From Pigmentiphaga kullae (GTDB lineage Bacteria; Pseudomonadota; Gammaproteobacteria; Burkholderiales; Burkholderiaceae_B): 64,000 bases of DNA. The stretch is taken from positions 1 to 64,000 of the forward strand of contig NZ_SGXC01000003.1 of assembly GCF_004216695.1 (NCBI RefSeq). Reading direction: 5' to 3'. Positions within the stretch are counted from its first letter, which is position 1. Each line of letters starts with the position of its first letter. This document shows positions 1-64,000 of this stretch, piece after piece. The translations under genes were made by a program, and so were the position numbers. Below the pieces are notes generated by a model. It did no database searches, was not told the origin of the DNA, and saw only the letters and a program-made list of their open reading frames with translations.

Positions 1-84
1 GCCGGCGCGCGGACCTTCCAGGTCCACTTCTTCGATGGTCAGGGGCGCGCCTGCCTTCCAGGCGATCGCGGCTTTGGTCTTCAT
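1..84 (-). CDS. S-(hydroxymethyl)glutathione dehydrogenase / class III alcohol dehydrogenase, N-terminal fragment
   Basis: Only the first 28 codons lie in the window, reading leftward from the ATG at 84-82; the gene runs off the left edge. The peptide begins [20 protein letters not shown], which matches the very conserved start of glutathione-dependent formaldehyde dehydrogenases (AdhC/FrmA), cytosolic zinc enzymes that oxidise S-hydroxymethylglutathione with NAD. No catalytic residue is visible in this fragment, so the call rests on the N-terminus alone. A GGAGCAG ribosome-binding site precedes the ATG. The gene is divergent from the chemoreceptor to its right. Confidence 0.8.
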
Positions 85-159
85 GGGCTGCTCCTAGGCT
101 ATCGAGGGAATCACCCGGGATTGTAGTGGGACGGCGGGCCGCCGATCGGCAAATAGTCC

Positions 160-187
160 TAAAGTCCGGGCGCCTGGCTGCCGTCAA
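160..187 (+). promoter_or_regulatory. candidate FliA (sigma28) flagellar promoter
   Basis: TAAAGTCC at 160-167 and GCCGTCAA at 180-187 resemble the sigma28 elements TAAAGTTT and GCCGATAA, separated by 12 instead of the usual 11 bases. It sits about 30 bases before the chosen start of a chemotaxis receptor, the class of gene FliA normally controls. Recognised by eye; the extra spacer base lowers confidence. Confidence 0.45.
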
Positions 188-218
188 CCGTCATGAGTCG
201 TTGTCCATACCAAGAGCC

Positions 219-1805
219 ATGCGCAAGAATCTGCCCGTCACGTCGCTCGAGCGCTTCGTCGAGAAAAGCCGCCCCGTGGTGACCACCACCGACCTGAAGG
301 GGCGCATCACCTATGCGAACCCCGCGTTCATCGAGGTCAGCGGCTTCTCGCGCGATGAACTCATCGGCCAGCCCCACAACATCGTCCGGCATCCCGACAT
401 GCCGCCCGAGGCCTTCGCCGATCTCTGGCAGACCATCAAGCGCGGCCAGCCGTGGCGGGCGTTGGTCAAGAACCGCTGCAAGGACGGCGGTTTCTATTGG
501 GTCGAGGCCTATGTCACGCCGCTGTACGAGAACGGCAGGCACGTCGGCTACATGTCGGTGCGCAACGCCCCCGACCGCGCCGAGGTGGCTTGCGCCCAGG
601 CCCTGCATGCCGACGTGTCGGCGGGCAAGGCGAAATTCCCCGCCACGCCGCGTCCGCGCTGGTGGCACGCTCCCGCCCCGTGGGGCGCGGGCGTGGCGGT
701 CCTGTCGCTGGGCATGGCGCTGGGGGCATGGCTGCTGCCGCACTGGGGCTGGATGCTGGGCCAGGCGGCGGTCGTCGTCGCCGCCGCGGCAGCGTGGCGG
801 TACCGCGTCTCGGCGCCGCTGCGCCGCGTAGACCGCACGCTGGCCGCGATGGGCGAGGGCATGCTGTCGGTCGCCGTGGAAGGCCGCCACCAGTTCGACC
901 TGGGCGGCCTGCCCATGCGCATCGAGTCGACCCGCATCCACCTGCGCTCCACGCTGTGCGACGTGCTGCAGGTGGCGCAGGCCGTGGACGGCAACGCCGA
1001 CCGCGTCAACGGCGAGATCGCCGCGATCCGCCAGGTCATCGACGAGCAGCGCGACCGCCTGACCCGCATCGCCGCCGCGGTCGAGCAGATGAGCGTGGCC
1101 ATCCGCGAAGCCTCGCAGCACACCGGCTCGGCCCTGTCTCTGTCGGAATCGGCCTTGAGCGAAGTCGACACGGCCGAGGCCAAGATCGGCGATTCGGTGC
1201 GTGGCACGGATTCGGTGGCCGAGGCCGTGGGCCGTACCAACGAACAGATAGGCTCGCTGCACGATCTGGTGTCGACCATTTCCGGCGTGACCCAGGCCAT
1301 CAGCGAGATCGCCAACCAGACCCGCCTGCTGTCGCTGAACGCGGCCATCGAGGCCGCCCGCGCGGGCGAGAACGGCCGCGGCTTCGGCGTCGTGGCCGAG
1401 GAAGTACGCACACTGTCCGACCGCACGGCCGGCAGCACGGGCGACATCGGCCATGCGCTGCAGGCCATCACCCGCTTCGCCACCGAGACTTCGACCTCCA
1501 TGCAGGACGCGGTGGCGTCGGTGCAATACAGCGGTGAGCAGATCCGCGAGAGCGCGGGTTTCTTCGAACGGGTGCGCCGCTCGTCGTCGCTGGTGGTGGA
1601 GCGGGCGCGCGACATTTCCGGCATGTTGCAGCAGCAGTCGGCGGCGTCGCAGGAAGTCGCCGACAGCATGGAAGGCATCTCGGGCGAAGTGGAGCGCACT
1701 TCCGCCTCGGTCGCCTCGCTGGCCCAGGCCACCGAGGCGCTCAAGGGCACTGTGGGCGACATGCGCCAGTTGCTGGTGCGCTACGAGGCCTCGCTCCATC
1801 ATTGA
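219..1805 (+). CDS. PAS-domain methyl-accepting chemotaxis protein (Aer-like)
   Basis: 528-residue membrane chemoreceptor. An N-terminal PAS domain (about residues 10-125, with the typical [20 protein letters not shown] stretch) is followed by a pair of closely spaced hydrophobic segments (about 160-205), a HAMP-like linker, and a long methyl-accepting signalling domain containing the conserved hairpin tip with [19 protein letters not shown]. This order (PAS inside, no periplasmic ligand domain, then signalling domain) is that of aerotaxis/redox receptors such as Aer, which feed CheA/CheW. The frame is open upstream to 126, but ATG 219 was chosen because the PAS domain begins right after it and a sigma28-like promoter lies just ahead. 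The FAD dependence of Aer is an inference here. Confidence 0.88.
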
Positions 1806-1884
1806 TCCGCATGCCGGCGGCAGCGGCGGGAACCGTTATGCTCTAGCCTGTTCGAACCACGGAACGGGAACAAGGGAGCAGGCG

Positions 1885-3372
1885 TTGTTGCAGAGTGGCG
1901 CGCAAGCCGGCGTGGCCGAGGGCCGGCGCGGGACGGGAAGAGCCGGGCGCAGGCCCGGCGGATGGACGCGGGCCGCGGTGGCGGTGTGCGCCTGCCTGGC
2001 ATTCGCCATGGCGCGGGCGCAGGACCTGCCCGCGGAATTGTCGGCGGCCTGGGCCGCCACGGGGCTGCCCGAGAGCGCCTTGTCGGTGGTGGTCGAGCCG
2101 GTCGACGGCCCGCGCATGGTGTCGGTCAATGCCGGGCAGCCACGCAACCCCGCCTCGGTCATGAAGCTGGTGACCACCTTCGCCGCCTTGGACAGCCTGG
2201 GGCCCGCGCACGTCTGGCGCACCCAGCTGCTGGTGGAGCCGGGCACCACGATCTCGGCCGATGGCGCCCTGTCCGGTCCGCTGTACCTGCGCGCCAGCGG
2301 CGATCCCTTCTTCAAGCTGGAAGACCTCTGGCAACTGCTGCGCGAGCTGCGCGTGCGCGGCGTGCGCCGGATCCCGGAGCTGGTCGTGGACCGCTCGGTG
2401 TTCGGGCCGGTGTCCATCGACCCCGGCGCCTTCGACGGCGATCCCTCGCGGCCCTACAACGCCAGCCCGGATGCCTGGATGGTGGGGTTTGGCGCGGTGC
2501 GCCTGTTGTTCACCCCGGACCTGCGCAACCGCCACTGGCGGGTGACGCTGGATCCGGCCCTGCCCGGCGTCAAGGTCGAGGGCGGACTGAAATGGTCGGA
2601 CAATCCGTGTCCCGGTTCGCCCGTGGTGCAGACCGAGCCCTTCCTGACCTCGTCCGGCGTGTCGCTGCGCGTGGCCGGAACCGTGTCGGGGGGCTGCGGC
2701 GAGTTCAGCCTGTACCGGCTGGCGCTGTCCCAGCCCCGGCATGCCGAGGCGGTCTTCCGCGTGCTCTGGCAGGAAATGGGCGGCAGCCTGGCGGGCCGGA
2801 TACGCGAGGCAAGCGTGCCGGGCGATGCCGTGCTGTTCGCTACCCACGATTCGCCGTCGCTGGCCGAGGTCGTGCGCAGCATCAACAAGCAGAGCAACAA
2901 CGTCATGGCCCGCCTGCTGCTGCTGACGTTGGGCGCCGCTTACGAGCCGGGCCCGGCCACCGTGGCCAGCGGCGACCGCGCGGTGGACGGGATCCTGGCG
3001 GCGCGGGGCCTGAAATTGCCCGAACTGGTGCTGGACAATGGCTCGGGGTTGTCCCGCGACGGCCGGATCTCGGCCGACAGCCTGGCGCGGCTCCTGGCCG
3101 CCGCCTGGCGGTCGCCGGTCATGCCGGAGTTCGTCTCCTCGCTGGCCATCTCGGGCATGGACGGAACGGTGCGCCGCCGCATGCGCGATTCCGACGCTGC
3201 GGGCCTCGCCCACCTGAAAAGCGGATCGCTGCGCGACGTGCGGGCCCTGGCCGGCTATGTGCTGGCGGCCAGCGGGCGCCGCTATCTGGTGGTCAGCGTG
3301 GTCAACGACGAACGCGCGCAGCAGGCCAACGGCTTCAACGACAAGCTTATCGCCTGGCTTGCCGGCCAGTGA
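1885..3372 (+). CDS. dacB: D-alanyl-D-alanine carboxypeptidase/endopeptidase, PBP4 (DacB) family
   Basis: Peptidase S13 family penicillin-binding protein that trims or cleaves peptidoglycan cross-links in the periplasm. All three active-site motifs are visible: SVMK (nucleophile Ser about 91, Lys 94), SNN after RSINKQ, and KSG in HLKSGSLRDV near the C-terminus. A hydrophobic export segment ends in ARAQ at about residue 46. There is no ATG at the 5' end: the TTG at 1885 was chosen because AGGGAG lies 6 bases upstream; a second TTG at 1888 and internal GTGs near 1980 are alternatives, the latter giving a more ordinary signal peptide. Length (about 495 aa) fits the family. Confidence 0.82.
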   Translation: MLQSGAQAGVAEGRRGTGRAGRRPGGWTRAAVAVCACLAFAMARAQDLPAELSAAWAATGLPESALSVVVEPVDGPRMVSVNAGQPRNPASVMKLVTTFAALDSLGPAHVWRTQLLVEPGTTISADGALSGPLYLRASGDPFFKLEDLWQLLRELRVRGVRRIPELVVDRSVFGPVSIDPGAFDGDPSRPYNASPDAWMVGFGAVRLLFTPDLRNRHWRVTLDPALPGVKVEGGLKWSDNPCPGSPVVQTEPFLTSSGVSLRVAGTVSGGCGEFSLYRLALSQPRHAEAVFRVLWQEMGGSLAGRIREASVPGDAVLFATHDSPSLAEVVRSINKQSNNVMARLLLLTLGAAYEPGPATVASGDRAVDGILAARGLKLPELVLDNGSGLSRDGRISADSLARLLAAAWRSPVMPEFVSSLAISGMDGTVRRRMRDSDAAGLAHLKSGSLRDVRALAGYVLAASGRRYLVVSVVNDERAQQANGFNDKLIAWLAGQ

Positions 3373-3454
3373 CACAGGATGCAAGCGCGGGGTTGCAGGT
3401 GTTACCCGATGCTGCCCCCCGGATGCAAGGGTTCCGGTATGCGGGGGCGGCTGC

Positions 3455-3460
3455 TATCAT
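3455..3460 (+). promoter_or_regulatory. possible -10 element (TATCAT) for the yqjD-like operon
   Basis: TATCAT lies 43 bases before the ATG at 3503. The matching -35 position (TTCCGG, 17 bases upstream) is poor. Weak call, kept because a 130-base gap separates this operon from dacB. Confidence 0.3.
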
Positions 3461-3502
3461 CGGATCGTCCAATCGTAAAAACAACGCAGGGAGCGCAACA
3501 CG

Positions 3503-3814
3503 ATGACTACCAGCACCGCAGGCAAGGAAAAACTCATCTCGGACGTCAAGGTCGTGCTGAACGACGCGGAAGACCTGCTCAAGCAAGCCGCTTCCAGCAC
3601 CGGCGACCGCGCCGTCGAACTGCGCGAGCGCGCCCTGACTTCCCTCAAGCGGGCACGCGAAAAGCTCCTGGACGTCCAGGACTCCATGCTGGAACGCAGC
3701 AAGGCGGCCGCCCGCGCCACCGACGACTTCGTGCACGACAATCCCTGGCGCGCCATCGGCGTGGCCGCGGCGGTCGGCTTCCTGGCCGGCCTGCTGGTCA
3801 ACAGCCGCCGCTGA
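3503..3814 (+). CDS. yqjD: DUF883 (YqjD/ElaB) family membrane-anchored protein
   Basis: 103-residue protein with a long charged amphipathic/coiled-coil body (about residues 5-70) and one C-terminal transmembrane helix (about 80-98) ending in SRR, the layout of YqjD/ElaB/YgaM. In E. coli these tail-anchored inner-membrane proteins bind ribosomes in stationary phase; that role is family knowledge, not shown here. An AGGGAG site precedes the ATG. It is first of a three-gene set (yqjD, yqjE, yqjK-like) in the same order as in enterobacteria, which supports the call. Confidence 0.85.
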   Translation: MTTSTAGKEKLISDVKVVLNDAEDLLKQAASSTGDRAVELRERALTSLKRAREKLLDVQDSMLERSKAAARATDDFVHDNPWRAIGVAAAVGFLAGLLVNSRR

Positions 3815-3824
3815 TACGCGCAGC

Positions 3825-4238
3825 GTGTCCGCGTCGCCGCATCTGCTGAGTTCGCTCCGGGCGCTGGCTGCCACTTCCATCGGCATCCTGCGTACCCGGC
3901 TGGAACTCGTCGCCATCGAACTGGCCGAGGAAAAGTCGCGCCTGCTGGGCATGGTGCTGGTCGCCCTGGCGGCCCTGCTGTGCCTGACGCTCGGCCTGAT
4001 GATGTTCTCGTTCCTGATCGTCGTGCTGTTCTGGGATACCGAATACCGGCATCTGGCCATCGCGCTGGTCGGGGCGGCCTATCTGCTGGTGGGCCTCATC
4101 ATGCTGATCATGGTGCGGCGGCAGGCCGTGCATGCGCCGCTGGTGTTCGAGGACACCCTGGCCGAACTCGAACGCGACCGCGACATGCTCGCCGCGGTGG
4201 CCGAGTCCGAACCCGACAGCCGCCGGGGGCCGCGATGA
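3825..4238 (+). CDS. yqjE: YqjE-like phage-holin-family membrane protein
   Basis: 137-residue protein starting at GTG 3825, ten bases after the yqjD stop. It has a short basic N-terminal helix, then two transmembrane segments (about residues 43-70 and 80-103), and a charged C-terminal tail. This matches the YqjE / putative actinobacterial-type holin family (Pfam Phage_holin_3-like); no lytic function is known or implied. It overlaps the next gene by four bases (ATGA), indicating translational coupling. Confidence 0.75.
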   Translation: MSASPHLLSSLRALAATSIGILRTRLELVAIELAEEKSRLLGMVLVALAALLCLTLGLMMFSFLIVVLFWDTEYRHLAIALVGAAYLLVGLIMLIMVRRQAVHAPLVFEDTLAELERDRDMLAAVAESEPDSRRGPR

Positions 4239-4615
4239 CCGGGCGGCGCAGGGCGCGCGAGGCAGGCGATATCGAGGCCCGCAAGGAATTGCTGCTGGCC
4301 CGTTCGTCCATCGAGCGGATGGAGCTGGCCGCCCACCTGCACCAGATCAAGGAAGCCGTCACGCCGGGACAAGTACTCAAGTCGGTCCTGCCCAGCCTGG
4401 GCGGCAGCCGCGGCATGGCGACCGCCATGCAGGCCTGGCGCTTCCTCAGGCGCTATCCCATCGTGTCGTCTGCGGCGTCGATGGTGCTGGCCCGCGTGCG
4501 GCTGGGCGGCGTATTCCGGCTGTTGAAGCTGGGTGGCGGCGCGGTGGCCGCCTACCAGGCCTACAAGCTGTGGCGGGCCATCAAGGAAGACCGCAGCCGG
4601 CCGGACCCGCGCTAG
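4235..4615 (+). CDS. YqjK-like small hydrophobic-tailed protein
   Basis: 126-residue basic protein encoded by the third gene of the yqjD-yqjE set; its ATG overlaps the yqjE stop (ATGA at 4235-4238). The N-terminal half is helical and charged, the middle (SSAASMVLARVRLGGVFRLL) and C-terminal part (GGGAVAAYQAYKLWRAI) are amphipathic or weakly hydrophobic. Function is unknown. The YqjK assignment rests mainly on gene order; sequence similarity to the enteric protein is not evident by eye. Confidence 0.65.
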   Translation: MTGRRRAREAGDIEARKELLLARSSIERMELAAHLHQIKEAVTPGQVLKSVLPSLGGSRGMATAMQAWRFLRRYPIVSSAASMVLARVRLGGVFRLLKLGGGAVAAYQAYKLWRAIKEDRSRPDPR

Positions 4616-4623
4616 CGTCATCG

Positions 4624-4645
4624 GGCCCCGGTGTCAGCCGGGGCC
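4624..4645. terminator. bidirectional hairpin between converging genes
   Basis: A perfect 8-bp stem (GGCCCCGG / CCGGGGCC) with a six-base loop TGTCAG lies in the 37-base gap between the yqjK-like stop and the ubiD stop. There is no U-tract on either side, so intrinsic termination would be weak; it may act with Rho or as a 3'-end stabiliser. Confidence 0.5.
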
Positions 4646-4652
4646 GCCGGAT

Positions 4653-6194
4653 TCAGCCCGGCAAGCCCAGTTCCCGCCACAGGCCGTCCACCCGTTTCTT
4701 CACGTCCGCGTCCATCACGATGGGGCGTCCCCATTCCCGATCGGTCTCGCCCGGCCACTTGTTGGTGGCGTCCAGGCCCATCTTGCCGCCCAGGCCCGAG
4801 ACCGGCGACGCGAAGTCCAGGTAGTCGATGGGCGTGCGGTCGGCCAGCAGGGTATCGCGGACGGGGTCCATCCGCGTCGTGATGGCCCAGATCACCTCCT
4901 GCCAGTTGCGCACGTCGATGTCCTCGTCCACCACCACGATGAACTTGGTGTACATGAACTGGCGCAGCACGCTCCAGATGCCGAACATCACGCGCTTGGC
5001 GTGTCCGGGATACTGCTTGCGCATCGAGACGATGGCCAGGCGGTAGCTGCATCCCTCGGGTGGCAGGTAGAAATCGACGATTTCCGGCAGTTGCCGGCGC
5101 AGCAGGGGGGTGAAGACCTCGTTCAGGGCGACGCCCAGGACGGCGGGCTCGTCGGGCGGCTTGCCCGTGTAGGTGGAGTGGTAGATGGGGTCGCGCCGCA
5201 TGGTAATGCGGTCGACGGTGAAGACCGGGAACCAGTCCTGCTCGTTGTAGTACCCGGTGTGGTCGCCGTAGGGGCCTTCCAGCGCCATCTCGTAGCCGTT
5301 GTCGGGCGGGGCCGCGATCCCGGGGGCGTTGGCGCGCGGATCGGAGGCCGGCAGCAGGTGGCCCTCCAGCACGATTTCGGCCGAGGCGGGCACGGACAGC
5401 GCGCTGCCCAGGCAGCGGACCACCTCGGTGCGGCCGCCGCGCAGCAGGCCGGCGAACTGGTATTCGGACAGGGCGTCGGGCACCGGCGTCACGGCGCCCA
5501 GGATGGTGGCGGGGTCGGCGCCCAGCGCGACTGCGACCGGGAAGGGCTGCCCGGGATGGGCCAGCATGTGTTCGCGGAAGTCCAGCGCGCCGCCCCGGTG
5601 CGACAGCCACCGCATGATGAGCTTGTTGCGCCCGATGGGCTGCTGGCGATAGATGCCCAGGTTCTGGCGCTTGCGGTTCGGTCCGCGCGTGACGACCAGT
5701 CCCCAGGACAGCAGCGGGGCGACGTCGCCGGGCCAGCAGTGCTGGATCGGCAGGCGCCCGAGGTCGACGTCGTCGCCTTCGAGCACGATCTCCTGGCAGG
5801 GCGCGCTCCGGACCTCGCGCGGTGCCATGTCCCACAGGGCGGATTTCAGCATCGCCACCTTGCCGAGCGCATCGCGCAGGCCGCGCGGCGGCTCGGGTTC
5901 GCGCAGCGAGGCCAGCAGCTCGCCCACGTCGCGCAGGGCGCCCATGTCTTCCGCGCCCATGCCCAGCGCGACCCGCTGGGCAGTGCCGAACAGGTTGGCC
6001 AGCACCGGCATGTCGGCCTTGTCGCGGCCGGGCTGCCGGGCGTTCTCGAACAGCAGGGCCGGCCCGCCGGCGCGCAGTACGCGGTCGCAGATCTCGGTGA
6101 TCTCGAGGTGGGTCGACACGGCGGTCGGGATGCGCTTGAGCTCGCCCCGCGCTTCGAGTTGGCGCAGGAAATCTCGGAGGTCGCGGTATTTCAC
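4653..6194 (-). CDS. ubiD: UbiD family decarboxylase (3-octaprenyl-4-hydroxybenzoate carboxy-lyase)
   Basis: 513-residue enzyme matching UbiD along its whole length, from [20 protein letters not shown] to the C-terminal Asp/Lys-rich [16 protein letters not shown]. UbiD removes the ring carboxylate of the octaprenyl-hydroxybenzoate intermediate of ubiquinone synthesis, using prenylated FMN made by UbiX. Conserved UbiD stretches seen include [12 protein letters not shown] and [17 protein letters not shown]. No ubiX lies in the window. The gene stands alone, converging with the yqjDEK set, with a long AT-rich gap upstream. Confidence 0.92.
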
Positions 6195-6473
6195 GGGCGG
6201 AGCACCTTGATGGGGGAAGCCGGAAGAGGGGCCACTTTAACCCGCCGTCGCGGTCGCGGCGTTCGGCGCACCGATCCCGTCATCGGGGCCGTGATGACAT
6301 GAAACATGACGGTCGGGACAAATTTTACATATGTTTCTGAATCTGATTCGATCTTGCTGATAGTGTATGCTTACTTTTATCTATCTTTCCATATACGGTC
6401 GCATGGGTATCGATAGAAAATCACAATGATCGCGGATGTCCTTGCCCTGCACCAAAATGGTGATTTTTTACGG
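6195..6473. other. AT-rich intergenic stretch upstream of the structured leader
   Basis: First part of a 630-bp gap, and the most AT-rich stretch noted in the window (from about 6300). It contains no convincing coding frame. A small hairpin CACC-AAAAT-GGTG (6451-6463) followed by a run of T (weak terminator), and a longer dyad AAAATCAC (6418-6425) / GTGATTTT (6461-6468), were seen. The base composition suggests a regulatory region for divergent ubiD and the downstream leader, or a recently acquired piece; I cannot tell which. Confidence 0.4.
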
Positions 6474-6502
6474 TTGACCTGGCCGGATCGCATTTCTACA
6501 AT
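6474..6502 (+). promoter_or_regulatory. sigma70 promoter, TTGACC-N17-TACAAT
   Basis: TTGACC (6474-6479) and TACAAT (6497-6502) are separated by exactly 17 bases, five of six consensus bases in each box. Transcription would start near 6509, giving a leader of about 315 bases before the transglycosylase ATG at 6825. This is the best sigma70 promoter I noticed in the window. Confidence 0.75.
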
Positions 6503-6508
6503 CCGCCA

Positions 6509-6797
6509 ACTTTCAGCGTGTGCCCGGTGCCGTCGTCCTGACAGCCGCCCCCGAGTCGGGGCCGGACAAGACCACCGGGCTGCTTAACGGGCCATCGGGC
6601 GCCCACCATACTGGAGTTCTCTTAGCGGCGCGAACGCGCCCTCTGCCCGAAACAGGCATGGTCCCGAGCTATCTCTGCGATAGCGATCATGCAGGTGTGC
6701 CGCCAGTCGTCCTGACAGCGGCGCGATGTGCAGCCAAGCAGGTTGTGGCCTCGATGTCCGGAGTCGTATCTCGATCGCTTCCGGATGCGGTTTTTTT
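6509..6797 (+). ncRNA. candidate structured leader RNA or independent small RNA, family not recognised
   Basis: The stretch between the 6474-6502 promoter and a T7 run at 6791-6797 has no convincing reading frame but many short hairpins: CCCC-GAGTC-GGGG near 6545, GGCGCG-AA-CGCGCC near 6629, GCTATC-TCTGC-GATAGC at 6668-6684. The 14-base sequence GTCGTCCTGACAGC occurs twice, at 6532-6545 and 6706-6719, each preceded by a similar GTGTGCC-rich segment, suggesting two related substructures. The 3' end has TCCGGA (6757-6762) able to pair with TCCGGA (6780-6785), then T7: terminator-like. It does not match 6S, tmRNA, RNase P, SRP or the common riboswitches I know. It could be an sRNA that ends before the gene, or an attenuator. 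Confidence 0.5.
6757..6797 (+). terminator. intrinsic terminator or attenuator ahead of the transglycosylase gene
   Basis: Inverted pair TCCGGA (6757-6762) and TCCGGA (6780-6785), extended by G-U pairs, with a 17-base loop, then ATGCGG and seven T (6791-6797). It lies about 28 bases upstream of the ATG at 6825, between the promoter and the gene, so it either ends a separate small RNA or controls read-through into the gene. The stem is short. Confidence 0.5.
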
Positions 6798-6824
6798 GTG
6801 GCCCGCCGTTGCAAGGAGGTAAGT

Positions 6825-7760
6825 ATGCCCGACGCGCAGTCGAGCTCGTCGACGGAGCAGCCCGACCCCCGGCCTCGACCGGGAGTCACGGATTGGTGCC
6901 GCTCCATCAATAGTTATGTAGGCCTGGCCGTGCTCGCCATGGCCGCCGTAGTGTGGTCTGTTCCTGGTCTGCGTGACCAGGCTTCGCAATTCACCGCATT
7001 CAACGGTGTCGAGACGCCCGTGGCCGAACCGGCCCCGGTCGATGTCGCCTCCGCCGTCGCCGCGGCGGCCGCAGCCGCGGCCGTGGCCGACAACGTACAG
7101 CCGCATGCCCAGGTGACGTCGCTCCTGGGCTCGATGGGCAACGCCGCCAAGCCGGCGCAGAAGCCGCACGCGACCAAGGTATCGGCCGTGCAGGCCGAGT
7201 CCCTGGGCCGTTACATCGCGCGCAAGTACCGGGTCTCGAACGAGGCCACCCGCATGCTGGTGTCCACCGCCTATGGCGTGGGACAGGAAATGGGCCTGGA
7301 TCCGCTGCTGCTCCTGGCGATCATCGCCATCGAGTCCAGCTTCAATCCGTTCGCCGAAAGCCATGTCGGCGCCCAGGGCCTGATGCAGGTCCTGACCCGG
7401 GTCCACACCGAACGGTTCGAGCCGTTCGGCGGCAGCCAGGCCGCCTGGAATCCGGTGGCCAACATCCGGGTCGGCGCGTCGATCCTGAAGGAATACATCG
7501 AACGTGGCGGTTCGCTGACGGCCGGCCTGCGCATGTACGTGGGCGTGGGTCCCGACGGCACCAGTCCGTACGGCGACCGGGTCCTGGCTGAACGCCGCCG
7601 CCTGGCCTCGGCCGCGGGCGTCAACGCCGACCTGCCGGGCGCCGCGCCGGCCACGCCGGCGCGCTCTGCGTCCGCCAAGCCCATGCCCATTCCCACCGAT
7701 CCGTCCTCGGAAGCGGTGTCGGTCAAGAACGCCGAACCTGGCGCCCCCGCCGTCATGTAG
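6825..7760 (+). CDS. membrane-anchored lytic transglycosylase, SLT domain
   Basis: 311-residue peptidoglycan lytic transglycosylase. The start at ATG 6825 follows a perfect AAGGAGG site. Residues 30-47 form a membrane anchor or uncleaved signal, followed by an Ala-rich linker (about 75-90). The SLT lysozyme-like domain spans about 140-255, with catalytic Glu170 in AIIAIESSFNP and the family segment GAQGLMQVLTRVH. A Pro/Ala-rich tail follows. The enzyme should cleave murein glycan strands to anhydromuramyl products in the periplasm. Control may involve the long upstream leader. No secretion-system genes are adjacent, so a general cell-wall role is more likely than a specialised one. Confidence 0.85.
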   Translation: MPDAQSSSSTEQPDPRPRPGVTDWCRSINSYVGLAVLAMAAVVWSVPGLRDQASQFTAFNGVETPVAEPAPVDVASAVAAAAAAAAVADNVQPHAQVTSLLGSMGNAAKPAQKPHATKVSAVQAESLGRYIARKYRVSNEATRMLVSTAYGVGQEMGLDPLLLLAIIAIESSFNPFAESHVGAQGLMQVLTRVHTERFEPFGGSQAAWNPVANIRVGASILKEYIERGGSLTAGLRMYVGVGPDGTSPYGDRVLAERRRLASAAGVNADLPGAAPATPARSASAKPMPIPTDPSSEAVSVKNAEPGAPAVM

Positions 7761-7767
7761 GCCCGCT

Positions 7768-7788
7768 CCCGGGCCTCCCCGGCCCGGG
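7768..7788. terminator. bidirectional hairpin between converging transglycosylase and aminotransferase genes
   Basis: Perfect 8-bp stem CCCGGGCC (7768-7775) / GGCCCGGG (7781-7788), loop TCCCC, in the 30-base gap between two stops. No T-run. Confidence 0.5.
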
Positions 7789-7790
7789 TG

Positions 7791-8948
7791 TTACCGCAGC
7801 AGCCGTTCCATGCGCGCTACGCCTTCCTGTAGCCGCGCCATGTCCGTGGCATAAGAAAAGCGCAGGTAGGACGCGGTTTCGGCGGTTCCGAAATCGCGTC
7901 CCGGCACCGCGCACACCCCGGCCTCGTGCAGCAGGCGCGTGGCGAAGGCCGCGCTGTCGGCCGCATGCGCGCGTACATCGCTATATATATAGAAGGCGCC
8001 GTCCGGCTTGACCGGGACCGCCAGCCCCAGGCGTTCGAACTCGGGCAGCAGGTAGTCGCGCCGCTGGCGGAAGGCTTCCCGGCGCGCCTCGAAGATGTCG
8101 AGCGACTCGGGCTGGAAGCACGCGAGCGCCGCATGCTGGGCCAGCGTGGACGGGCAGATGACCAGGTTCTGCGCGAGCTTCTCGAACACCGAGACCAGTT
8201 GCGGCGGCACCACCAGCCAGCCCAGGCGCCATCCGGTCATGTGGAAGTATTTCGAGAAGCTGTTGACGATGATGAGGTCGTCGGCCAGCGCCAGCGCCGA
8301 GCGGCGGTCGCCTTCGTAGCTCAACCCCAGATAGATCTCGTCGACCAGGGTGAAGCCCTGACGGGCGCGTACTTCGCGGATCAGCTCGGCCAGCGCGTCC
8401 GGCGCGATGGACGTGCCCGTAGGATTGCCGGGCGAGGCCACGATCACGCCGGCGGTGCGCGGCGTCCAGTGGCGCCGTATATGGTCGGCCGCAAGCTGGA
8501 AGCGGTCGCCGGGGCCGGCCGGGATCAGCACGGGCTCGCCGCCGGCCGCGGTCACGATGTGGCGGTTGGCGGGGTAGGTGGGGTCGGGCATCAGCACCTG
8601 GGCGCCGGCGTCGACGAGCGCGGTGCAGGCCAGCAGCAGCGCGCCCGAGGCGCCGGCGGTGACGATGATGCGGGACGGATCCACGGCCACGCCGAAGCGC
8701 GTCTGGTAGAAGCCGGCGATCGCCTCGCGCAGGGGAGCGATGCCGACCGCCTCGGTGTATTGGGTCCGCCCTGCGCGCGCGGTGCGCTCCAGCGCCTCGA
8801 CCACGGCTGGAACGGCCGTGAAGTCGGGCTCGCCTATGCTCATCTGCACGATGTCGCGGCCCTGGGCCTGCAGGGCCGCCGCCTGCTTGACGACCTCCAT
8901 GGCGTAGAAGGGAGCGATGCGGGCGATGCGTGGAGAGAGGCGAAGCAT
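7791..8948 (-). CDS. PLP-dependent aminotransferase, class I/II fold
   Basis: 385-residue cytosolic transaminase of the aspartate-aminotransferase superfamily. The PLP lysine is Lys233 in NSFSKYFHMTGWRLG; PGNPTG (about 173-178), Asp203 in LVDEIYLGLSYEG and the N-terminal SIGEPDF are the standard cofactor and substrate motifs. The C-terminal arginine for the substrate carboxylate lies in SYLRFSY. The amino-acid specificity cannot be read from the sequence; related proteins are annotated as aspartate, alanine/valine or aromatic aminotransferases. It is a single gene, divergent from the FAD-binding protein. Confidence 0.88.
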   Translation of the reverse strand: MLRLSPRIARIAPFYAMEVVKQAAALQAQGRDIVQMSIGEPDFTAVPAVVEALERTARAGRTQYTEAVGIAPLREAIAGFYQTRFGVAVDPSRIIVTAGASGALLLACTALVDAGAQVLMPDPTYPANRHIVTAAGGEPVLIPAGPGDRFQLAADHIRRHWTPRTAGVIVASPGNPTGTSIAPDALAELIREVRARQGFTLVDEIYLGLSYEGDRRSALALADDLIIVNSFSKYFHMTGWRLGWLVVPPQLVSVFEKLAQNLVICPSTLAQHAALACFQPESLDIFEARREAFRQRRDYLLPEFERLGLAVPVKPDGAFYIYSDVRAHAADSAAFATRLLHEAGVCAVPGRDFGTAETASYLRFSYATDMARLQEGVARMERLLR

Positions 8949-9056
8949 GGCGGTCGAGCGGGAAGTGACGGGGGAGGGCGCTGGGAGCGGCCCGGGTCAT
9001 CCATGATACGCCGCGCCGCGGACCGGCGCCGGTGGCCGTCCGGTCGGCCGCGCCGT

Positions 9057-9062
9057 TACAAT
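9057..9062 (+). promoter_or_regulatory. possible -10 element TACAAT for the FAD-binding protein gene
   Basis: TACAAT lies 40 bases before ATG 9102 in the divergent intergenic region. No clear -35 box was found 16-18 bases upstream, so this is tentative. Confidence 0.3.
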
Positions 9063-9101
9063 GCGAAGCATGGTACTGCCCGTTCCTTTCCGTCCTCGCC
9101 C

Positions 9102-10025
9102 ATGAAACCCGGCCGCCGCGCCTTCTTCCTGCCCCGCATGTTGTCCGACGCGCCCTGGCCGGCTTTCTGCCAGCGCCTGGCGCGCATGGCCCGCGGCCAG
9201 GTCAGCGACGAGACGCCGCAGGCCGACGCCCCCGGGCGGGCGCGCCTGGTCGTGGCCCGGGAAGAGGACGTCTATCACGCCGCCGCGCTGTGCCGCGAGT
9301 TCGGTGTGCTGCTGGTGCAGCCCGGCGCGCGCGAGGCGGCCCTGCCGGCCGAGCGTGGCTGGCTGCGGCTGGACACCTCGCAACTGGCCGCGATCGAATC
9401 CTTCGACGAACGCGCCGGCACCATCGTGGTGCAGGCGGGCTGTTCCATGGGCGCGCTGCGCGAGCGGCTGGCGGGCACGCCGTGGCGCTGGCACGCGGGC
9501 GCCGACCTCGAATCCGTCGGGGCCTGGCTGCTTCGTACCCGCGGCTGGCTGCCGGGCCGCTGCCGGGACTCGGGCCTGGATGCGGCCCAGGTGCTGCTGG
9601 CCGATGGCGCGTTCGAACAACTGGGCCCTTTCGGGGTCGAATCCACCCAGCCGCTGCGTTCCGCGTCGGCCAGCCGCCTGGTGTCCGACCTGTTCCAGCT
9701 CGCCACCGATTCCGCCGTCGCCGCGATGCTGGAACTGCCGGTCTGGCCGGCCGGCTACCGGCTCGACGCGCTCGTGCCGCGCGCGGCCGCGGGCGGCGAA
9801 CCGGTGCCCAATCCCGCGCATTTCCTGCTGGGCAGCGAGGGCACCCTGGCCTGGGCCGGACGATTCCGGCTGCGCCTGCGCGATGCCGGGGAAGCGCCTC
9901 CGGTGCTGTCCGTCCAGGAGCGCGAAGACCGCGCTTCGGGCCGGGAAACCCCGGCCGACCGGCTCGATGCCATGGTCAAGGCCACGTTCGACGCGGGGAG
10001 TGTTTTCCCCTCGTCGGTTGTCTAA
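9102..10025 (+). CDS. FAD-binding oxidoreductase, PCMH (FAD_binding_4) domain, lacking a catalytic cap
   Basis: 307-residue protein resembling the flavin-binding half of glycolate oxidase/D-lactate dehydrogenase enzymes: RLVVAREEDVYHAAALCREF, the strand around GTIVVQAGCSMGALRERL, and the ending NPAHFLLGSEGTLAW are typical of the VAO/PCMH fold. The C-terminal substrate cap that such dehydrogenases carry is missing, and the usual Gly-rich FAD pyrophosphate loop is degenerate, so it may be a subunit like GlcE or a protein that has lost catalysis. ATG 9102 was chosen over far-upstream openings, which run antisense to the aminotransferase. No partner subunit lies nearby. Function unknown. Confidence 0.7.
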   Translation: MKPGRRAFFLPRMLSDAPWPAFCQRLARMARGQVSDETPQADAPGRARLVVAREEDVYHAAALCREFGVLLVQPGAREAALPAERGWLRLDTSQLAAIESFDERAGTIVVQAGCSMGALRERLAGTPWRWHAGADLESVGAWLLRTRGWLPGRCRDSGLDAAQVLLADGAFEQLGPFGVESTQPLRSASASRLVSDLFQLATDSAVAAMLELPVWPAGYRLDALVPRAAAGGEPVPNPAHFLLGSEGTLAWAGRFRLRLRDAGEAPPVLSVQEREDRASGRETPADRLDAMVKATFDAGSVFPSSVV

Positions 10026-10046
10026 CCCGTGCCGGGAGCGGATAAT
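10018..10046 (+). promoter_or_regulatory. candidate sigma70 promoter for maeB, TTGTCT-N17-GATAAT
   Basis: TTGTCT (10018-10023) and GATAAT (10041-10046) with a 17-base spacer; the -35 box overlaps the stop codon of the upstream gene. Predicted start near 10053 gives a leader of about 44 bases before ATG 10097. Just before that ATG a weak hairpin (CCGC-CTCT-GCGG, 10072-10083) and TTATTTTT occur, and no Shine-Dalgarno sequence is visible. Confidence 0.55.
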
Positions 10047-10096
10047 CCGCACCTCGCATAACTTCGTGTGACCGCCTCTGCGGGCGTTATTTTTCC

Positions 10097-12418
<2,322 letters not shown>

Positions 12419-13651
12419 TCCCGTAACGGGGGCCGCGCACGCGGCTCCCACCGTGCCGGTGCTGCGGCCCGCATGCACCGGCCTCGTGCTTGCCGGCGGC
12501 GGCGCCCGCGCCGCCTACCAGGTAGGCGTGCTCAAGGCCATCGTCCGCATCCTGGGCGAACGTCCGGGCGGCCTGCACGCCAATCCCTTCCACGTCCTGT
12601 GCGGCACCTCGGCCGGCGCCATCAACGCCGCCGTGCTGGCCTGCGGCGCCCATCACCTGACGCAGACGATCGAGCACATGCTGGACGTCTGGGAGAACTT
12701 CCACGCCGCCCAGGTCTACCGGACCGATGCGCTGCGCACCGTGCGTGGCGGGGGAAGCTGGCTGTCCATGCTGTCGTTCGCGCTGATGATGGCTCGCGTG
12801 GGCCGGAGCAAGCAACCCGCGCTGCTGGACAACCAGCCCCTGGGAGAACTGCTGCGCGGCGTGCTGGACTTCGGCCGGCTGGATGCCAACCTGGCCGACG
12901 GCGTGGTCCAGGCACTGGCCATCGCCGCCACCGGCTATACCTCGGGCCAGCACATCACCTTCTACCAGTCGGCCTACGAGATCGAGCCGTGGCGCCGCTC
13001 GCTGCGCGTGGCGGTGCGGGCCGAGATCGGCGTCGAACACCTGCTGGCGTCCAGCGCGATCCCGTTCGTGTTCCCGGCGCGCCGGCTGCTGGTGCACGGC
13101 GAGCCCGAGTGGTGCGGCGATGGATCCATGCGCCAGCTCGCCCCCATCAGCCCGGCGATCCACCTGGGCGCGGGACGCGTGCTGATCATCAGCGGCGGCC
13201 ATTCCGAGGCGGATCCGCGGCGCCGGACCGGGGCGGCCAGCTATCCGACGCTGGCCCAGATCGGCGGCCATGCCCTGTCCAACATCTTCCTGGACAGCCT
13301 GGACGCCGACATCGAGCGCATCCAGCGCATCAACCAGACCCTGTCGCGGCTGCCGGCCGAGGAGCGCTGGCGCGGCGCGCTGCGCCCCATACGCGTGCTA
13401 TCGATATCACCCAGCCAGCGCCTGGACGAAATCGCCGGCCGCCACCTGGACAGCCTGCCCCCGGCGATGCGCACGCTGATGCGTGGCATGGGCGTCTCGT
13501 CCGGTCCCGAACAACTGACCGGCGCGTCCCTGGCGTCCTACCTGCTGTTCGAGCCCGGCTACACGCGCGAGTTGATCGCCCTGGGGTTTGGCGATACGCT
13601 CATCCGCAGCGACGAGGTGCTGGCTTTCTTCCGTACCGACGAGGAATAGCG

Positions 13652-14044
13652 ATGTCTTGGACACTAGGCCGTTTCCTGCGCGGATTCGCGATCGCGCTGC
13701 TGTGGCTGGCGCTGGGAACCGGCGCCTGGGCCCGGGGGCCCCTGCCCGGCACGGTCGACGCGCGCGACCTGCCGCCCGAGGCGCGCCAGGTGCTGGCGCA
13801 GATCCGGCAGGGCGGGCCGTTCCGGCACGCCCGCGATGGCGTGACGTTTTATAACCGCGAACGCCTTTTGCCCGTGCAGGCGCGTGGGTACTATACCGAG
13901 TACACCGTGCCCACGCCCGGTGCGCGCAATCGCGGCGCCCGGCGCATCGTCGCCGGCAAGGGCGATACGGGCAACCCCGCCACCAGTGGAGAATACTGGT
14001 ATACCGCCGATCACTACGCGTCGTTCCGGCGCATCCAGGAGTGA
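13652..14044 (+). CDS. secreted guanyl-specific ribonuclease, barnase family
   Basis: 130-residue protein with a signal peptide (residues 1-28, cleavage probably after AWA) and a microbial-RNase domain. The barnase catalytic set is recognisable: general base Glu83 in YYTEYTVPTPG, Arg97/98 in GARRIVAGKG, and general acid His121 in YTADHYASF. It should cleave single-stranded RNA 3' of G outside the cell or in the periplasm. A GAGGAA site and a two-base gap to the patatin stop indicate co-translation. The next gene encodes barstar, the intracellular inhibitor of this enzyme, which strongly supports both calls. Confidence 0.88.
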   Translation: MSWTLGRFLRGFAIALLWLALGTGAWARGPLPGTVDARDLPPEARQVLAQIRQGGPFRHARDGVTFYNRERLLPVQARGYYTEYTVPTPGARNRGARRIVAGKGDTGNPATSGEYWYTADHYASFRRIQE

Positions 14045-14047
14045 TCC

Positions 14048-14491
14048 ATGTCCTCGAATGCGAGAAACCTGAACGAATGCCTGAAGACCGGCGGCGCCCT
14101 GGCCGACCCGGACCTCGACGTGAAGGCCCTGCTCCAGGCCGCGCGGCAGCTGAAGCTGGCCGTCTACGAGGTGGACTGTTCGCGCGCCAAGAGCAAGTCG
14201 GCCGTGCTGCGGGCGATCGCCAATGCGGTCGATTTCCCCGAGCATTTCGGCGGCAACCTCGATGCCTTGTACGACTGCCTGTGCGACACCGTGCTCGATC
14301 AACCGGCCGGCATGGTGCTGGCGCTGTGGCAGTTGCACCAGGACGATCCCGGCCTGTCCGGGCACGCGGCGGCCATTGCCCAGGTGGGCGAGGACGTGGT
14401 CGAATTCGCGCGGGAAAACGGCAAGGCCTTCACCTTCGTCCTGGACAAGGCCGACGGCGCCGCCGAGCCCGGACGCACGCATTCCGCCTGA
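14048..14491 (+). CDS. barstar-family ribonuclease inhibitor
   Basis: 147-residue cytosolic protein. The barstar core lies at about 34-115, with the signature FPEHFGGNLDALYDCL (about 63-78), which in barstar carries residues that plug the RNase active site. It starts three bases after the barnase stop, with AGGAGTG upstream, so inhibitor and RNase are made from one message. N-terminal (1-30) and C-terminal (125-147) extensions go beyond the roughly 90 residues of classical barstar. Role: protects the producer (and possibly kin) from the RNase. Confidence 0.88.
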   Translation: MSSNARNLNECLKTGGALADPDLDVKALLQAARQLKLAVYEVDCSRAKSKSAVLRAIANAVDFPEHFGGNLDALYDCLCDTVLDQPAGMVLALWQLHQDDPGLSGHAAAIAQVGEDVVEFARENGKAFTFVLDKADGAAEPGRTHSA

Positions 14492-14506
14492 GTTCCGGCG
14501 CAACCC

Positions 14507-15433
14507 CTATCCCTGCCGGACGCGGCGCCGGTATTCCGAGGGAGACAGGCCGAAGCGCTGGTGGAACCGGCGGGTGAAATAGGCCTCGTCGCTGAAGCCG
14601 ACGCCATTGGCGATTTCGAAGATGCGGTCTTCGCTGTGGGCAAGCAGATCCTGGGCGCGGTCCATCCGCTTGACCGTCACCCAGTCGACGAAGGCCAGCC
14701 CCGTGTGTTTCTTCAACAGCTGCGACAGGTAATTGGGCGACAGGAACGCCGCCTCGGCCACGCTGTACAGGGACAACGGCTTGTCCAGGTTCTCGTCGAT
14801 GTGGCGTATCGCGCGTTTCAGCGCGTCGGTGCGGCCTTGCAGGTAGATGCGGCGTTCGGTCAGACCGCGCAGTTCCGACTCGAAGCGTTCGGTGGTGAAG
14901 CCGATCAACTCCAGCAGCGTGCCGCGTATGCGTTCCAGCGTGCCGAGCCGGCGCCTGTGGTTGAGCGCGGTCATGTGGCGCAGCAAGCCCTGGATGTGGG
15001 CGAATTCCTCGTCGTCGAACTCGAAGTCGATGTGTCCTTCGTACAGGAAGGGCGCCAGTTCGGGGTAGTCCGTCAGCGAGACCTCCTCCATCTCCAGCGG
15101 CGACAGGTCGAAGTCGCGCCGCAGGAAGTTGGTGGCGAAGTTGATGATGGTGTAGCTGGGCTCGCAGGGGTTGTAGGCGCAGTGCACGCGATAGGGCAGC
15201 ACGAAGATCAGCGACCGCGCGCGGTACTGGCGGCGCTGGCCGCTGATGACCTGGCTGGCGCCGCCCGTGGCGTTGACCTGGATCTGGAAGAACTCGTGGC
15301 GGTGCGGCGTGGAGACCGCGGGCCGGACCGTGTGGTCCCGGATGTCGAAGTCCAGGCGTTCGGACCGCTCGACCATGCGGTAAGTCTTGATCGACGGATC
15401 GTCGATCCGGATGCCCACGGCGTCGCTGTGCAT
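14507..15433 (-). CDS. AraC/XylS family transcriptional regulator
   Basis: 308-residue regulator: an N-terminal cupin-like sensor (about 30-120, with HRHEFFQIQVNATGGASQ), a helical linker, and a C-terminal double helix-turn-helix (about 205-305; SVAEAAFLSPNYLSQLLKKH for the first, FEIANGVGFSDEAYFTRRFH for the second). The ending FGLSPSEYRRR is the AraC family signature. It is the last gene of the minus-strand catabolic cluster, 53 bases downstream of the CBS gene, and is the obvious candidate activator of that cluster, responding to its substrate. Ligand unknown. Confidence 0.9.
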   Translation of the reverse strand: MHSDAVGIRIDDPSIKTYRMVERSERLDFDIRDHTVRPAVSTPHRHEFFQIQVNATGGASQVISGQRRQYRARSLIFVLPYRVHCAYNPCEPSYTIINFATNFLRRDFDLSPLEMEEVSLTDYPELAPFLYEGHIDFEFDDEEFAHIQGLLRHMTALNHRRRLGTLERIRGTLLELIGFTTERFESELRGLTERRIYLQGRTDALKRAIRHIDENLDKPLSLYSVAEAAFLSPNYLSQLLKKHTGLAFVDWVTVKRMDRAQDLLAHSEDRIFEIANGVGFSDEAYFTRRFHQRFGLSPSEYRRRVRQG

Positions 15434-15486
15434 GGCGCCTCTTGTCTCCCATGGTGGTGCCAGCGGCGGCTGGCGCGGCCGTGGCC

Positions 15487-15963
15487 CTATCTGACGGCGT
15501 GTTCCGGCGCCGGCCAGTCGCCGATGTAGGACATCAGCATGCGGTTCTCGAAGCTCTGCTGTTCATGGACCGCCTTGGCGACATCATGGAACGAAACCAC
15601 GCCTTGCAGCAAGCCTCGGGCCACGACCGGGATGTAGGACTGGTGGTGCGACACCATCAGCGAGCGCAGCACGTGCAGGTCCATGTCGGGCTGGGCGACG
15701 ATGGGCTCGGGATTCATCACGTGCGACACCCGCAGCTCGGCTACGGGCGGGGTCGGCCCCTGCCGCAGTTCCTTCTGGCGCCGGGCCAGCACGCGTATCA
15801 CTTCGCTGAAGGTCAGCAGGCCAGCCAGGATGTGGCGGTCCATGACGACCAGCGAGCCGATGTCCTGGTCGGCCATGGTGATGACGCATTCGGACAGGGG
15901 CGTGTCCGGCGCCACCGTGTACAGCGCCTTGTCCTGGATCCTGAGTATGTCGCTGACTCGCAT
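15487..15963 (-). CDS. two-CBS-domain protein
   Basis: 158-residue soluble protein consisting of a CBS pair (about 8-65 and 80-140; VSDILRIQDKALYTVAPDTP and VSHVMNPEPIVAQPDMDLHV open the two repeats). CBS pairs bind adenosine nucleotides (AMP, ATP, SAM) or sometimes NAD and report energy state; no effector domain is attached. It lies 21 bases after the dehydratase stop within the catabolic cluster, where a nucleotide-sensing accessory protein is unusual. The exact role is unknown. Confidence 0.85.
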   Translation of the reverse strand: MRVSDILRIQDKALYTVAPDTPLSECVITMADQDIGSLVVMDRHILAGLLTFSEVIRVLARRQKELRQGPTPPVAELRVSHVMNPEPIVAQPDMDLHVLRSLMVSHHQSYIPVVARGLLQGVVSFHDVAKAVHEQQSFENRMLMSYIGDWPAPEHAVR

Positions 15964-15984
15964 TGCATTCTCCCTGTAGCGTCT

Positions 15985-17706
15985 TCACGGTCTTGGCCCG
16001 GGTGGCGTGCCAAGCAGGAAATCGAAGTCGCAGCCGCCATCGGCCTGCAGCACGTGCTGCTGGTAGAGGCGGGCATAGCCGCGTTCGGCCCGCGGCGGCG
16101 CCGCCGGCGATTCGGCGCGCCGCTGCGCCAGCTCCGTTTCGGGCACCAGCAGGTCGATGCGGCGGTCCCTGACGCTCAGGCGTATGCGGTCGCCGTCGCG
16201 GATCAATCCGATGGGGCCGCCCGCGGCGGCCTCGGGCGCGACGTGAAGCACGATGGTGCCGTAGGCGGTGCCGCTCATGCGGGCGTCCGAGATGCGGACC
16301 ATGTCCTTGACGCCGCGCGCGGCCAGCTTCCTCGGGATGGGCAGGTAGCCGGCCTCGGGCATGCCGCTGCCGCTGGTGGGGCCGGCGTTCTGCAGCACCA
16401 GGAAATCGTCGGCCTCCACGTCCAGCCCGGGGTCGTCGATGCGGCGCGACAAGTCCTCCAGCGACGTGAAGACGACCGCCCGGCCTTCTTTCTCGAACAG
16501 CGCCTTGTCGGCGGCCGAGCGTTTCAGGATGGCGCCGCGCGGCGCCAGCGAGCCGAACAGCGCCACCAGTCCGCCCACCGGTTCGACCGGGTCGCTGGCG
16601 CGCTTGACCACGGTATGGTCCACCCAGGCTTCGCGTTCGGCCTCCAGGCGCTCGCCCAGCGTCTCGCCGGTAACGGTCAGGGCGTCCAGGTGCAGGGTGG
16701 GCGCCAGTTCCCGCAGCACGGCGGACAGGCCGCCGGCGGCGTAGAAGTCTTCCATGTAGTGGTCGCCCGTGGGTTTCAGGTTGACCAGCACCGGCGTGGT
16801 GTCGGACCACGCGTTCAGTTTCTCCAGCGACACGGGGATGCCCAGCCGGCCGGCGATGGCCGTCAGGTGGATGATCGCGTTGGTCGAGCCGCCCAGCGCG
16901 AGCAATACGCGCACCGCGTTCTCCACCGACTTGGGCGTGATGACCTGGCTCGGCCGTATCGGCTGGTGGATGAGACGGACGGCCAGCGCACCGCTGGCTT
17001 CGGCGGCGCGCAGCCGGTCCGCGTGCACGGCGGGAATGGCGGCGGTGCCCGGCAGCGACATGCCCAGCGCCTCGGCGATGCAGGCCATGGTGCTGGCGGT
17101 GCCCATGACCGCGCAGGTGCCGGCGGTGGTGGCCAGCCGGCCTTCGACCTGGCCGATTTCCGGGCCGGCGATGTCGCCCGCCCGGTAGCGGGCCCAGAAG
17201 CGTCGGCAGTCGGTGCAGGCACCCAGCTTCTCGCCCTTGTGGCGGCCAGTCATCATGGGGCCGGTCACCAGCTGCACCGCGGGCACGTCGGCCGCCGCGG
17301 CGCCCATCAGCTGGGCGGGTACCGTCTTGTCGCAGCCGCCGATCAGCACCACCGAATCCATGGGCTGGGCTCGCACCATCTCTTCCACGTCCATGCTCAT
17401 CAGGTTGCGGAACATCAGTGAAGTCGGACTCAGGAACACTTCTCCCAGCGAGATGGTGGGAAAGTCGATGGGCAGGCCGCCCGCAGCGAGCACGCCGCGC
17501 TTGACCGCCTCGACCAGCTCCGGCATGCCGCGGTGGCAGTTGTTGAAACCCGAGCCGCTCGAGGCGATGCCCACCACCGGCCGCCCCAGCATCCCGGTGG
17601 AATAGCCCATCGACCTGGCGAAGGACCGGCGCAGGTACATGGCGAAGCCGAAGTCGCCGTAGTTGGTCAGGCCGCGCGCCAGTCCGTGTTCCTGTTGTTC
17701 GTCCAT
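15985..17706 (-). CDS. IlvD/Edd family dehydratase (sugar-acid or dihydroxy-acid dehydratase)
   Basis: 573-residue iron-sulfur dehydratase. Candidate cluster cysteines are Cys57 (NNCHRGM), Cys125 (GGCDKT) and Cys198 (GTCAVMG), the pattern of the [2Fe-2S] branch that includes L-arabonate, D-xylonate and dihydroxy-acid dehydratases. The reaction is elimination of water from a 2,3-dihydroxy acid to a 2-keto-3-deoxy acid. The gene's place beside aldehyde dehydrogenases and away from ilv genes points to sugar-acid or polyol catabolism, not branched-chain synthesis. The substrate cannot be fixed from sequence. It lies 27 bases after the aldehyde dehydrogenase stop. Confidence 0.88.
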   Translation of the reverse strand: MDEQQEHGLARGLTNYGDFGFAMYLRRSFARSMGYSTGMLGRPVVGIASSGSGFNNCHRGMPELVEAVKRGVLAAGGLPIDFPTISLGEVFLSPTSLMFRNLMSMDVEEMVRAQPMDSVVLIGGCDKTVPAQLMGAAAADVPAVQLVTGPMMTGRHKGEKLGACTDCRRFWARYRAGDIAGPEIGQVEGRLATTAGTCAVMGTASTMACIAEALGMSLPGTAAIPAVHADRLRAAEASGALAVRLIHQPIRPSQVITPKSVENAVRVLLALGGSTNAIIHLTAIAGRLGIPVSLEKLNAWSDTTPVLVNLKPTGDHYMEDFYAAGGLSAVLRELAPTLHLDALTVTGETLGERLEAEREAWVDHTVVKRASDPVEPVGGLVALFGSLAPRGAILKRSAADKALFEKEGRAVVFTSLEDLSRRIDDPGLDVEADDFLVLQNAGPTSGSGMPEAGYLPIPRKLAARGVKDMVRISDARMSGTAYGTIVLHVAPEAAAGGPIGLIRDGDRIRLSVRDRRIDLLVPETELAQRRAESPAAPPRAERGYARLYQQHVLQADGGCDFDFLLGTPPGPRP

Positions 17707-17733
17707 GTTCTCGTTCCGTCGGGTGGCGCCGCG

Positions 17734-19185
17734 TCAGATGCGCGTGCGGATCAGCTTGGGTTGCAGGTAGTCGTGGATGCCGAGCGAGCCGCCTTCCCGG
17801 CCCATGCCGCTTTCCTTGATGCCGCCGAAGGGCGCTTCGGCGCAGGCCAGCAGCACTTCGTTGATGCCGACCATGCCGCACTCCAGCGCCTCGGCCGCGC
17901 GCGTGGCGGTGCCGAGCGCGTTGGAGAACACGTAGCCGGCCAGCCCGAAGGGCAGGGCATTGGCGCGTGCGATGGCGTCCTCGAAGCGCGAGAAGGGCGC
18001 CAGCGGCGCCACGGGCACGAAGGGCTCCTCGTTCATGATGGCCGCGTCGGCGGGGACGTCGGCCAGCACCGTGGGTTCGAAGAAGTAGCCGCGCGGCAGG
18101 GTGGCCGGCCGCCTGCCTCCCGTCAGCAGCCGTGCGCCGCGGGCCACGGCGTCGTCCACCAACGATCGGGCGTGCGCGAGGCCACGCGCGTTTGCCAGCG
18201 GGCCCATGTCGCTGTCGGCGGCCGATCCGGGCCTGAGCGAGCGCGCCACGCCGGCGAAGGCGTCGCAGAAGGCCGGATAGATGGCCTCGTGCACGAAGAA
18301 GCGCGACGGCGAGATGCAGACCTGGCCGCAATTGCGGAACTTGGCGCGAGCCAGCGCGGTGGCGGCGGCGATCGGGTCGGCATCCTCGAAAACCAGCGCC
18401 GGCGCGTGGCCGCCCAGTTCCATCGAGACCTTCTTGATGCCGGCGGCGGCGTGGCCTAGCAGGCGACGTCCCACGTCGACCGACCCCGTCAGCGACACCT
18501 TGCGCACCAGCGGCGATTCGATCAGGTGCCTGGAGATCAGTCCGGAGTCCCCGGTGACGAGATTGACCGCGCCGCGCGCCACGCCGGCGTCGTGGCAGGC
18601 CTGTACCAGGGCCATGCACGAGCCGGGCGCCTCGCTGGCCGGCTTGATCACCACCGAGCAGCCGGCGGCCAGCGCGGCGGCCAGCTTGCGCGCCGGCAGC
18701 AGCGCGGGGAAGTTCCAGGCCGAGAAGGCCGCCACCACGCCGACCGGTTCGAAGCGGACCGTCATCCGCACGTCCGGTGTGCGTCCTTCTATCGTCTGGC
18801 CGTAGATGCGCTTGGTTTCTTCCGCGTACCACTCGAACTGGTCGGCCGCCGCCTGGGTCTCGCCGCGGGCCTCGGCCAGCGGCTTGCCGGTTTCGCGCGC
18901 CATCAGCCGGGCAATGGCGTCCTCGCGCGCACGGATCAGGTCCGCCGCGCGCCGCAGGGCCGCGCTGCGCGCCCAGGGCGATTCCTGGCGCCATCGCGCC
19001 AGTCCGTCGCGGGCGCTGGCCAGCGCCGCGTCGAGGTCGGCCGGCGTCGCCACGGGCACGAAGCCGATGATCTCCTCGGTGGCCGGGTCGAACACCTCGC
19101 GCGCGGCCAGGTCGCGCGCCGCCAGCCATTCGCCGTCGATGTACAGGCCGTATTCCTGGTACAGGCCGAATTGTTCGCGCTTCAT
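17734..19185 (-). CDS. NAD(P)-dependent aldehyde dehydrogenase, succinate-semialdehyde dehydrogenase type
   Basis: 483-residue class I aldehyde dehydrogenase. Catalytic residues are present: Asn158 (SAWNFP), general base Glu257 (MELGGHAP) and nucleophile Cys290 (NCGQVCISPS). The sequence resembles GabD/YneI-type succinate-semialdehyde and 2-ketoglutarate-semialdehyde dehydrogenases, which finish non-phosphorylative sugar-acid pathways. Between the ThDP enzyme and the IlvD/Edd dehydratase it most likely oxidises the aldehyde produced in that pathway to an acid. Only nine bases separate it from the preceding gene. Confidence 0.88.
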   Translation of the reverse strand: MKREQFGLYQEYGLYIDGEWLAARDLAAREVFDPATEEIIGFVPVATPADLDAALASARDGLARWRQESPWARSAALRRAADLIRAREDAIARLMARETGKPLAEARGETQAAADQFEWYAEETKRIYGQTIEGRTPDVRMTVRFEPVGVVAAFSAWNFPALLPARKLAAALAAGCSVVIKPASEAPGSCMALVQACHDAGVARGAVNLVTGDSGLISRHLIESPLVRKVSLTGSVDVGRRLLGHAAAGIKKVSMELGGHAPALVFEDADPIAAATALARAKFRNCGQVCISPSRFFVHEAIYPAFCDAFAGVARSLRPGSAADSDMGPLANARGLAHARSLVDDAVARGARLLTGGRRPATLPRGYFFEPTVLADVPADAAIMNEEPFVPVAPLAPFSRFEDAIARANALPFGLAGYVFSNALGTATRAAEALECGMVGINEVLLACAEAPFGGIKESGMGREGGSLGIHDYLQPKLIRTRI

Positions 19186-19194
19186 GTGTGTTCC

Positions 19195-21105
19195 TCAGAT
19201 GTCCATGGATCGATAACGCCGCTGCACCTGCTCGCACCAGTTGCCGACGTTCCACGAGCCGTAGGCCCCCAGGCCGCCCCGCTCGTCGCTGCCAGCGTAG
19301 ACCGGCACGTGCACCACCGACAGCCCCTGGTGGGCATGCGCCTCGCGCAGCGCCTGCTGCAGGCTCCTGGCGGTATGGCCGCCCCAGACGGCGTTCACGC
19401 CGCGTACGGCCCGCGCCATGGCCACGTAGTCCACCGCCACGCCGTCGCTGGTGCGGAAGTCGACGCCGTACTGTGCGTGCTGCAGGCTGGAGATCGCGGC
19501 CATCCGCCGGTTGTCGAAGATCACGATCATGCCGCTGGCGCCGTGCTCGACCGCGCTGATCAACGCCTGCGGATTCATCATGAACGAGCCGTCTCCGGTG
19601 AACGCGACGGCATAGCGCGGCCGGGCGGCCAGGCCCGAGGCCACCACGGCGCAGGTGGCGAAGCCCATGTACGAGGCGCCTGACTCGGTGTAGGTCTGGA
19701 AGGGCGTGTCGTCCTCCACCGTCTGGAAGCCATTGGCCTGGACGTCGCCGGCGTCGAACAGCTTGACGGCGTCGATGTCCCGGGCGAAGTCGGCGACGAT
19801 CTTGATCGCCTCGGGCTGGGTCAGCACGATGCCGTTCCAGACCTCGTCGCGGAGCCCGCCCAGGTTCTGCCGCGACGCCAGGAAGTCCTTCCAGGCGCGT
19901 TTGGCGGCGGCGCATTCGTCCAGCCAGTCCTGCCGGCCGAGCGAGGTGTCGCGCACGACCACCAGCGCCGACAGCAACTGCTCCAGTACGGCGCCGATGT
20001 CGCCGTGGAGCCCCAGCGTGCGGTTGTAGTGCGCCACGTCGTCCAGATCGCCGTTGATGTTGATCACCGCGCGCGCCCGCGGATAACCGGTACCCGAGCA
20101 GTCCGACTGGCACACCGCGCGCGAGCCGATCACCACCAGCAGTTCGGCGTGTTCCATCGCATGGTTGCCGCTGATCGATCCTTTCGATCCGCCCACGTGC
20201 ATGTTCTGCGGATGGGCGTCGGGCAGCACGCCGGTCGAGCCGGGAGACAGCACCGCCACCGCGCCGGTGGCCTCCACCAGCCGGCGTACCGCCGCCGCAT
20301 GGGCCCGCGCGCCGCCGCCCGCCTTGACGACGATGCGGTCGTATTTGCGCAGCAGCACCGCGGCTTCCTCGATCGCCTCGTGGTCGGCCACCGCCTGCCG
20401 CGCCACCCGCAGGCGTTCGGGCAGGGCCACCAGGTTGAGCTGCTCGATGCGCTGCGGCTGGGTGTTCAGCGGCAGCAGGAGATAAAACGGGCCCGGCTTG
20501 ACCGGATGGTGGACGCGCCGCGTGCCGCGCCGCAGGGCATCGCGCAGCGCCTCGGGCGTGTGCAGCACGTAGGAATCCCCCATCAGGGCCGTCATCTGCC
20601 CATAGACGTGCTGTACGGGGCGGGGTACCTGCTGCATGTTGTAGCCTTCGCCGTGGGTCGTCTCGTCGCCGTAGACGTGGTAGAGCCCGACGCCGTTCGA
20701 GGCGGCCGCCAGCGAGCCCGCCATGGCCTGCAGCGCGCCCGGGCCGATGGAGGTTACGACCACGCAGGTCTCGCCGTGGATCCAGGCCAGCGCGGTGCCG
20801 GCATGGGCCATCTCGACCTCGTTGCGGAAGTTGAATACCCGCGTCACGCCGGCCTCGGTATAGACGCGCAGGACCTCGCCTAGGTCGGTGGAGCCGTGGC
20901 CGAAGATCGCCAGGTACTTGCTTACGCCCTGCCGTAGCAGCCCCAGCACCAGGGCTTCCGACAGCGAGACCGAGACGCGCTGGCTCAGGAGGCCATGCTC
21001 GAGCGCCTCCTGCAGGCCGCCGGCGCGGGCGATGGCGGCCGCGCGGGCCTGCATGCCCGCGGCGTCCGGCAACTGGGTCCTGGGCAGATCCACCGTTTGA
21101 TTCAT
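19195..21105 (-). CDS. thiamine-diphosphate-dependent enzyme, acetolactate synthase/IolD-like
   Basis: 636-residue ThDP enzyme. The N-terminal half has the ThDP-activating glutamate in FNFRNEVEMAHAGTALAW and the loop TSIGPGALQAMAGSLAAASN; the C-terminal half has the GDG-N cofactor motif (FTGDGSFMMNP ... VIFDN). The FGHGSTDLGEV and GPGA segments recall IolD, the hydrolase of the inositol pathway that cleaves a cyclic dione, more than true acetolactate synthase, and there is no regulatory-subunit gene. It may decarboxylate a 2-keto acid or hydrolyse a diketone. ATG 21105 was chosen for the GGGAGC site upstream; the frame is open far upstream through the Bug gene. Confidence 0.8.
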   Translation of the reverse strand: MNQTVDLPRTQLPDAAGMQARAAAIARAGGLQEALEHGLLSQRVSVSLSEALVLGLLRQGVSKYLAIFGHGSTDLGEVLRVYTEAGVTRVFNFRNEVEMAHAGTALAWIHGETCVVVTSIGPGALQAMAGSLAAASNGVGLYHVYGDETTHGEGYNMQQVPRPVQHVYGQMTALMGDSYVLHTPEALRDALRRGTRRVHHPVKPGPFYLLLPLNTQPQRIEQLNLVALPERLRVARQAVADHEAIEEAAVLLRKYDRIVVKAGGGARAHAAAVRRLVEATGAVAVLSPGSTGVLPDAHPQNMHVGGSKGSISGNHAMEHAELLVVIGSRAVCQSDCSGTGYPRARAVININGDLDDVAHYNRTLGLHGDIGAVLEQLLSALVVVRDTSLGRQDWLDECAAAKRAWKDFLASRQNLGGLRDEVWNGIVLTQPEAIKIVADFARDIDAVKLFDAGDVQANGFQTVEDDTPFQTYTESGASYMGFATCAVVASGLAARPRYAVAFTGDGSFMMNPQALISAVEHGASGMIVIFDNRRMAAISSLQHAQYGVDFRTSDGVAVDYVAMARAVRGVNAVWGGHTARSLQQALREAHAHQGLSVVHVPVYAGSDERGGLGAYGSWNVGNWCEQVQRRYRSMDI

Positions 21106-21143
21106 GTCGTGCTCCCGTGCGGCCGCCGCGCGGCGGCCGGTGT

Positions 21144-22142
21144 TCAGAACTTCGCCTGCTGCTCCGGCGCCTTGCGCAGCCCCACGTCGGTCATCAGCTT
21201 GGCCAGCAGCACGTCCTCGGTGGCGATGGTGTGACCGAAATCCGGCGCCGACTGGAAGGCCGGCACGAAGCCCAGCTTTTCCCCCTGGGTCTTGAACTCG
21301 GCGCTCTCCACGGTCTTGTGCACGGCCGCTTCCAGCCGCGCCACCACGGGCGCCGGCGTGCCCTTGGGCACCGCGATGCCGCGCCACATGTCGGCCTGGA
21401 AGTCGAAGCCCTGTTCCCGGGCGGTCGGGACGTCGGGGAAGGCCGGCTCCCGGTTCGAGCCCATCACGCCCAGGACCTTCAGCGTGCCGGCCTTCACGTG
21501 CGCGGTCAGCGCGCCCGGAAGCTGCACCAGCGCGTCGATGTGGCCGCCTATCAGGCTGGTGACCACCTGGGACGCGCCGAAGGCGACGTGGGTCACCTCG
21601 GCCCGCGTCTCGTGGAAGAAGGCCACCGCGGAGGTGTGGGTGTGGCTGCCGAAGCCGGAGTTGCCGAGCCGGATCTCCCCGGGCCGCTTCTTCGCGTCCG
21701 CGACCAGGTCGCGCAGCGAGTTCCACGGCGCGTCGGCCTTCACCGCCACCACGGGCAGTTCGACCGAGACCCGGGCCACCGGGTCGAAGGCCTTGTAGTC
21801 GAACGGCACCAGTCCCTGGTAGTAGGCGGTGGAGATGGAGTTCGAGTTGAAGACGATCGAGTAGCCGTCGGGCTTGCGGCCCTGCACGTACTTGTAGCCG
21901 ATGGCGCTGCCGGCGCCGGGCCGGTTCATGACCGTGACGGGCTGGCCGAGCTGGCGCGACATGCCGTCGGCCAGGACTCGGGCCACCACGTCGGCGGACG
22001 AGCCGGCGGGAAAGGGTACGGTCATCTCGACGGGCTTGTTCGGAAACTCGTCGGCCGTGGCGGGCGCCGCATGGGCGATGGCCAGGGCCGACATACCGAT
22101 GGCGCACAGCCATCCCTTCGCTGTCTGCCTGCGAACGTTCAT
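21144..22142 (-). CDS. Bug-type (tripartite tricarboxylate transporter) periplasmic receptor
   Basis: 332-residue exported solute-binding protein with a signal peptide ending near ATADE (residue about 30), the family opening FPNKPVEMTVPFPAGSSADV and the GPG-like loop VMNRPGAGSAIG. Bug proteins bind small organic acids or related solutes in the periplasm and normally serve a TctA/TctB membrane pair; none is encoded nearby, as is common in Bordetella. Its place inside the catabolic cluster suggests it binds the cluster's substrate. Confidence 0.88.
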   Translation of the reverse strand: MNVRRQTAKGWLCAIGMSALAIAHAAPATADEFPNKPVEMTVPFPAGSSADVVARVLADGMSRQLGQPVTVMNRPGAGSAIGYKYVQGRKPDGYSIVFNSNSISTAYYQGLVPFDYKAFDPVARVSVELPVVAVKADAPWNSLRDLVADAKKRPGEIRLGNSGFGSHTHTSAVAFFHETRAEVTHVAFGASQVVTSLIGGHIDALVQLPGALTAHVKAGTLKVLGVMGSNREPAFPDVPTAREQGFDFQADMWRGIAVPKGTPAPVVARLEAAVHKTVESAEFKTQGEKLGFVPAFQSAPDFGHTIATEDVLLAKLMTDVGLRKAPEQQAKF

Positions 22143-22226
22143 GGTCGTCTCCTACCTCTGTTTGACCGCCGGGGCCGTCCGCGTCGTTGGCGTGTAGCGG
22201 CTAGGGGCGGTAAGTCGGGAAATGAG

Positions 22227-23246
22227 TCATGCCACCTTGCGTTGCTCCCTGGGTTGCACGGCCCGCTTCAGGCGCAGGGCCTCCAGCACGCGCTCGGGCG
22301 TGGCGGGAAGGTGCGTCATGCGTACTCCCACTGCATCGTGGATCGCGTTCACGATCGCCGGCGCGGTCGGGATCAGGCATGGTTCGCCGATGCCCTTGAC
22401 GCCCAGGGGCGTCTTGGGGTCGGGTTCGTCGATCAGCACTGACGTGACATGGGGCACGTCCAGCGTGGTCGGCAGGATGTACTTGGCGAGTCCGGGCGTG
22501 GTGGTGTGGCCGGCGGCCTGGCTATAGGCCTCCATCAGCGCGTGGCCCACGCCCATGACCACGCCGCCCTCGATCTGGCCCTCGACCTGCTGCGGATTGA
22601 TCACCCGCCCCACGTCGTGGGCCGCCCAGACGCCCAGCACCTGCACCTCGCCGGTGTCGGTGTCCACCTCGACCTCGGCGATCTGCGCGCCGAACACATA
22701 GCTCTGCCATGGCGTCGCGGCGCCGGTCTCGGGGTCGAGCGCGGTGTGCTCCGAGGTGAACAGCCCGCTGCCCACGATGACGATGCCGCGGTCCTTCTTC
22801 AGGACGTGCACCGCATGTTCCATGCTCATGCGCCGGCTGGGCGAGCCCGCGACCCAGACCTCGCCGGCGCGGGCGCGGATGGACGTGGGGCTGACCTGCC
22901 AGAGGTCGGCCATGGCCGCGGCGAACTTGCCGAAGGCCTCGCGGCAGGCCAGCGCCACCGCGTTGCCTATCATGTAGGTCATGCGCGTGGCGCCGGCGTG
23001 GGCGGCCTCGGGCACGCGCGCCGTGTCGTTGTCGGCCAGCACCACGTCCTGCGGGCGCACGCCGGTTTCCTCGGCGGCGATCTGGCACAGCCCGGTCAGC
23101 ACGCCTTCGCCGATCTCTGTCACGCCGGTGGCCACCTTCAGCGTCCCGCCGTCGTCGATCTCAACCCAGACGGCGGCCCGATCCATGGCGGCGGTGCGGG
23201 CGATGCCGTACCAGCCGCAAGCCATTCCCCGGCCTCGTTTCTTCAT
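22227..23246 (-). CDS. molybdopterin-binding subunit, C-terminal half, of a xanthine-dehydrogenase-family hydroxylase
   Basis: 339-residue protein corresponding to the second half of a CoxL/XdhB-type molybdenum subunit; it starts MKKRGRGMACGWYG, where normal proteins continue from the first half. The catalytic glutamate is Glu288 in GVKGIGEPCLIPTAP, and the cofactor segment EGQIEGGVVMGVGHAL is present. Its ATG overlaps the stop of the preceding ORF by four bases (ATGA, 23243-23246), with AAGGAG seven bases upstream, so it looks like a true, translationally coupled gene and not the remnant of a frameshift. It must pair with the upstream protein to form one active site. Confidence 0.85.
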   Translation of the reverse strand: MKKRGRGMACGWYGIARTAAMDRAAVWVEIDDGGTLKVATGVTEIGEGVLTGLCQIAAEETGVRPQDVVLADNDTARVPEAAHAGATRMTYMIGNAVALACREAFGKFAAAMADLWQVSPTSIRARAGEVWVAGSPSRRMSMEHAVHVLKKDRGIVIVGSGLFTSEHTALDPETGAATPWQSYVFGAQIAEVEVDTDTGEVQVLGVWAAHDVGRVINPQQVEGQIEGGVVMGVGHALMEAYSQAAGHTTTPGLAKYILPTTLDVPHVTSVLIDEPDPKTPLGVKGIGEPCLIPTAPAIVNAIHDAVGVRMTHLPATPERVLEALRLKRAVQPREQRKVA

Positions 23247-25150
23247 GTCGTCTCCTTGTCGGTGGCCATCGCGCCCAGGCCCGGCGTGCAGGGCGCGCGG
23301 GTGCCGGGGCCGCCCAGGTCGATGCGCGCGGGCTCGCCCCGGGCTTGCCGGTGCGGCACGCCCGGATCCCAGCGCGCGGCCGCCAGCGCGGCGTCCAGGC
23401 AGGCGGTGGCCGCCACGCGGTCCAGCTGCTGCCGGGTGTGGGTGGTCGCGCCGTCCTGCATGAGGTTGAGGCGCCGCAATTGCGCCGGGTCCATGCCCAG
23501 CCGTTCCGCGCACAGATCCAGGTGGGACTCGGTGGCGAACTCGGACTGGAACGCGCCGAAGGCCCGGAACGCACCGCTGGGCGTGTTGTTCGTGTAGACG
23601 CCGATGGCATCGACCCAGACGTTGGGAATGGCGTAGGGGCCGGGTCCCAGGATGGCGGACTTGTTCATGACGCCCGGCGTCGACATGGCGTAGGCACCGC
23701 CGTCCGACACCATGATCATCCGGGTGGCGACGATGAGCCCGCCGCGCGTCAGGCCCATGGTGTAGTCGATGCTGAACGGATGCCGCTTGGCGCTGGCGGC
23801 GATGCTTTCCTCGCGGGTGAACACGTAGCGCACCGGCCGGCGCGTGCGGATGGCGGCCAGCGCCAGCATGCCCTGGTACAGCATGTCCTCCTTGCCGCCG
23901 AAGCCGCCGCCCACGGTGCTCATGATCATGCGCACCTTGTTGATGGGCCGGTCCAGGATCCTGGCCAGCATGTGGCGATGGTGGGTGATGTTCTGGCTGG
24001 GCGACATCACGGTGACGCAGCCGTCGGGCTCCAGGTAGGCCAGTCCCGCCTCGGGCTCCAGGTAGGCGTGTTCCAGGGCCGAGGTGCGGTAGGTTTCCTG
24101 GACCACCAGATCGGCCGCGCGCAGGCCCGCGTCGACGTCGCCCTTGCGTATGCGCGTGTGCTTGCAGAGGTTGCCGGGCGCGAAGTCGTGCAGTTGCGGG
24201 GCGCCTTCCTTCATGGCCTCGAACGGGTCGAACACGCCCGGCAGGAGGTCGTAGGTCACGCGGATCCGCTTCACGGCCTCGCGCGCGATGTCGGCGGTCT
24301 CGGCCACCACGGCGGCGACGCCTTCTCCCACGTAGCGGACCACGCCGCGCGCCATGATGGGCTGGTCCTCGATGAAGACGCCGAAGTTGTCGATGCCGGG
24401 CACGTCGTCGCAGGTCAGCACGCATTCCACGCCGGGCATGGCGCGCGCCTCGCTCACGTCCAGCCGCTGGATGCGGGCGTGGGGGTGCGGGCTGCGCAGC
24501 ACCTGCATGTGCAGCATGTTGGGCATCCACAGGTCGGCCGCGTACTTGATGGCGCCCGTGACCTTGGCCGGCGCGTCCAGCCGGCGGGTGCGCGAGCCGA
24601 TGAAGCTGTCGGTGGCGGCTTCTTCCAGGTCTGTTTCCGGGCGCGTGCCGTTCAGCACGTCGCGGGCCATGGCCACGGCGTCCAGGATCTTCTGGTAGCC
24701 GGTGCAGCGGCAGATGTTGCCGCCCAGTCCTTCCTTGATTTCGTCCAGGCTGGCCTCGGGTCGCTTGCGCAGGGTGGCCGTGGCCGCCATCACCATGCCG
24801 GGAATGCAGTAGCCGCACTGGCTGGCGCCGCATTTGTGAAAGGCCCGCTGGATTACGGTCATGCCCTGGTCGGCGTCCAGGTCGTCCACCGTTTCCACGG
24901 TCTTGCCGTGGATCTTCTGCACGGGGGCGAGGCAGCTCTTGATCAGCGTGCCGTCGACGAACATCGAACACGTGCCGCATTCGCCCGCGCCGCAGCCTTC
25001 CTTGTTGCCCGTCAGCTTCAGTTCCTCGCGGATGAAATCGATCACGCGATAGTGGATGGGGACCGTGCGCGTCACCCGGCGGCCGTTGACGGTCGCGACG
25101 ATGCGCGTCGTGGGCGGCTGGACGGCATCGAAGCCCGATGGATCAGGCAT
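23243..25150 (-). CDS. fused [2Fe-2S] subunit + N-terminal half of molybdopterin subunit, xanthine-dehydrogenase family
   Basis: 635-residue fusion. Residues 15-165 form the two-cluster iron-sulfur domain with Cys53, 58, 61, 73 (plant-type cluster) and Cys112, 115, 147, 149 (second cluster). Residues about 185-590 are the first half of the molybdenum subunit, including the GGGFGGKED motif and FRAFGAFQSEF near the cofactor. The protein then ends after a Pro/Gly-rich tail (TDKETT) and the remaining half is a separate ORF. The enzyme should hydroxylate an aldehyde or N-heterocycle, passing electrons Mo to Fe-S to FAD. Start ATG 25150 overlaps the FAD-subunit stop by eight bases. Confidence 0.87.
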   Translation of the reverse strand: MPDPSGFDAVQPPTTRIVATVNGRRVTRTVPIHYRVIDFIREELKLTGNKEGCGAGECGTCSMFVDGTLIKSCLAPVQKIHGKTVETVDDLDADQGMTVIQRAFHKCGASQCGYCIPGMVMAATATLRKRPEASLDEIKEGLGGNICRCTGYQKILDAVAMARDVLNGTRPETDLEEAATDSFIGSRTRRLDAPAKVTGAIKYAADLWMPNMLHMQVLRSPHPHARIQRLDVSEARAMPGVECVLTCDDVPGIDNFGVFIEDQPIMARGVVRYVGEGVAAVVAETADIAREAVKRIRVTYDLLPGVFDPFEAMKEGAPQLHDFAPGNLCKHTRIRKGDVDAGLRAADLVVQETYRTSALEHAYLEPEAGLAYLEPDGCVTVMSPSQNITHHRHMLARILDRPINKVRMIMSTVGGGFGGKEDMLYQGMLALAAIRTRRPVRYVFTREESIAASAKRHPFSIDYTMGLTRGGLIVATRMIMVSDGGAYAMSTPGVMNKSAILGPGPYAIPNVWVDAIGVYTNNTPSGAFRAFGAFQSEFATESHLDLCAERLGMDPAQLRRLNLMQDGATTHTRQQLDRVAATACLDAALAAARWDPGVPHRQARGEPARIDLGGPGTRAPCTPGLGAMATDKETT

Positions 25151-26054
25151 GGACGGTCTCCCTGGGCAGGCGCTGCACGGCCAGGCCGCATTGCGCCAGC
25201 GCGGCGACCAGGCCGCGCTCGACGAAATTCACCAGCACTTCGCGGCGGTAGTCCTGGCGGCTGCGCGAACGCACGCGGTCGGCGGCAAGTTCGGCCGCCT
25301 CGCGGATCGTGGCGGGTGTCGGGCGTCGGCCGCGTAGGGCCGCTTCGGCGTCGTCCAGCCGTTCGGGCACCGGGCCGACCGCGCCGATCGCGATGCGCAC
25401 GTCGGCCAGCGTCCCGCCGGCCGGGGCGAGCCGGACCAGCGCCGCCAGGCAGACGGTGGAGATCACCAGCGAGCGGCGATGCCCGACTTTCTCGAAGGCG
25501 CCGCCATGGCCGGGCACGGCGTCGCAGTCGATGCGCACCAGGATCTCGCCGGCGCCCAGCCGGGTCCGGCCCGGCCCGGTAATGAAATCCGCCAGCGGCA
25601 TCGTCCGTTCGTGGATGCCGGCACCGTCGCGGCGGGCAAGCACCACCTGGGCGTTCATGGCCAGCAGCGCCGGCAGCGTGTCGCCGGCCGGCGAGGCGTT
25701 GACCAGATTACCGCCCAGGGTGGCCTGCTCGCGGATCTGGTCGTCGGCGAACCAGGCCGCGCATCGCGCCAGCAGGCCCGCGTCGCGCAGCAGCAGGGGA
25801 TGGCGTTCACAGGCCGCGATGGAGGTGGCGGCGCCGATGCGCAGACGGCCTCCCTCGGCCGTGATGGCGGTCAGCGTCGGGATCGCGCCGACGTCGACCA
25901 GCGCCGGCAGGTGGACGTCGCCGGCGCGGCCTTCGCGCGCCCATGGCAGCAGGTCGGTGGCCCCGGCCACCAGGCGCGCCCCGGGCGAGGCATCCAGGGC
26001 GTCGAAGGCCTCGTCCAGGGTCGCCGCCGTCACGTAGCGATCGAAGGTCAGCAT
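25143..26054 (-). CDS. FAD-binding subunit of the molybdenum hydroxylase (CoxM/XdhB-like)
   Basis: 303-residue FAD subunit. The PCMH fold motifs are clear: GARLVAGATDLLPW (about 30) and the FAD pyrophosphate loop ATLGGNLVNASPAGDTLPAL (about 115-134). It links the iron-sulfur subunit to NAD or another acceptor. ATG 26054 was chosen; the gene is preceded by 11 bases after the alcohol dehydrogenase stop and overlaps the next gene by eight bases, so all three hydroxylase polypeptides are made from one operon in order FAD, Fe-S/Mo-N, Mo-C. Confidence 0.88.
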   Translation of the reverse strand: MLTFDRYVTAATLDEAFDALDASPGARLVAGATDLLPWAREGRAGDVHLPALVDVGAIPTLTAITAEGGRLRIGAATSIAACERHPLLLRDAGLLARCAAWFADDQIREQATLGGNLVNASPAGDTLPALLAMNAQVVLARRDGAGIHERTMPLADFITGPGRTRLGAGEILVRIDCDAVPGHGGAFEKVGHRRSLVISTVCLAALVRLAPAGGTLADVRIAIGAVGPVPERLDDAEAALRGRRPTPATIREAAELAADRVRSRSRQDYRREVLVNFVERGLVAALAQCGLAVQRLPRETVHA

Positions 26055-26065
26055 CGCCGGCTCCG

Positions 26066-27208
26066 TCAGGCCGCCTGCCGGTTCATCTTCACCACGACCT
26101 TGATGGCGTCGTCGATGCGCTCGCGCGCATAGCGCAGCGCCGTCGGCACTTCTTCCAGCGGGAAGGTGTGGGTGTGGATGATCTTGGCGTTGAAGCGCTT
26201 CTGCGCCATCAGAGACGCGGCTCGGTGGGTGGCGCTGCGGCCTTCGCCGCGGATGCCGAACAGATAGATGTTGTTGCGCACCAGCGCGGCGACGTCGATG
26301 GGGACCGGCTCGGCCGGAAACGCCGCCAGGCAGATCCGGCCGCCGCGCCGGAGCATGGCCGCGGCGTCGTTGACGGCGTTGGGCGCGCCCGAGCATTCCA
26401 GCACGTAGTGCGCGCCGCCCTGGGTGTATTCCTTGACCTTCGCCACCGCGTCCTCGTTGCGCACGTTGACGACGTGGTCGGCGCCCAGTTGGCGGCCGAT
26501 CTCCAGGCGGTTGTCGCGGGTGCCGGTCAGGATCACTTCCCCGGCTCCCAGCGCCTTGGCCACCGCCACGCCCAGGAGACCGATGGGGCCCGGCCCCATG
26601 ACGACCACGGACTGTCCGGCCACCAGGCCGGCGGTCACGTCCAGGCCGTACATGGCGGTGCCGGCCGTCACGATCAGCGTGGCTTCCTCGTCGCTCATGT
26701 CGTCCGGCACGTGGGCCAGCGTGTTCACGTTGTTGACGGCGTACTGGGCGAAGCCGCCGTCGGTGGTGAAACCATTGGCGCGATGGCCCTTGTTCACGTC
26801 GCCGTAGTTCAGGCCGTAGTTCAGGCAGGACGTGTACATGCCCTCGCGGCAGCGTTCGCAGCGGCCGCAGCCGGCGTGGACCTCGACCGCCACCCGGTCG
26901 CCCAGCCTGAACTCGTCCACCCCGGGGCCCAGCTTCACGACCGTGCCCATGTACTCGTGGCCGGGCGTGAAATTCTTGTTGAACGGCAGGCCGCCCTGGA
27001 TGAGCGCGGGCGGGCCGCGATGGATGATCTCCAGGTCGGTGGCGCACACGGCGATCGCGTCGATCCGCACCAGCACCTCGGCCACGCCGGGCTGGGGCAC
27101 GGGCTTTTCCACGAAGGACAACTGGTCGGGATCGTCCAGCACCCAGGCCTTCATGGTCTGCGGAATCTGGGCGGCATGCTTGAACGCGGTTTCGGTAACG
27201 GTGTTCAT
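26066..27208 (-). CDS. zinc-dependent alcohol dehydrogenase (MDR family)
   Basis: 380-residue medium-chain dehydrogenase. Catalytic zinc ligands Cys55, His84 and Glu85 (AVCATDLE, TPGHEYMG) and the structural zinc set Cys114, 117, 120, 128 (CGRCERCREGMYTSC) are intact, and GPGPIGLLGVAVAKALGA is the NAD(P)-binding loop. The fold resembles sorbitol/threonine dehydrogenases acting on polyols or secondary alcohols. It is the first gene of the minus-strand cluster, behind a candidate promoter at 27248-27275, and probably performs the first oxidation of the pathway (inference). Confidence 0.88.
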   Translation of the reverse strand: MNTVTETAFKHAAQIPQTMKAWVLDDPDQLSFVEKPVPQPGVAEVLVRIDAIAVCATDLEIIHRGPPALIQGGLPFNKNFTPGHEYMGTVVKLGPGVDEFRLGDRVAVEVHAGCGRCERCREGMYTSCLNYGLNYGDVNKGHRANGFTTDGGFAQYAVNNVNTLAHVPDDMSDEEATLIVTAGTAMYGLDVTAGLVAGQSVVVMGPGPIGLLGVAVAKALGAGEVILTGTRDNRLEIGRQLGADHVVNVRNEDAVAKVKEYTQGGAHYVLECSGAPNAVNDAAAMLRRGGRICLAAFPAEPVPIDVAALVRNNIYLFGIRGEGRSATHRAASLMAQKRFNAKIIHTHTFPLEEVPTALRYARERIDDAIKVVVKMNRQAA

Positions 27209-27247
27209 CCGTGAGTCTCCTCGGCGGCGGGGTAGGGATGGGCGGAC

Positions 27248-27275
27248 TGTATAGGCGCGCTGCGGCCGCGAACAA
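27248..27275 (-). promoter_or_regulatory. candidate promoter of the 15-27 kb catabolic operon, TTGTTC-N16-TATACA
   Basis: On the minus strand TTGTTC (27275-27270) and TATACA (27253-27248) are spaced by 16 bases, about 40 bases before the alcohol dehydrogenase ATG at 27208. The AraC regulator encoded at the far end of the cluster is the likely activator. Confidence 0.5.
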
Positions 27276-27449
27276 GAGTCGCCGGACCCATCTCGCGGAT
27301 CTGTTCAAGACTTTCCTGGTTTTGTCCAAGCCGCGGCTGGAATGTGACGATTCTTAACGGCGGACGTCTTTTTTCGCCGTCCCGCCACCGGTACCATGGC
27401 GATGGCAGGCGGCCGGTGCGCGGCCGTGCCCCACACGGAGGAAGGTGCG

Positions 27450-27977
27450 ATGAAACGCCACATTGCGGCAATGCTGTTCCTGGGAACGTCCACGCTCTGC
27501 GCGCCGGCCCTGGCCGACCTGTCGATCCCGATGACCACCGTCGACGCCCAGGGCAAGGGCAAGGACATCGGCAAGGTCACGGTCAAGGAAACGCCCTACG
27601 GCCTGGTGTTCACGCCGGCGCTGACCGGCCTTGCGCCGGGCCAGCACGGCTTCCACGTCCACCAGAACCCCAGTTGCGACCCCGGCCAGCAGGACGGCAA
27701 GCCGGTGGCCGCGCTGGCGGCGGGCGGCCACTACGATCCCAAGAAGACGGGCAAGCACGGCGAGCCCTGGGACGACGGCGGCCACCTGGGCGACCTGCCG
27801 GCGCTATACGTGGATGGCGACGGCAAGGCGAACTATCCGGTGCTGGCGCCCAAGCTCAAGAAGTTGTCCGAGGTGCAGGGCCATGCGCTGATGGTGCACC
27901 AGGGCGGCGACAACCATGCGGACCACCCCATGCCGCTGGGCGGCGGAGGCGCCCGCATGGCTTGCGGGGTGATCTGA
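27450..27977 (+). CDS. sodC: periplasmic Cu/Zn superoxide dismutase
   Basis: 175-residue SodC with a signal peptide ending APALA (about residue 22). Copper ligands His69 and His71 (GFHVH), bridging His94 (GGHYDP) and His150 ([13 protein letters not shown]); zinc ligands His103, His112 and Asp115; disulfide Cys76-Cys172 (CGVI end). It dismutates superoxide in the periplasm. ATG 27450 was chosen over an upstream in-frame ATG at 27396 because AGGAAG lies just ahead of it and the signal peptide starts there. It converges with rsmE over a shared hairpin. Confidence 0.93.
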
Positions 27978-27998
27978 CGGGGCCCGTCCCGTCAGATC
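27971..27998. terminator. bidirectional terminator hairpin spanning the sodC and rsmE stop codons
   Basis: Perfect 11-bp stem GATCTGACGGG (27971-27981) / CCCGTCAGATC (27988-27998), loop GCCCGT. It contains both stop codons of the converging genes. No T-run on either side. Confidence 0.6.
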
Positions 27999-28735
27999 CA
28001 GTCCAGCTTCGCGGACAGGGCGGAGATCAGTGCGGTGCCGGCTGTTTCGGTGCGCAGGATGCGGTCGCCGAAGCGGACGGCGCGTACACCGTGGCGGGTG
28101 GCCAGGGCGTATTCCTCGGGCGACCAGCCGCCTTCGGGGCCGACCAGCAGTTCCAGGTCGGCCGGCGGCGAGGGCAGGTCGCCCAGCCATTCGGTGAGCC
28201 GGACCTCGGCGTCGGGATCGCAGAACACCCGCAGGGTGCCGTCGGGCGCGGGGCGCGACAGCCATTGCTCGGGCGTCAGCGGCGCGGCCACCGCGGGAAC
28301 GCGATTGCGGCCGCACTGCTCGCAGGCGGCGATGGCCACCCGCTGCCAGTGCTGCACCCGCTTTTCCAGGCGCTCGCCCGACAGTTTGAGGATGCTGCGG
28401 GCGGCCGCCAGGGGCTGGATGGCGTGGGCGCCCACTTCCACCGCTTTTTCCACCACCCAGTCCATCTTGTCGCCCGACGGGATGGCCTGCGCCAGCACGA
28501 TGCGGCCAGGCAGCTCGGCCTCGCGCGGGTCGTGGGCGCCCAATTGGGCCGCCGCCGTCCGGCCGTCCACTTCCAGCCGGGCCGGGTACTGGCCGCCCCG
28601 GCCGTCGAACAGGACGATTTCCTGGCCGTCGCGCAGGCGTAGCACGCGCAGGGCATGGTGGGCGATGGGGGCGGGCAGGGCGAGCCGGGCGCCGGCTTGC
28701 AGCGGAAGGTCGACGTGGAAGCGGGGCAAGGGCAT
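27992..28735 (-). CDS. rsmE: 16S rRNA (uracil1498-N3)-methyltransferase
   Basis: 247-residue RsmE: a PUA-like N-terminal domain (residues 1-65, HHALRVLRLRDGQEIVLFDG) and a SPOUT methyltransferase domain with the trefoil-knot cofactor motifs LLVGPEGGWSPEE and RFGDRILRTETAGTALISAL. It methylates U1498 of 16S rRNA using SAM. ATG 28735 (MPLPRFHVDLPL) is preferred because the conserved domain starts there; an upstream in-frame ATG at 28768 would add 11 residues. Neither start has a clear ribosome-binding site. Divergent from tkt. Confidence 0.92.
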   Translation of the reverse strand: MPLPRFHVDLPLQAGARLALPAPIAHHALRVLRLRDGQEIVLFDGRGGQYPARLEVDGRTAAAQLGAHDPREAELPGRIVLAQAIPSGDKMDWVVEKAVEVGAHAIQPLAAARSILKLSGERLEKRVQHWQRVAIAACEQCGRNRVPAVAAPLTPEQWLSRPAPDGTLRVFCDPDAEVRLTEWLGDLPSPPADLELLVGPEGGWSPEEYALATRHGVRAVRFGDRILRTETAGTALISALSAKLDWI

Positions 28736-28773
28736 GGACGAGAGAGCGATGTAACTTTTGACAAGCATGCTGG

Positions 28774-28791
28774 CCCCCGAAAGGGCGGGGG
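28774..28791. repeat. GC-rich hairpin in the rsmE-tkt divergent region
   Basis: CCCCCG (28774-28779) and CGGGGG (28786-28791) form a perfect 6-bp stem with loop AAAGGG, about 70 bases before the tkt start. It could affect either transcript or be an operator; there is no supporting evidence for a choice. Confidence 0.35.
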
Positions 28792-28857
28792 ACTTGTACG
28801 AATGTTAAACTCGAAAGCTTTGTAGCAGCGGGTTTTCCCGCCGGAACGAGTGTCTTC

Positions 28858-30906
28858 ATGAGCAATCAAGCCGCCTCTCAACTCAATATGGCGGATGCCA
28901 TCCGTGCGCTGTCCATGGATGCCGTCCAGAAGGCCAACTCGGGCCACCCCGGGGCGCCGATGGGCATGGCGGAAATCGCCCTTGCGCTCTGGCATGGACA
29001 CCTGCGCCACAATCCGGCGAATCCCGCCTGGGCCGACCGCGACCGCTTCGTGCTGTCCAACGGCCACGGCTCGATGCTGATCTATTCGCTGCTGCATCTC
29101 ACGGGCTACGACCTGTCCATCGACGAGCTGCGCAATTTCCGCCAGATGCATTCCAAGACCCCGGGCCATCCCGAGGTCGGCATCACCCCGGGGGTCGAGA
29201 CCACCACCGGCCCGCTGGGCCAGGGCGTGTCCAATGCCGTGGGCATGGCGCTGGCCGAGGCGCTGCTGGCGGCCGAGTTCAACCGTCCGGGCCTGCCCAT
29301 CGTCGACCACTTCACCTATGCCTTCGTCGGCGACGGCTGCCTGATGGAAGGCATCTCGCACGAAGTCGCCTCGCTGGCCGGCACGCTCAAGCTGTCCAAG
29401 CTGGTCGTGCTGTACGACTCGAACGGCATCTCCATCGACGGCGAGATCAAGTACTGGTTCGCCGACGATACCGCCAAGCGTTTCGAGGCCTACGGCTGGA
29501 ACGTGATCCGCAACGTCGACGGCCACGATGCCAAGGCCGTCGAGGCCGCCATCGCCCAGGCCAAGTCGCAGGCCGGCAGGCACGGCGGCCCGACGCTGAT
29601 CGAGTGCCGCACCGTCATCGGCAAGGGCGCGCCCACCATGGCCGGTACCGACAAGGTCCACGGCTCGCCGCTGGGCGACAAGGAAATCGCCGCCACCCGC
29701 GAAGCCATCGGCTGGCCCTACGCGCCCTTCGAGATCCCGGCCGAGGTCTACGCGTTCTGGGACGGCAAGGCCAAGGGCGCGCAAACGGAAGGCGCCTGGA
29801 ACGACCTGTTCGCCAAGTACGCCGCCCAGTTCCCCGAGCAGGCCGCCGAGTTCGAGCGCCGCATGCGGGGCGACCTGCCGGCCGAGTTCGCCGAGAAGTT
29901 CGCTCAGTTCCTGGCCGAGACCAACCAGAAGCAGGAAACCGTCGCCACCCGCAAGGCCTCGCAGTTCGCCATCACGGCGCTGGCCGGCATGCTGCCCGAG
30001 CTGCTGGGCGGGTCGGCCGACCTGACCGGTTCCAACTACACCGACTGGAAGGGCGTGGCGCCGGTGCGCGCCGGCAAGGACGGCATCGAATTCGGCCGCC
30101 ACATCAACTATGGCGTGCGCGAGTTCGGCATGGCCGCCATCATGAACGGCATCGCGCTGCACGGCGGCTACCTGCCGTTCGGCGGCACCTTCCTGACTTT
30201 CTCCGACTATTCCCGCAATGCCCTGCGCATGGCGGCGCTGATGAAGCAGCGCGTGGTGCACGTCTTCACGCACGACTCCATCGGCCTGGGCGAGGACGGC
30301 CCCACCCACCAGTCCATCGAGCACGCGGCCAGCCTGCGCCTGATCCCCAACCTGGCGGTCTGGCGTCCCTGCGATACCACCGAGACCGCGGTGGCCTGGG
30401 GCGCGGCCGTCGAGCGTCCGGCCAGCATAGGCATGGATGTGCATGCCGGCGGTCCGTCGGCGCTGCTGCTGTCGCGCCAGAACCTGCCTTTCGTCGAGCG
30501 CGACCAGGCCACCATCGCGAACATCTCGCGCGGTGGCTACGTGCTGCGCGATGCGCTCAACCCGCGCGCCGTGATCATCGCCACCGGATCGGAAGTCGCG
30601 CTGGCGCTGGCCGCGCAAGAGGCGCTGGCCAAGGACGAGATCTTCGTGCGCGTGGTGTCCATGCCGTGCACGCAGGTCTTCGACAGGCAGGACGACGCCT
30701 GGCGCCAGCACGTGCTGCCGCGCAGCCTGCCGCGGGTGGCGGTCGAGGCCGGGGTCACCGACTACTGGCGCAAGTATGTGGGACTGGACGGCGAGGTCGT
30801 GGGGATCGACACCTACGGCGAATCCGCGCCGGCCGGCGTGTTGTTCAAGCATTTCGGATTCACCGCCGAACGGGTCGTCGAAGCCGTCCGGAAGCTGGTG
30901 GGCTGA
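28858..30906 (+). CDS. tkt: transketolase
   Basis: 682-residue transketolase, full length. ThDP/Mg motif [18 protein letters not shown] (about 159) with the downstream NSNGI-type residues ([11 protein letters not shown]), pyrimidine-domain segments [12 protein letters not shown] and the phosphate-binding SRQNLP. It transfers two-carbon ketol units between sugar phosphates in the pentose-phosphate pathway. It heads a same-strand run tkt-gap-pgk-pyk-fba-purC. A 57-base gap separates it from gap, so internal promoters are possible. Confidence 0.96.
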
Positions 30907-31974
<1,068 letters not shown>

Positions 31975-31976
31975 GC

Positions 31977-33179
31977 ATGAGCAAGGTCATCACGCTGGCC
32001 GATCTGGCGGCCAAGGGGAAACTGGACGGCAAGCGGGTGTTCATCCGCGCCGATCTGAACGTGCCCCAGGACGACCAGGGCAACATCACCGAAGACACGC
32101 GCATCCGGGCGTCGGTGCCGGGCATCCGCCTGGCGCTGGACGCCGGCGCCGCCGTCATGGTGACCTCGCACCTGGGCCGTCCCACCGAAGGCACCCTGAC
32201 GCCCGCCGATTCGCTGGCGGTGGTGGCCGAGCGCCTGTCCGAGCTGCTGGGCAAGCCCGTGCGGCTCGTGGCGGACTGGGTCGACGGCGTGTCCGTCGCG
32301 CCCGGTGAGGTCGTGCTGCTCGAGAACTGCCGCGTCAACAAAGGCGAGAAAAAGGACGACGACGCGCTGGCTCGCAAGATGGCCGCGCTGTGCGACGTCT
32401 ACGTCAACGACGCTTTCGGCACCGCGCACCGCGCGGAAGCCACCACGCACGGCATCGCCCGCTACGCGCCGGTGGCCTGCGCCGGCCCGCTGCTGGCGGC
32501 CGAGCTGGACGCCCTGGGCCGGGCGCTGAGCGCGCCCAAGCGGCCGCTGGTGGCCATCGTGGCCGGCTCCAAGGTCTCCACCAAGCTGACCATCCTCAAA
32601 AGCCTGGCCGACAAGGTCGACCAGCTCATCGTGGGCGGCGGCATCGCCAACACCTTCATGCTGGCCAAGGGCCTGCCCATCGGCAAGTCGCTGGCCGAGC
32701 CCGACCTGCTGAACGAGGCCAGGGCCATCATCGAGGTCATGGAAAAGCGCGGCGCCGCCGTGCCCATCCCGACCGACGTGGTGTGCGCCAAGACCTTCGC
32801 CGCCGATGCGCCGGCCGAGACCAAGTCCGCCGATGCCGTCGCAGCCGACGACCTGATCCTGGACATCGGCCCCGTTACGTCCGAACGCCTGGCGCAATTG
32901 CTCAAGGCGGCCGGCACCATCGTCTGGAACGGCCCCGTGGGCGTGTTCGAGTTCGACGCCTTCTCGCATGGCACCGAAACGCTGGCCCGCGCCATCGCGG
33001 CCTCGCCGGCGTTCTCGATCGCCGGCGGCGGCGACACGCTGGCCGCGATCGCCAAGTATGGCATCGCGGACCAGGTTGGCTACATCTCGACCGGTGGCGG
33101 TGCCTTCCTCGAGTTCCTGGAAGGCAAGGCCCTGCCCGCGGTCGCCATCTTGGAGGAGCGCGCCGCTCAAGGCGCCTGA
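31977..33179 (+). CDS. pgk: phosphoglycerate kinase
   Basis: 400-residue PGK: substrate-binding RADLNVPQD and [32 protein letters not shown] and the nucleotide-binding [14 protein letters not shown] near the C-terminus. It makes ATP from 1,3-bisphosphoglycerate. ATG 31977 is two bases beyond the gap stop, so gap and pgk are translationally linked. Full-length for the family. Confidence 0.96.
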
Positions 33180-33183
33180 CCCT

Positions 33184-34632
<1,449 letters not shown>

Positions 34633-34666
34633 GCGCGGCATTACAACTTTCAATCAGGAGTTCACA

Positions 34667-35731
34667 ATGGCACTCGTTTCCATGCGTCAACTGCTCGACC
34701 ATGCGGCAGAAAACGGTTACGGCATCCCGGCATTCAACGTCAACAACCTGGAACAGGTCCAGGCCATCATGGAAGCCGCCGACGAGACCAACAGCCCGGT
34801 CATCATGCAGGCCTCGGCCGGCGCCCGCAAATATGCCGGCGAAGGCTTCCTGAAGGCCCTGATCGCCGCAGCGGTCGAGTCCTATCCCCATATTCCCGTC
34901 GTGATGCACCAGGACCACGGCCAGTCGCCCGACGTCTGCAAGGGCGCCATCGCCATGGGCTTCTCCAGCGTGATGATGGACGGCTCGCTGCTGGCCGACG
35001 GCAAGACCATCGCCGACTACGACTACAACGTCGACGTCACCACCAAGGTCGTGCAGATGGCCCACGTGCAGGGCATCTCGGTCGAAGGCGAGCTGGGCTG
35101 CCTGGGCTCGCTCGAAACCATGAAGGGCGACAAGGAAGACGGCCACGGCGCCGAGGGCACGATGACCCGTGAACAGCTGCTGACCGACCCCGAGCAGGCC
35201 GCCGACTTCGCCAAGCGCACCCAGATCGACGCGCTGGCCATCGCCATCGGCACCAGCCACGGCGCCTACAAGTTCTCGCGCAAGCCCAGCGGCGACATCC
35301 TGGCCATCGAGCGCATCAAGGAAATCCACCGCCGCCTGCCGACCACCCACCTGGTGATGCACGGCAGCTCCAGCGTGCCGCAGGACCTGCTGGCCGAGAT
35401 CCGCGAATTCGGCGGCGACATGAAGGAAACCTACGGCGTGCCGGTCGAGGAAATCCAGGAAGCCATCAAGCACGGCGTGCGCAAGATCAACATCGACACC
35501 GACATCCGCCTGGCGATGACGGGCGCGATCCGCCGCTTCCTGGCCGAGAATCCCTCGAAGTTCGACCCGCGCGAATATCTCAAGCCCGCACGCGCCGCCG
35601 CCAAGAAGATCTGCGTCGAACGCTACAACCAGTTCGGCACCGCCGGCAACGCCAGCAAGATCAAGGCCGTTCCGCTGTCGCAGATCGCCGCCGACTACGC
35701 CTCCGGCAAGCTCGCTCAAATCGTCAAATAA
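34667..35731 (+). CDS. fba: class II fructose-1,6-bisphosphate aldolase
   Basis: 354-residue zinc aldolase of the CbbA/long class II type. Zinc ligands lie in [19 protein letters not shown] and [18 protein letters not shown] and [16 protein letters not shown] bind the phosphates. It interconverts fructose-1,6-bisphosphate with triose phosphates. A CAGGAG site precedes the ATG. It follows pyk by 34 bases in the glycolytic run; the family is also used in gluconeogenesis. Confidence 0.95.
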
Positions 35732-35759
35732 GCACTCAACCGTCGAAGCAGGCCGCATC

Positions 35760-36644
35760 ATGTCCGCACCGCTCTACCAGTCCACCATCCGTTCCCTGCC
35801 GCTGCTGGCGCGCGGCAAAGTGCGCGACATGTATGCTGTCGGCGACGACAAGCTCCTGATCGTCACCACCGACCGCCTGTCCGCCTTCGACGTCATCCTG
35901 GACGATCCGATCCCGGGCAAGGGCGAGGTGCTGAACTCGCTCACCAACTTCTGGCTGGGCCGGCTCGGCAGCATCATCCCCAACCACCTGACCGGGGTCG
36001 AACCCGAAAGCGTCGTCGCCGCCGACGAACGCGACCAGGTCGCGGGCCGCGCGGTGGTGGTCAAGCGCCTCAAGCCGGTGCTGGTGGAAGCGGTGGTGCG
36101 CGGCTACCTGATCGGCTCGGGCTGGAAGGACTACCAGGACACCGGCGGCGTCTGCGGCATCAAGCTGCCGGAAGGGCTGGTGCAGGCGCAGAAGCTGCCC
36201 GCGCCCATCTTCACGCCGGCGGCCAAGGCCGAACTGGGTTCGCACGACGAGAACGTCAGCTTCGAGCACGTGGTCAAGGAAGTGGGCCCGCAGCTGGCCG
36301 AGCAGATCCGCGAAGTCTCGCTGCGCATCTACCAGTTGGCGTCCGAGTATGCCGCCCAGCGCGGCATCATCATCGCCGACACCAAGTTCGAATACGGCCT
36401 GGACGAGAACGGCGTGCTGCACCTGATGGACGAGGTGCTGACGCCCGATTCGTCGCGCTTCTGGCCGGCCGATTCCTACGTGCCGGGCAGCAGCCCGCCG
36501 TCGTTCGACAAGCAGTTCGTGCGCGACTGGCTGGAAACCCAGCCCTGGGACAAGACCGCTCCCGCGCCGCGGCTGCCGCAGAACGTGCTGGAGCGCACGT
36601 CGGACAAATACCGCGAAGCGCGGGTCCGGCTGGTCGGGGTCTGA
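35760..36644 (+). CDS. purC: phosphoribosylaminoimidazole-succinocarboxamide synthase (SAICAR synthetase)
   Basis: 294-residue PurC of the long type (about 300 aa). [20 protein letters not shown] and [21 protein letters not shown] at the N-terminus, [18 protein letters not shown] in the middle, ADTKFEYG and [14 protein letters not shown] for nucleotide/Mg binding. It joins CAIR and aspartate with ATP in purine synthesis. It ends the run that starts at tkt and is followed by a strong terminator. purE and purK lie 13 kb away. Confidence 0.96.
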
Positions 36645-36673
36645 TCGCCGGCTTGTGCCAGACAGGAGGATGG

Positions 36674-36707
36674 CGGGCAGGATGGAAACATCCTGCCCGT
36701 TGTTTTT
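36674..36707 (+). terminator. strong intrinsic terminator after purC
   Basis: Perfect 11-bp stem CGGGCAGGATG (36674-36684) / CATCCTGCCCG (36689-36699) with a GAAA tetraloop, followed by TTGTTTTT. It should end the tkt-to-purC transcripts. Confidence 0.9.
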
Positions 36708-36737
36708 CTTCCTGATGTCATGGCATAGAATATTTCC

Positions 36738-37097
36738 ATGACCGCCGCCCTTGCCTTCGATACCTTGCAGTATTCCAAGCGCCTGCAGCAGGCAGGCGTG
36801 GCGGCGCCCTTGGCGGATGCGCAAGCCGAGGCGCTGGCGCAGGTGTTGACGACCGGTATGGACGCCTTGGCCACGCGGGCGGATCTCGAACGAGTCACGC
36901 TGGCCACACGCGCCGATCTCGAACGAGTGGAAACCGGCCTCAAGGGCGATATCCGGGCCTTGGAAAGCCGGTTGGTCAGCTCGGAAGGCCAACTGAGGTC
37001 TGAACTCCGCTTGCTCGAACAGCGCATGACCATCAAGCTTGGCTCGCTGCTGGTGGTGGCGGTGGGAGCAATGACTGCCCTGAACAAGCTGCTCTGA
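36738..37097 (+). CDS. DUF1640-like coiled-coil protein with C-terminal transmembrane helix
   Basis: 119-residue protein. Residues about 35-95 form a coiled coil containing a tandem repeat (LATRADLERV twice, about 44-63); residues 97-116 (LGSLLVVAVGAMTALNKLL) form one transmembrane segment, so it is tail-anchored. This is the layout of the DUF1640/CCDC90 group; function unknown. A TAGAAT -10-like box ends only six bases before the ATG, so the message may be leaderless. The repeats and base use look normal for the region. Its 3' end nearly meets the converging GntR gene. Confidence 0.7.
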   Translation: MTAALAFDTLQYSKRLQQAGVAAPLADAQAEALAQVLTTGMDALATRADLERVTLATRADLERVETGLKGDIRALESRLVSSEGQLRSELRLLEQRMTIKLGSLLVVAVGAMTALNKLL

Positions 37098-37098
37098 A

Positions 37099-37830
37099 TC
37101 AGATCAGGGCGATCTCCAGCCTGACCGCATCTCCCCGGTATATCCCTTCCCCTACGTAGATCAGCTTGCCCGACGTGTCGATGGCGCGCCGCACGACGTG
37201 CGCCACCGGCGCGTTCAGCGGCAGTTCCAGCAGCGCGGCCATTTCGCGGTCGGCGCTGCCCAGGGTCATGATCTGGTTGGCCCGCGCGATGCGCTTGCCG
37301 GCGATCTCGTGCAGGATGGGCAGGGTGGCTTCGTGCCGGAACCGTTCGGGGGGGCCTTGTTTGAACAGTTCGCTGTCCAGGATGAAGCGGGCCGCCAGGT
37401 AGGGATGGCCGTCGCGCGCGTGCACCCGGCGCATCATGGTGTAGTGTTCGGCCGGTTCGCCCTCGCCGGCGGCGAAGGCGGGCAGTTCGTCCAGGTCCCG
37501 CTGCTCCAGGACCTCGATGTCCGCTCCCTCGTGGGCCGAGATCAGCGAGGCCCAGTCAATGGCCAGCCGGTGCGCGCTGCGCTCCTTGGGCGTCCTGCGC
37601 ACGAAGCTGCCCTTGGCGCGGAAGCGCTCGATCAGCCCTTCGTCCTCCAGCACGCCCAGCGCCTCGCGTATGGTGCCGCGCGCCACCTCGAAGTCCACGG
37701 CAAGGTCCGCCACGTTGGGGATGCGGCCGCCCACCGGCCAGTCGCCGGTGATGATCTTGTTGCGGAACAGCGATGCCAGCTGCAGATAGCGCGCCATCCG
37801 GTCTAGCGTGGTGTCGGTGAATGAGGACAT
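37099..37830 (-). CDS. GntR family transcriptional regulator, HutC/UTRA subfamily
   Basis: 243-residue regulator. The winged helix-turn-helix lies at about 15-80 (VADLAVDFEVARGTIREALGV, EDEGLIERFRAKGSFV) and the ligand-binding UTRA domain at about 95-240 (MMRRVHARDGHPYLAARFIL, VVRRAIDTSGKLIYVGEGIY). UTRA regulators are usually repressors released by a pathway metabolite. It is the last gene of the minus-strand aromatic cluster and so is the prime candidate for its control; a matching operator could be the dyad at 45351-45400. ATG 37830 was chosen by domain start. Confidence 0.87.
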   Translation of the reverse strand: MSSFTDTTLDRMARYLQLASLFRNKIITGDWPVGGRIPNVADLAVDFEVARGTIREALGVLEDEGLIERFRAKGSFVRRTPKERSAHRLAIDWASLISAHEGADIEVLEQRDLDELPAFAAGEGEPAEHYTMMRRVHARDGHPYLAARFILDSELFKQGPPERFRHEATLPILHEIAGKRIARANQIMTLGSADREMAALLELPLNAPVAHVVRRAIDTSGKLIYVGEGIYRGDAVRLEIALI

Positions 37831-37919
37831 GGGTCGGAAGCCTGGTTCGGGAACTGCGGTCGGCCCGGGAAGGCCGACCGCGATTATTCCATCTCCGCCA
37901 TTATCCTGCGGACCGTCCA

Positions 37920-38924
37920 TCATTCGGGCCGGATGTTCAATTCGCGCGCGAGCCGGCCGAAGGCCGGGATATCGTGTTCCACCGTGGACCGCATTTCCTC
38001 GGGGGTGCCCTGCGCGGGCTGGAAGCCGTTGTCCGCCAGTTTCGCCCGGATAGCCGTATCGGCCAACACTTGGCGGATGGTGCCCGACAGGCGGTCGCGG
38101 ATCGCGGCGGACGTGCCGGCCGGCAGGGCGAAGCCGAAATAGGTGTTGGGGATGGTGTTCTCGTCGCCACCGATCTCGCTCACGGCGGGGACGTCCGGCA
38201 ACAGCGGGAAGCGGTGGCTGCCGCCCACCAGCAGGGGGCGCACGCGGCCTTCGCGGATCGCGCCCAGGGCCGGTCCGATGGTGACCAGGGCCATGTCGAC
38301 CTCGCCGGCCATCGCCGCGGTCAGCGCCGGCGCGCCGCCCTTGTAGGGCACGTGGGTCAGCTGTATGCCCAGGCGCGAGCACAGCGACTCGGTGCCCAGC
38401 TGGGTCATGCTGCCGTTGCCGAAGCTGGCATAGGTCAGGCGGCCGGGCTGCTTGTGCGCGGCGGCGACGAATTCCCGCATGGTCTTGGCTGGCTGCTTCG
38501 AGCCGGCCACCAGCACATAGGGTCCCCAGACCGCGATGCCCACGTACGAGAAGTCCTTCAGCGGATCGTAGGGCAGTTTCTTGTACAGGCTGGGGTTGAT
38601 GCCCAGCGCGCCGCGGTCCACGAACAGCAGGGTATAGCCGTCGGGCGCGGCCTTGGCCACGGCTTCGGTGCCGATCAGGCCGTTGGCGCCGGGCCGGTTG
38701 TCGACCACCACGGGCTGGCCCAGTTTTTCCGCCAGTTGCTGGGCTACCAGCCGGGCGTTGGAGTCGGCGCCGGCGCCGGCGGGGAAGGGCACGATGACGC
38801 GGATGGCGCGCGTGGGGTAGGTCTCGCCCTGGCCGCGCGCGGCGCCGGCCGCGCCCAGGGCCAGGCCGGCGCTGGCGGCGATGAAGCCGCGGCGGGTGAT
38901 CGAAGTGTCGCGATGATCTTGCAT
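37920..38924 (-). CDS. Bug-type periplasmic receptor with Tat-like signal
   Basis: 334-residue solute-binding protein of the tripartite tricarboxylate transporter receptor (Bug) family: YPTRAIRVIVPFPAGAGADS, VVDNRPGANGLIGTEAVAKA and PDGYTLLF are hallmark segments. The leader has ITRRGFIAASAGLALG, a twin-arginine motif, so export may be by Tat instead of Sec. Within the aromatic cluster it probably binds an aromatic or phenylpropenoic acid; no TctAB membrane genes are present nearby. Confidence 0.87.
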   Translation of the reverse strand: MQDHRDTSITRRGFIAASAGLALGAAGAARGQGETYPTRAIRVIVPFPAGAGADSNARLVAQQLAEKLGQPVVVDNRPGANGLIGTEAVAKAAPDGYTLLFVDRGALGINPSLYKKLPYDPLKDFSYVGIAVWGPYVLVAGSKQPAKTMREFVAAAHKQPGRLTYASFGNGSMTQLGTESLCSRLGIQLTHVPYKGGAPALTAAMAGEVDMALVTIGPALGAIREGRVRPLLVGGSHRFPLLPDVPAVSEIGGDENTIPNTYFGFALPAGTSAAIRDRLSGTIRQVLADTAIRAKLADNGFQPAQGTPEEMRSTVEHDIPAFGRLARELNIRPE

Positions 38925-38939
38925 GAGGTGTCTCCTTTT

Positions 38940-40148
38940 CTATGTGGACGGACCCAGGCCGTCGCCTCCCCGGGCGGCGGCGATTTCCTGGTCCGACAGG
39001 CCGGCCTCGGCCAGGATCGAGGCGGTTTGTTCGCCCAGCGTGGGCGGAGGATAGCGGCTGGGCGGACGCTGGCCGTCGTAGCGGATCGGCCGGCTCAGCG
39101 CGCGCACCGGCCCCATTTCCGGATGGTGCAGTTCGTGGAAACTGCCGGCGGCCGCGAATTCGGGATCGTCCAGGATGTCGGGCACGGTCAGGACCGGGGC
39201 GTGCGGTACGTCGGCGGCGCGCAGCGCGGCCAGCCAGTGCTCCCGCGGCCGCATGCGGAAGCGCTCGCGCAGCAGGCCCGATAGCGCGTCGAAGTTGGCG
39301 ATGCGCGCGCCGCGGGTGGCGAAGCGCGCATCGTCCCGCAGTTCGGGCATCTCCACCGCCCGCAGCAGGCCTTCCCAGAACTTCGACGGCGACGAGAGCT
39401 GCAGGCCGATGCGCGCGCCGTCGGCGCATTCGAACGCCAGGCTGTGCGAGTAGGACGCGCGCGTGGTTGACCGCATGCGCGTGCCGTCGCGGGTATAGCT
39501 GGCGAAGAAGTCGGGCATGAACGACATGGACGACTCGATCATGTTGACCTCCACCAGCCGGCCCTGTCCGCCGGCCTGCCGGGCGAACAGCGCACCCAGG
39601 ATGCCCTGGCACGCGTACATGCCCGCCAACTGGTCCGAGATGGTGGGCCCGCGCACCTGCGGATCGGACGGATCCAGGAAGGTGTCCAGCATGCCGCTCA
39701 GGGCCTGGCCGATGGTGTCGAAGGCCGGCTGCCCCTCGTGCCGGCTGCCGGGCAGGAAGCCGCCGATGGCGCAATAGATCAGTTGCGGCCGCCGCGTGCG
39801 CAGCGTCTCCCAACCCAGCCCCATCCTGTCCATGACGCCGGGGCGGAAGTTCTCGATCAGCACGTCCGCCGTGTCCACCAGCCGCAGCAGGGCGTCGCGC
39901 CCGGCCCCGGTGCCCAGGTCCAGCTTCACGCTGCGCTTGTTGCGGTTGAACGCGACGAAGTTCGGACTGTACTGGCCGTCGCGGAAGGCGCGGAAGGGGT
40001 CGCCTTCCGGCCGCTCGACCTTGATCACGTCGGCGCCCAGGTCGGCCAGCATCAGGCCGGCGTAGGGGCCGGTGATGAAGTTGCCCAGCTCCAGCACGCG
40101 TATGCCTTGCAGGACGTCGCCGGAGACGGGCGCGGACGCGGCGTTCAT
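38940..40148 (-). CDS. class III CoA-transferase (CaiB/BaiF family)
   Basis: 402-residue family III CoA-transferase. The N-terminal VLELGNFITGPYAGLMLADLG and IKVERPEGDPFR are the family start; the active-site aspartate is expected in the TISDQLAGMYA segment (about 203-213). It moves CoA from a donor acyl-CoA to a carboxylic acid. Beside a feruloyl-CoA-hydratase-like gene it could activate a cinnamic-type acid, replacing the usual CoA ligase (inference). Its ATG overlaps the upstream stop by four bases (40145-40148). Confidence 0.87.
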   Translation of the reverse strand: MNAASAPVSGDVLQGIRVLELGNFITGPYAGLMLADLGADVIKVERPEGDPFRAFRDGQYSPNFVAFNRNKRSVKLDLGTGAGRDALLRLVDTADVLIENFRPGVMDRMGLGWETLRTRRPQLIYCAIGGFLPGSRHEGQPAFDTIGQALSGMLDTFLDPSDPQVRGPTISDQLAGMYACQGILGALFARQAGGQGRLVEVNMIESSMSFMPDFFASYTRDGTRMRSTTRASYSHSLAFECADGARIGLQLSSPSKFWEGLLRAVEMPELRDDARFATRGARIANFDALSGLLRERFRMRPREHWLAALRAADVPHAPVLTVPDILDDPEFAAAGSFHELHHPEMGPVRALSRPIRYDGQRPPSRYPPPTLGEQTASILAEAGLSDQEIAAARGGDGLGPST

Positions 40149-40975
40149 TGCGCGTCCCGCTGGTATTCGCCGTAGCCGGGGCGATAGGTCTTGTCGTCCA
40201 GGAACTGGGTCATGGCCTGTTCGCGTCCGCCCTCGGTATCCATGAAGCGCATCTCGCGTTCCTTGGCCAGCAGGTAGTCGGCGGCCTGGTCCACGCTCAT
40301 GCCGCGCACCAGGCGCAGGCTTTCCTTGATGGTGCGCAGCGTCTGCGGATTCTTGCGCGCCAGCGAGGCGGCCAGTTCCTCGGTGCGCGCGCGCAGGCGC
40401 TCGAGCGGCACCGATTCGGTCACCAGCCGCATCTGCGCGGCGGTCTTGCCGTTGAAGGGATCGCCCGTCATCGCGTAGTAGACGGCGTCGCGGTAGGCCA
40501 GCCCGTCGACGATGACCTTGCCGACCAGGCCGCCGGGCAGGATGCCCCAGTTCACCTCGGACAGGCCGAACTGGGCCTCGTCGGCCGCGATGGCGAAATC
40601 GCAGGCGAACAACTGCACGAAGGCGCCGCCGTAGCAGTGCCCGTTCACCATGGCGATGGTGGGCTTGGGAAAGCTGCTGAGCAGGGTCCAGCGCCATTCG
40701 TGATTGGCCAGCCGGGCCAGGTGCCGCTCCTTGGGCTTGTCGTCCAGCGCGCGGAAGAACAGGCCGATGTCCTGGCCGGCGCACCAGCTGTCGCCCGCGC
40801 CGGTCAGCACCAGCACGCGCACCGCGGGCTCCTCGGCCAGTTCCTTGAGCACATCCACCATTTCGAAGTGCAGGTCCGGGCTCATCGCGTTGCGCTTGTC
40901 GGGGCGGTTCAGCGTGACCCAGCCTATGCCGTTGGCGATCTCGACTTTGACGTTCTTCAACCGATCGAATTGCAT
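40145..40975 (-). CDS. hydroxycinnamoyl-CoA hydratase-lyase-like crotonase
   Basis: 276-residue crotonase-fold enzyme closely resembling p-hydroxycinnamoyl(feruloyl)-CoA hydratase/lyase, which turns feruloyl- or coumaroyl-CoA into an aromatic aldehyde plus acetyl-CoA. Shared segments: EWRW near 93, GLSEVNWGILPGG with the catalytic Glu140, and DTEGGREQAMTQFLDDK at the C-terminus. By a by-eye alignment to the Pseudomonas enzyme, the residues at the Ser123 and Tyr239 positions, which contact the phenol hydroxyl, are Val120 and Leu236 here, suggesting a different ring pattern. ATG 40975; the frame continues upstream only through unrelated sequence. Confidence 0.82.
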   Translation of the reverse strand: MQFDRLKNVKVEIANGIGWVTLNRPDKRNAMSPDLHFEMVDVLKELAEEPAVRVLVLTGAGDSWCAGQDIGLFFRALDDKPKERHLARLANHEWRWTLLSSFPKPTIAMVNGHCYGGAFVQLFACDFAIAADEAQFGLSEVNWGILPGGLVGKVIVDGLAYRDAVYYAMTGDPFNGKTAAQMRLVTESVPLERLRARTEELAASLARKNPQTLRTIKESLRLVRGMSVDQAADYLLAKEREMRFMDTEGGREQAMTQFLDDKTYRPGYGEYQRDAQ

Positions 40976-40992
40976 GCTTGTCTCTTCCTGGT

Positions 40993-42444
40993 TCAAAGCG
41001 TGATGTAGACGTTCTTCAATTGCGTGTAGGACACCAGTTCCTCGAAGGATTCCTCGCGGTTGTTGCCCGACTGCTTGTATCCGCCGAAGGGCGCGGGGAA
41101 GAAATGCTTGGCCGCGTTGTTGACCCAGACGTAGCCCGCTTCGAAGCGGCCGGCGGCGCGGTGGGCCGTGTCGAGCCGCGTGGTGTAGACGCCGGCGGCC
41201 AGGCCGTATTCCAGCGAGTTGACCTGTTCGAACATCTCGTCCTCGTCCGACCACTTGAGGATGGACAGCACCGGGCCGAAGATTTCTTCGCGCGCGATGC
41301 GCATGTCCATGGTCACGTCGGTGAACACGGTGGGTTCGATGAAGTGTCCGTTGGCCAGCTCGGCGCCGCCGGGATGCCTGCCGCCCGCCGCCAGCCGGGC
41401 GCCTTCCTGCCTGCCCAGCTCGATGTAGTGCATGATCTTGTCGTACTGCTCGCGCGAGACGATGGCGCCCATGGTCGTGGCCTTGTCGGTGGGCAGGCCG
41501 GGGCGATAGACGCGCACGCCTTCCAGCACGCCCTGGACCACCTGGTCGTAGACCGATTCGTGCACGAACAGCCGCGTGGTCGAGCTGCACGCCTGGCCGC
41601 ACCAGGTGAAGCACATGCCGGCCACGGCGCCCTTGATCGCGCGCTCCAGGTCCGCGTCGGGATAGACCACCAGCGCGTTCTTGCCGCCCAGCTCCAGGCT
41701 GACGTGCTTGAGGTGCTCGGCGGCGCCGCGCGCGATGGCCTTGCCGGTGGCGATGCTGCCGATCAGCGTGACCTTGGGTACCAGCGGGTGGTCCACCAGC
41801 GCCTGGCCGCATTCGGTGCCGCCCGACAGCACGTTGATGACCCCGGGGGGCGCGATGCCGTCTATCAGCTCCATCAGCCGGTAGGCCGACAGCGGCGCCT
41901 GCACCGGCGGCTTCATGATGACGGTGTTGCCGGCCGCGACCGCCGCCGCCAGCCGGCTGGCCGTGAACATCATGGGGTGGTTGTAGGCGACGATGCGGGC
42001 GCAGACGCCGTAGGGCTCGCGCACCGTCATGTCGATGACGCCTTCGCCCATGGGAATGGTGGAGCCGCGAAGCTCATGGACCAGGCCGGCGAAGTAGTCG
42101 ATGAGCTGGGTGGCGATGTCGACGTCGTTCATCAGCGCGGATACGGGGTTGCCGCAGTCGATGGCGTCGATCATGGCCAGTTCCTCGCGGTGCTCGCGCA
42201 TGACCTGGGCGATGCGGCGCAGGACCGTGGCGCGTTCGCCGGGCGCGGTGCGCCGCCACGAGCGGTAGGCCTCGTGCGCGGCCCGCACGGCCGCATCGAC
42301 GTCGGCGCGGCTGGCCACTGCGCAGGGGCCCAGGTTCTCGCCGGTGGACGGGCTGAAGGAGTCGGCATAGCCGCCTTCCGGGCGATGCCAGGCGCCGCCG
42401 TAATACAGGTCGCGGTGCCTGGGCAGCAGTTTCTCGATGGACAT
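40993..42444 (-). CDS. aldehyde dehydrogenase (aromatic aldehyde type)
   Basis: 483-residue class I aldehyde dehydrogenase: catalytic Asn in VAYNHPMM, Glu in LELGGKNA and Cys in CGQACSSTTRLFVHE. It resembles betaine/aromatic aldehyde dehydrogenases. Next to the hydratase-lyase gene (17-base gap) it is the natural candidate to oxidise the aromatic aldehyde released by side-chain cleavage to a benzoate-type acid. A strong AGGAGGAA site precedes ATG 42444. Confidence 0.88.
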   Translation of the reverse strand: MSIEKLLPRHRDLYYGGAWHRPEGGYADSFSPSTGENLGPCAVASRADVDAAVRAAHEAYRSWRRTAPGERATVLRRIAQVMREHREELAMIDAIDCGNPVSALMNDVDIATQLIDYFAGLVHELRGSTIPMGEGVIDMTVREPYGVCARIVAYNHPMMFTASRLAAAVAAGNTVIMKPPVQAPLSAYRLMELIDGIAPPGVINVLSGGTECGQALVDHPLVPKVTLIGSIATGKAIARGAAEHLKHVSLELGGKNALVVYPDADLERAIKGAVAGMCFTWCGQACSSTTRLFVHESVYDQVVQGVLEGVRVYRPGLPTDKATTMGAIVSREQYDKIMHYIELGRQEGARLAAGGRHPGGAELANGHFIEPTVFTDVTMDMRIAREEIFGPVLSILKWSDEDEMFEQVNSLEYGLAAGVYTTRLDTAHRAAGRFEAGYVWVNNAAKHFFPAPFGGYKQSGNNREESFEELVSYTQLKNVYITL

Positions 42445-42494
42445 GGTCTTCCTCCTGGGTCGTTGTTGTCGTGTCGTATCGGGTCGCGGCCGGG

Positions 42495-43343
42495 TCAGTC
42501 CGCGGGCAGGAAGGCGCGCAGCACGCGCGCCAGCCCCTCGGGGTTGTCGCCGGCCAGGTCGTGGCTGCCGTCTATCTCTTGCGCTTGGCAGCGCGGGTTG
42601 GCCAGCCGCAGCTTGTCCAGCGTGGGCGCTTCGAACATGTCGGACCGGCTGCCGCGCACGAACAGCGCGGGCACTTGCAGTTCCCTGACCATGGCCCACA
42701 GGTCCGGTCCGGGCGCGGCAGGCTTGCCCTGCAGGGTCTGGCGGAAGCTGTCGCGGAAGTGCAGGTCGCGCTTGAGTTCGTAGCCGCCGGGCACGGGCCG
42801 CAGGAAGGCCTCGTAGCGTTTCCGGGCGGGCGCGTTCGCGGGCAGGCCGGCGGGCAGGCCGTGGTAGGCCAGCGCCTCGTCCACCGACGCGAACACGTCC
42901 GGCTGGTTGCCGATGCGCAGGGCGACGTTGCGGCGGCCGGCGGCGGCCACGTCGGGCGCGAAGTCCAGGCAGGCCAGCGCCGCCACGCGTTCGGGGTGCC
43001 AGTGCGCGGTGCACAGGCAGATGCGTCCGCCCATGGAGTGGCCGGCCAGCACCGCGCGCGGCCATTGCAGATGGTCGAGCACGGCGACGAGGTCGCCGGC
43101 GAAGTCGCGCAGGTCGTAGTGCCGGTCGGGGCTGCGGGTGGAGTCGCCGAAGCCGCGCAGGTCGACGGCGACCACTTCGCGGTCGATGGCCAGGGCTTCG
43201 GCGATGCCGGTCCAGTCGTACGAGAAATACGACAGGCCGTGCGCGATGAGGACGGGCGTGGCGCCGGGGGCGCCGAAGCGGCGGTAGAAGATCTCGACGT
43301 CGCCGCTGCGGGCGGTGCCGGTGCGATGGGTGGTGGGGGCCAT
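42495..43343 (-). CDS. alpha/beta hydrolase, candidate meta-cleavage product hydrolase
   Basis: 282-residue alpha/beta-hydrolase. Catalytic triad by position: Ser103 in AGHSMGGR, Asp235 in GSRSDMFEAP and His261 in DGSHDLAGD; oxyanion region AHGLSYFSYDW. It adjoins an MhpB-type ring-cleavage dioxygenase, the normal partner of a C-C bond hydrolase (MhpC/BphD type), which is its likely role; esterase activity is an alternative. ATG 43343 was chosen; a longer frame upstream overlaps the dioxygenase gene. Confidence 0.78.
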   Translation of the reverse strand: MAPTTHRTGTARSGDVEIFYRRFGAPGATPVLIAHGLSYFSYDWTGIAEALAIDREVVAVDLRGFGDSTRSPDRHYDLRDFAGDLVAVLDHLQWPRAVLAGHSMGGRICLCTAHWHPERVAALACLDFAPDVAAAGRRNVALRIGNQPDVFASVDEALAYHGLPAGLPANAPARKRYEAFLRPVPGGYELKRDLHFRDSFRQTLQGKPAAPGPDLWAMVRELQVPALFVRGSRSDMFEAPTLDKLRLANPRCQAQEIDGSHDLAGDNPEGLARVLRAFLPAD

Positions 43344-43375
43344 GGTGTGTCCTGGTCGATTCGTGGCGGGGTTTT

Positions 43376-44314
43376 TCAGCCGGCGGTGACGATGCCCATG
43401 CCGGTCAGCCACTCGGGAATGATCCGGTAATAGCGCACCTGCATGGGATGCGTCTCGATCGCGCGCGCGGCGGCCGCGGCGGCGACCCAGGCCCGGATCT
43501 CGTGTCCGCCGAAGCCGCCCTGGCGGTCGATCTCGGCGTCGTCGATGGCATCCAGGGCATCGGTGTCGTAGGCGCACAGCTTGGCCATGAAGGCCTCGTC
43601 CCAGGCGCGGTCGGGCGGCATGCACGGTCCCTTGCCGGCGACCAGATCGCGGCCGGCCCGGATCACGCGGGCCTCGCGCGCGGCCAGTTCCTCGGCCGTG
43701 GGGGTATGCCGCTTCACGAGCCGTTGCGCGATGTCGTGCGGCACCTGGCGCAGGCGCGGCGTGGGAGGATCGTGCGACAGGCCGCCCGAGCCGATGAAGG
43801 TCACGCGCAGGCCGCGCGTGGCCAGGAAGCGGCCCACGGCCTCGCCGAACAGGCGCGACCGGCGCATGGACGGGCGCGGGTCGGCGGCGCAGTTCAGGAA
43901 GATGGGCAGGACGTCGTAGCGCGCCAGCGCGCCGGTCAACTGGGTCAGCGAGATGGCGTTGCCGTGGTCCACGCACATGTCGTAGGAAATGGCGGTGTCC
44001 AGGTCCTGGCGATGCAGTGCGCGGGCGCATTCCAGCGCCAGGTCGGTAGGCACGCGCAGCGGACCGCCGGGCAGCCCCCAGTCACGCGTGCCGTGCGCCG
44101 CCAGCCCCAGGCAGAACGCGGGCATCAGGTCGTAGAAGAAACCGTTGAAATGGTCGGGGCCGAAGCTGACCACGAGGTCCGGCGCGAAGGCATGGACTTC
44201 GCGCGAGATTTTTTCCATCTGGTCGAAGAATGCGCGCTGGCCCTCGGGGTCGGACGCCTCGATGTCCGCCAGCATGAGCGGACTGTGCGAGCAGCAGATC
44301 AGTTGCGCGGGCAT
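43376..44314 (-). CDS. class III extradiol ring-cleavage dioxygenase, MhpB type
   Basis: 312-residue LigB-superfamily dioxygenase similar to 2,3-dihydroxyphenylpropionate 1,2-dioxygenase: start MPAQLICCSHSPLM, then VSFGPDHFNGFFYDLMPAFC (about 49-68), catalytic His117 in CVDHGNAISL and His181 in GSGGLSHDPPTP. The non-heme Fe(II) enzyme opens a catechol ring adjacent to the hydroxyls. The neighbouring hydrolase would then split the product. The natural substrate may differ from the E. coli enzyme because the rest of the mhp pathway is absent. Confidence 0.9.
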   Translation of the reverse strand: MPAQLICCSHSPLMLADIEASDPEGQRAFFDQMEKISREVHAFAPDLVVSFGPDHFNGFFYDLMPAFCLGLAAHGTRDWGLPGGPLRVPTDLALECARALHRQDLDTAISYDMCVDHGNAISLTQLTGALARYDVLPIFLNCAADPRPSMRRSRLFGEAVGRFLATRGLRVTFIGSGGLSHDPPTPRLRQVPHDIAQRLVKRHTPTAEELAAREARVIRAGRDLVAGKGPCMPPDRAWDEAFMAKLCAYDTDALDAIDDAEIDRQGGFGGHEIRAWVAAAAAARAIETHPMQVRYYRIIPEWLTGMGIVTAG

Positions 44315-44324
44315 GGACGGGCTC

Positions 44325-45317
44325 CTAGATGTGGACGGGATCGAGCGTGCTGGCCGCGAACAGTTCGTCCACGCCCAGTTGCCGGACGGCCAGCCCCTGT
44401 TCGTACGAATAGCGCGTCATCGCTTCCAGCGTCTTGCGGTTGGCGTCCACGCCGTAGGGCCAGAAGTCCCGGCCCATGACGGCCTCGGTCGACTCCAGCT
44501 CGGCGGTCACCCACGGCAGCCCGATCTTCAGCGCCGTGACTTCGCGCAGGTCGCGCTCGGCGATTTCCTTGGCCTGGGCGAACGCCTTGTACAGGCTGGA
44601 AGGCAGCCACGGATGTGCCTGGGCGAGATCCTGGCGCACGCCCAGCGCATGCATGATGGGAAACAGGCCGGTGCGGGCGTAGTACGCCTGCTCGACCGCG
44701 CGGTAATCGGGATACAGGCGCCGGACCTTGGGATGGCCGTCGATCAGGCACGAGGGCGCGCGGGCGGAGATGACCGCGTCCAGCTCCCCGTTCGCCAGCA
44801 GGCTGGACAGCGAGCGGCCCTCGGGCGCGCTCGACAGCGGGAAGCCGGGCGGGAGGTTGAGCGGAAACTTGTCCTTGCGGCCATACTGTTCCAGGCCGCC
44901 CTGGACCCAGTCGATGTCGGCGGCCTCGATGCCGTACTCGTCCTTCAGGAAGCCGCGCACCCACAGCACGGCGGACATCTGGTACTCGGGCAGGCCGATG
45001 CGCTTGCCGCGCAGGTCGGCCGCGCTGGCGATGCCGCGGTCGTTGCGGATGTAGATGGCGGAGTGGCGGAAGGTGCGCGACAGAAAGACGGGCAGGGCGA
45101 CGTAGGGCGCGATGCCGCGCGACAGCGCGATCAGGAAGGGGCTGAAGCCGATCTCGGCGACGTCGAATTCCCCGTGGAAATAGGCGCGGTGGAAACACTC
45201 TTCCACCGGCATGGGAAGGTAGTTGACCTCGCAGCCTTCGACGGTGACTCGGCCGTCCAGTAGCGGACGGACCCGGTCATAGTCCCAGGTGGCGATGGTG
45301 ATGGGTAAGCGGGCCAT
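44325..45317 (-). CDS. 4,5-dihydroxyphthalate decarboxylase-like / NMT1-type substrate-binding protein
   Basis: 330-residue protein without a signal peptide, similar to proteins annotated as 4,5-dihydroxyphthalate decarboxylase and to the NMT1/THI5 periplasmic-binding fold: ITIATWDYDRVRPLLDGRV, FDVAEIGFSPFLIALSRG, and LRGKRIGLPEYQMSAVLWVRG. The lack of a leader favours an enzyme or cytosolic binding protein over a transporter receptor. In this cluster it may remove a ring carboxyl group to form the catechol for the dioxygenase (inference). It is the first gene of the operon, just inside the 45351-45400 dyad. Confidence 0.75.
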   Translation of the reverse strand: MARLPITIATWDYDRVRPLLDGRVTVEGCEVNYLPMPVEECFHRAYFHGEFDVAEIGFSPFLIALSRGIAPYVALPVFLSRTFRHSAIYIRNDRGIASAADLRGKRIGLPEYQMSAVLWVRGFLKDEYGIEAADIDWVQGGLEQYGRKDKFPLNLPPGFPLSSAPEGRSLSSLLANGELDAVISARAPSCLIDGHPKVRRLYPDYRAVEQAYYARTGLFPIMHALGVRQDLAQAHPWLPSSLYKAFAQAKEIAERDLREVTALKIGLPWVTAELESTEAVMGRDFWPYGVDANRKTLEAMTRYSYEQGLAVRQLGVDELFAASTLDPVHI

Positions 45318-45350
45318 GATGCTCCTGCGGTTCGATCATCGGCGCCCATT

Positions 45351-45400
45351 CTAGACCTCAAAAAATCAAAAGTATAGATTTTTGAGTTTTAGAGGTTTAG
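45351..45400. promoter_or_regulatory. 50-bp nested dyad, candidate operator (and minus-strand -10)
   Basis: Inner arms CTCAAAAAATC (45357-45367) and GATTTTTGAG (45377-45386), and outer arms CTAGACCTCAAAA (45351-45363) against TTTTAGAGGTTTAG (45387-45400), form a nested, nearly perfect inverted repeat in the divergent region between the aromatic operon and a Bug gene. On the minus strand TATACT (45376-45371) sits in the centre as a possible -10 box. Very AT-rich. Likely target of the GntR/UTRA regulator at 37.1-37.8 kb (inference). Confidence 0.6.
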
Positions 45401-45467
45401 CATCGAGTCTGCGCATGCCGGAACCATCCATTCGAAGACACGGGCGTGCGTATACGAGGAGACTTCC

Positions 45468-46436
45468 ATGCACCGATCCATCGCGCGTTGCGCGCTTGCC
45501 GCCGTGTTCGTCTGCGCGTCCGCGGCGGCCCAGAAACCTTCCTATCCCGACCGGCCCGTGCGGGTGGTCGTGCCCTATGGACCCGGCACGGCGCCCGACC
45601 TGATCGCGCGCGTCGTGAGCGAACAACTGTCGCGCCAGACCGGCCAGTCCTTCGTGGTCGAGAACAAGCTGGGCGCCGGCGGCAAGATAGGCACCGAGGC
45701 CGTGGCCGACGCCAAGGCCGACGGCTATACGCTGCTGCTGGGCGGCAAGGACACGCACGGCATCCTGACCCATCTCTATCCCGATTGGCGCATCAAGCCG
45801 GAGAAGGACTTCGCGCCCGTCGCGCTGCTGGCCCGTATCCAGAACGTGCTGCTGGCCAGCCCCAAGCTGCCGGCCTCGAATCCGCAGGAGTTCCTGGCCC
45901 TGGCCAGGCAGAAGGAGCTGCGCTACGGCACGCCCGGCGTCGGCACCAACCTGCATCTGGCCGCCGCCTATCTGCAAAGCAACTATGGGCTGAAGCTGCT
46001 GCACATTCCGTACAGCCGCAGTTTCGCCGAGGCCTTGCCGGCGCTGGCGCGCGGCGAGCTGGACCTGGTGGTGGCCGGCCTGCCGCCGGCCATGCCGCTG
46101 CTCAAGGACGGCCGCATCAAGGCCATCGCCGTGACAGGCACCCAGCGTTCGCGCTTCGCGCCGGACATCCCCACCTTCGCCGAATCCGGCGTGTCGGGCC
46201 TGGAGTCGGGCGGCTGGTTCGCGCTGTTCGCCCCCAAGGGCACGCCCCAGGCCGCCGTGGATGCATTGTCGAAAATGGTGGCGACCGCGCTGCGCGAGCC
46301 CGCCGTGACGGAGAAACTGTCCGGCGTCTACGCCGACCCGGCCCCCTCGTCACCCGCCGAACTGGCCAAGCTGGTCGCCGACGAAACGCAGCGCTGGGGC
46401 AAGGTCGTGGCCGAAACCGGCATAAAACTCGAGTAG
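45468..46436 (+). CDS. Bug-type periplasmic receptor
   Basis: 322-residue tripartite tricarboxylate transporter receptor with a Sec signal peptide (residues 1-21, ends ASAAAQ), YPDRPVRVVVPYGPGTAPDL and VVENKLGAGGKIGTEAVADA. It binds a small solute in the periplasm. It is transcribed divergently from the aromatic operon across the shared dyad at 45351-45400, so it may belong to the same regulon and take up the pathway's substrate. AGGAGA precedes the ATG. Confidence 0.87.
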   Translation: MHRSIARCALAAVFVCASAAAQKPSYPDRPVRVVVPYGPGTAPDLIARVVSEQLSRQTGQSFVVENKLGAGGKIGTEAVADAKADGYTLLLGGKDTHGILTHLYPDWRIKPEKDFAPVALLARIQNVLLASPKLPASNPQEFLALARQKELRYGTPGVGTNLHLAAAYLQSNYGLKLLHIPYSRSFAEALPALARGELDLVVAGLPPAMPLLKDGRIKAIAVTGTQRSRFAPDIPTFAESGVSGLESGGWFALFAPKGTPQAAVDALSKMVATALREPAVTEKLSGVYADPAPSSPAELAKLVADETQRWGKVVAETGIKLE

Positions 46437-46687
46437 GGGGAGGCCCACCCCCTACGCCCTTCGGGCGCCCCGGAAGGAAAGCCCACCCCACGCGGCCTAT
46501 GGCCGCGCCCCTCAAGGGGCGGCGCTGGCGGACCGGCAAAGCCGGATCCGCGGCGCCCAGGATCAAAGCAAGCATGCGGTGCTCCGCACCGAGAATGACG
46601 ACACAGACCACGACACGGTGGATCCGGCTCCGCCGGTCCACCGCCGTCGGCCCCCTGGGGGGCGCGCGTGAGCGCGTAGGGGGGGGC
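46437..46687. repeat. REP-like inverted-repeat element between converging genes
   Basis: The 250-base gap is an imperfect inverted repeat. Outer ends CCCCCTACGCCC...GGGCGCCCC (46448-46472) and GGGGGGCGCG...GCGCGTAGGGGGGG (46657-46686) mirror each other; inner arms GACCGGCAAAGCCGGATCC (46531-46549) and GGATCCGGCTCCGCCGGTCC (46620-46639) do as well. Hairpins CGCGGCC-TAT-GGCCGCG (about 46491-46507) and CGGTGC-TCC-GCACCG (about 46577-46591) lie between. No transposase. This looks like a paired REP/BIME or a small MITE; copies elsewhere in the genome would be expected. Confidence 0.65.
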
Positions 46688-47529
46688 TAAAACAATACCG
46701 TCGACAGCTTCCGGCGGTACTGCGAGACCAGCTCGGGCTGGGCCGAGGCCATGTCGAAGACGGCGATCAGGGTCTTGCGGCCGATCTCTTCCTGGAAAGC
46801 GCGGTCGCGGCGGACGATCTCCAGCAGTTCGTCCATCGCGCCGGCCCAGGCGCGGCGCGCGATGCGCTTGTTGGCCAGGTCCAGGCGCGCCTGCAGGTCG
46901 GCGGGGTTCTGTTCGATGCGGGCCAGCAGTTCGGTTTCCTCGGGCGAGTCCTGCGCCTGCTCGACCGCGTTCAGCGCGGTCTCCAGGTTGGCGTAGTGGG
47001 GATCGGCCTTGGCCTGCGGGGTCAGCAGCGCGAACTGCGCCTTGGCGTCCTCGGGGCGGCCGGTGGTCAGCAAGAGCTCGACGTAGTCCATGCGCGCCGG
47101 GTCATAGGCCGCGTCCAGGACCAGCGCCGCGCGCAGGTGCTTTTCGGCGGTGGGGACGTCTCCGGCCTGCATGGCGGCCATGGCCTGCTGGTGTTCCTGC
47201 TCGTGGGGCAGCGGCAGCAGGCGGTCGATGAAGGCGCGGACCTGGCCTTCCGGCAGCGCGCCGTTGAACTGGTCGACCGGGCGTCCGTCCAGAATGGCGA
47301 CCACCAGGGGAATGCTGCGCGCCTGGAAGTGAGCGGCCAATTGCTGGTTTTCGTCGACGTTGACCTTGACCAGCTTGAAGGCGCCGCCATAGTCGCGCTC
47401 CAGCTTTTCGAGAATGGGAGTGAGCGAACGGCAGGGGCCGCACCAGGGGGCCCAGAAATCGACCAAAACCGGCTTTTCGCGCGAGGCCTGCAAGACCTCG
47501 GCTTCGAAATTGGCTAGCGTGACATCCAT
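46687..47529 (-). CDS. cnoX: thioredoxin-domain protein with TPR tail (CnoX/YbbN-like)
   Basis: 280-residue protein: an N-terminal thioredoxin domain (about 1-108) with intact active site WCGPC (Cys30, Cys33), then helical TPR-like repeats to the C-terminus (AEKHLRAALVLDAAYDPARM, ETELLARIEQNPADLQARLD). This is the architecture of CnoX (YbbN), a chaperedoxin that protects GroEL/DnaK clients. E. coli CnoX has lost the redox CXXC motif, whereas this protein keeps it, so it may be an active reductase as well. Its stop lies inside the right end of the REP-like element. Confidence 0.85.
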   Translation of the reverse strand: MDVTLANFEAEVLQASREKPVLVDFWAPWCGPCRSLTPILEKLERDYGGAFKLVKVNVDENQQLAAHFQARSIPLVVAILDGRPVDQFNGALPEGQVRAFIDRLLPLPHEQEHQQAMAAMQAGDVPTAEKHLRAALVLDAAYDPARMDYVELLLTTGRPEDAKAQFALLTPQAKADPHYANLETALNAVEQAQDSPEETELLARIEQNPADLQARLDLANKRIARRAWAGAMDELLEIVRRDRAFQEEIGRKTLIAVFDMASAQPELVSQYRRKLSTVLF

Positions 47530-47576
47530 ACCGGAATCCTATGGCTATGAAGCAGTAAACAAACAGAGATTGTGCT

Positions 47577-48536
47577 TCATTTTTCCCGAGGATGGGCCGG
47601 GTCCCCGGTTGCGGCCGCATCGTGCGCGAAGGCCCGCAGGTAGGCCGTCAGGCGCCGTACGCCGGGCGTGGCGAGCTTGCGCGTGTGGGAGATCAGGTAG
47701 AACGACCGGTCGAGCCGGGGCAGTCCCGTGGGCAGCTCGATCAGTTCGCCGGTCGCCAGCATGTCGCTGACCACCCAGCGCGACAGGCAGGTGATGCCCA
47801 GTCCGCCTGCGGCGGCGCGCTTGATCGCTTCGGAGTTGCCGAACTCGATGCCCGACTTCATGTGGTGCAGGTGCGGCGTCAGCGCCTCGCGTATGGTCTC
47901 GCGGGTGCCCGAGCCTTCCTCGCGCAGCAGCCAGGTGGCGGCGCGCAACTGGGCGGTGGAGACCCGTCCGCCCGGCGGCGGCACGATGGGGTCGCGCGCC
48001 CCGGCCACGATCACGAGTTCGTCGGTCAGCCAGGGTTCCACGGTCAGCTCGGGCTGTTCGCACGGCCCCTCGACCAGGGCCAGGTCCAGCTCGAAGTTCA
48101 CCACCTGGAGGGCGATGGCCAGCGTGTTGGCGATGGCAACGTGGGCGGTCCATTGCGGCTGGCCGCTGTCGGCCAGGTCGCGCTGGAAGCCCGCCAGCAG
48201 GGTGGGCAGCACGTAGTTGCCGATGGTGGTGCTGGCGCCGATGCGCAGCACGCCCACGTGGCCCTGGCCGTCGCGGGCCCAGCGCTCGATCGCGGTGGCG
48301 CGGTCCAGCAGCTCGCGCGCCTGCGGCAGCAGTTCGCGGCCATTGTCGTTGAGCACCAGGCGCTTGCCGACCCGGTCGAACAGGGCCATGTCCAGGGCCC
48401 GCTCCAGGTCGTTCAGCGCCGCGCTGGTGGCGGACTGGGACAGCGCCACGGCCGCGGCCGCGGCGCTGGTGCTGCCGGTGTCGGCGACGGCGGCGAATAT
48501 CTGCAATTGGCGCAGGGTCAGGCGCAGGGCTTCCAT
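47577..48536 (-). CDS. LysR family transcriptional regulator (YeiE-like)
   Basis: 319-residue LysR regulator: N-terminal winged helix (residues 4-62; FAAVADTGSTSAAAAAVALS, SATSAALNDLERALDMALFD) and a C-terminal effector domain (about 90-300). It is divergent from a YeiH-family transporter gene, the same pairing as yeiE-yeiH in enterobacteria, where YeiE responds to sulfite/cysteine-related stress and iron; regulation of the adjacent transporter is therefore likely. ATG 48536 was preferred over an upstream ATG at 48623 because the HTH begins there and the upstream stretch is AT-rich promoter DNA. Confidence 0.88.
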   Translation of the reverse strand: MEALRLTLRQLQIFAAVADTGSTSAAAAAVALSQSATSAALNDLERALDMALFDRVGKRLVLNDNGRELLPQARELLDRATAIERWARDGQGHVGVLRIGASTTIGNYVLPTLLAGFQRDLADSGQPQWTAHVAIANTLAIALQVVNFELDLALVEGPCEQPELTVEPWLTDELVIVAGARDPIVPPPGGRVSTAQLRAATWLLREEGSGTRETIREALTPHLHHMKSGIEFGNSEAIKRAAAGGLGITCLSRWVVSDMLATGELIELPTGLPRLDRSFYLISHTRKLATPGVRRLTAYLRAFAHDAAATGDPAHPREK

Positions 48537-48586
48537 ATAACTCGAATTACCGGTTTTCCAGTTTGAATATACAAAAATAAACCGTT

Positions 48587-48614
48587 TTGACGGATCGAAG
48601 GGCTTGCTTAGAGT
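48587..48614 (+). promoter_or_regulatory. candidate promoter for the yeiH-like gene, TTGACG-N16-TAGAGT
   Basis: TTGACG (48587-48592) and TAGAGT (48609-48614), 16-base spacer, 31 bases before ATG 48646. The AT-rich block just upstream (48541-48590), with GGTTTTCCAG and AAACCGTTTT near-repeats, is where the divergent LysR regulator would bind. Confidence 0.5.
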
Positions 48615-48645
48615 GGAGGGCATTCATTCCAGAAGTTATTAGCTT

Positions 48646-49737
48646 ATGCCGAATTCGTCTGCTACCCACGTCGCCGCCGCCGGCCATCCCCCCCGGGGCA
48701 AGGCCGGATTCTTCAGGCAGGCGGCCCCCGGTCTCCTGCTGGCCTCGGCCATCGGGGTCGCCGCGATGGGGCTGGCGGGCTGGGATTTCTTCGCCAGCCG
48801 GGGGTTCAGCGCGCTGACGCTGGCCATCGTGCTGGGCATGCTGGTGGGCAACACCGTCTATCCACGCATTGCCGCGCCCAGCGCGGTGGGAGTGGGAGTG
48901 GCCAAGCAGACTCTGCTGCGCGCGGGCGTCATCCTGTATGGCCTGCGCCTGACCTGGCAGGACATAGGCGGCGTCGGCGCCGCGGGCGTGGCCATCGACG
49001 CGGTCATGCTGCTGTCGACCTTCGGCCTGGCCTGGCTGGTGGGCACGCGGGTGTTCAAGCTCGACCGGACCTCGGCCTGGCTGATCGGGGCCGGCGGCTC
49101 CATCTGCGGCGCGGCCGCGGTCATGGCGACCGCGCCGGTGCTGCGCGCCAAGGCCGACCAGGTCGCGGTGGCGGTCGCGACCGTGGTGGTGTTCGGCACG
49201 GTGTCGATGTTCCTCTATCCCTTCCTGTACGAGCTGAACCAGCAGTGGGGCCTGATCCCCGGCGGCACGCACGGCTTCGGCGTCTACGTCGGCTCCACGG
49301 TGCACGAGGTGGCCCAGGTCATCGCCGCGGCCCGGGCAGTGGGAACCGAGGCGGCCGACACCGCGGTCATCGCCAAGATGGTACGCGTCATGATGCTGGC
49401 CCCGTTCCTGCTGGCGCTGTCCGCCTGGCTGGCCTGGGAATGCGCGCGCGGCAAGGCCGAAGGCAAGGGCGAGGGCAGCGGCCTGTGCATCCCCTGGTTC
49501 GCCGTGGGCTTCATCGCCATGGTCGTGTTCAATTCGCTGGTGGCCATTCCCGACTGGCTGATGTCGGCCGCGATCGACTTCGACACTCTGTTGCTGGCCA
49601 TCGCGATGGCCGCGCTGGGGCTGACCACCCACGTCGGCGCCATTCGCCGCGCCGGGCTGCGTCCGCTGCTGCTGGCCGGACTGCTGTTCGTCTGGCTGGT
49701 GGGGGGCGGGGCGCTGGTCAACGCGCTGATCGGCTAG
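48646..49737 (+). CDS. yeiH: YeiH/UPF0324 family inner-membrane transporter
   Basis: 363-residue polytopic membrane protein with about ten hydrophobic segments and the family motifs GMLVGNTVYPRI, KQTLLRAGVILYGLRLTWQDI, IGAGGSICGAAAVMATAPV and YVGSTVHEVAQVIAAAR. The family is annotated as putative sulfate or sulfonate exporter; substrate is not proven. A divergent LysR gene and a well-formed promoter suggest inducible expression, perhaps by a sulfur compound. Full-length for the family. Confidence 0.87.
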   Translation: MPNSSATHVAAAGHPPRGKAGFFRQAAPGLLLASAIGVAAMGLAGWDFFASRGFSALTLAIVLGMLVGNTVYPRIAAPSAVGVGVAKQTLLRAGVILYGLRLTWQDIGGVGAAGVAIDAVMLLSTFGLAWLVGTRVFKLDRTSAWLIGAGGSICGAAAVMATAPVLRAKADQVAVAVATVVVFGTVSMFLYPFLYELNQQWGLIPGGTHGFGVYVGSTVHEVAQVIAAARAVGTEAADTAVIAKMVRVMMLAPFLLALSAWLAWECARGKAEGKGEGSGLCIPWFAVGFIAMVVFNSLVAIPDWLMSAAIDFDTLLLAIAMAALGLTTHVGAIRRAGLRPLLLAGLLFVWLVGGGALVNALIG

Positions 49738-49860
49738 GGCGCCGTTGCGCAAGCGCCCAAGGGACGGGTATCCCGCTGCGGCGATGCCGGCGCGGGTTAA
49801 AATCGCGCTTTTCGACGCTCGCCCGCTGCCCCGGCACGCCGGGTGCCCGCAAGGTCCCAC

Positions 49861-50388
49861 ATGTCCAGTTCCCCTTCTTCCTCTTCTTCCCAGGCGGTGC
49901 AGATCGGCATCGTCATGGGGTCTTCCAGCGATTGGGAGATCATGAAGCATGCCGTCGTCGTGCTCGACGAGTTCGGCGTGGCGCATGAAACCCGCGTGGT
50001 CTCGGCCCACCGCATGCCGCTCGACATGGTCGAGTACGGTGCCGAGGCCACCCGCCGGGGCCTGCGCGCCATCATCGCGGGCGCCGGCGGCGCGGCCCAC
50101 CTGCCGGGCATGCTGGCGGCGCTGACGCCGGTACCGGTGTTCGGCGTGCCGGTGCCGTCCAAGTACCTGCGCGGCGAGGATTCCCTGCTTTCCATCGTGC
50201 AGATGCCCAAGGGCGTGCCGGTCGCCACTTTCGCCATCGGCGAAGCCGGGGCCGCCAACGCGGCGCTGCACGCGGTGGCCAACCTGGCCTGTACCGATCC
50301 GGCGCTGCGCAAGAAGCTCGAGGCCTTCCGCGCCCGCCAGACCGAGGCTGCCCGCGCGATGGCGCTGCCGCCGGGGGGCCAGGCATGA
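49861..50388 (+). CDS. purE: N5-carboxyaminoimidazole ribonucleotide mutase
   Basis: 175-residue PurE class [17 protein letters not shown] (about 14-29), VSAHRMP with the active-site His, and [17 protein letters not shown]. It rearranges N5-CAIR to CAIR. ATG 49861 was chosen; an in-frame GTG at 49843 is possible. A poly-Ser linker opens the protein. The stop overlaps the purK ATG by four bases, so PurE and PurK, consecutive in the pathway, are coupled. Confidence 0.95.
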
Positions 50389-51560
50389 GCGACGGCAAGC
50401 AGGCGCGCGTGGTGCAGCCCGGCGGCTGGCTGGGGCTGCTGGGCGGCGGCCAGCTGGGCCGGATGTTCTGCCATGCCGCGCAAAGCATGGGATATCGCGT
50501 GGCGGTGCTGGACCCGATCGCCGATTGTCCCGCCGGCGCGGTGGCCGACCTGCACATCCGTGCCGGCTACGACGACGAGGCCGGCCTGGCGCAACTGGCC
50601 GAGCGCTGCTCCGCCGTCACCACCGAATTCGAGAACGTGCCGGCCGCCAGCCTGGAGCAACTGGCCCTGCGCTGCCAGGTCAGCCCGGCCGCGGGGGCGG
50701 TGGCCATCGCCCAGGACCGCATCGCCGAGAAGGGCTACATCGCCTCGATAGGCGTGCCCGTGGCGCCCTATGCCGAGATCCGCTCCGAGGCCGACATCGA
50801 CGCGGCTTCCGCCTCGCTGTATCCCGGCATCCTGAAGGCCGCGCGGCTGGGCTACGACGGCAAGGGCCAGGCCCGGGTCGAATCGGCCGAACAGGCCCGC
50901 GCCGCGTTCGCCTCGTTCGGCAGCGTGCCGTGCGTGCTCGAGGCCAGGCTGCCGCTGGAGTTCGAAGTTTCCGTCGTGGTCGCGCGCGGCTTCGATGGCG
51001 AAGTGGTGACCTATCCCGTTTCCGAAAACGTGCACCGCGACGGCATCCTGGCGATCTCGACCGTGCCGTCGCCGCGCGCCTCCGAGGACATCGTGCGCCG
51101 TGCCCGCGCGGCGGCCTTGCAGGTCGCGGCCGGGCTGGAATATTGCGGCGTGCTGTGCGTGGAGTTTTTCGTGCTGCCGGGCGAGCGCCTGATCGTCAAC
51201 GAGATCGCGCCGCGGCCGCACAACAGCGGCCACTACAGCATCGACGCCTGCGTCACCAGCCAGTTCGAGCAGCAGGTACGGGTGCTGGCGGGCCAGCCGC
51301 TGGGGTCCTCCGATCCGCTGGCCGCATCGGTCATGCTCAACATCCTGGGCGACATCTGGTTCCAGGCGGGCGAACAGGCCGCCGAGCCGGCCTGGGGCCG
51401 CGCCCTGCAGGCGCCCACCGCCAAGCTGCACCTGTACGGCAAGACGGAGGCGCGCCGTGGCCGCAAGATGGGCCACGTGACCTGCCTGGGCGCCGACCGG
51501 GTCCAGGCCGAGCGCAGTGCCGCGCAGGTGGCGACGGCGCTGGGCATCTCCTATCCGTGA
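50385..51560 (+). CDS. purK: N5-carboxyaminoimidazole ribonucleotide synthase
   Basis: 391-residue ATP-grasp enzyme: [16 protein letters not shown] at the start, [27 protein letters not shown], and metal-binding [18 protein letters not shown]. It carboxylates AIR with bicarbonate and ATP to N5-CAIR, the substrate for PurE. The ATG overlaps the purE stop (ATGA). The following Sua5 gene starts four bases after its stop. Confidence 0.95.
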
Positions 51561-51564
51561 TCGA

Positions 51565-52560
51565 ATGAGCGCGCGCATCCTGCCGCCCACGCCCGACGCC
51601 ATCGCACAGGCGGTGGCGCTGCTGCGGGCCGGGCAACTGGTGGGCATGCCCACCGAGACGGTCTACGGCCTGGCCGCCGACGCCTCCGACGCCGAGGCGG
51701 TCGCGCGCATCTTCGCCGCGAAAGGCCGGCCCAACGATCATCCCGTCATCGTGCACGTTGCCGCCGGCGCCGACCTGTCGCGCTGGGCCGCGAGCATGCC
51801 GGACGCCGCCCGCCGGCTGATGGACGCGTTCTGGCCCGGACCGCTGACGCTGATCCTGCCGCGCGCCGCCGGCGTGCTGGATGCCGTCACCGGCGGGCAG
51901 GACACGGTGGGACTGCGCTGCCCCTCGCATCCTGCCGCCCAGGCCCTGCTGGCAGCGTTCGGCGGCGGCCTGGCCGCGCCGTCGGCCAACCGCTTCGGCC
52001 GGGTCAGTCCGACCACGGCTGCCCACGTGGCCGACGAATTCGGCGATGCGGTGCCGCTGGTGCTCGATGGCGGGCCCTGCGAGGTCGGCATCGAATCCAC
52101 CATCGTCGACGTATCCACGCCGGTTCCCATCCTGCTGCGGCCGGGCCATGTCTCGGCGCTGGCGCTGTCCGAGGCGCTGGGCGGCGCCGTGCTGACCCGC
52201 GCCCAGGTGGACGCGCAGCGGTCGGTGCCGCGCGTGTCGGGATCGCTGTCGGCGCACTATGCGCCGCGCACGCCGCTCAGGCTGGTGGACGCCGGCCGGC
52301 TGGCGGATGAGGTCGCGGCCGAGACGGCGCGCGGCCGCTCGGTGGGGGTATGGTCCCGGCAAAACCCGGGCGGCGCGGCCTGCTGGCTGGAGGCGCCCGC
52401 CGATCCGGAGCGCTATGCGCAGGCGTTGTACGCGACCTTGCGCGACCTGGACGGCAAGGGAGTGGATGTCCTGCTGTTCGAACAACCGCCCGCGGCGCCC
52501 GCCTGGACGGCGGTGCGCGACCGCCTGGGACGGGCGGCCGTGGGGTCGGGCCAGGCCTGA
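51565..52560 (+). CDS. L-threonylcarbamoyladenylate synthase, Sua5 type
   Basis: 331-residue protein with a YrdC domain (about 8-205; LRAGQLVGMPTETVYGLAADA, KGRPNDHPVIVH, APSANRFGRVSPTTAAHV) plus the C-terminal Sua5 domain (about 225-331, after SGSLSAHYAPRTPL), so it is the long Sua5 form and not the short TsaC. It makes threonylcarbamoyl-AMP from Thr, bicarbonate and ATP, the first step of t6A37 tRNA modification. Third gene of the purE-purK-sua5 run; ATG 51565. Confidence 0.9.
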   Translation: MSARILPPTPDAIAQAVALLRAGQLVGMPTETVYGLAADASDAEAVARIFAAKGRPNDHPVIVHVAAGADLSRWAASMPDAARRLMDAFWPGPLTLILPRAAGVLDAVTGGQDTVGLRCPSHPAAQALLAAFGGGLAAPSANRFGRVSPTTAAHVADEFGDAVPLVLDGGPCEVGIESTIVDVSTPVPILLRPGHVSALALSEALGGAVLTRAQVDAQRSVPRVSGSLSAHYAPRTPLRLVDAGRLADEVAAETARGRSVGVWSRQNPGGAACWLEAPADPERYAQALYATLRDLDGKGVDVLLFEQPPAAPAWTAVRDRLGRAAVGSGQA

Positions 52561-52561
52561 T

Positions 52562-53344
52562 CTACTGCTTGCGCGCGTAGGCGAACCAGCCCGCCGACTG
52601 GCCGCTGTTGGTGGCCATGATCAGCAGCAGCGGCTGCTTGTCCGTTTCCGTCAACCGTATCGCCACGCCCTGCATGCTGGCGCCCGCGTGCTGGCTCAGG
52701 CAGTTCGTGGCGCTGCCGAACGAGAAGGTCGTGGTCGCGTAGTTCTTGCCCGACGAGGCCTTGGCCAGCTTGCCATTGATGCTGCACGTGTCCGGTCTGC
52801 CGCTGACCTGCGAGTTGGCCGAGAAATCGCCGTTGGACTGGATGGTGAACGTCACGGACGAACTGCTGATGCTGTCGCGGCCGGTCCATGTGCCGGCGTA
52901 GTTGGCCAGGTCGAAGGCGTCGTTGTACTGGCTGCTGAAGCTGGACGAGAAGGTCACGTTCTGGCCCAGGTTGCCGTCGAAGCTGGCCGCGCTGGTGACC
53001 GTGCCGGTCAGGTTGGCCGTCTCGACCGTGGTGTCGCCGGTGCCGAAGGTCTTGCCCGTGCCGGTGAAGGCCTTGCCGTTCAGGGATCCGGTGCCGCGCG
53101 TCATGCGCCGGACCTGGCTGAAGCCCTCGCTCCAGGACATGGCCCACAGTTCGTTGCTGGGCGTGACCAGCATGCTGAGCGACAAGGTGTCGCTGGTGAG
53201 GTTGCCGGTCCAGATGCCCTGCGCGTCGCTGTTGCCGCCGCCTCCATCGCCGCCGCCGTTGTCGTCGTCGCCCGAGCCGAAATAGCCGTTGCAGGCGGTC
53301 AGGGACAGGGCGCAGAGCAGGGCGAGGACGGTGCGACGATGCAT
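52562..53344 (-). CDS. putative lipoprotein of unknown function
   Basis: 260-residue secreted protein with a lipoprotein signal (residues 1-18, lipobox LTAC with Cys18). After a Gly/Asp-rich linker (about 22-38) it is rich in Ser, Thr and aromatic residues with alternating pattern (IWTGNLTSDTLSLSMLVTP, GTWTGRDSISSSSVTFTI), suggesting two related beta-sheet domains opening with a WTG motif. No known family was recognised. It converges tail to tail with the Sua5 gene, one base apart, and is followed upstream by the flavin reductase on the same strand. Confidence 0.75.
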   Translation of the reverse strand: MHRRTVLALLCALSLTACNGYFGSGDDDNGGGDGGGGNSDAQGIWTGNLTSDTLSLSMLVTPSNELWAMSWSEGFSQVRRMTRGTGSLNGKAFTGTGKTFGTGDTTVETANLTGTVTSAASFDGNLGQNVTFSSSFSSQYNDAFDLANYAGTWTGRDSISSSSVTFTIQSNGDFSANSQVSGRPDTCSINGKLAKASSGKNYATTTFSFGSATNCLSQHAGASMQGVAIRLTETDKQPLLLIMATNSGQSAGWFAYARKQ

Positions 53345-53367
53345 GGAAAGCCTGGCGGGTAAGGGGT

Positions 53368-53883
53368 TCAGGGAATCTTGCGCGGCCGCTGCGGCGTCAG
53401 GTCGAAGCCGCCGGCATGGAACACCAGCGGCATGGCGTCGGTGTGGCGGCAGTGCTCGACTTCGCCGACGAAGATGCAGTGGTCGCCTTCGCGATACCTG
53501 CTGCGGTTATAGCATTCGAACCAGGCCGTGCAGCCGTCGATCAGCGGGGCGCCGTGGCGGCCCGGCCGCCAGGTGACGTGCGCGAAGCGCTCGGCCGGAT
53601 GGCCGCGCGTGGCGAAGCGCCGGGCGACGTCGATCTGGTCGGCCGCCAGCACGTTCACCGCGTAGTGGCCGGCCGCCTCGAGCACCGGCAGGGATCCGGA
53701 GGTGAGCGACAGGCTCCACAGCACCAGGGGCGGGGACAGCGACACCGAATTGAATGAGCTGACCGTCAGGCCGACCGGTTGCCCGTCGGCACCCATGGCG
53801 GTGACGACCGTCACGCCGGTGGCGAAGCGGCCCAGGGCGGAGCGAAAGGCGGTGGAATCGAAATCCGGAAGAGCTGCGGGCAT
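53368..53883 (-). CDS. flavin reductase family (FMN-binding split barrel) protein
   Basis: 170-residue FMN-binding split-barrel protein: FRSALGRFATGVTVVTAM, GLTVSSFNSVSLSPPLVLWSL, FAVNVL-like YAVNVLAADQ and DHCIFVGEVE. Such proteins supply reduced flavin to two-component monooxygenases or act as oxidoreductases themselves. No monooxygenase is adjacent. ATG 53883 gives the usual family length; the frame is open to an ATG at 53946, two bases below the DUF72 stop, which would add 21 residues. Confidence 0.87.
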   Translation of the reverse strand: MPAALPDFDSTAFRSALGRFATGVTVVTAMGADGQPVGLTVSSFNSVSLSPPLVLWSLSLTSGSLPVLEAAGHYAVNVLAADQIDVARRFATRGHPAERFAHVTWRPGRHGAPLIDGCTAWFECYNRSRYREGDHCIFVGEVEHCRHTDAMPLVFHAGGFDLTPQRPRKIP

Positions 53884-53947
53884 CCAGGGGGAGCGCTGAC
53901 GCACCCGGGTGCGGGTCGCGTGGCTGATGTTGCTGTAAACCCTCATT

Positions 53948-55033
53948 CTATCCGGGCGGCGCGGAGCGTGTCGCGATTTCCCCTGCCAGCAGCTCGAGCG
54001 TCAGCGGCGCGCTGCCCTCGGCCTTGTTATTGGCCACGATCCAGGCCGGCTGGCCCGATGCATGCGCGGCCAGTGCGGCCTCGGCCAGCACCCGCCGCGT
54101 TTCCGGGTCCTGGACCTGGATCTTGTCGAAGGGCGAGAAACGCGCCTTGGCCGCTTCGTAGCGCTGGCCCGCCAGCAGGCTCCAGCGCACCACCAGCGGA
54201 CCGGGGCCGGTGGCGGCCACGGCCTGCATCTGGCGCGCCGCCGACGGCATCCGCGCATGGATGGCCACGCAGTAGCGCACGCCGCGCTCGGCCAGCATCT
54301 TCATCATGCGGGGCGTGACCGCCTGCGGATCGCGGAACTCCACCGCGTAGAAGGGGCGTTCATGGCCCTGCGAGGCGGGCAGCGGCGGCAGCGCGGCCAG
54401 GAAGGCCGACAGGCGGGCCACCCAGCCGGCGGGATCGCCCAGGATCTCGGGCGGCAGCGGCGAGAACTGGAACACCAGCGGGCCCGCCTTCGCGCCCAGC
54501 CCTTCCAGGCAAGGCGTGACGAAATGGTCGGTGGCCAGGACCGGATCCAGGAAACTGGGGTTGGGGCCGGCCGGCGCGCCGCGGTCGTCGCGCAGCACGG
54601 CATCGGTCACCAGATTGGGCGCCTTGACGACGAAGCGAAAGCCCGCCGGCACCTGGTTTGCGTAATGGGCGTATTGCTCGGCGCTCAAGGGCGCGTAGAA
54701 GGTGCGGTCCAGGCTGACGCTGTTGAGCAGAGGGTGCGAGGAGTAGGCGGGCAGGCCCTCGCGCGACAGCAGGGATTCGCTGGCCTTGGCCCCGTAGACG
54801 ATGCCGTTCCAGCCGGCGAAGGCCCACGACGAGGTGCCCAGATGCAACTGCCCGGGCATCGCCGCGCCCAGCTGCCGCAGCGTATCGGGGTGCTCGGCGG
54901 CCGGAACGGTCTTGGTCCGGCTCTTGGCCTTGGCCGGCTGCGGGGCGGGGGCGTCGCCGAAGAACGAACGCTGCGCGCCGTCTTCGCCGTCCACCGGCTC
55001 GTCCGGATCGGGAGACGGGTCCTGCGGGATCAT
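53948..55033 (-). CDS. DUF72 domain protein (YecE family)
   Basis: 361-residue protein of the DUF72/YecE family: LHLGTSSWAFAGWNGIVYG near residue 63, VPAGFRFVVKAPNLVTDA, VFQFSPLPPEIL and IVANNKAEGSAPLTLELLA. The family has a TIM-barrel fold and no established activity. A Lys/Pro-rich N-terminal extension of about 55 residues precedes the domain. Seven bases separate its ATG from the pdxH stop. Confidence 0.85.
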   Translation of the reverse strand: MIPQDPSPDPDEPVDGEDGAQRSFFGDAPAPQPAKAKSRTKTVPAAEHPDTLRQLGAAMPGQLHLGTSSWAFAGWNGIVYGAKASESLLSREGLPAYSSHPLLNSVSLDRTFYAPLSAEQYAHYANQVPAGFRFVVKAPNLVTDAVLRDDRGAPAGPNPSFLDPVLATDHFVTPCLEGLGAKAGPLVFQFSPLPPEILGDPAGWVARLSAFLAALPPLPASQGHERPFYAVEFRDPQAVTPRMMKMLAERGVRYCVAIHARMPSAARQMQAVAATGPGPLVVRWSLLAGQRYEAAKARFSPFDKIQVQDPETRRVLAEAALAAHASGQPAWIVANNKAEGSAPLTLELLAGEIATRSAPPG

Positions 55034-55040
55034 GCGGCGG

Positions 55041-55676
55041 TCACGGCGCCAGGCGCGCGATGCGCCAGCCCCCTTCGGGCAGGGCGCGATAGACCAGGCG
55101 GTCGTGCAGGCGGGATGGCCGGCCCTGCCAGAACTCGATGGCATCGGGCACTACGCGGTATCCGCCCCAGTGCGCGGGCCGCGGGGGATGCTCGCCCAGT
55201 TCGGCCAGCAACTGGGCTTCGCGCGCGCGCAGCACCTCGCGGTCGGGAATCTCGGTGCTCTGGTCCGACGCCCACGCACCGATGCGCGAAGCCAGCGGCC
55301 GGCTGTGGAAATAGGTGTCCGATTCCTGGTCCGAGGTCGGTTCCACGCGGCCCTCGATGCGGATCTGCCGTTCGTGCACAGGCCAGAAGAACAGCAGGCT
55401 GGCATAGGGCAGATGGGCCAGGTCCCGCCCCTTGCGCGAACGGTAGTTGGTGTAGAACACGAAGCCGCGTTCGTCGTAGCCCTTGAGCAGCACCGTGCGC
55501 GCGGCCGGGCGGCCGCGTTCGTCCACGGTGGCCAGCGCCATGGCGTTGGGGTCGGGCAACTGGTCGGAGACGGCGCGGCCGAACCAGGCCCCGAACAATT
55601 CGAACGGCGAGGCGGGTGCATCGGCTTCCAGCAAGGCGCCCTGCTGGTAGTTCTGGCGGATGTCGGCGATGGACAT
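55041..55676 (-). CDS. pdxH: pyridoxamine/pyridoxine 5'-phosphate oxidase
   Basis: 211-residue Pdx[15 protein letters not shown] start, [35 protein letters not shown] for FMN binding, and the C-terminal signature [20 protein letters not shown] ending WRIARLAP. It oxidises PNP/PMP to pyridoxal 5'-phosphate with FMN. ATG 55676 fits the family start. Confidence 0.95.
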
Positions 55677-55707
55677 GATCGACGGAAAGAAAGGACTCCA
55701 GCCTTCA

Positions 55708-56352
55708 CTATACCGGGTTGCCGCCGCCTTCCCCGGGCGGGGCGGCCAGCCGGTGCGCGAGACGTTCGAGCGCGCGGTCGCGTATCCCGTGGGTGCGCAG
55801 CGCCCGAGCGGTGTCCAGCACGTAGTCCACGCAGGCGCCGTAGCGGCCATGGCCCTGGCGGATGGCCGCCAGCAGCTCCGTTTCCTGCAATCCACCGGCA
55901 TAGCCCGTGCCGCGCCGGTCGATCACGAAGGCCAGCGCGTCGACAGGGCCCTGGGCGGTCTCGCAGCGCAGCCAGCGGGGCAGGTAGGAGCCCATCATCA
56001 TCTCGCGTTCCCACAAGGCGGCGAAGACGGGCCGGACGTCGGCGGCGGCGATGCGCAGCGCGAAGCCCCGGCAACTGCCGCCGCGGTTCAGGCCGAACAC
56101 CAGTCCCGGCGCGGACAGCGTGCCGCGATTGATGCGCGACCACAGGCACAGCGAACGATGGTAGCCGCGCACGACCGCCTGGCGCCGTTCCTGCAAGGGG
56201 AAGCCGGCATTCCAGATGAGCGAGCCGTAGGCGTACAGCCAGACGTCGTCGCGCGGCCGCCAGGCGCTCAGGGCCGCGTCGATCGAGGCCTGGCGCTGGG
56301 CTTCGGTAAGCAGCAGCGGGTGGTATTCGGGGGGAAACGTATCGGGGGACAC
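55708..56352 (-). CDS. chaC: glutathione-specific gamma-glutamylcyclotransferase, ChaC family
   Basis: 214-residue ChaC-like protein: the substrate loop [16 protein letters not shown] (about 38-53), [20 protein letters not shown], and a catalytic-type glutamate within [12 protein letters not shown]. It would split glutathione into 5-oxoproline and Cys-Gly. It lies 31 bases upstream of pdxH on the same strand and is divergent from the amidohydrolase across the 56442-56480 palindrome. Confidence 0.88.
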
Positions 56353-56441
56353 GCGGCGTTCGGAAAAGCGGCAGATACCTTCATTTTAGGGCCGGCCCGC
56401 GCCGGGCCGGAAACGGGGCTGGGGGAAACGATAGGATTTCA

Positions 56442-56480
56442 CTTGCAATCGATAGCATTATAAATGCTATCGATTGCAAG
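56442..56480. promoter_or_regulatory. perfect 39-bp palindrome (18+3+18), candidate operator
   Basis: CTTGCAATCGATAGCATT, ATA, AATGCTATCGATTGCAAG: two perfectly complementary 18-base arms around three bases, 27 bases before the amidohydrolase ATG at 56508. The centre contains TATAAA, which could be the -10 box, so a bound repressor would block it. A short TATCGATA occurs again just downstream (56488-56495). No T-run, so it is not an intrinsic terminator. Confidence 0.7.
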
Positions 56481-56507
56481 AAGTTCGTATCGATAAAAGG
56501 AGAGGGG

Positions 56508-57950
56508 ATGGAACGCAGAAGCTTCATGAAGGCCGCCGCGGGCGCGGCCACCGTCTGGCCGGGTTGGGCGGCGTCGGCCGCTGCGGTGGATCGCCCCGTC
56601 CGCCGCGATTTCCTGGTGCGCGGCGGGTACGTCGTTTCCATGGATGCCCGCCTTGGCGACATGCCGATGGCCGACGTCCTGGTCGTGGATGGCCGCATTG
56701 CCGAGGTCGGCCGCAATCTGTCCGCGCCGGCGGGCGCAGCGGTCATCGACGGCACCGGCATGATCGTGTCGCCCGGATTCGTGAACGGCCATATCCACCT
56801 GGCCCAGACCATGCAGCGCGGCGTGTCCACGGAGCACACCTTCGCGGACTACTACAGCACCCTGGTGCTGAAGTATTCCAATCGCATGGGCCCGGACGAC
56901 GTGCGGCTGGCGGAGTACGTCGGCGCGCTGGAGCAGATGTCGCTGGGTACCACCACGCTGATGGACTGGAACCGCGAGGCCATGACGCCCGAGCACGCGG
57001 AAGCGGCGGTGGACGGCCTGCTGGACTCCGGCGTGCGGGCCATCTTCGCCTATACGATCGCCGCCCGCACGCCGCAGGGCTCGGATGCGCCGCTGCGCCG
57101 GATGCTGGACCACGCGCGTGCCCTGCGCGTCGGGCGGCTGTCGTCCGACCACGGGCGCGTGACGCTGGGCGCCTGTCTGCCCGGACCCGACTTCATGCCG
57201 CTGGAGCCCGCCTTTGCCGACATGCGCATGCTGCGCGACCTGCAGGTCCTGACTTCCTTCCACTGTGCGGCGCCCATCTATGCGCTGCGCAAGAAGGGCC
57301 TGATCGGCACGCTGGCGCAGCAGGGCCTCCTGGACGGCCGGCTGCAACTGGTGCATGCCAACGATCTGGATGCCGACGAGTTCCGGCTGGCGGCCGACCG
57401 GGGCGCCTGCCTGGTCAGCACGCCCGAGGCCGAGCTGCATTGCGGCCACGGGCATCCGGCGATCTGGAAGGCCGCGCGCGCCCATGTGCCCGTCAGCCTG
57501 GGAACCGATATCCCGTCGGCCTTCGGCGGCGGCATGATGACGCAGATGCGCACCGCGCTGGCCGCCGAGATCGCGCGCCTGAACGCGGAGTCGTTCGCCC
57601 GGACAGGCAAGGCGCCGGCCGCCAAGGCCGTCTCGGCGCGCGACATGCTGGATCTTGCGACGGCCGGCGGCGCCAAGGCATTGGGGCTGGGGGACGTGAC
57701 GGGCTCCATCACCCCGGGCAAGCGGGCCGACCTGCTGCTGATACGCAGCGACAGCGTTGCGACCGCCCCCATGCTGGACCCGGTCGGCACGCTGGTGTTG
57801 CAGGCGACGCCCGCCGACATCGATACGGTCATCGTGGACGGCCGCGTGGTGAAGGCGGGCGGCCGCATGCTGGATCCCGGGATCGAGCCGGCGGCACGCG
57901 AGTTGCGCCTGCGCGCCCTGCGCATGGTGCAGCGGGCGCAGCAAGCGTAG
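56508..57950 (+). CDS. Tat-exported amidohydrolase (TrzA/AtzA-like fold), catalytic Glu replaced
   Basis: 480-residue metal-dependent hydrolase of the cytosine-deaminase/chlorohydrolase group, with a twin-arginine leader (MERRSFMKAAAGAAT) indicating folded export. Metal ligands: His95 and His97 (NGHIHLAQ), His252 (SFHCAAPI), with His283 (LVHAND) and Asp334 (LGTDIPS). In typical deaminases His252 is followed three residues later by a catalytic Glu; here it is Ala255, so the chemistry may differ. The C-terminal composite sheet (ITPGKRADLLLI) is normal. Start ATG 56508 follows GGAGAGGGG. A strong palindrome lies upstream. Confidence 0.8.
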   Translation: MERRSFMKAAAGAATVWPGWAASAAAVDRPVRRDFLVRGGYVVSMDARLGDMPMADVLVVDGRIAEVGRNLSAPAGAAVIDGTGMIVSPGFVNGHIHLAQTMQRGVSTEHTFADYYSTLVLKYSNRMGPDDVRLAEYVGALEQMSLGTTTLMDWNREAMTPEHAEAAVDGLLDSGVRAIFAYTIAARTPQGSDAPLRRMLDHARALRVGRLSSDHGRVTLGACLPGPDFMPLEPAFADMRMLRDLQVLTSFHCAAPIYALRKKGLIGTLAQQGLLDGRLQLVHANDLDADEFRLAADRGACLVSTPEAELHCGHGHPAIWKAARAHVPVSLGTDIPSAFGGGMMTQMRTALAAEIARLNAESFARTGKAPAAKAVSARDMLDLATAGGAKALGLGDVTGSITPGKRADLLLIRSDSVATAPMLDPVGTLVLQATPADIDTVIVDGRVVKAGGRMLDPGIEPAARELRLRALRMVQRAQQA

Positions 57951-57968
57951 AAGCGGGCCGCAGGGGCC

Positions 57969-59261
57969 TTAGTTGGCCTCGCCGCGCCGCGTGGCCACGG
58001 GCCGCTTGGGCGAGCGGTTGAAGATGCCGCCCGCCAGCAGGCAGGCGGCCACGGTCCAGAAGGGCAGGCCCAGCCCGGCCAGCGCGCTCAGGCTGCCGAA
58101 GGCCAGCGGCAGCACGAACTGGCCGCCGTTGATGGTCGCCATGCGCAGGCCCAGCGCCTCGGCGGCGCGGCCGGGCGGCGCGTGCGCGTGCAGCAGCGCC
58201 AGCAGGCTGGGCTGGCCGCTGCCCAGCGCCAGGCCCAGCAGGAAGGCCAGCATGATCAGGATGGGGACGTCGCGGAAGAACGGATACAGCACGTAGACCG
58301 CGCTGGCGGTGAACATGGCGGTGCGCAGCAGGGTCCAGGGCGCCAGGCGCCGCTGTATCCACGGCAGCAGCATGCGGATGACGAAGGTGGCCACGGCGAA
58401 GGCCGACAGGATGACGCCTATGGTCGTGGCCGACAGGCCGATCGAAGCGCCGAAGATGGGCACCATGAAGGAGTTCAGGTCCCAGGCGCCCGACAGCAGG
58501 GCGGTGGCGACCAGCACGCGGCGCAGCGTGGGGCTGGCCAGCAGGTCGCTGACCTGTTCGCGCGAGGCGGGCCGGGTGTTGCCGGCCGCGCGCGGCAGCC
58601 GGTGCTGCTGGCGCAGCAGCAGGCCCAGCGCCCCCAGCTGGCACAGCAGCAGCACGCCGAAGGCCCAGCGCACGCCCAGGTGGTCGATGGACAACCCGGC
58701 CACCAGCGGGCCGCCGAAGCCCGAGATCGACAGCGACAGGGACAGCCGCGAGAAATTCAGGATGCGCCGGTCGGGTGTGGCATGGATGCCCATGACGTTC
58801 TGCACCGCGATCTGGCACACCATGCAGCCTATGCCGGTCAGGCAGCTGGACAGGAACAGCACCTGGGTCCGGGGCACGACGAAGGGCAGCAGGCTGCCCA
58901 CGATCAGCAGGCCCACGCCTATGCGCAGCGGCCGCCGCGCGCCGATGTGGTCGACCCAGCGGCCGGTGTGGACCGACAGCAGCATGGGCACCAGCGCGAA
59001 CAGCGCCATCAGCACGCCCACGGTGAAACTGGAGGCGCCCTGCGCCAGCGCGCCCAGCGAGACGGTCACCCGTCCGCCGGTCAGCGCCATGTGGCTCAGG
59101 ATCGCCAGCGTGCAGAAGACGACGACACCGCGCTCGTCGAGCGGCGCGGCTTGCGGCTCGGGGGCGGGGACGTCCTGGCGCGACGTGGGTGCTGGCAAGG
59201 TGGGGAGAAACGGGGAAAAAGGCGCCGTGGTCTCGCGGCGGTTTCTTGTGTCGGGGTCCAT
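57969..59261 (-). CDS. major facilitator superfamily transporter
   Basis: 430-residue inner-membrane protein with about twelve hydrophobic helices; the loop-2 motif GRWVDHIGARRPLRIG (about 100-115) is the MFS signature. The N-terminal 40 residues are polar and Pro-rich. Substrate cannot be read; similar proteins are listed as multidrug or sugar transporters. It converges with the amidohydrolase gene, 18 bases apart, and might export or import its substrate or product, but the genes are on opposite strands. ATG 59261 was chosen over an upstream ATG (59369) lying in the next promoter. Confidence 0.85.
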   Translation of the reverse strand: MDPDTRNRRETTAPFSPFLPTLPAPTSRQDVPAPEPQAAPLDERGVVVFCTLAILSHMALTGGRVTVSLGALAQGASSFTVGVLMALFALVPMLLSVHTGRWVDHIGARRPLRIGVGLLIVGSLLPFVVPRTQVLFLSSCLTGIGCMVCQIAVQNVMGIHATPDRRILNFSRLSLSLSISGFGGPLVAGLSIDHLGVRWAFGVLLLCQLGALGLLLRQQHRLPRAAGNTRPASREQVSDLLASPTLRRVLVATALLSGAWDLNSFMVPIFGASIGLSATTIGVILSAFAVATFVIRMLLPWIQRRLAPWTLLRTAMFTASAVYVLYPFFRDVPILIMLAFLLGLALGSGQPSLLALLHAHAPPGRAAEALGLRMATINGGQFVLPLAFGSLSALAGLGLPFWTVAACLLAGGIFNRSPKRPVATRRGEAN

Positions 59262-59383
59262 TCTACCCCCGGGGCTCGGGAAGAGGGCAGCCCGGCGGGC
59301 TGCTAACATCGGAGCCGTCTTCGTTCCGGCCGCCGGCAGGCTGTTTCCATGTCTTCTCGTCTTTCCCACACGGAGTTCCCGGC

Positions 59384-60193
59384 ATGAGCTGCGACCTCGA
59401 CACCGAACGCCGCTTCGGCGGGCTGGACCGCCTGTACGGGGCGGGCGCCCTGGATGCGCTGCGTGCCGCGCGCGCCACCGTGGTGGGCTTGGGCGGAGTG
59501 GGCTCGTGGGCGGCCGAGGCGCTGGCCCGCAGCGGCATCGGCACGCTGACGCTGATCGACCTGGACCACATCGCCGAATCCAACATCAACCGCCAGGTCC
59601 ACGCGCTGGGCCGCACGCTGGGGCAATCCAAGGTCGAGGCCATGGCCGACCGCATCCGCGACATCTCCCCGCGGTGCGCGCTGAAGCTGGTCGACGATTT
59701 CCTCGAACCCGGCAATGCCGCGCGGCTGCTGGCGGACGAGGGCAGCGTGGTGCTGGACTGCACCGACCAGGTGTCGGCCAAGATCGCGATGATCCTGCAT
59801 GCCCGGCGCAGCGGCGCGCCGCTGGTGGTGTGCGGCGGGGCGGGCGGCAAGACGGACCCGCTGGCGCTGCGCGCGGGCGATCTGTCGGAAGCCGTCAACG
59901 ACGCGCTGCTGGCCAAGATCCGCAACCAGTTGCGGCGCCAGCACGGTTATCCCAAGGCATCGACCGCCGCGGGCAAGCCGGCGCGCCGGGTGCCGAAGAT
60001 GAAAGTACGCGCCCTGTGGGTGGACCAGCCCGCCCGGTTGCCGGCGGCCTGGACCGAGGACGTGGACGCACCGGCCGGGGCGCCGCAGGGCCTGTCCTGC
60101 GCGGGCTATGGGTCGGCGGTCACGGTGACCGCCGCCATGGGGCTGGCGGCGGCGCATGAGGTGCTGCGGCTGGTGTTTCCGGCGGAGCGCTAG
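59384..60193 (+). CDS. tcdA: tRNA threonylcarbamoyladenosine dehydratase
   Basis: 269-residue TcdA (CsdL), an E1-like ThiF-fold enzyme that cyclises t6A37 in tRNA to ct6A using ATP. Visible: ERRFGGLDRLYGAGALDAL, nucleotide loop VVGLGGVGSWAAEALARSG (about 33-51), DHIAESNINRQVHALG, and the C-terminal GLSCAGYGSAVTVTAAMGLA. The Sua5 enzyme that starts the same modification is encoded 7 kb upstream. Its 3' end overlaps the converging aminotransferase gene by four bases. Confidence 0.92.
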   Translation: MSCDLDTERRFGGLDRLYGAGALDALRAARATVVGLGGVGSWAAEALARSGIGTLTLIDLDHIAESNINRQVHALGRTLGQSKVEAMADRIRDISPRCALKLVDDFLEPGNAARLLADEGSVVLDCTDQVSAKIAMILHARRSGAPLVVCGGAGGKTDPLALRAGDLSEAVNDALLAKIRNQLRRQHGYPKASTAAGKPARRVPKMKVRALWVDQPARLPAAWTEDVDAPAGAPQGLSCAGYGSAVTVTAAMGLAAAHEVLRLVFPAER

Positions 60194-60816
60194 TCCAGGA
60201 CCACGTCGAACCAGCCGCGCAGGGCGTTGGACAGCCGCAGCCCCTGCGCGCGGCCCAGGTCGGCGCGCGTCACGAGGGCCTCCTCGACCTTTTCCTCGTC
60301 CAGCAGCGCCGCGCGCTGCACGCCGGGCAGCAAGCCGCAGGACACCGGCGGCGTGACCCAGCGGCCGTCCAGCAGCAGATAGGCGTTGGTGCGGCTGCCC
60401 TCGCACAGCTCGTCGCGTTCGTTCAGGTACAGCAGGTCGAAGTGGTCGGGATGACCGGCCAGCCAGGCCGCCGCGCCCTCGTACCAGGGCCGCCACGTGG
60501 TCTTGTGGCGCAGGAGCGCGGTGCCCGAATCCAGGCGCTCGGGGGCCAGCGCCACGCGGGGGCGGGCCGGCAGCGGCGGCAGCGCCGAGGTCTGGACCTC
60601 GACGGCGCCGTTGTCAGCGACCAGCACGCGCATCCGGTGCCCGGCGCCTTCGGGCAGCGTGGCGGCCGCCCGGGCGATGGCCCGCTGCACCGCGTCCACC
60701 GACCAATGGTAGGCCAGCTCCGAGCACGAGGCGCCCAGCCGCTCCAGGTGCCAGGGCAGCAGCGGCATGCGCCCGTCGTCCTCGACCCGTATGGTTTCGA
60801 TCAATCGCGGCCGCAT
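60190..60816 (-). CDS. class IV aminotransferase (aminodeoxychorismate lyase-like)
   Basis: 208-residue fold-type IV PLP enzyme, close to PabC in length; starts IETIRVEDDGRMPLLPWHLE and contains the PLP-lysine region RHKTTWRPWYEG (Lys about 105) and NERDELCEGSRTNAYLLLDG. Short PabC-like proteins make p-aminobenzoate for folate or act as D-amino-acid/branched-chain aminotransferases; the specific role is uncertain. It follows uvrA by two bases on the minus strand. ATG 60816; the longer open frame upstream is antisense-phase noise from uvrA. Confidence 0.82.
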   Translation of the reverse strand: MRPRLIETIRVEDDGRMPLLPWHLERLGASCSELAYHWSVDAVQRAIARAAATLPEGAGHRMRVLVADNGAVEVQTSALPPLPARPRVALAPERLDSGTALLRHKTTWRPWYEGAAAWLAGHPDHFDLLYLNERDELCEGSRTNAYLLLDGRWVTPPVSCGLLPGVQRAALLDEEKVEEALVTRADLGRAQGLRLSNALRGWFDVVLD

Positions 60817-60818
60817 GC

Positions 60819-63800
60819 TCAGGACGCCTTGGCGGCCGCTTCCTGCGGCGCCATGAACTCGGCCAGGACCCGGCCGGTATGCGAGCGCGCGCGCTGCGCC
60901 ATGACGTGCTCGGGCGTGCCCTGCACGACCACCTGGCCGCCCTCGTTGCCGCCCTCGGGGCCCATGTCCAGCAGCCAGTCGGCCTCGGCGATGACGTCGA
61001 GGTTGTGCTCGATCACCACCACCGTGTTGCCGGCGTCCACCAGCCGGTGCAGTACGCGTATCAGCTTTTCCACGTCCGCCATCGACAGACCCACGGTCGG
61101 TTCGTCCAGCACGTACAGCGTGTGCGGCGCCTTGTAGGCGCGGCCGGTGCGCATCGTGCCTTCGTCCAGCCTGGCCTTGGCCAGCTCGGTCACCAGCTTG
61201 ATACGCTGCGCCTCGCCGCCCGACAGCGTGGGCGAGGGCTGGCCCAGCGTCAGGTAGCCCAGTCCCACGCTTTGCAGCAGCTGCAGCGGGTTCAGGATGG
61301 ACGGATGGGCGGCGAAGTACCCGACGGCATCGTCGATCTCCATCGCCAGCACCTCGCCCACGCTCTTGCCGCGCAGGTGCACGGCCAGGGTCTCGCGGTT
61401 GAAGCGGGCGCCGTTGCAGGCGTCGCAGGGCACCTTCACGTCCGGCAGGAAGTTCATCTCGATGGTGCGCATGCCCTGGCCCTCGCAGACCGGGCAGCGG
61501 CCCTCGCCGGTGTTGAAGCTGAAGCGCCCGGCGGTCCAGCCGCGCATGCGCGCCTCCATCGTGTCGGCGAACTGCTTGCGGATGGTGTCCCAGAAGCCGA
61601 CGTAGGTGGCGGGGCAGGAACGCGGCGTCTTGCCGATGGGGGTCTGGTCGACTTCCAGTACGCGGTCGATGCCCTTCCAGCCGTCGATGCCGGCGCAGCC
61701 GGTCCAGCCGCCCGGTTCGGTGGCGTCCTTGCCCACGCGGCGCTGCAGGTTGTCCAGCAGCACGTCGCGCGCCAGCGTCGACTTGCCCGAACCCGACACG
61801 CCGGTCACGACGGTCAGCCGCCCGACCGGGAAGCTGGCGTCGACGTCGCGCAGGTTGTGCAGGCGCGCCTTGCGCACCGCGATGCGCGGCGTGTCGTCGT
61901 TGACCGCGCGCCGGGGCTGGAGCGGGTGCTGCAGGGGATGAGCCAGGTACTTGCCCGTCAGCGACGCGGGGTTGGCGATGATGTCCTGCACCCGGCCCTG
62001 GGCGACGACGGTGCCGCCCCGCACGCCGGCGCCCGGGCCGATGTCGATCACGTGGGCGGCGCGCCGGATGGTGTCCTCGTCGTGCTCGACCACCACCAGC
62101 GTGTTGCCCTTGCCTTCCAGCCGCGACAGCGCGTTCAGCAGGATGCGGTTGTCGCGCGGGTGCAGGCCGATGGTCGGCTCGTCCAGCACGTAGCAGACGC
62201 CCTGCAGGTTGGAGCCCAGCTGCGCGGCCAGGCGGATGCGCTGGGCCTCGCCGCCGGACAGCGTGGGCGCGGCGCGGTCCAGCGCCAGGTAGCCCAGTCC
62301 GACTTCCTCCAGGAATTCCAGCCGGCTGCGCAGCTCGGCCAGGATGTCCCGCGCGATGTCGGCCTCGCGGCCCGAGGTTTCCAGGTCGCGGAAGAAGGCG
62401 CCGGCATCGCGCACCGCCAGCGACGACAACTGCGCGATGGAGCGGTCGCGCCAGCGCACCGCCAGCGCGTTGCGGTTCAGGCGCTGGCCGTGGCAGTCGC
62501 CGCAGGGCTGCGCCTCGCCTTCGTACCAGGCGTTCCAGGCCGTTTCCTCGCCGGTCTGCTCGGCGTCGAAGCCTTGCAGCTTCAGGCCCGTGCCGAAGCA
62601 GGACGGGCACCAGCCGTGCTTGGAGTTGTACGAGAACATGCGCGGATCGGGCTCCGGGAAGCTCAGGCCGCACGAGGGGCAGGCGCGCTTGACCGAGAAC
62701 ACGCGTTGTTCCAGGTCGGGCGCCGGCGCCTCGGCGCCGCTGGCCATCGCCGCGCGCAGCTTCTGCAGCGGCCAGGCCACGCTCATCACGCCGTGGCCGT
62801 GCTCCAGCGCCTCGTGCACGGCGGCTCGCAGCGCCGCCTCGTTGGCCGGGTCGACGATGAGGTCGGCCACCGGCAGGTCGATGTCGTGTTCCTTGAAACG
62901 GTCCAGCCGCGGCCACTTGGCGGTCGGGATGAACGCGCCATCCACCCGCAGGTGGGTGTAGCCCTTGTTCGACGCCCACTTGGCCAGGTCGGTGTAATAA
63001 CCCTTGCGCGCGCTGACCAGCGGCGCCAGCACGCCGATGTGCTGGCCCTTGAGCTCGCGCATGATGCGGCTGACGATCAGGTCGAAGGTCTGCGGCTCGA
63101 CCGGGATGTCGCAATTGGGGCAGTACTGGGTGCCCAGCTTCATGTACAAGAGGCGCATGAAGTGGTGGGTCTCGGTCATCGTGGCCACGGTCGACTTGCG
63201 GCCGCCGCGGCTGGTGCGCTGCTCGATCGCCACGGTGGGCGGAATGCCGAAGATGGCGTCCACGTCCGGCTTGCCCGCGGGCTGGACGATGGAGCGCGCG
63301 TAGGCGTTCAGCGACTCCAGGTAGCGGCGCTGCCCTTCGTTGAACAGGATGTCGAAGGCCAGCGTCGACTTGCCCGAGCCCGATACGCCGGTGATGACCG
63401 TGAAGGTGTTGCGCGGGATCTCGACGTCGACGTTCTTCAGGTTGTGCTCGCGCGCGTTCTTGATCTCGATCGCGCGCGCGGCGTGGCGGCGCCGGGACAG
63501 CAGGTTCTGCAGCGGCACGCCGTCGGGTTCGTCGTTGCGCGCGACCACATAGGGCTCGAAGCGCTCGGCCACGGTGCTTGCCGGTGCGGCGGCCGCGGCC
63601 TGGGCGTCGGCCAGGCTGCCGATCTCGGCTTCGTATTCCCGCAGCGCGCGTCCGGTGTGCGAGGCCGGGTGGTCCATGATGGCCTGCGGCGTGCCGGTGG
63701 CCAGGATTTCCCCGCCGGCATCGCCGCCTTCCGGGCCCAGGTCGATCAGCCAGTCCGAGGCCCGGATCACGTCCAGGTTGTGTTCGATCACGACCAGCGT

Positions 63801-64000
63801 GTGGCCGGCCGCCAGCAGCTTGCGGAAGGCGCCCATCAGGCGCGAGATGTCGTCGAAGTGCAGGCCGGTGGTGGGCTCGTCGAACAGGAACAGGCTGCCC
63901 TTCTTCGACAGCTTGGCGCCTATGGTCGAGATGCCCGAGCGCGCCGCCTCGGCCAGGTGGCCGGCCAGCTTCAGGCGCTGCGCCTCGCCGCCTGACAGGG
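60819..64000 (-). CDS. uvrA: excinuclease ABC subunit UvrA, long tandem form (3' part)
   Basis: The last 1,059 codons of a UvrA-family protein; the 5' end lies beyond 64000. Reading inward, the first ~60 residues hold an ABC signature and Walker B of one copy (LSGGEAQRLKL, FDEPTTGLHFDD), then HTLVVIEHNLDVI, a linker, and from about residue 165 a whole second UvrA with its own GVSGSGKSTLAFD, three CxxC zinc pairs, LSGGEAQRIRLAAQLGS, GVSGSGKSTLARDVLL, LSGGEAQRIKL and LDEPTVGLS. So the gene encodes at least one and a half, probably two, UvrA units in tandem. Family role: ATP-driven DNA damage recognition in nucleotide excision repair. The special role of double UvrA is unknown. Confidence 0.88.
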   Translation of the reverse strand, partial: LSGGEAQRLKLAGHLAEAARSGISTIGAKLSKKGSLFLFDEPTTGLHFDDISRLMGAFRKLLAAGHTLVVIEHNLDVIRASDWLIDLGPEGGDAGGEILATGTPQAIMDHPASHTGRALREYEAEIGSLADAQAAAAAPASTVAERFEPYVVARNDEPDGVPLQNLLSRRRHAARAIEIKNAREHNLKNVDVEIPRNTFTVITGVSGSGKSTLAFDILFNEGQRRYLESLNAYARSIVQPAGKPDVDAIFGIPPTVAIEQRTSRGGRKSTVATMTETHHFMRLLYMKLGTQYCPNCDIPVEPQTFDLIVSRIMRELKGQHIGVLAPLVSARKGYYTDLAKWASNKGYTHLRVDGAFIPTAKWPRLDRFKEHDIDLPVADLIVDPANEAALRAAVHEALEHGHGVMSVAWPLQKLRAAMASGAEAPAPDLEQRVFSVKRACPSCGLSFPEPDPRMFSYNSKHGWCPSCFGTGLKLQGFDAEQTGEETAWNAWYEGEAQPCGDCHGQRLNRNALAVRWRDRSIAQLSSLAVRDAGAFFRDLETSGREADIARDILAELRSRLEFLEEVGLGYLALDRAAPTLSGGEAQRIRLAAQLGSNLQGVCYVLDEPTIGLHPRDNRILLNALSRLEGKGNTLVVVEHDEDTIRRAAHVIDIGPGAGVRGGTVVAQGRVQDIIANPASLTGKYLAHPLQHPLQPRRAVNDDTPRIAVRKARLHNLRDVDASFPVGRLTVVTGVSGSGKSTLARDVLLDNLQRRVGKDATEPGGWTGCAGIDGWKGIDRVLEVDQTPIGKTPRSCPATYVGFWDTIRKQFADTMEARMRGWTAGRFSFNTGEGRCPVCEGQGMRTIEMNFLPDVKVPCDACNGARFNRETLAVHLRGKSVGEVLAMEIDDAVGYFAAHPSILNPLQLLQSVGLGYLTLGQPSPTLSGGEAQRIKLVTELAKARLDEGTMRTGRAYKAPHTLYVLDEPTVGLSMADVEKLIRVLHRLVDAGNTVVVIEHNLDVIAEADWLLDMGPEGGNEGGQVVVQGTPEHVMAQRARSHTGRVLAEFMAPQEAAAKAS

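Follow-up and report, generated by a model that had tools for sequence, protein, structure and literature searches.

Introduction

Among the described enzymes, the one closest to the locus studied here is the nicotinate dehydrogenase of Eubacterium barkeri (NdhFSLM, PDB 3HRD), whose molybdenum (Mo) subunit is split, according to the available portions of PMC5746545 and PMC10331938 and to the PDB chain names. The cut lies between the cofactor-binding domains and separates NdhL from NdhM, the Fe-S subunit is a chain of its own (3HRD_D), and the FAD subunit is separate too. The enzyme contains Se, as stated in the available part of PMC5746545, and its AFRGFG sequence is described as an active-site loop in the available part of PMC8305194. 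A different organization is found in MOP of two Desulfovibrio species (1SIJ and 1DGJ) and in the single-chain FeS-Mo proteins, such as those from Sulfitobacter and Sagittula plasmids (L015 and L014), in which the Fe-S domains stand ahead of the Mo domains and a single chain spans both Mo domains.

A gene pair encoding the two halves of a Mo subunit

The window, which is the whole stretch of DNA analysed (64,000 nucleotides of Pigmentiphaga kullae, contig NZ_SGXC01000003.1), contains a Mo hydroxylase locus with the Fe-S domains ahead as in MOP, but instead of one polypeptide running through both Mo domains there are two Open Reading Frames (ORFs). The gene pair and its junction have the following features:

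23243..25150, reverse strand: ORF1, 635 aa, two 2Fe-2S domains and the NdhL-like Mo half (hammerhead and MoCoBD_1)
22227..23246, reverse strand: ORF2, 339 aa, the NdhM-like Mo half (MoCoBD_2, with catalytic Glu288)
23243..23246, reverse strand: ATGA, 4 nt common to the ORF1 stop and the ORF2 start
23252..23257, reverse strand: AAGGAG, a hexamer resembling a ribosome-binding site, 5 nt 5' of the ORF2 ATG
23243..23371, reverse strand: conserved C-terminal tail of ORF1, residues 594-635 and the stop, from the alignment of 76 members

The original prediction, made from the letters of the window, had described an Fe-S domain fused to the first Mo half and ending at 23243, and a second Mo half starting at an ATG that overlaps this stop with AAGGAG in front. 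The ORF scan and Pfam confirmed the former, and the ORF coordinates and the letters themselves the latter. Domains of 2Fe-2S, FAD, hammerhead and both Mo-cofactor-binding types, which make up the set of the xanthine oxidase family, all passed the Pfam cut-offs. On ORF1 these are Fer2, Fer2_2, Ald_Xan_dh_C (the hammerhead) and MoCoBD_1 at residues 321-563, and on ORF2 MoCoBD_2 at residues 2-265. As Fer2 and Fer2_2 are inside ORF1, there is no separate small Fe-S subunit (NdhS) here. A second and weaker match, to Fer2_3, fell below its own Pfam cut-off. The translations also bear out that two motifs of the predicted active site are on different proteins, namely GGGFGGKED on ORF1 and GIGEP with Glu288 on ORF2.

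We also surveyed the MoCoBD_1 matches. The window genome has 16 of them, and the split copy is the shortest open frame (661 aa, the others being 721-1335 aa). For the 31 genomes of this survey there were 57 matches, 16 of them from the window genome, and three of the other 41 lie in frames shorter than 700 aa, two of these being at most 430 nt from a contig start.

Comparison with nicotinate dehydrogenase and other split enzymes

We compared both halves with proteins of known structure. The best PDB match of the ORF2 profile is 3HRD_B, in which positions 1-327 align on NdhM 1-328 (E 1e-85), so that the first residue of ORF2 corresponds to the first residue of NdhM, and Glu288 of ORF2, the catalytic Glu of the GxGEP motif of the xanthine oxidase family, aligns with the GEP of 3HRD_B. 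The best match of ORF1 is 3HRD_A, with residues 184-578 on NdhL 8-400 (E 1.1e-94). When the ORF1 model was searched with Foldseek, the MOP structures 1SIJ and 1DGJ came first, and 3HRD_A took rank 3 (TM 0.89 by target length, 40% identity).

The locus therefore shares with E. barkeri NdhFSLM a Mo subunit cut between its cofactor-binding domains, a second chain that begins at the same residue, an NdhL-like region (ORF1 184-578) followed by an NdhM-like ORF2, and a separate FAD subunit. It differs in that the Fe-S part is fused to the NdhL-like half, in that this half carries a longer conserved tail, and in that the operon genes scanned match other families. Two ORFs that divide the Mo subunit at this linker are also found in Salinigranum rubrum (L111), Nonomuraea gerenzanensis (L109) and the genome G061 (L103). 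The S. rubrum locus (37% identical to ORF1) has two annotated Mo genes and a separate gene annotated for the Fe-S subunit, while in N. gerenzanensis the Fe-S match lies in a different ORF from the Mo half. Over the Mo domains, L103 and L109 share 34-42% identity with ORF1/ORF2. A cut at this place is thus of a known and recurring kind, with an NdhL/NdhM precedent that the original prediction had not named, and what differs here is the Fe-S part on the NdhL-like half, the tail and the catabolic-operon context. Within the parts of the literature that our search reached, neither this operon nor an Fe-S-fused split Mo subunit was found described.

Conservation of the split in related genomes

To see whether the same split occurs elsewhere, as the original prediction had proposed to check, we scanned species genomes with an ORF2 profile built from an alignment of four ORF2 proteins. 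Two peptide patterns gave 125 matches, of which the best 80 (60-97% identical) were used, so the sample leans toward close relatives. After exclusion of the window genus, one twin and one distant match, 78 loci from the best 80 of 125 together with Phaeobacter, all with both halves present, formed a set of 79 loci with ORF2 60-83% identical. It turned out that 69 of the 79 are split, nine are fused and one, the metagenome-assembled genome (MAG) locus L056, could not be assigned as its frame is disturbed. The loci from the best 80 of 125 and Phaeobacter span alpha- and betaproteobacteria, SAR11 and SAR324. For instance, Phaeobacter piscinae carries the split pair on a complete plasmid, as two annotated genes within the same operon. 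Besides, the congeners G166 and G190 are split as in the window, their ORFs sharing the same 4 nt and their tails being almost identical.

The distribution of the gene pair is patchy, widely scattered rather than common. ORF2 was found at E <= 1e-60 in four of 250 genomes of the taxonomic family, namely the window genome, two of the ten other congeners and, at 39%, G061. At E <= 1e-70 the phylum gave four of 398 genomes (the window genome, G568 and two distant matches).

For the 69 split loci we summarized the location relationship between the two ORFs, taking the most upstream ATG where several fitted. An overlapping ORF2 ATG is possible in 55 of them (at -4 nt in 28, at -1 nt in 24 and at -11 nt in three), and in the remaining 14 a gap of 1-19 nt separates the ORF1 stop from the ORF2 ATG. 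A Shine-Dalgarno-like (SD-like) 4-mer precedes an ORF2 ATG in 64 of the 69 loci, compared with 442 of 2,537 ATGs inside ORF1, a comparison that is somewhat generous since several candidate ORF2 ATGs per locus were allowed to count; in the other five loci the 4-mer is missing at the tested spacing.

These data bear on two readings in which the enzyme has, or should have, a single Mo chain. One is that a single-chain FeS-Mo gene has been broken, either by a frameshift error in sequencing or assembly or by a recent mutation. The nine relatives with a single frame would fit this reading, and L056 does appear frame-disturbed, but the same split stands at 69 of 79 loci in many assemblies, including the complete plasmid, an SD-like site precedes ORF2, the frame of the tail is kept toward the stop, and ORF2 begins where NdhM begins. 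We rejected a sequencing error on the conservation of the split, and the chance that this reading holds is close to nil. The other is that programmed frameshifting joins the halves in the cell, so that some full-length chain is made. The ORF frames do overlap at the junction; however, the ORF2 ATG lies at -11, -4, -1 or +1 to +19 nt, no single frameshift fits such a family, and an overlapping ATG was not found in 14 of the 69 loci. It was rejected for the too variable ORF1-ORF2 spacing, and we consider it very improbable. A true split of the Mo subunit is supported as a better fit to the sequences than a frameshift, because it is conserved across many assemblies of independent origin, with isolates and one complete plasmid included, because the frame of the tail is under purifying selection, and because NdhL and NdhM of the solved 3HRD structure are cut at the same place. 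The original prediction had argued that the locus is not a simple sequencing frameshift, a view that the three grounds just given support.

The conserved tail of ORF1

ORF1 extends beyond its NdhL-like region by a tail with the family-specific motif W..G ... R.D ... R..C.LG. In the 76 aligned members W594, G597, R609, D611 and R618 are invariant, and C, L and G are the consensus at the positions of C621, P623 and G624 (89, 92 and 93%), the window protein carrying P at 623 where the consensus is L. The extra C-terminal residues, predicted as a non-homologous tail of about 35 residues, are real, but the 76-member alignment makes them a conserved tail specific to this family.

We measured the spacing from W594 to the Arg of the RGxG motif, with which the second Mo half starts. 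It is 40-62 residues in the 67 split members and 41-45 in the nine fused ones, and 3-24 in twelve outgroup proteins (10-22 in the eight single chains among them), where the value 3 belongs to 3HRD and is too low since its chain A was entered as residues 8-400 only. Among 16 close pairs, amino-acid change per site was higher in the tail than in the body in every pair, and the tail dN/dS, which is finite for 15 of the pairs, was 0.03-0.44 in these. Judged from these sequence comparisons, the tail is translated and under purifying selection, with a constraint weaker than that on the body.

The alignments for the structure work cover portions of the set, with 90 rows in A3 and 41 in A4. In the structure model of ORF1 (mean pLDDT 83) the confidence declines along the tail (84 for residues 591-600, 80 for 601-610 and 72 for 611-620), the blocks covering 591-620 are without regular structure, and residues 623-635 are below 50. 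In the model of the fused relative L043, the junction residue 621 closes a low-confidence stretch at 610-621.

Fused members and the history of the split

To place the fused members, we built a quick maximum-likelihood tree (LG+G4, short search) from 88 rows, after removing the columns of the junction and of the tail. Duplicate, short or frame-disturbed rows were omitted (L010, L020, L023, L045, L056, L071, L094 and L100), as was L101, whose genome enters as L104. L032 and L102 gave no usable pair of matches, the genome of L102 entering as L105, and L012 was replaced by L103. The 76 family members (67 split and nine fused rows) form a single clade with SH-aLRT 100, and the outgroup branches are long. 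The fused rows stand at four places of the tree: L033 among betaproteobacteria; L043, L044, L046 and L063; L042; and L047, L055 and L058. All nine are MAG loci. Eight of the fused chains have 954-981 aa from the match start, and that of L042 ends at the contig end. The fused members retain the tail motif as an internal linker, L033 least well, and where flank is present their neighbourhood is of the same kind as that of the split ones.

The original prediction had counted uninterrupted frames in close relatives against a split. Such relatives do exist (nine of 79), but they are nested among split lineages and look like later re-fusions. By parsimony a split ancestor needs four changes and a fused ancestor six, and fission alone would need 14 events. 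From the tree we infer a split ancestor with about four re-fusions, and the ancestral Mo subunit of this enzyme family was most likely already divided between the two cofactor-binding domains. This ancestral state is somewhat less sure because 3HRD, seven single chains and the family join at one open fork with long branches, and the split in 3HRD may have an origin of its own, separate from that of the split seen here.

The fork also leaves room for a family ancestor with a single FeS-Mo chain, in which the split arose more than once and the fused members are survivors. One of the two nearest outgroup branches consists of the seven single-chain FeS-Mo proteins (the other is 3HRD), and the cost is only two extra changes. 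We nevertheless consider it unlikely, given the 14 events that it requires with fission alone and the linkers of the fused members, which hold the tail motif and are 41-45 residues long compared with 10-22 in the eight outgroup single chains. Linkers of this length are expected when a tailed ORF1 is joined to ORF2, although an ancestral insert would look identical.

Returning to the split ancestor, a more far-reaching reading is that chain continuity through the active site is switchable in evolution: in one enzyme family with one conserved operon, the split would pre-date the divergence of the alpha- and betaproteobacterial copies, the halves would have been re-joined at least four times, and the family-specific tail motif would have been kept throughout. 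If true, the tail would serve in docking or assembly, as a new element that links the Fe-S/NdhL-like chain with the NdhM-like one. This is conceivable, but we would call it somewhat doubtful. Two chains seem dispensable for function, as nine relatives have one chain.

The operon and the proposed enzyme

The gene pair lies in a run of genes on the same strand:

26066..27208, reverse strand: zinc-dependent dehydrogenase, distantly Tdh/IolM-like
25143..26054, reverse strand: FAD subunit (FAD_binding_5, CO_deh_flav_C), overlapping the ORF1 start by 8 nt (scanned as 25143-26060; ATG 26054 from the translation)
21144..22142, reverse strand: TctC-type solute receptor of a tripartite tricarboxylate transporter
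19195..21105, reverse strand: thiamine-diphosphate enzyme, distantly IolD-like (start at the ATG of MNQTVDLPR; scanned as 19195-21078)
17734..19185, reverse strand: succinate-semialdehyde-type aldehyde dehydrogenase
15985..17706, reverse strand: IlvD/Edd dehydratase, sugar-acid type
14507..15433, reverse strand: AraC-type regulator

This neighbourhood is conserved. Among loci with enough flank (from the best-80-of-125 sample and Phaeobacter), the FAD subunit is upstream on the same strand in 72 of 72, counted with a query that carried two extra residues, and the zinc dehydrogenase in 65 of 65. Downstream on the same strand, TctC is found in 68 of 72 and the thiamine-diphosphate enzyme in 58 of 60, followed by the aldehyde dehydrogenase (43 of 57) and IlvD/Edd (35 of 55), the last two perhaps undercounted since the flank ends at 7 kb.

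The neighbour genes scanned or annotated match families other than those of nicotinate degradation, and those scanned lend no support to a nicotinate dehydrogenase by function. The IlvD/Edd dehydratase has a strong match to L-arabinonate dehydratase (503 bits), and the thiamine enzyme a weak one to cyclohexane-1,2-dione hydrolase (49 bits). Identification of the thiamine enzyme as IolD was rejected (160 bits vs the NCBIfam curated cut-off of 715), and so was that of the zinc dehydrogenase as IolM (202 bits vs 450). The matches of the dehydrogenase, thiamine-diphosphate enzyme, aldehyde dehydrogenase and IlvD/Edd dehydratase suggest, as a guess, a polyhydroxylated substrate (cyclic or acid).

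The proposed enzyme would have three kinds of chain, namely the FAD subunit, the fused 2Fe-2S/NdhL-like ORF1 and the NdhM-like ORF2. ORF2 is probably translated straight after ORF1 by way of a stop codon that overlaps the ORF2 start (ATGA in the window, and TGATG/TAATG or a short gap in relatives), and such an overlap should couple translation and give near-equal amounts of both halves. By homology with 3HRD, the two chains would close around the pterin-molybdenum cofactor to form one active site, to which ORF1 would contribute GGGFGGKED and the AFRAFG loop and ORF2 Glu288. Electrons would leave Mo by way of the two 2Fe-2S clusters in ORF1 and reach first the FAD subunit and then an acceptor, and the enzyme would serve one step of the conserved catabolic operon. 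Taken together, a xanthine-oxidase-family hydroxylase of these three chain kinds, with an ancestral split, coupled translation of ORF2, a two-chain Mo site and a step in a catabolic operon, is in our judgement a highly probable explanation of the locus.

Conclusion

In conclusion, the two genes resemble a frameshifted frame but form a genuine and conserved arrangement, by which the NdhL/NdhM-type split is extended from a clostridial enzyme to a patchy family in marine, freshwater and other proteobacteria. The operon is flagged as present in SAR11 and Rhodobacterales. Besides, the natural split and fused versions matched in the same operon would offer a test of the effect of gene fission on the assembly of a two-chain cofactor site.

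Conservation of the operon

The split genes lie in a minus-strand operon, the whole or a large part of which is also kept in SAR11 HIMB114, Polynucleobacter, Aurantimonas, Roseibium and other loci.

14507-27208, minus strand: operon in the window encoding dehydrogenase, FAD subunit, FeS/Mo-L, Mo-M, TctC, thiamine-diphosphate enzyme, aldehyde dehydrogenase and IlvD/Edd

In the Phaeobacter locus (L013), IlvD is followed by a gene for an NAD(P) transhydrogenase alpha subunit (20016-20771), and matches to this gene are also contained in the related loci L024 and L026 (Comamonadaceae MAG).

The related locus L023 comes from a record titled Singulisphaera sp. MAG, and its contig may be a binning contaminant, because its ORF2 is 82% identical to that of the window and the last 45 residues of its ORF1 are the same as in L026. 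In L056 (MAG, Afifella), the frame of ORF1 is disturbed upstream of the conserved tail, which lies in a different frame, perhaps owing to an assembly error or a pseudogene.

More distant split Mo subunits

In Nonomuraea gerenzanensis (L109, 3270-5912, plus strand), two ORFs make up the Mo subunit and are divided at the linker between MoCoBD_1 and MoCoBD_2. The Mo subunit of genome G061 (locus L103) is likewise composed of two ORFs divided at this linker.

3836-5305, minus strand (reverse-complement coordinates): one Mo-subunit ORF of L103
5197-6720, minus strand (reverse-complement coordinates): the other Mo-subunit ORF of L103

For the haloarchaeon Salinigranum rubrum (L111, 3496-5875), two annotated genes with an 8-nt overlap together constitute the Mo subunit, and the Fe-S gene is separate from both.
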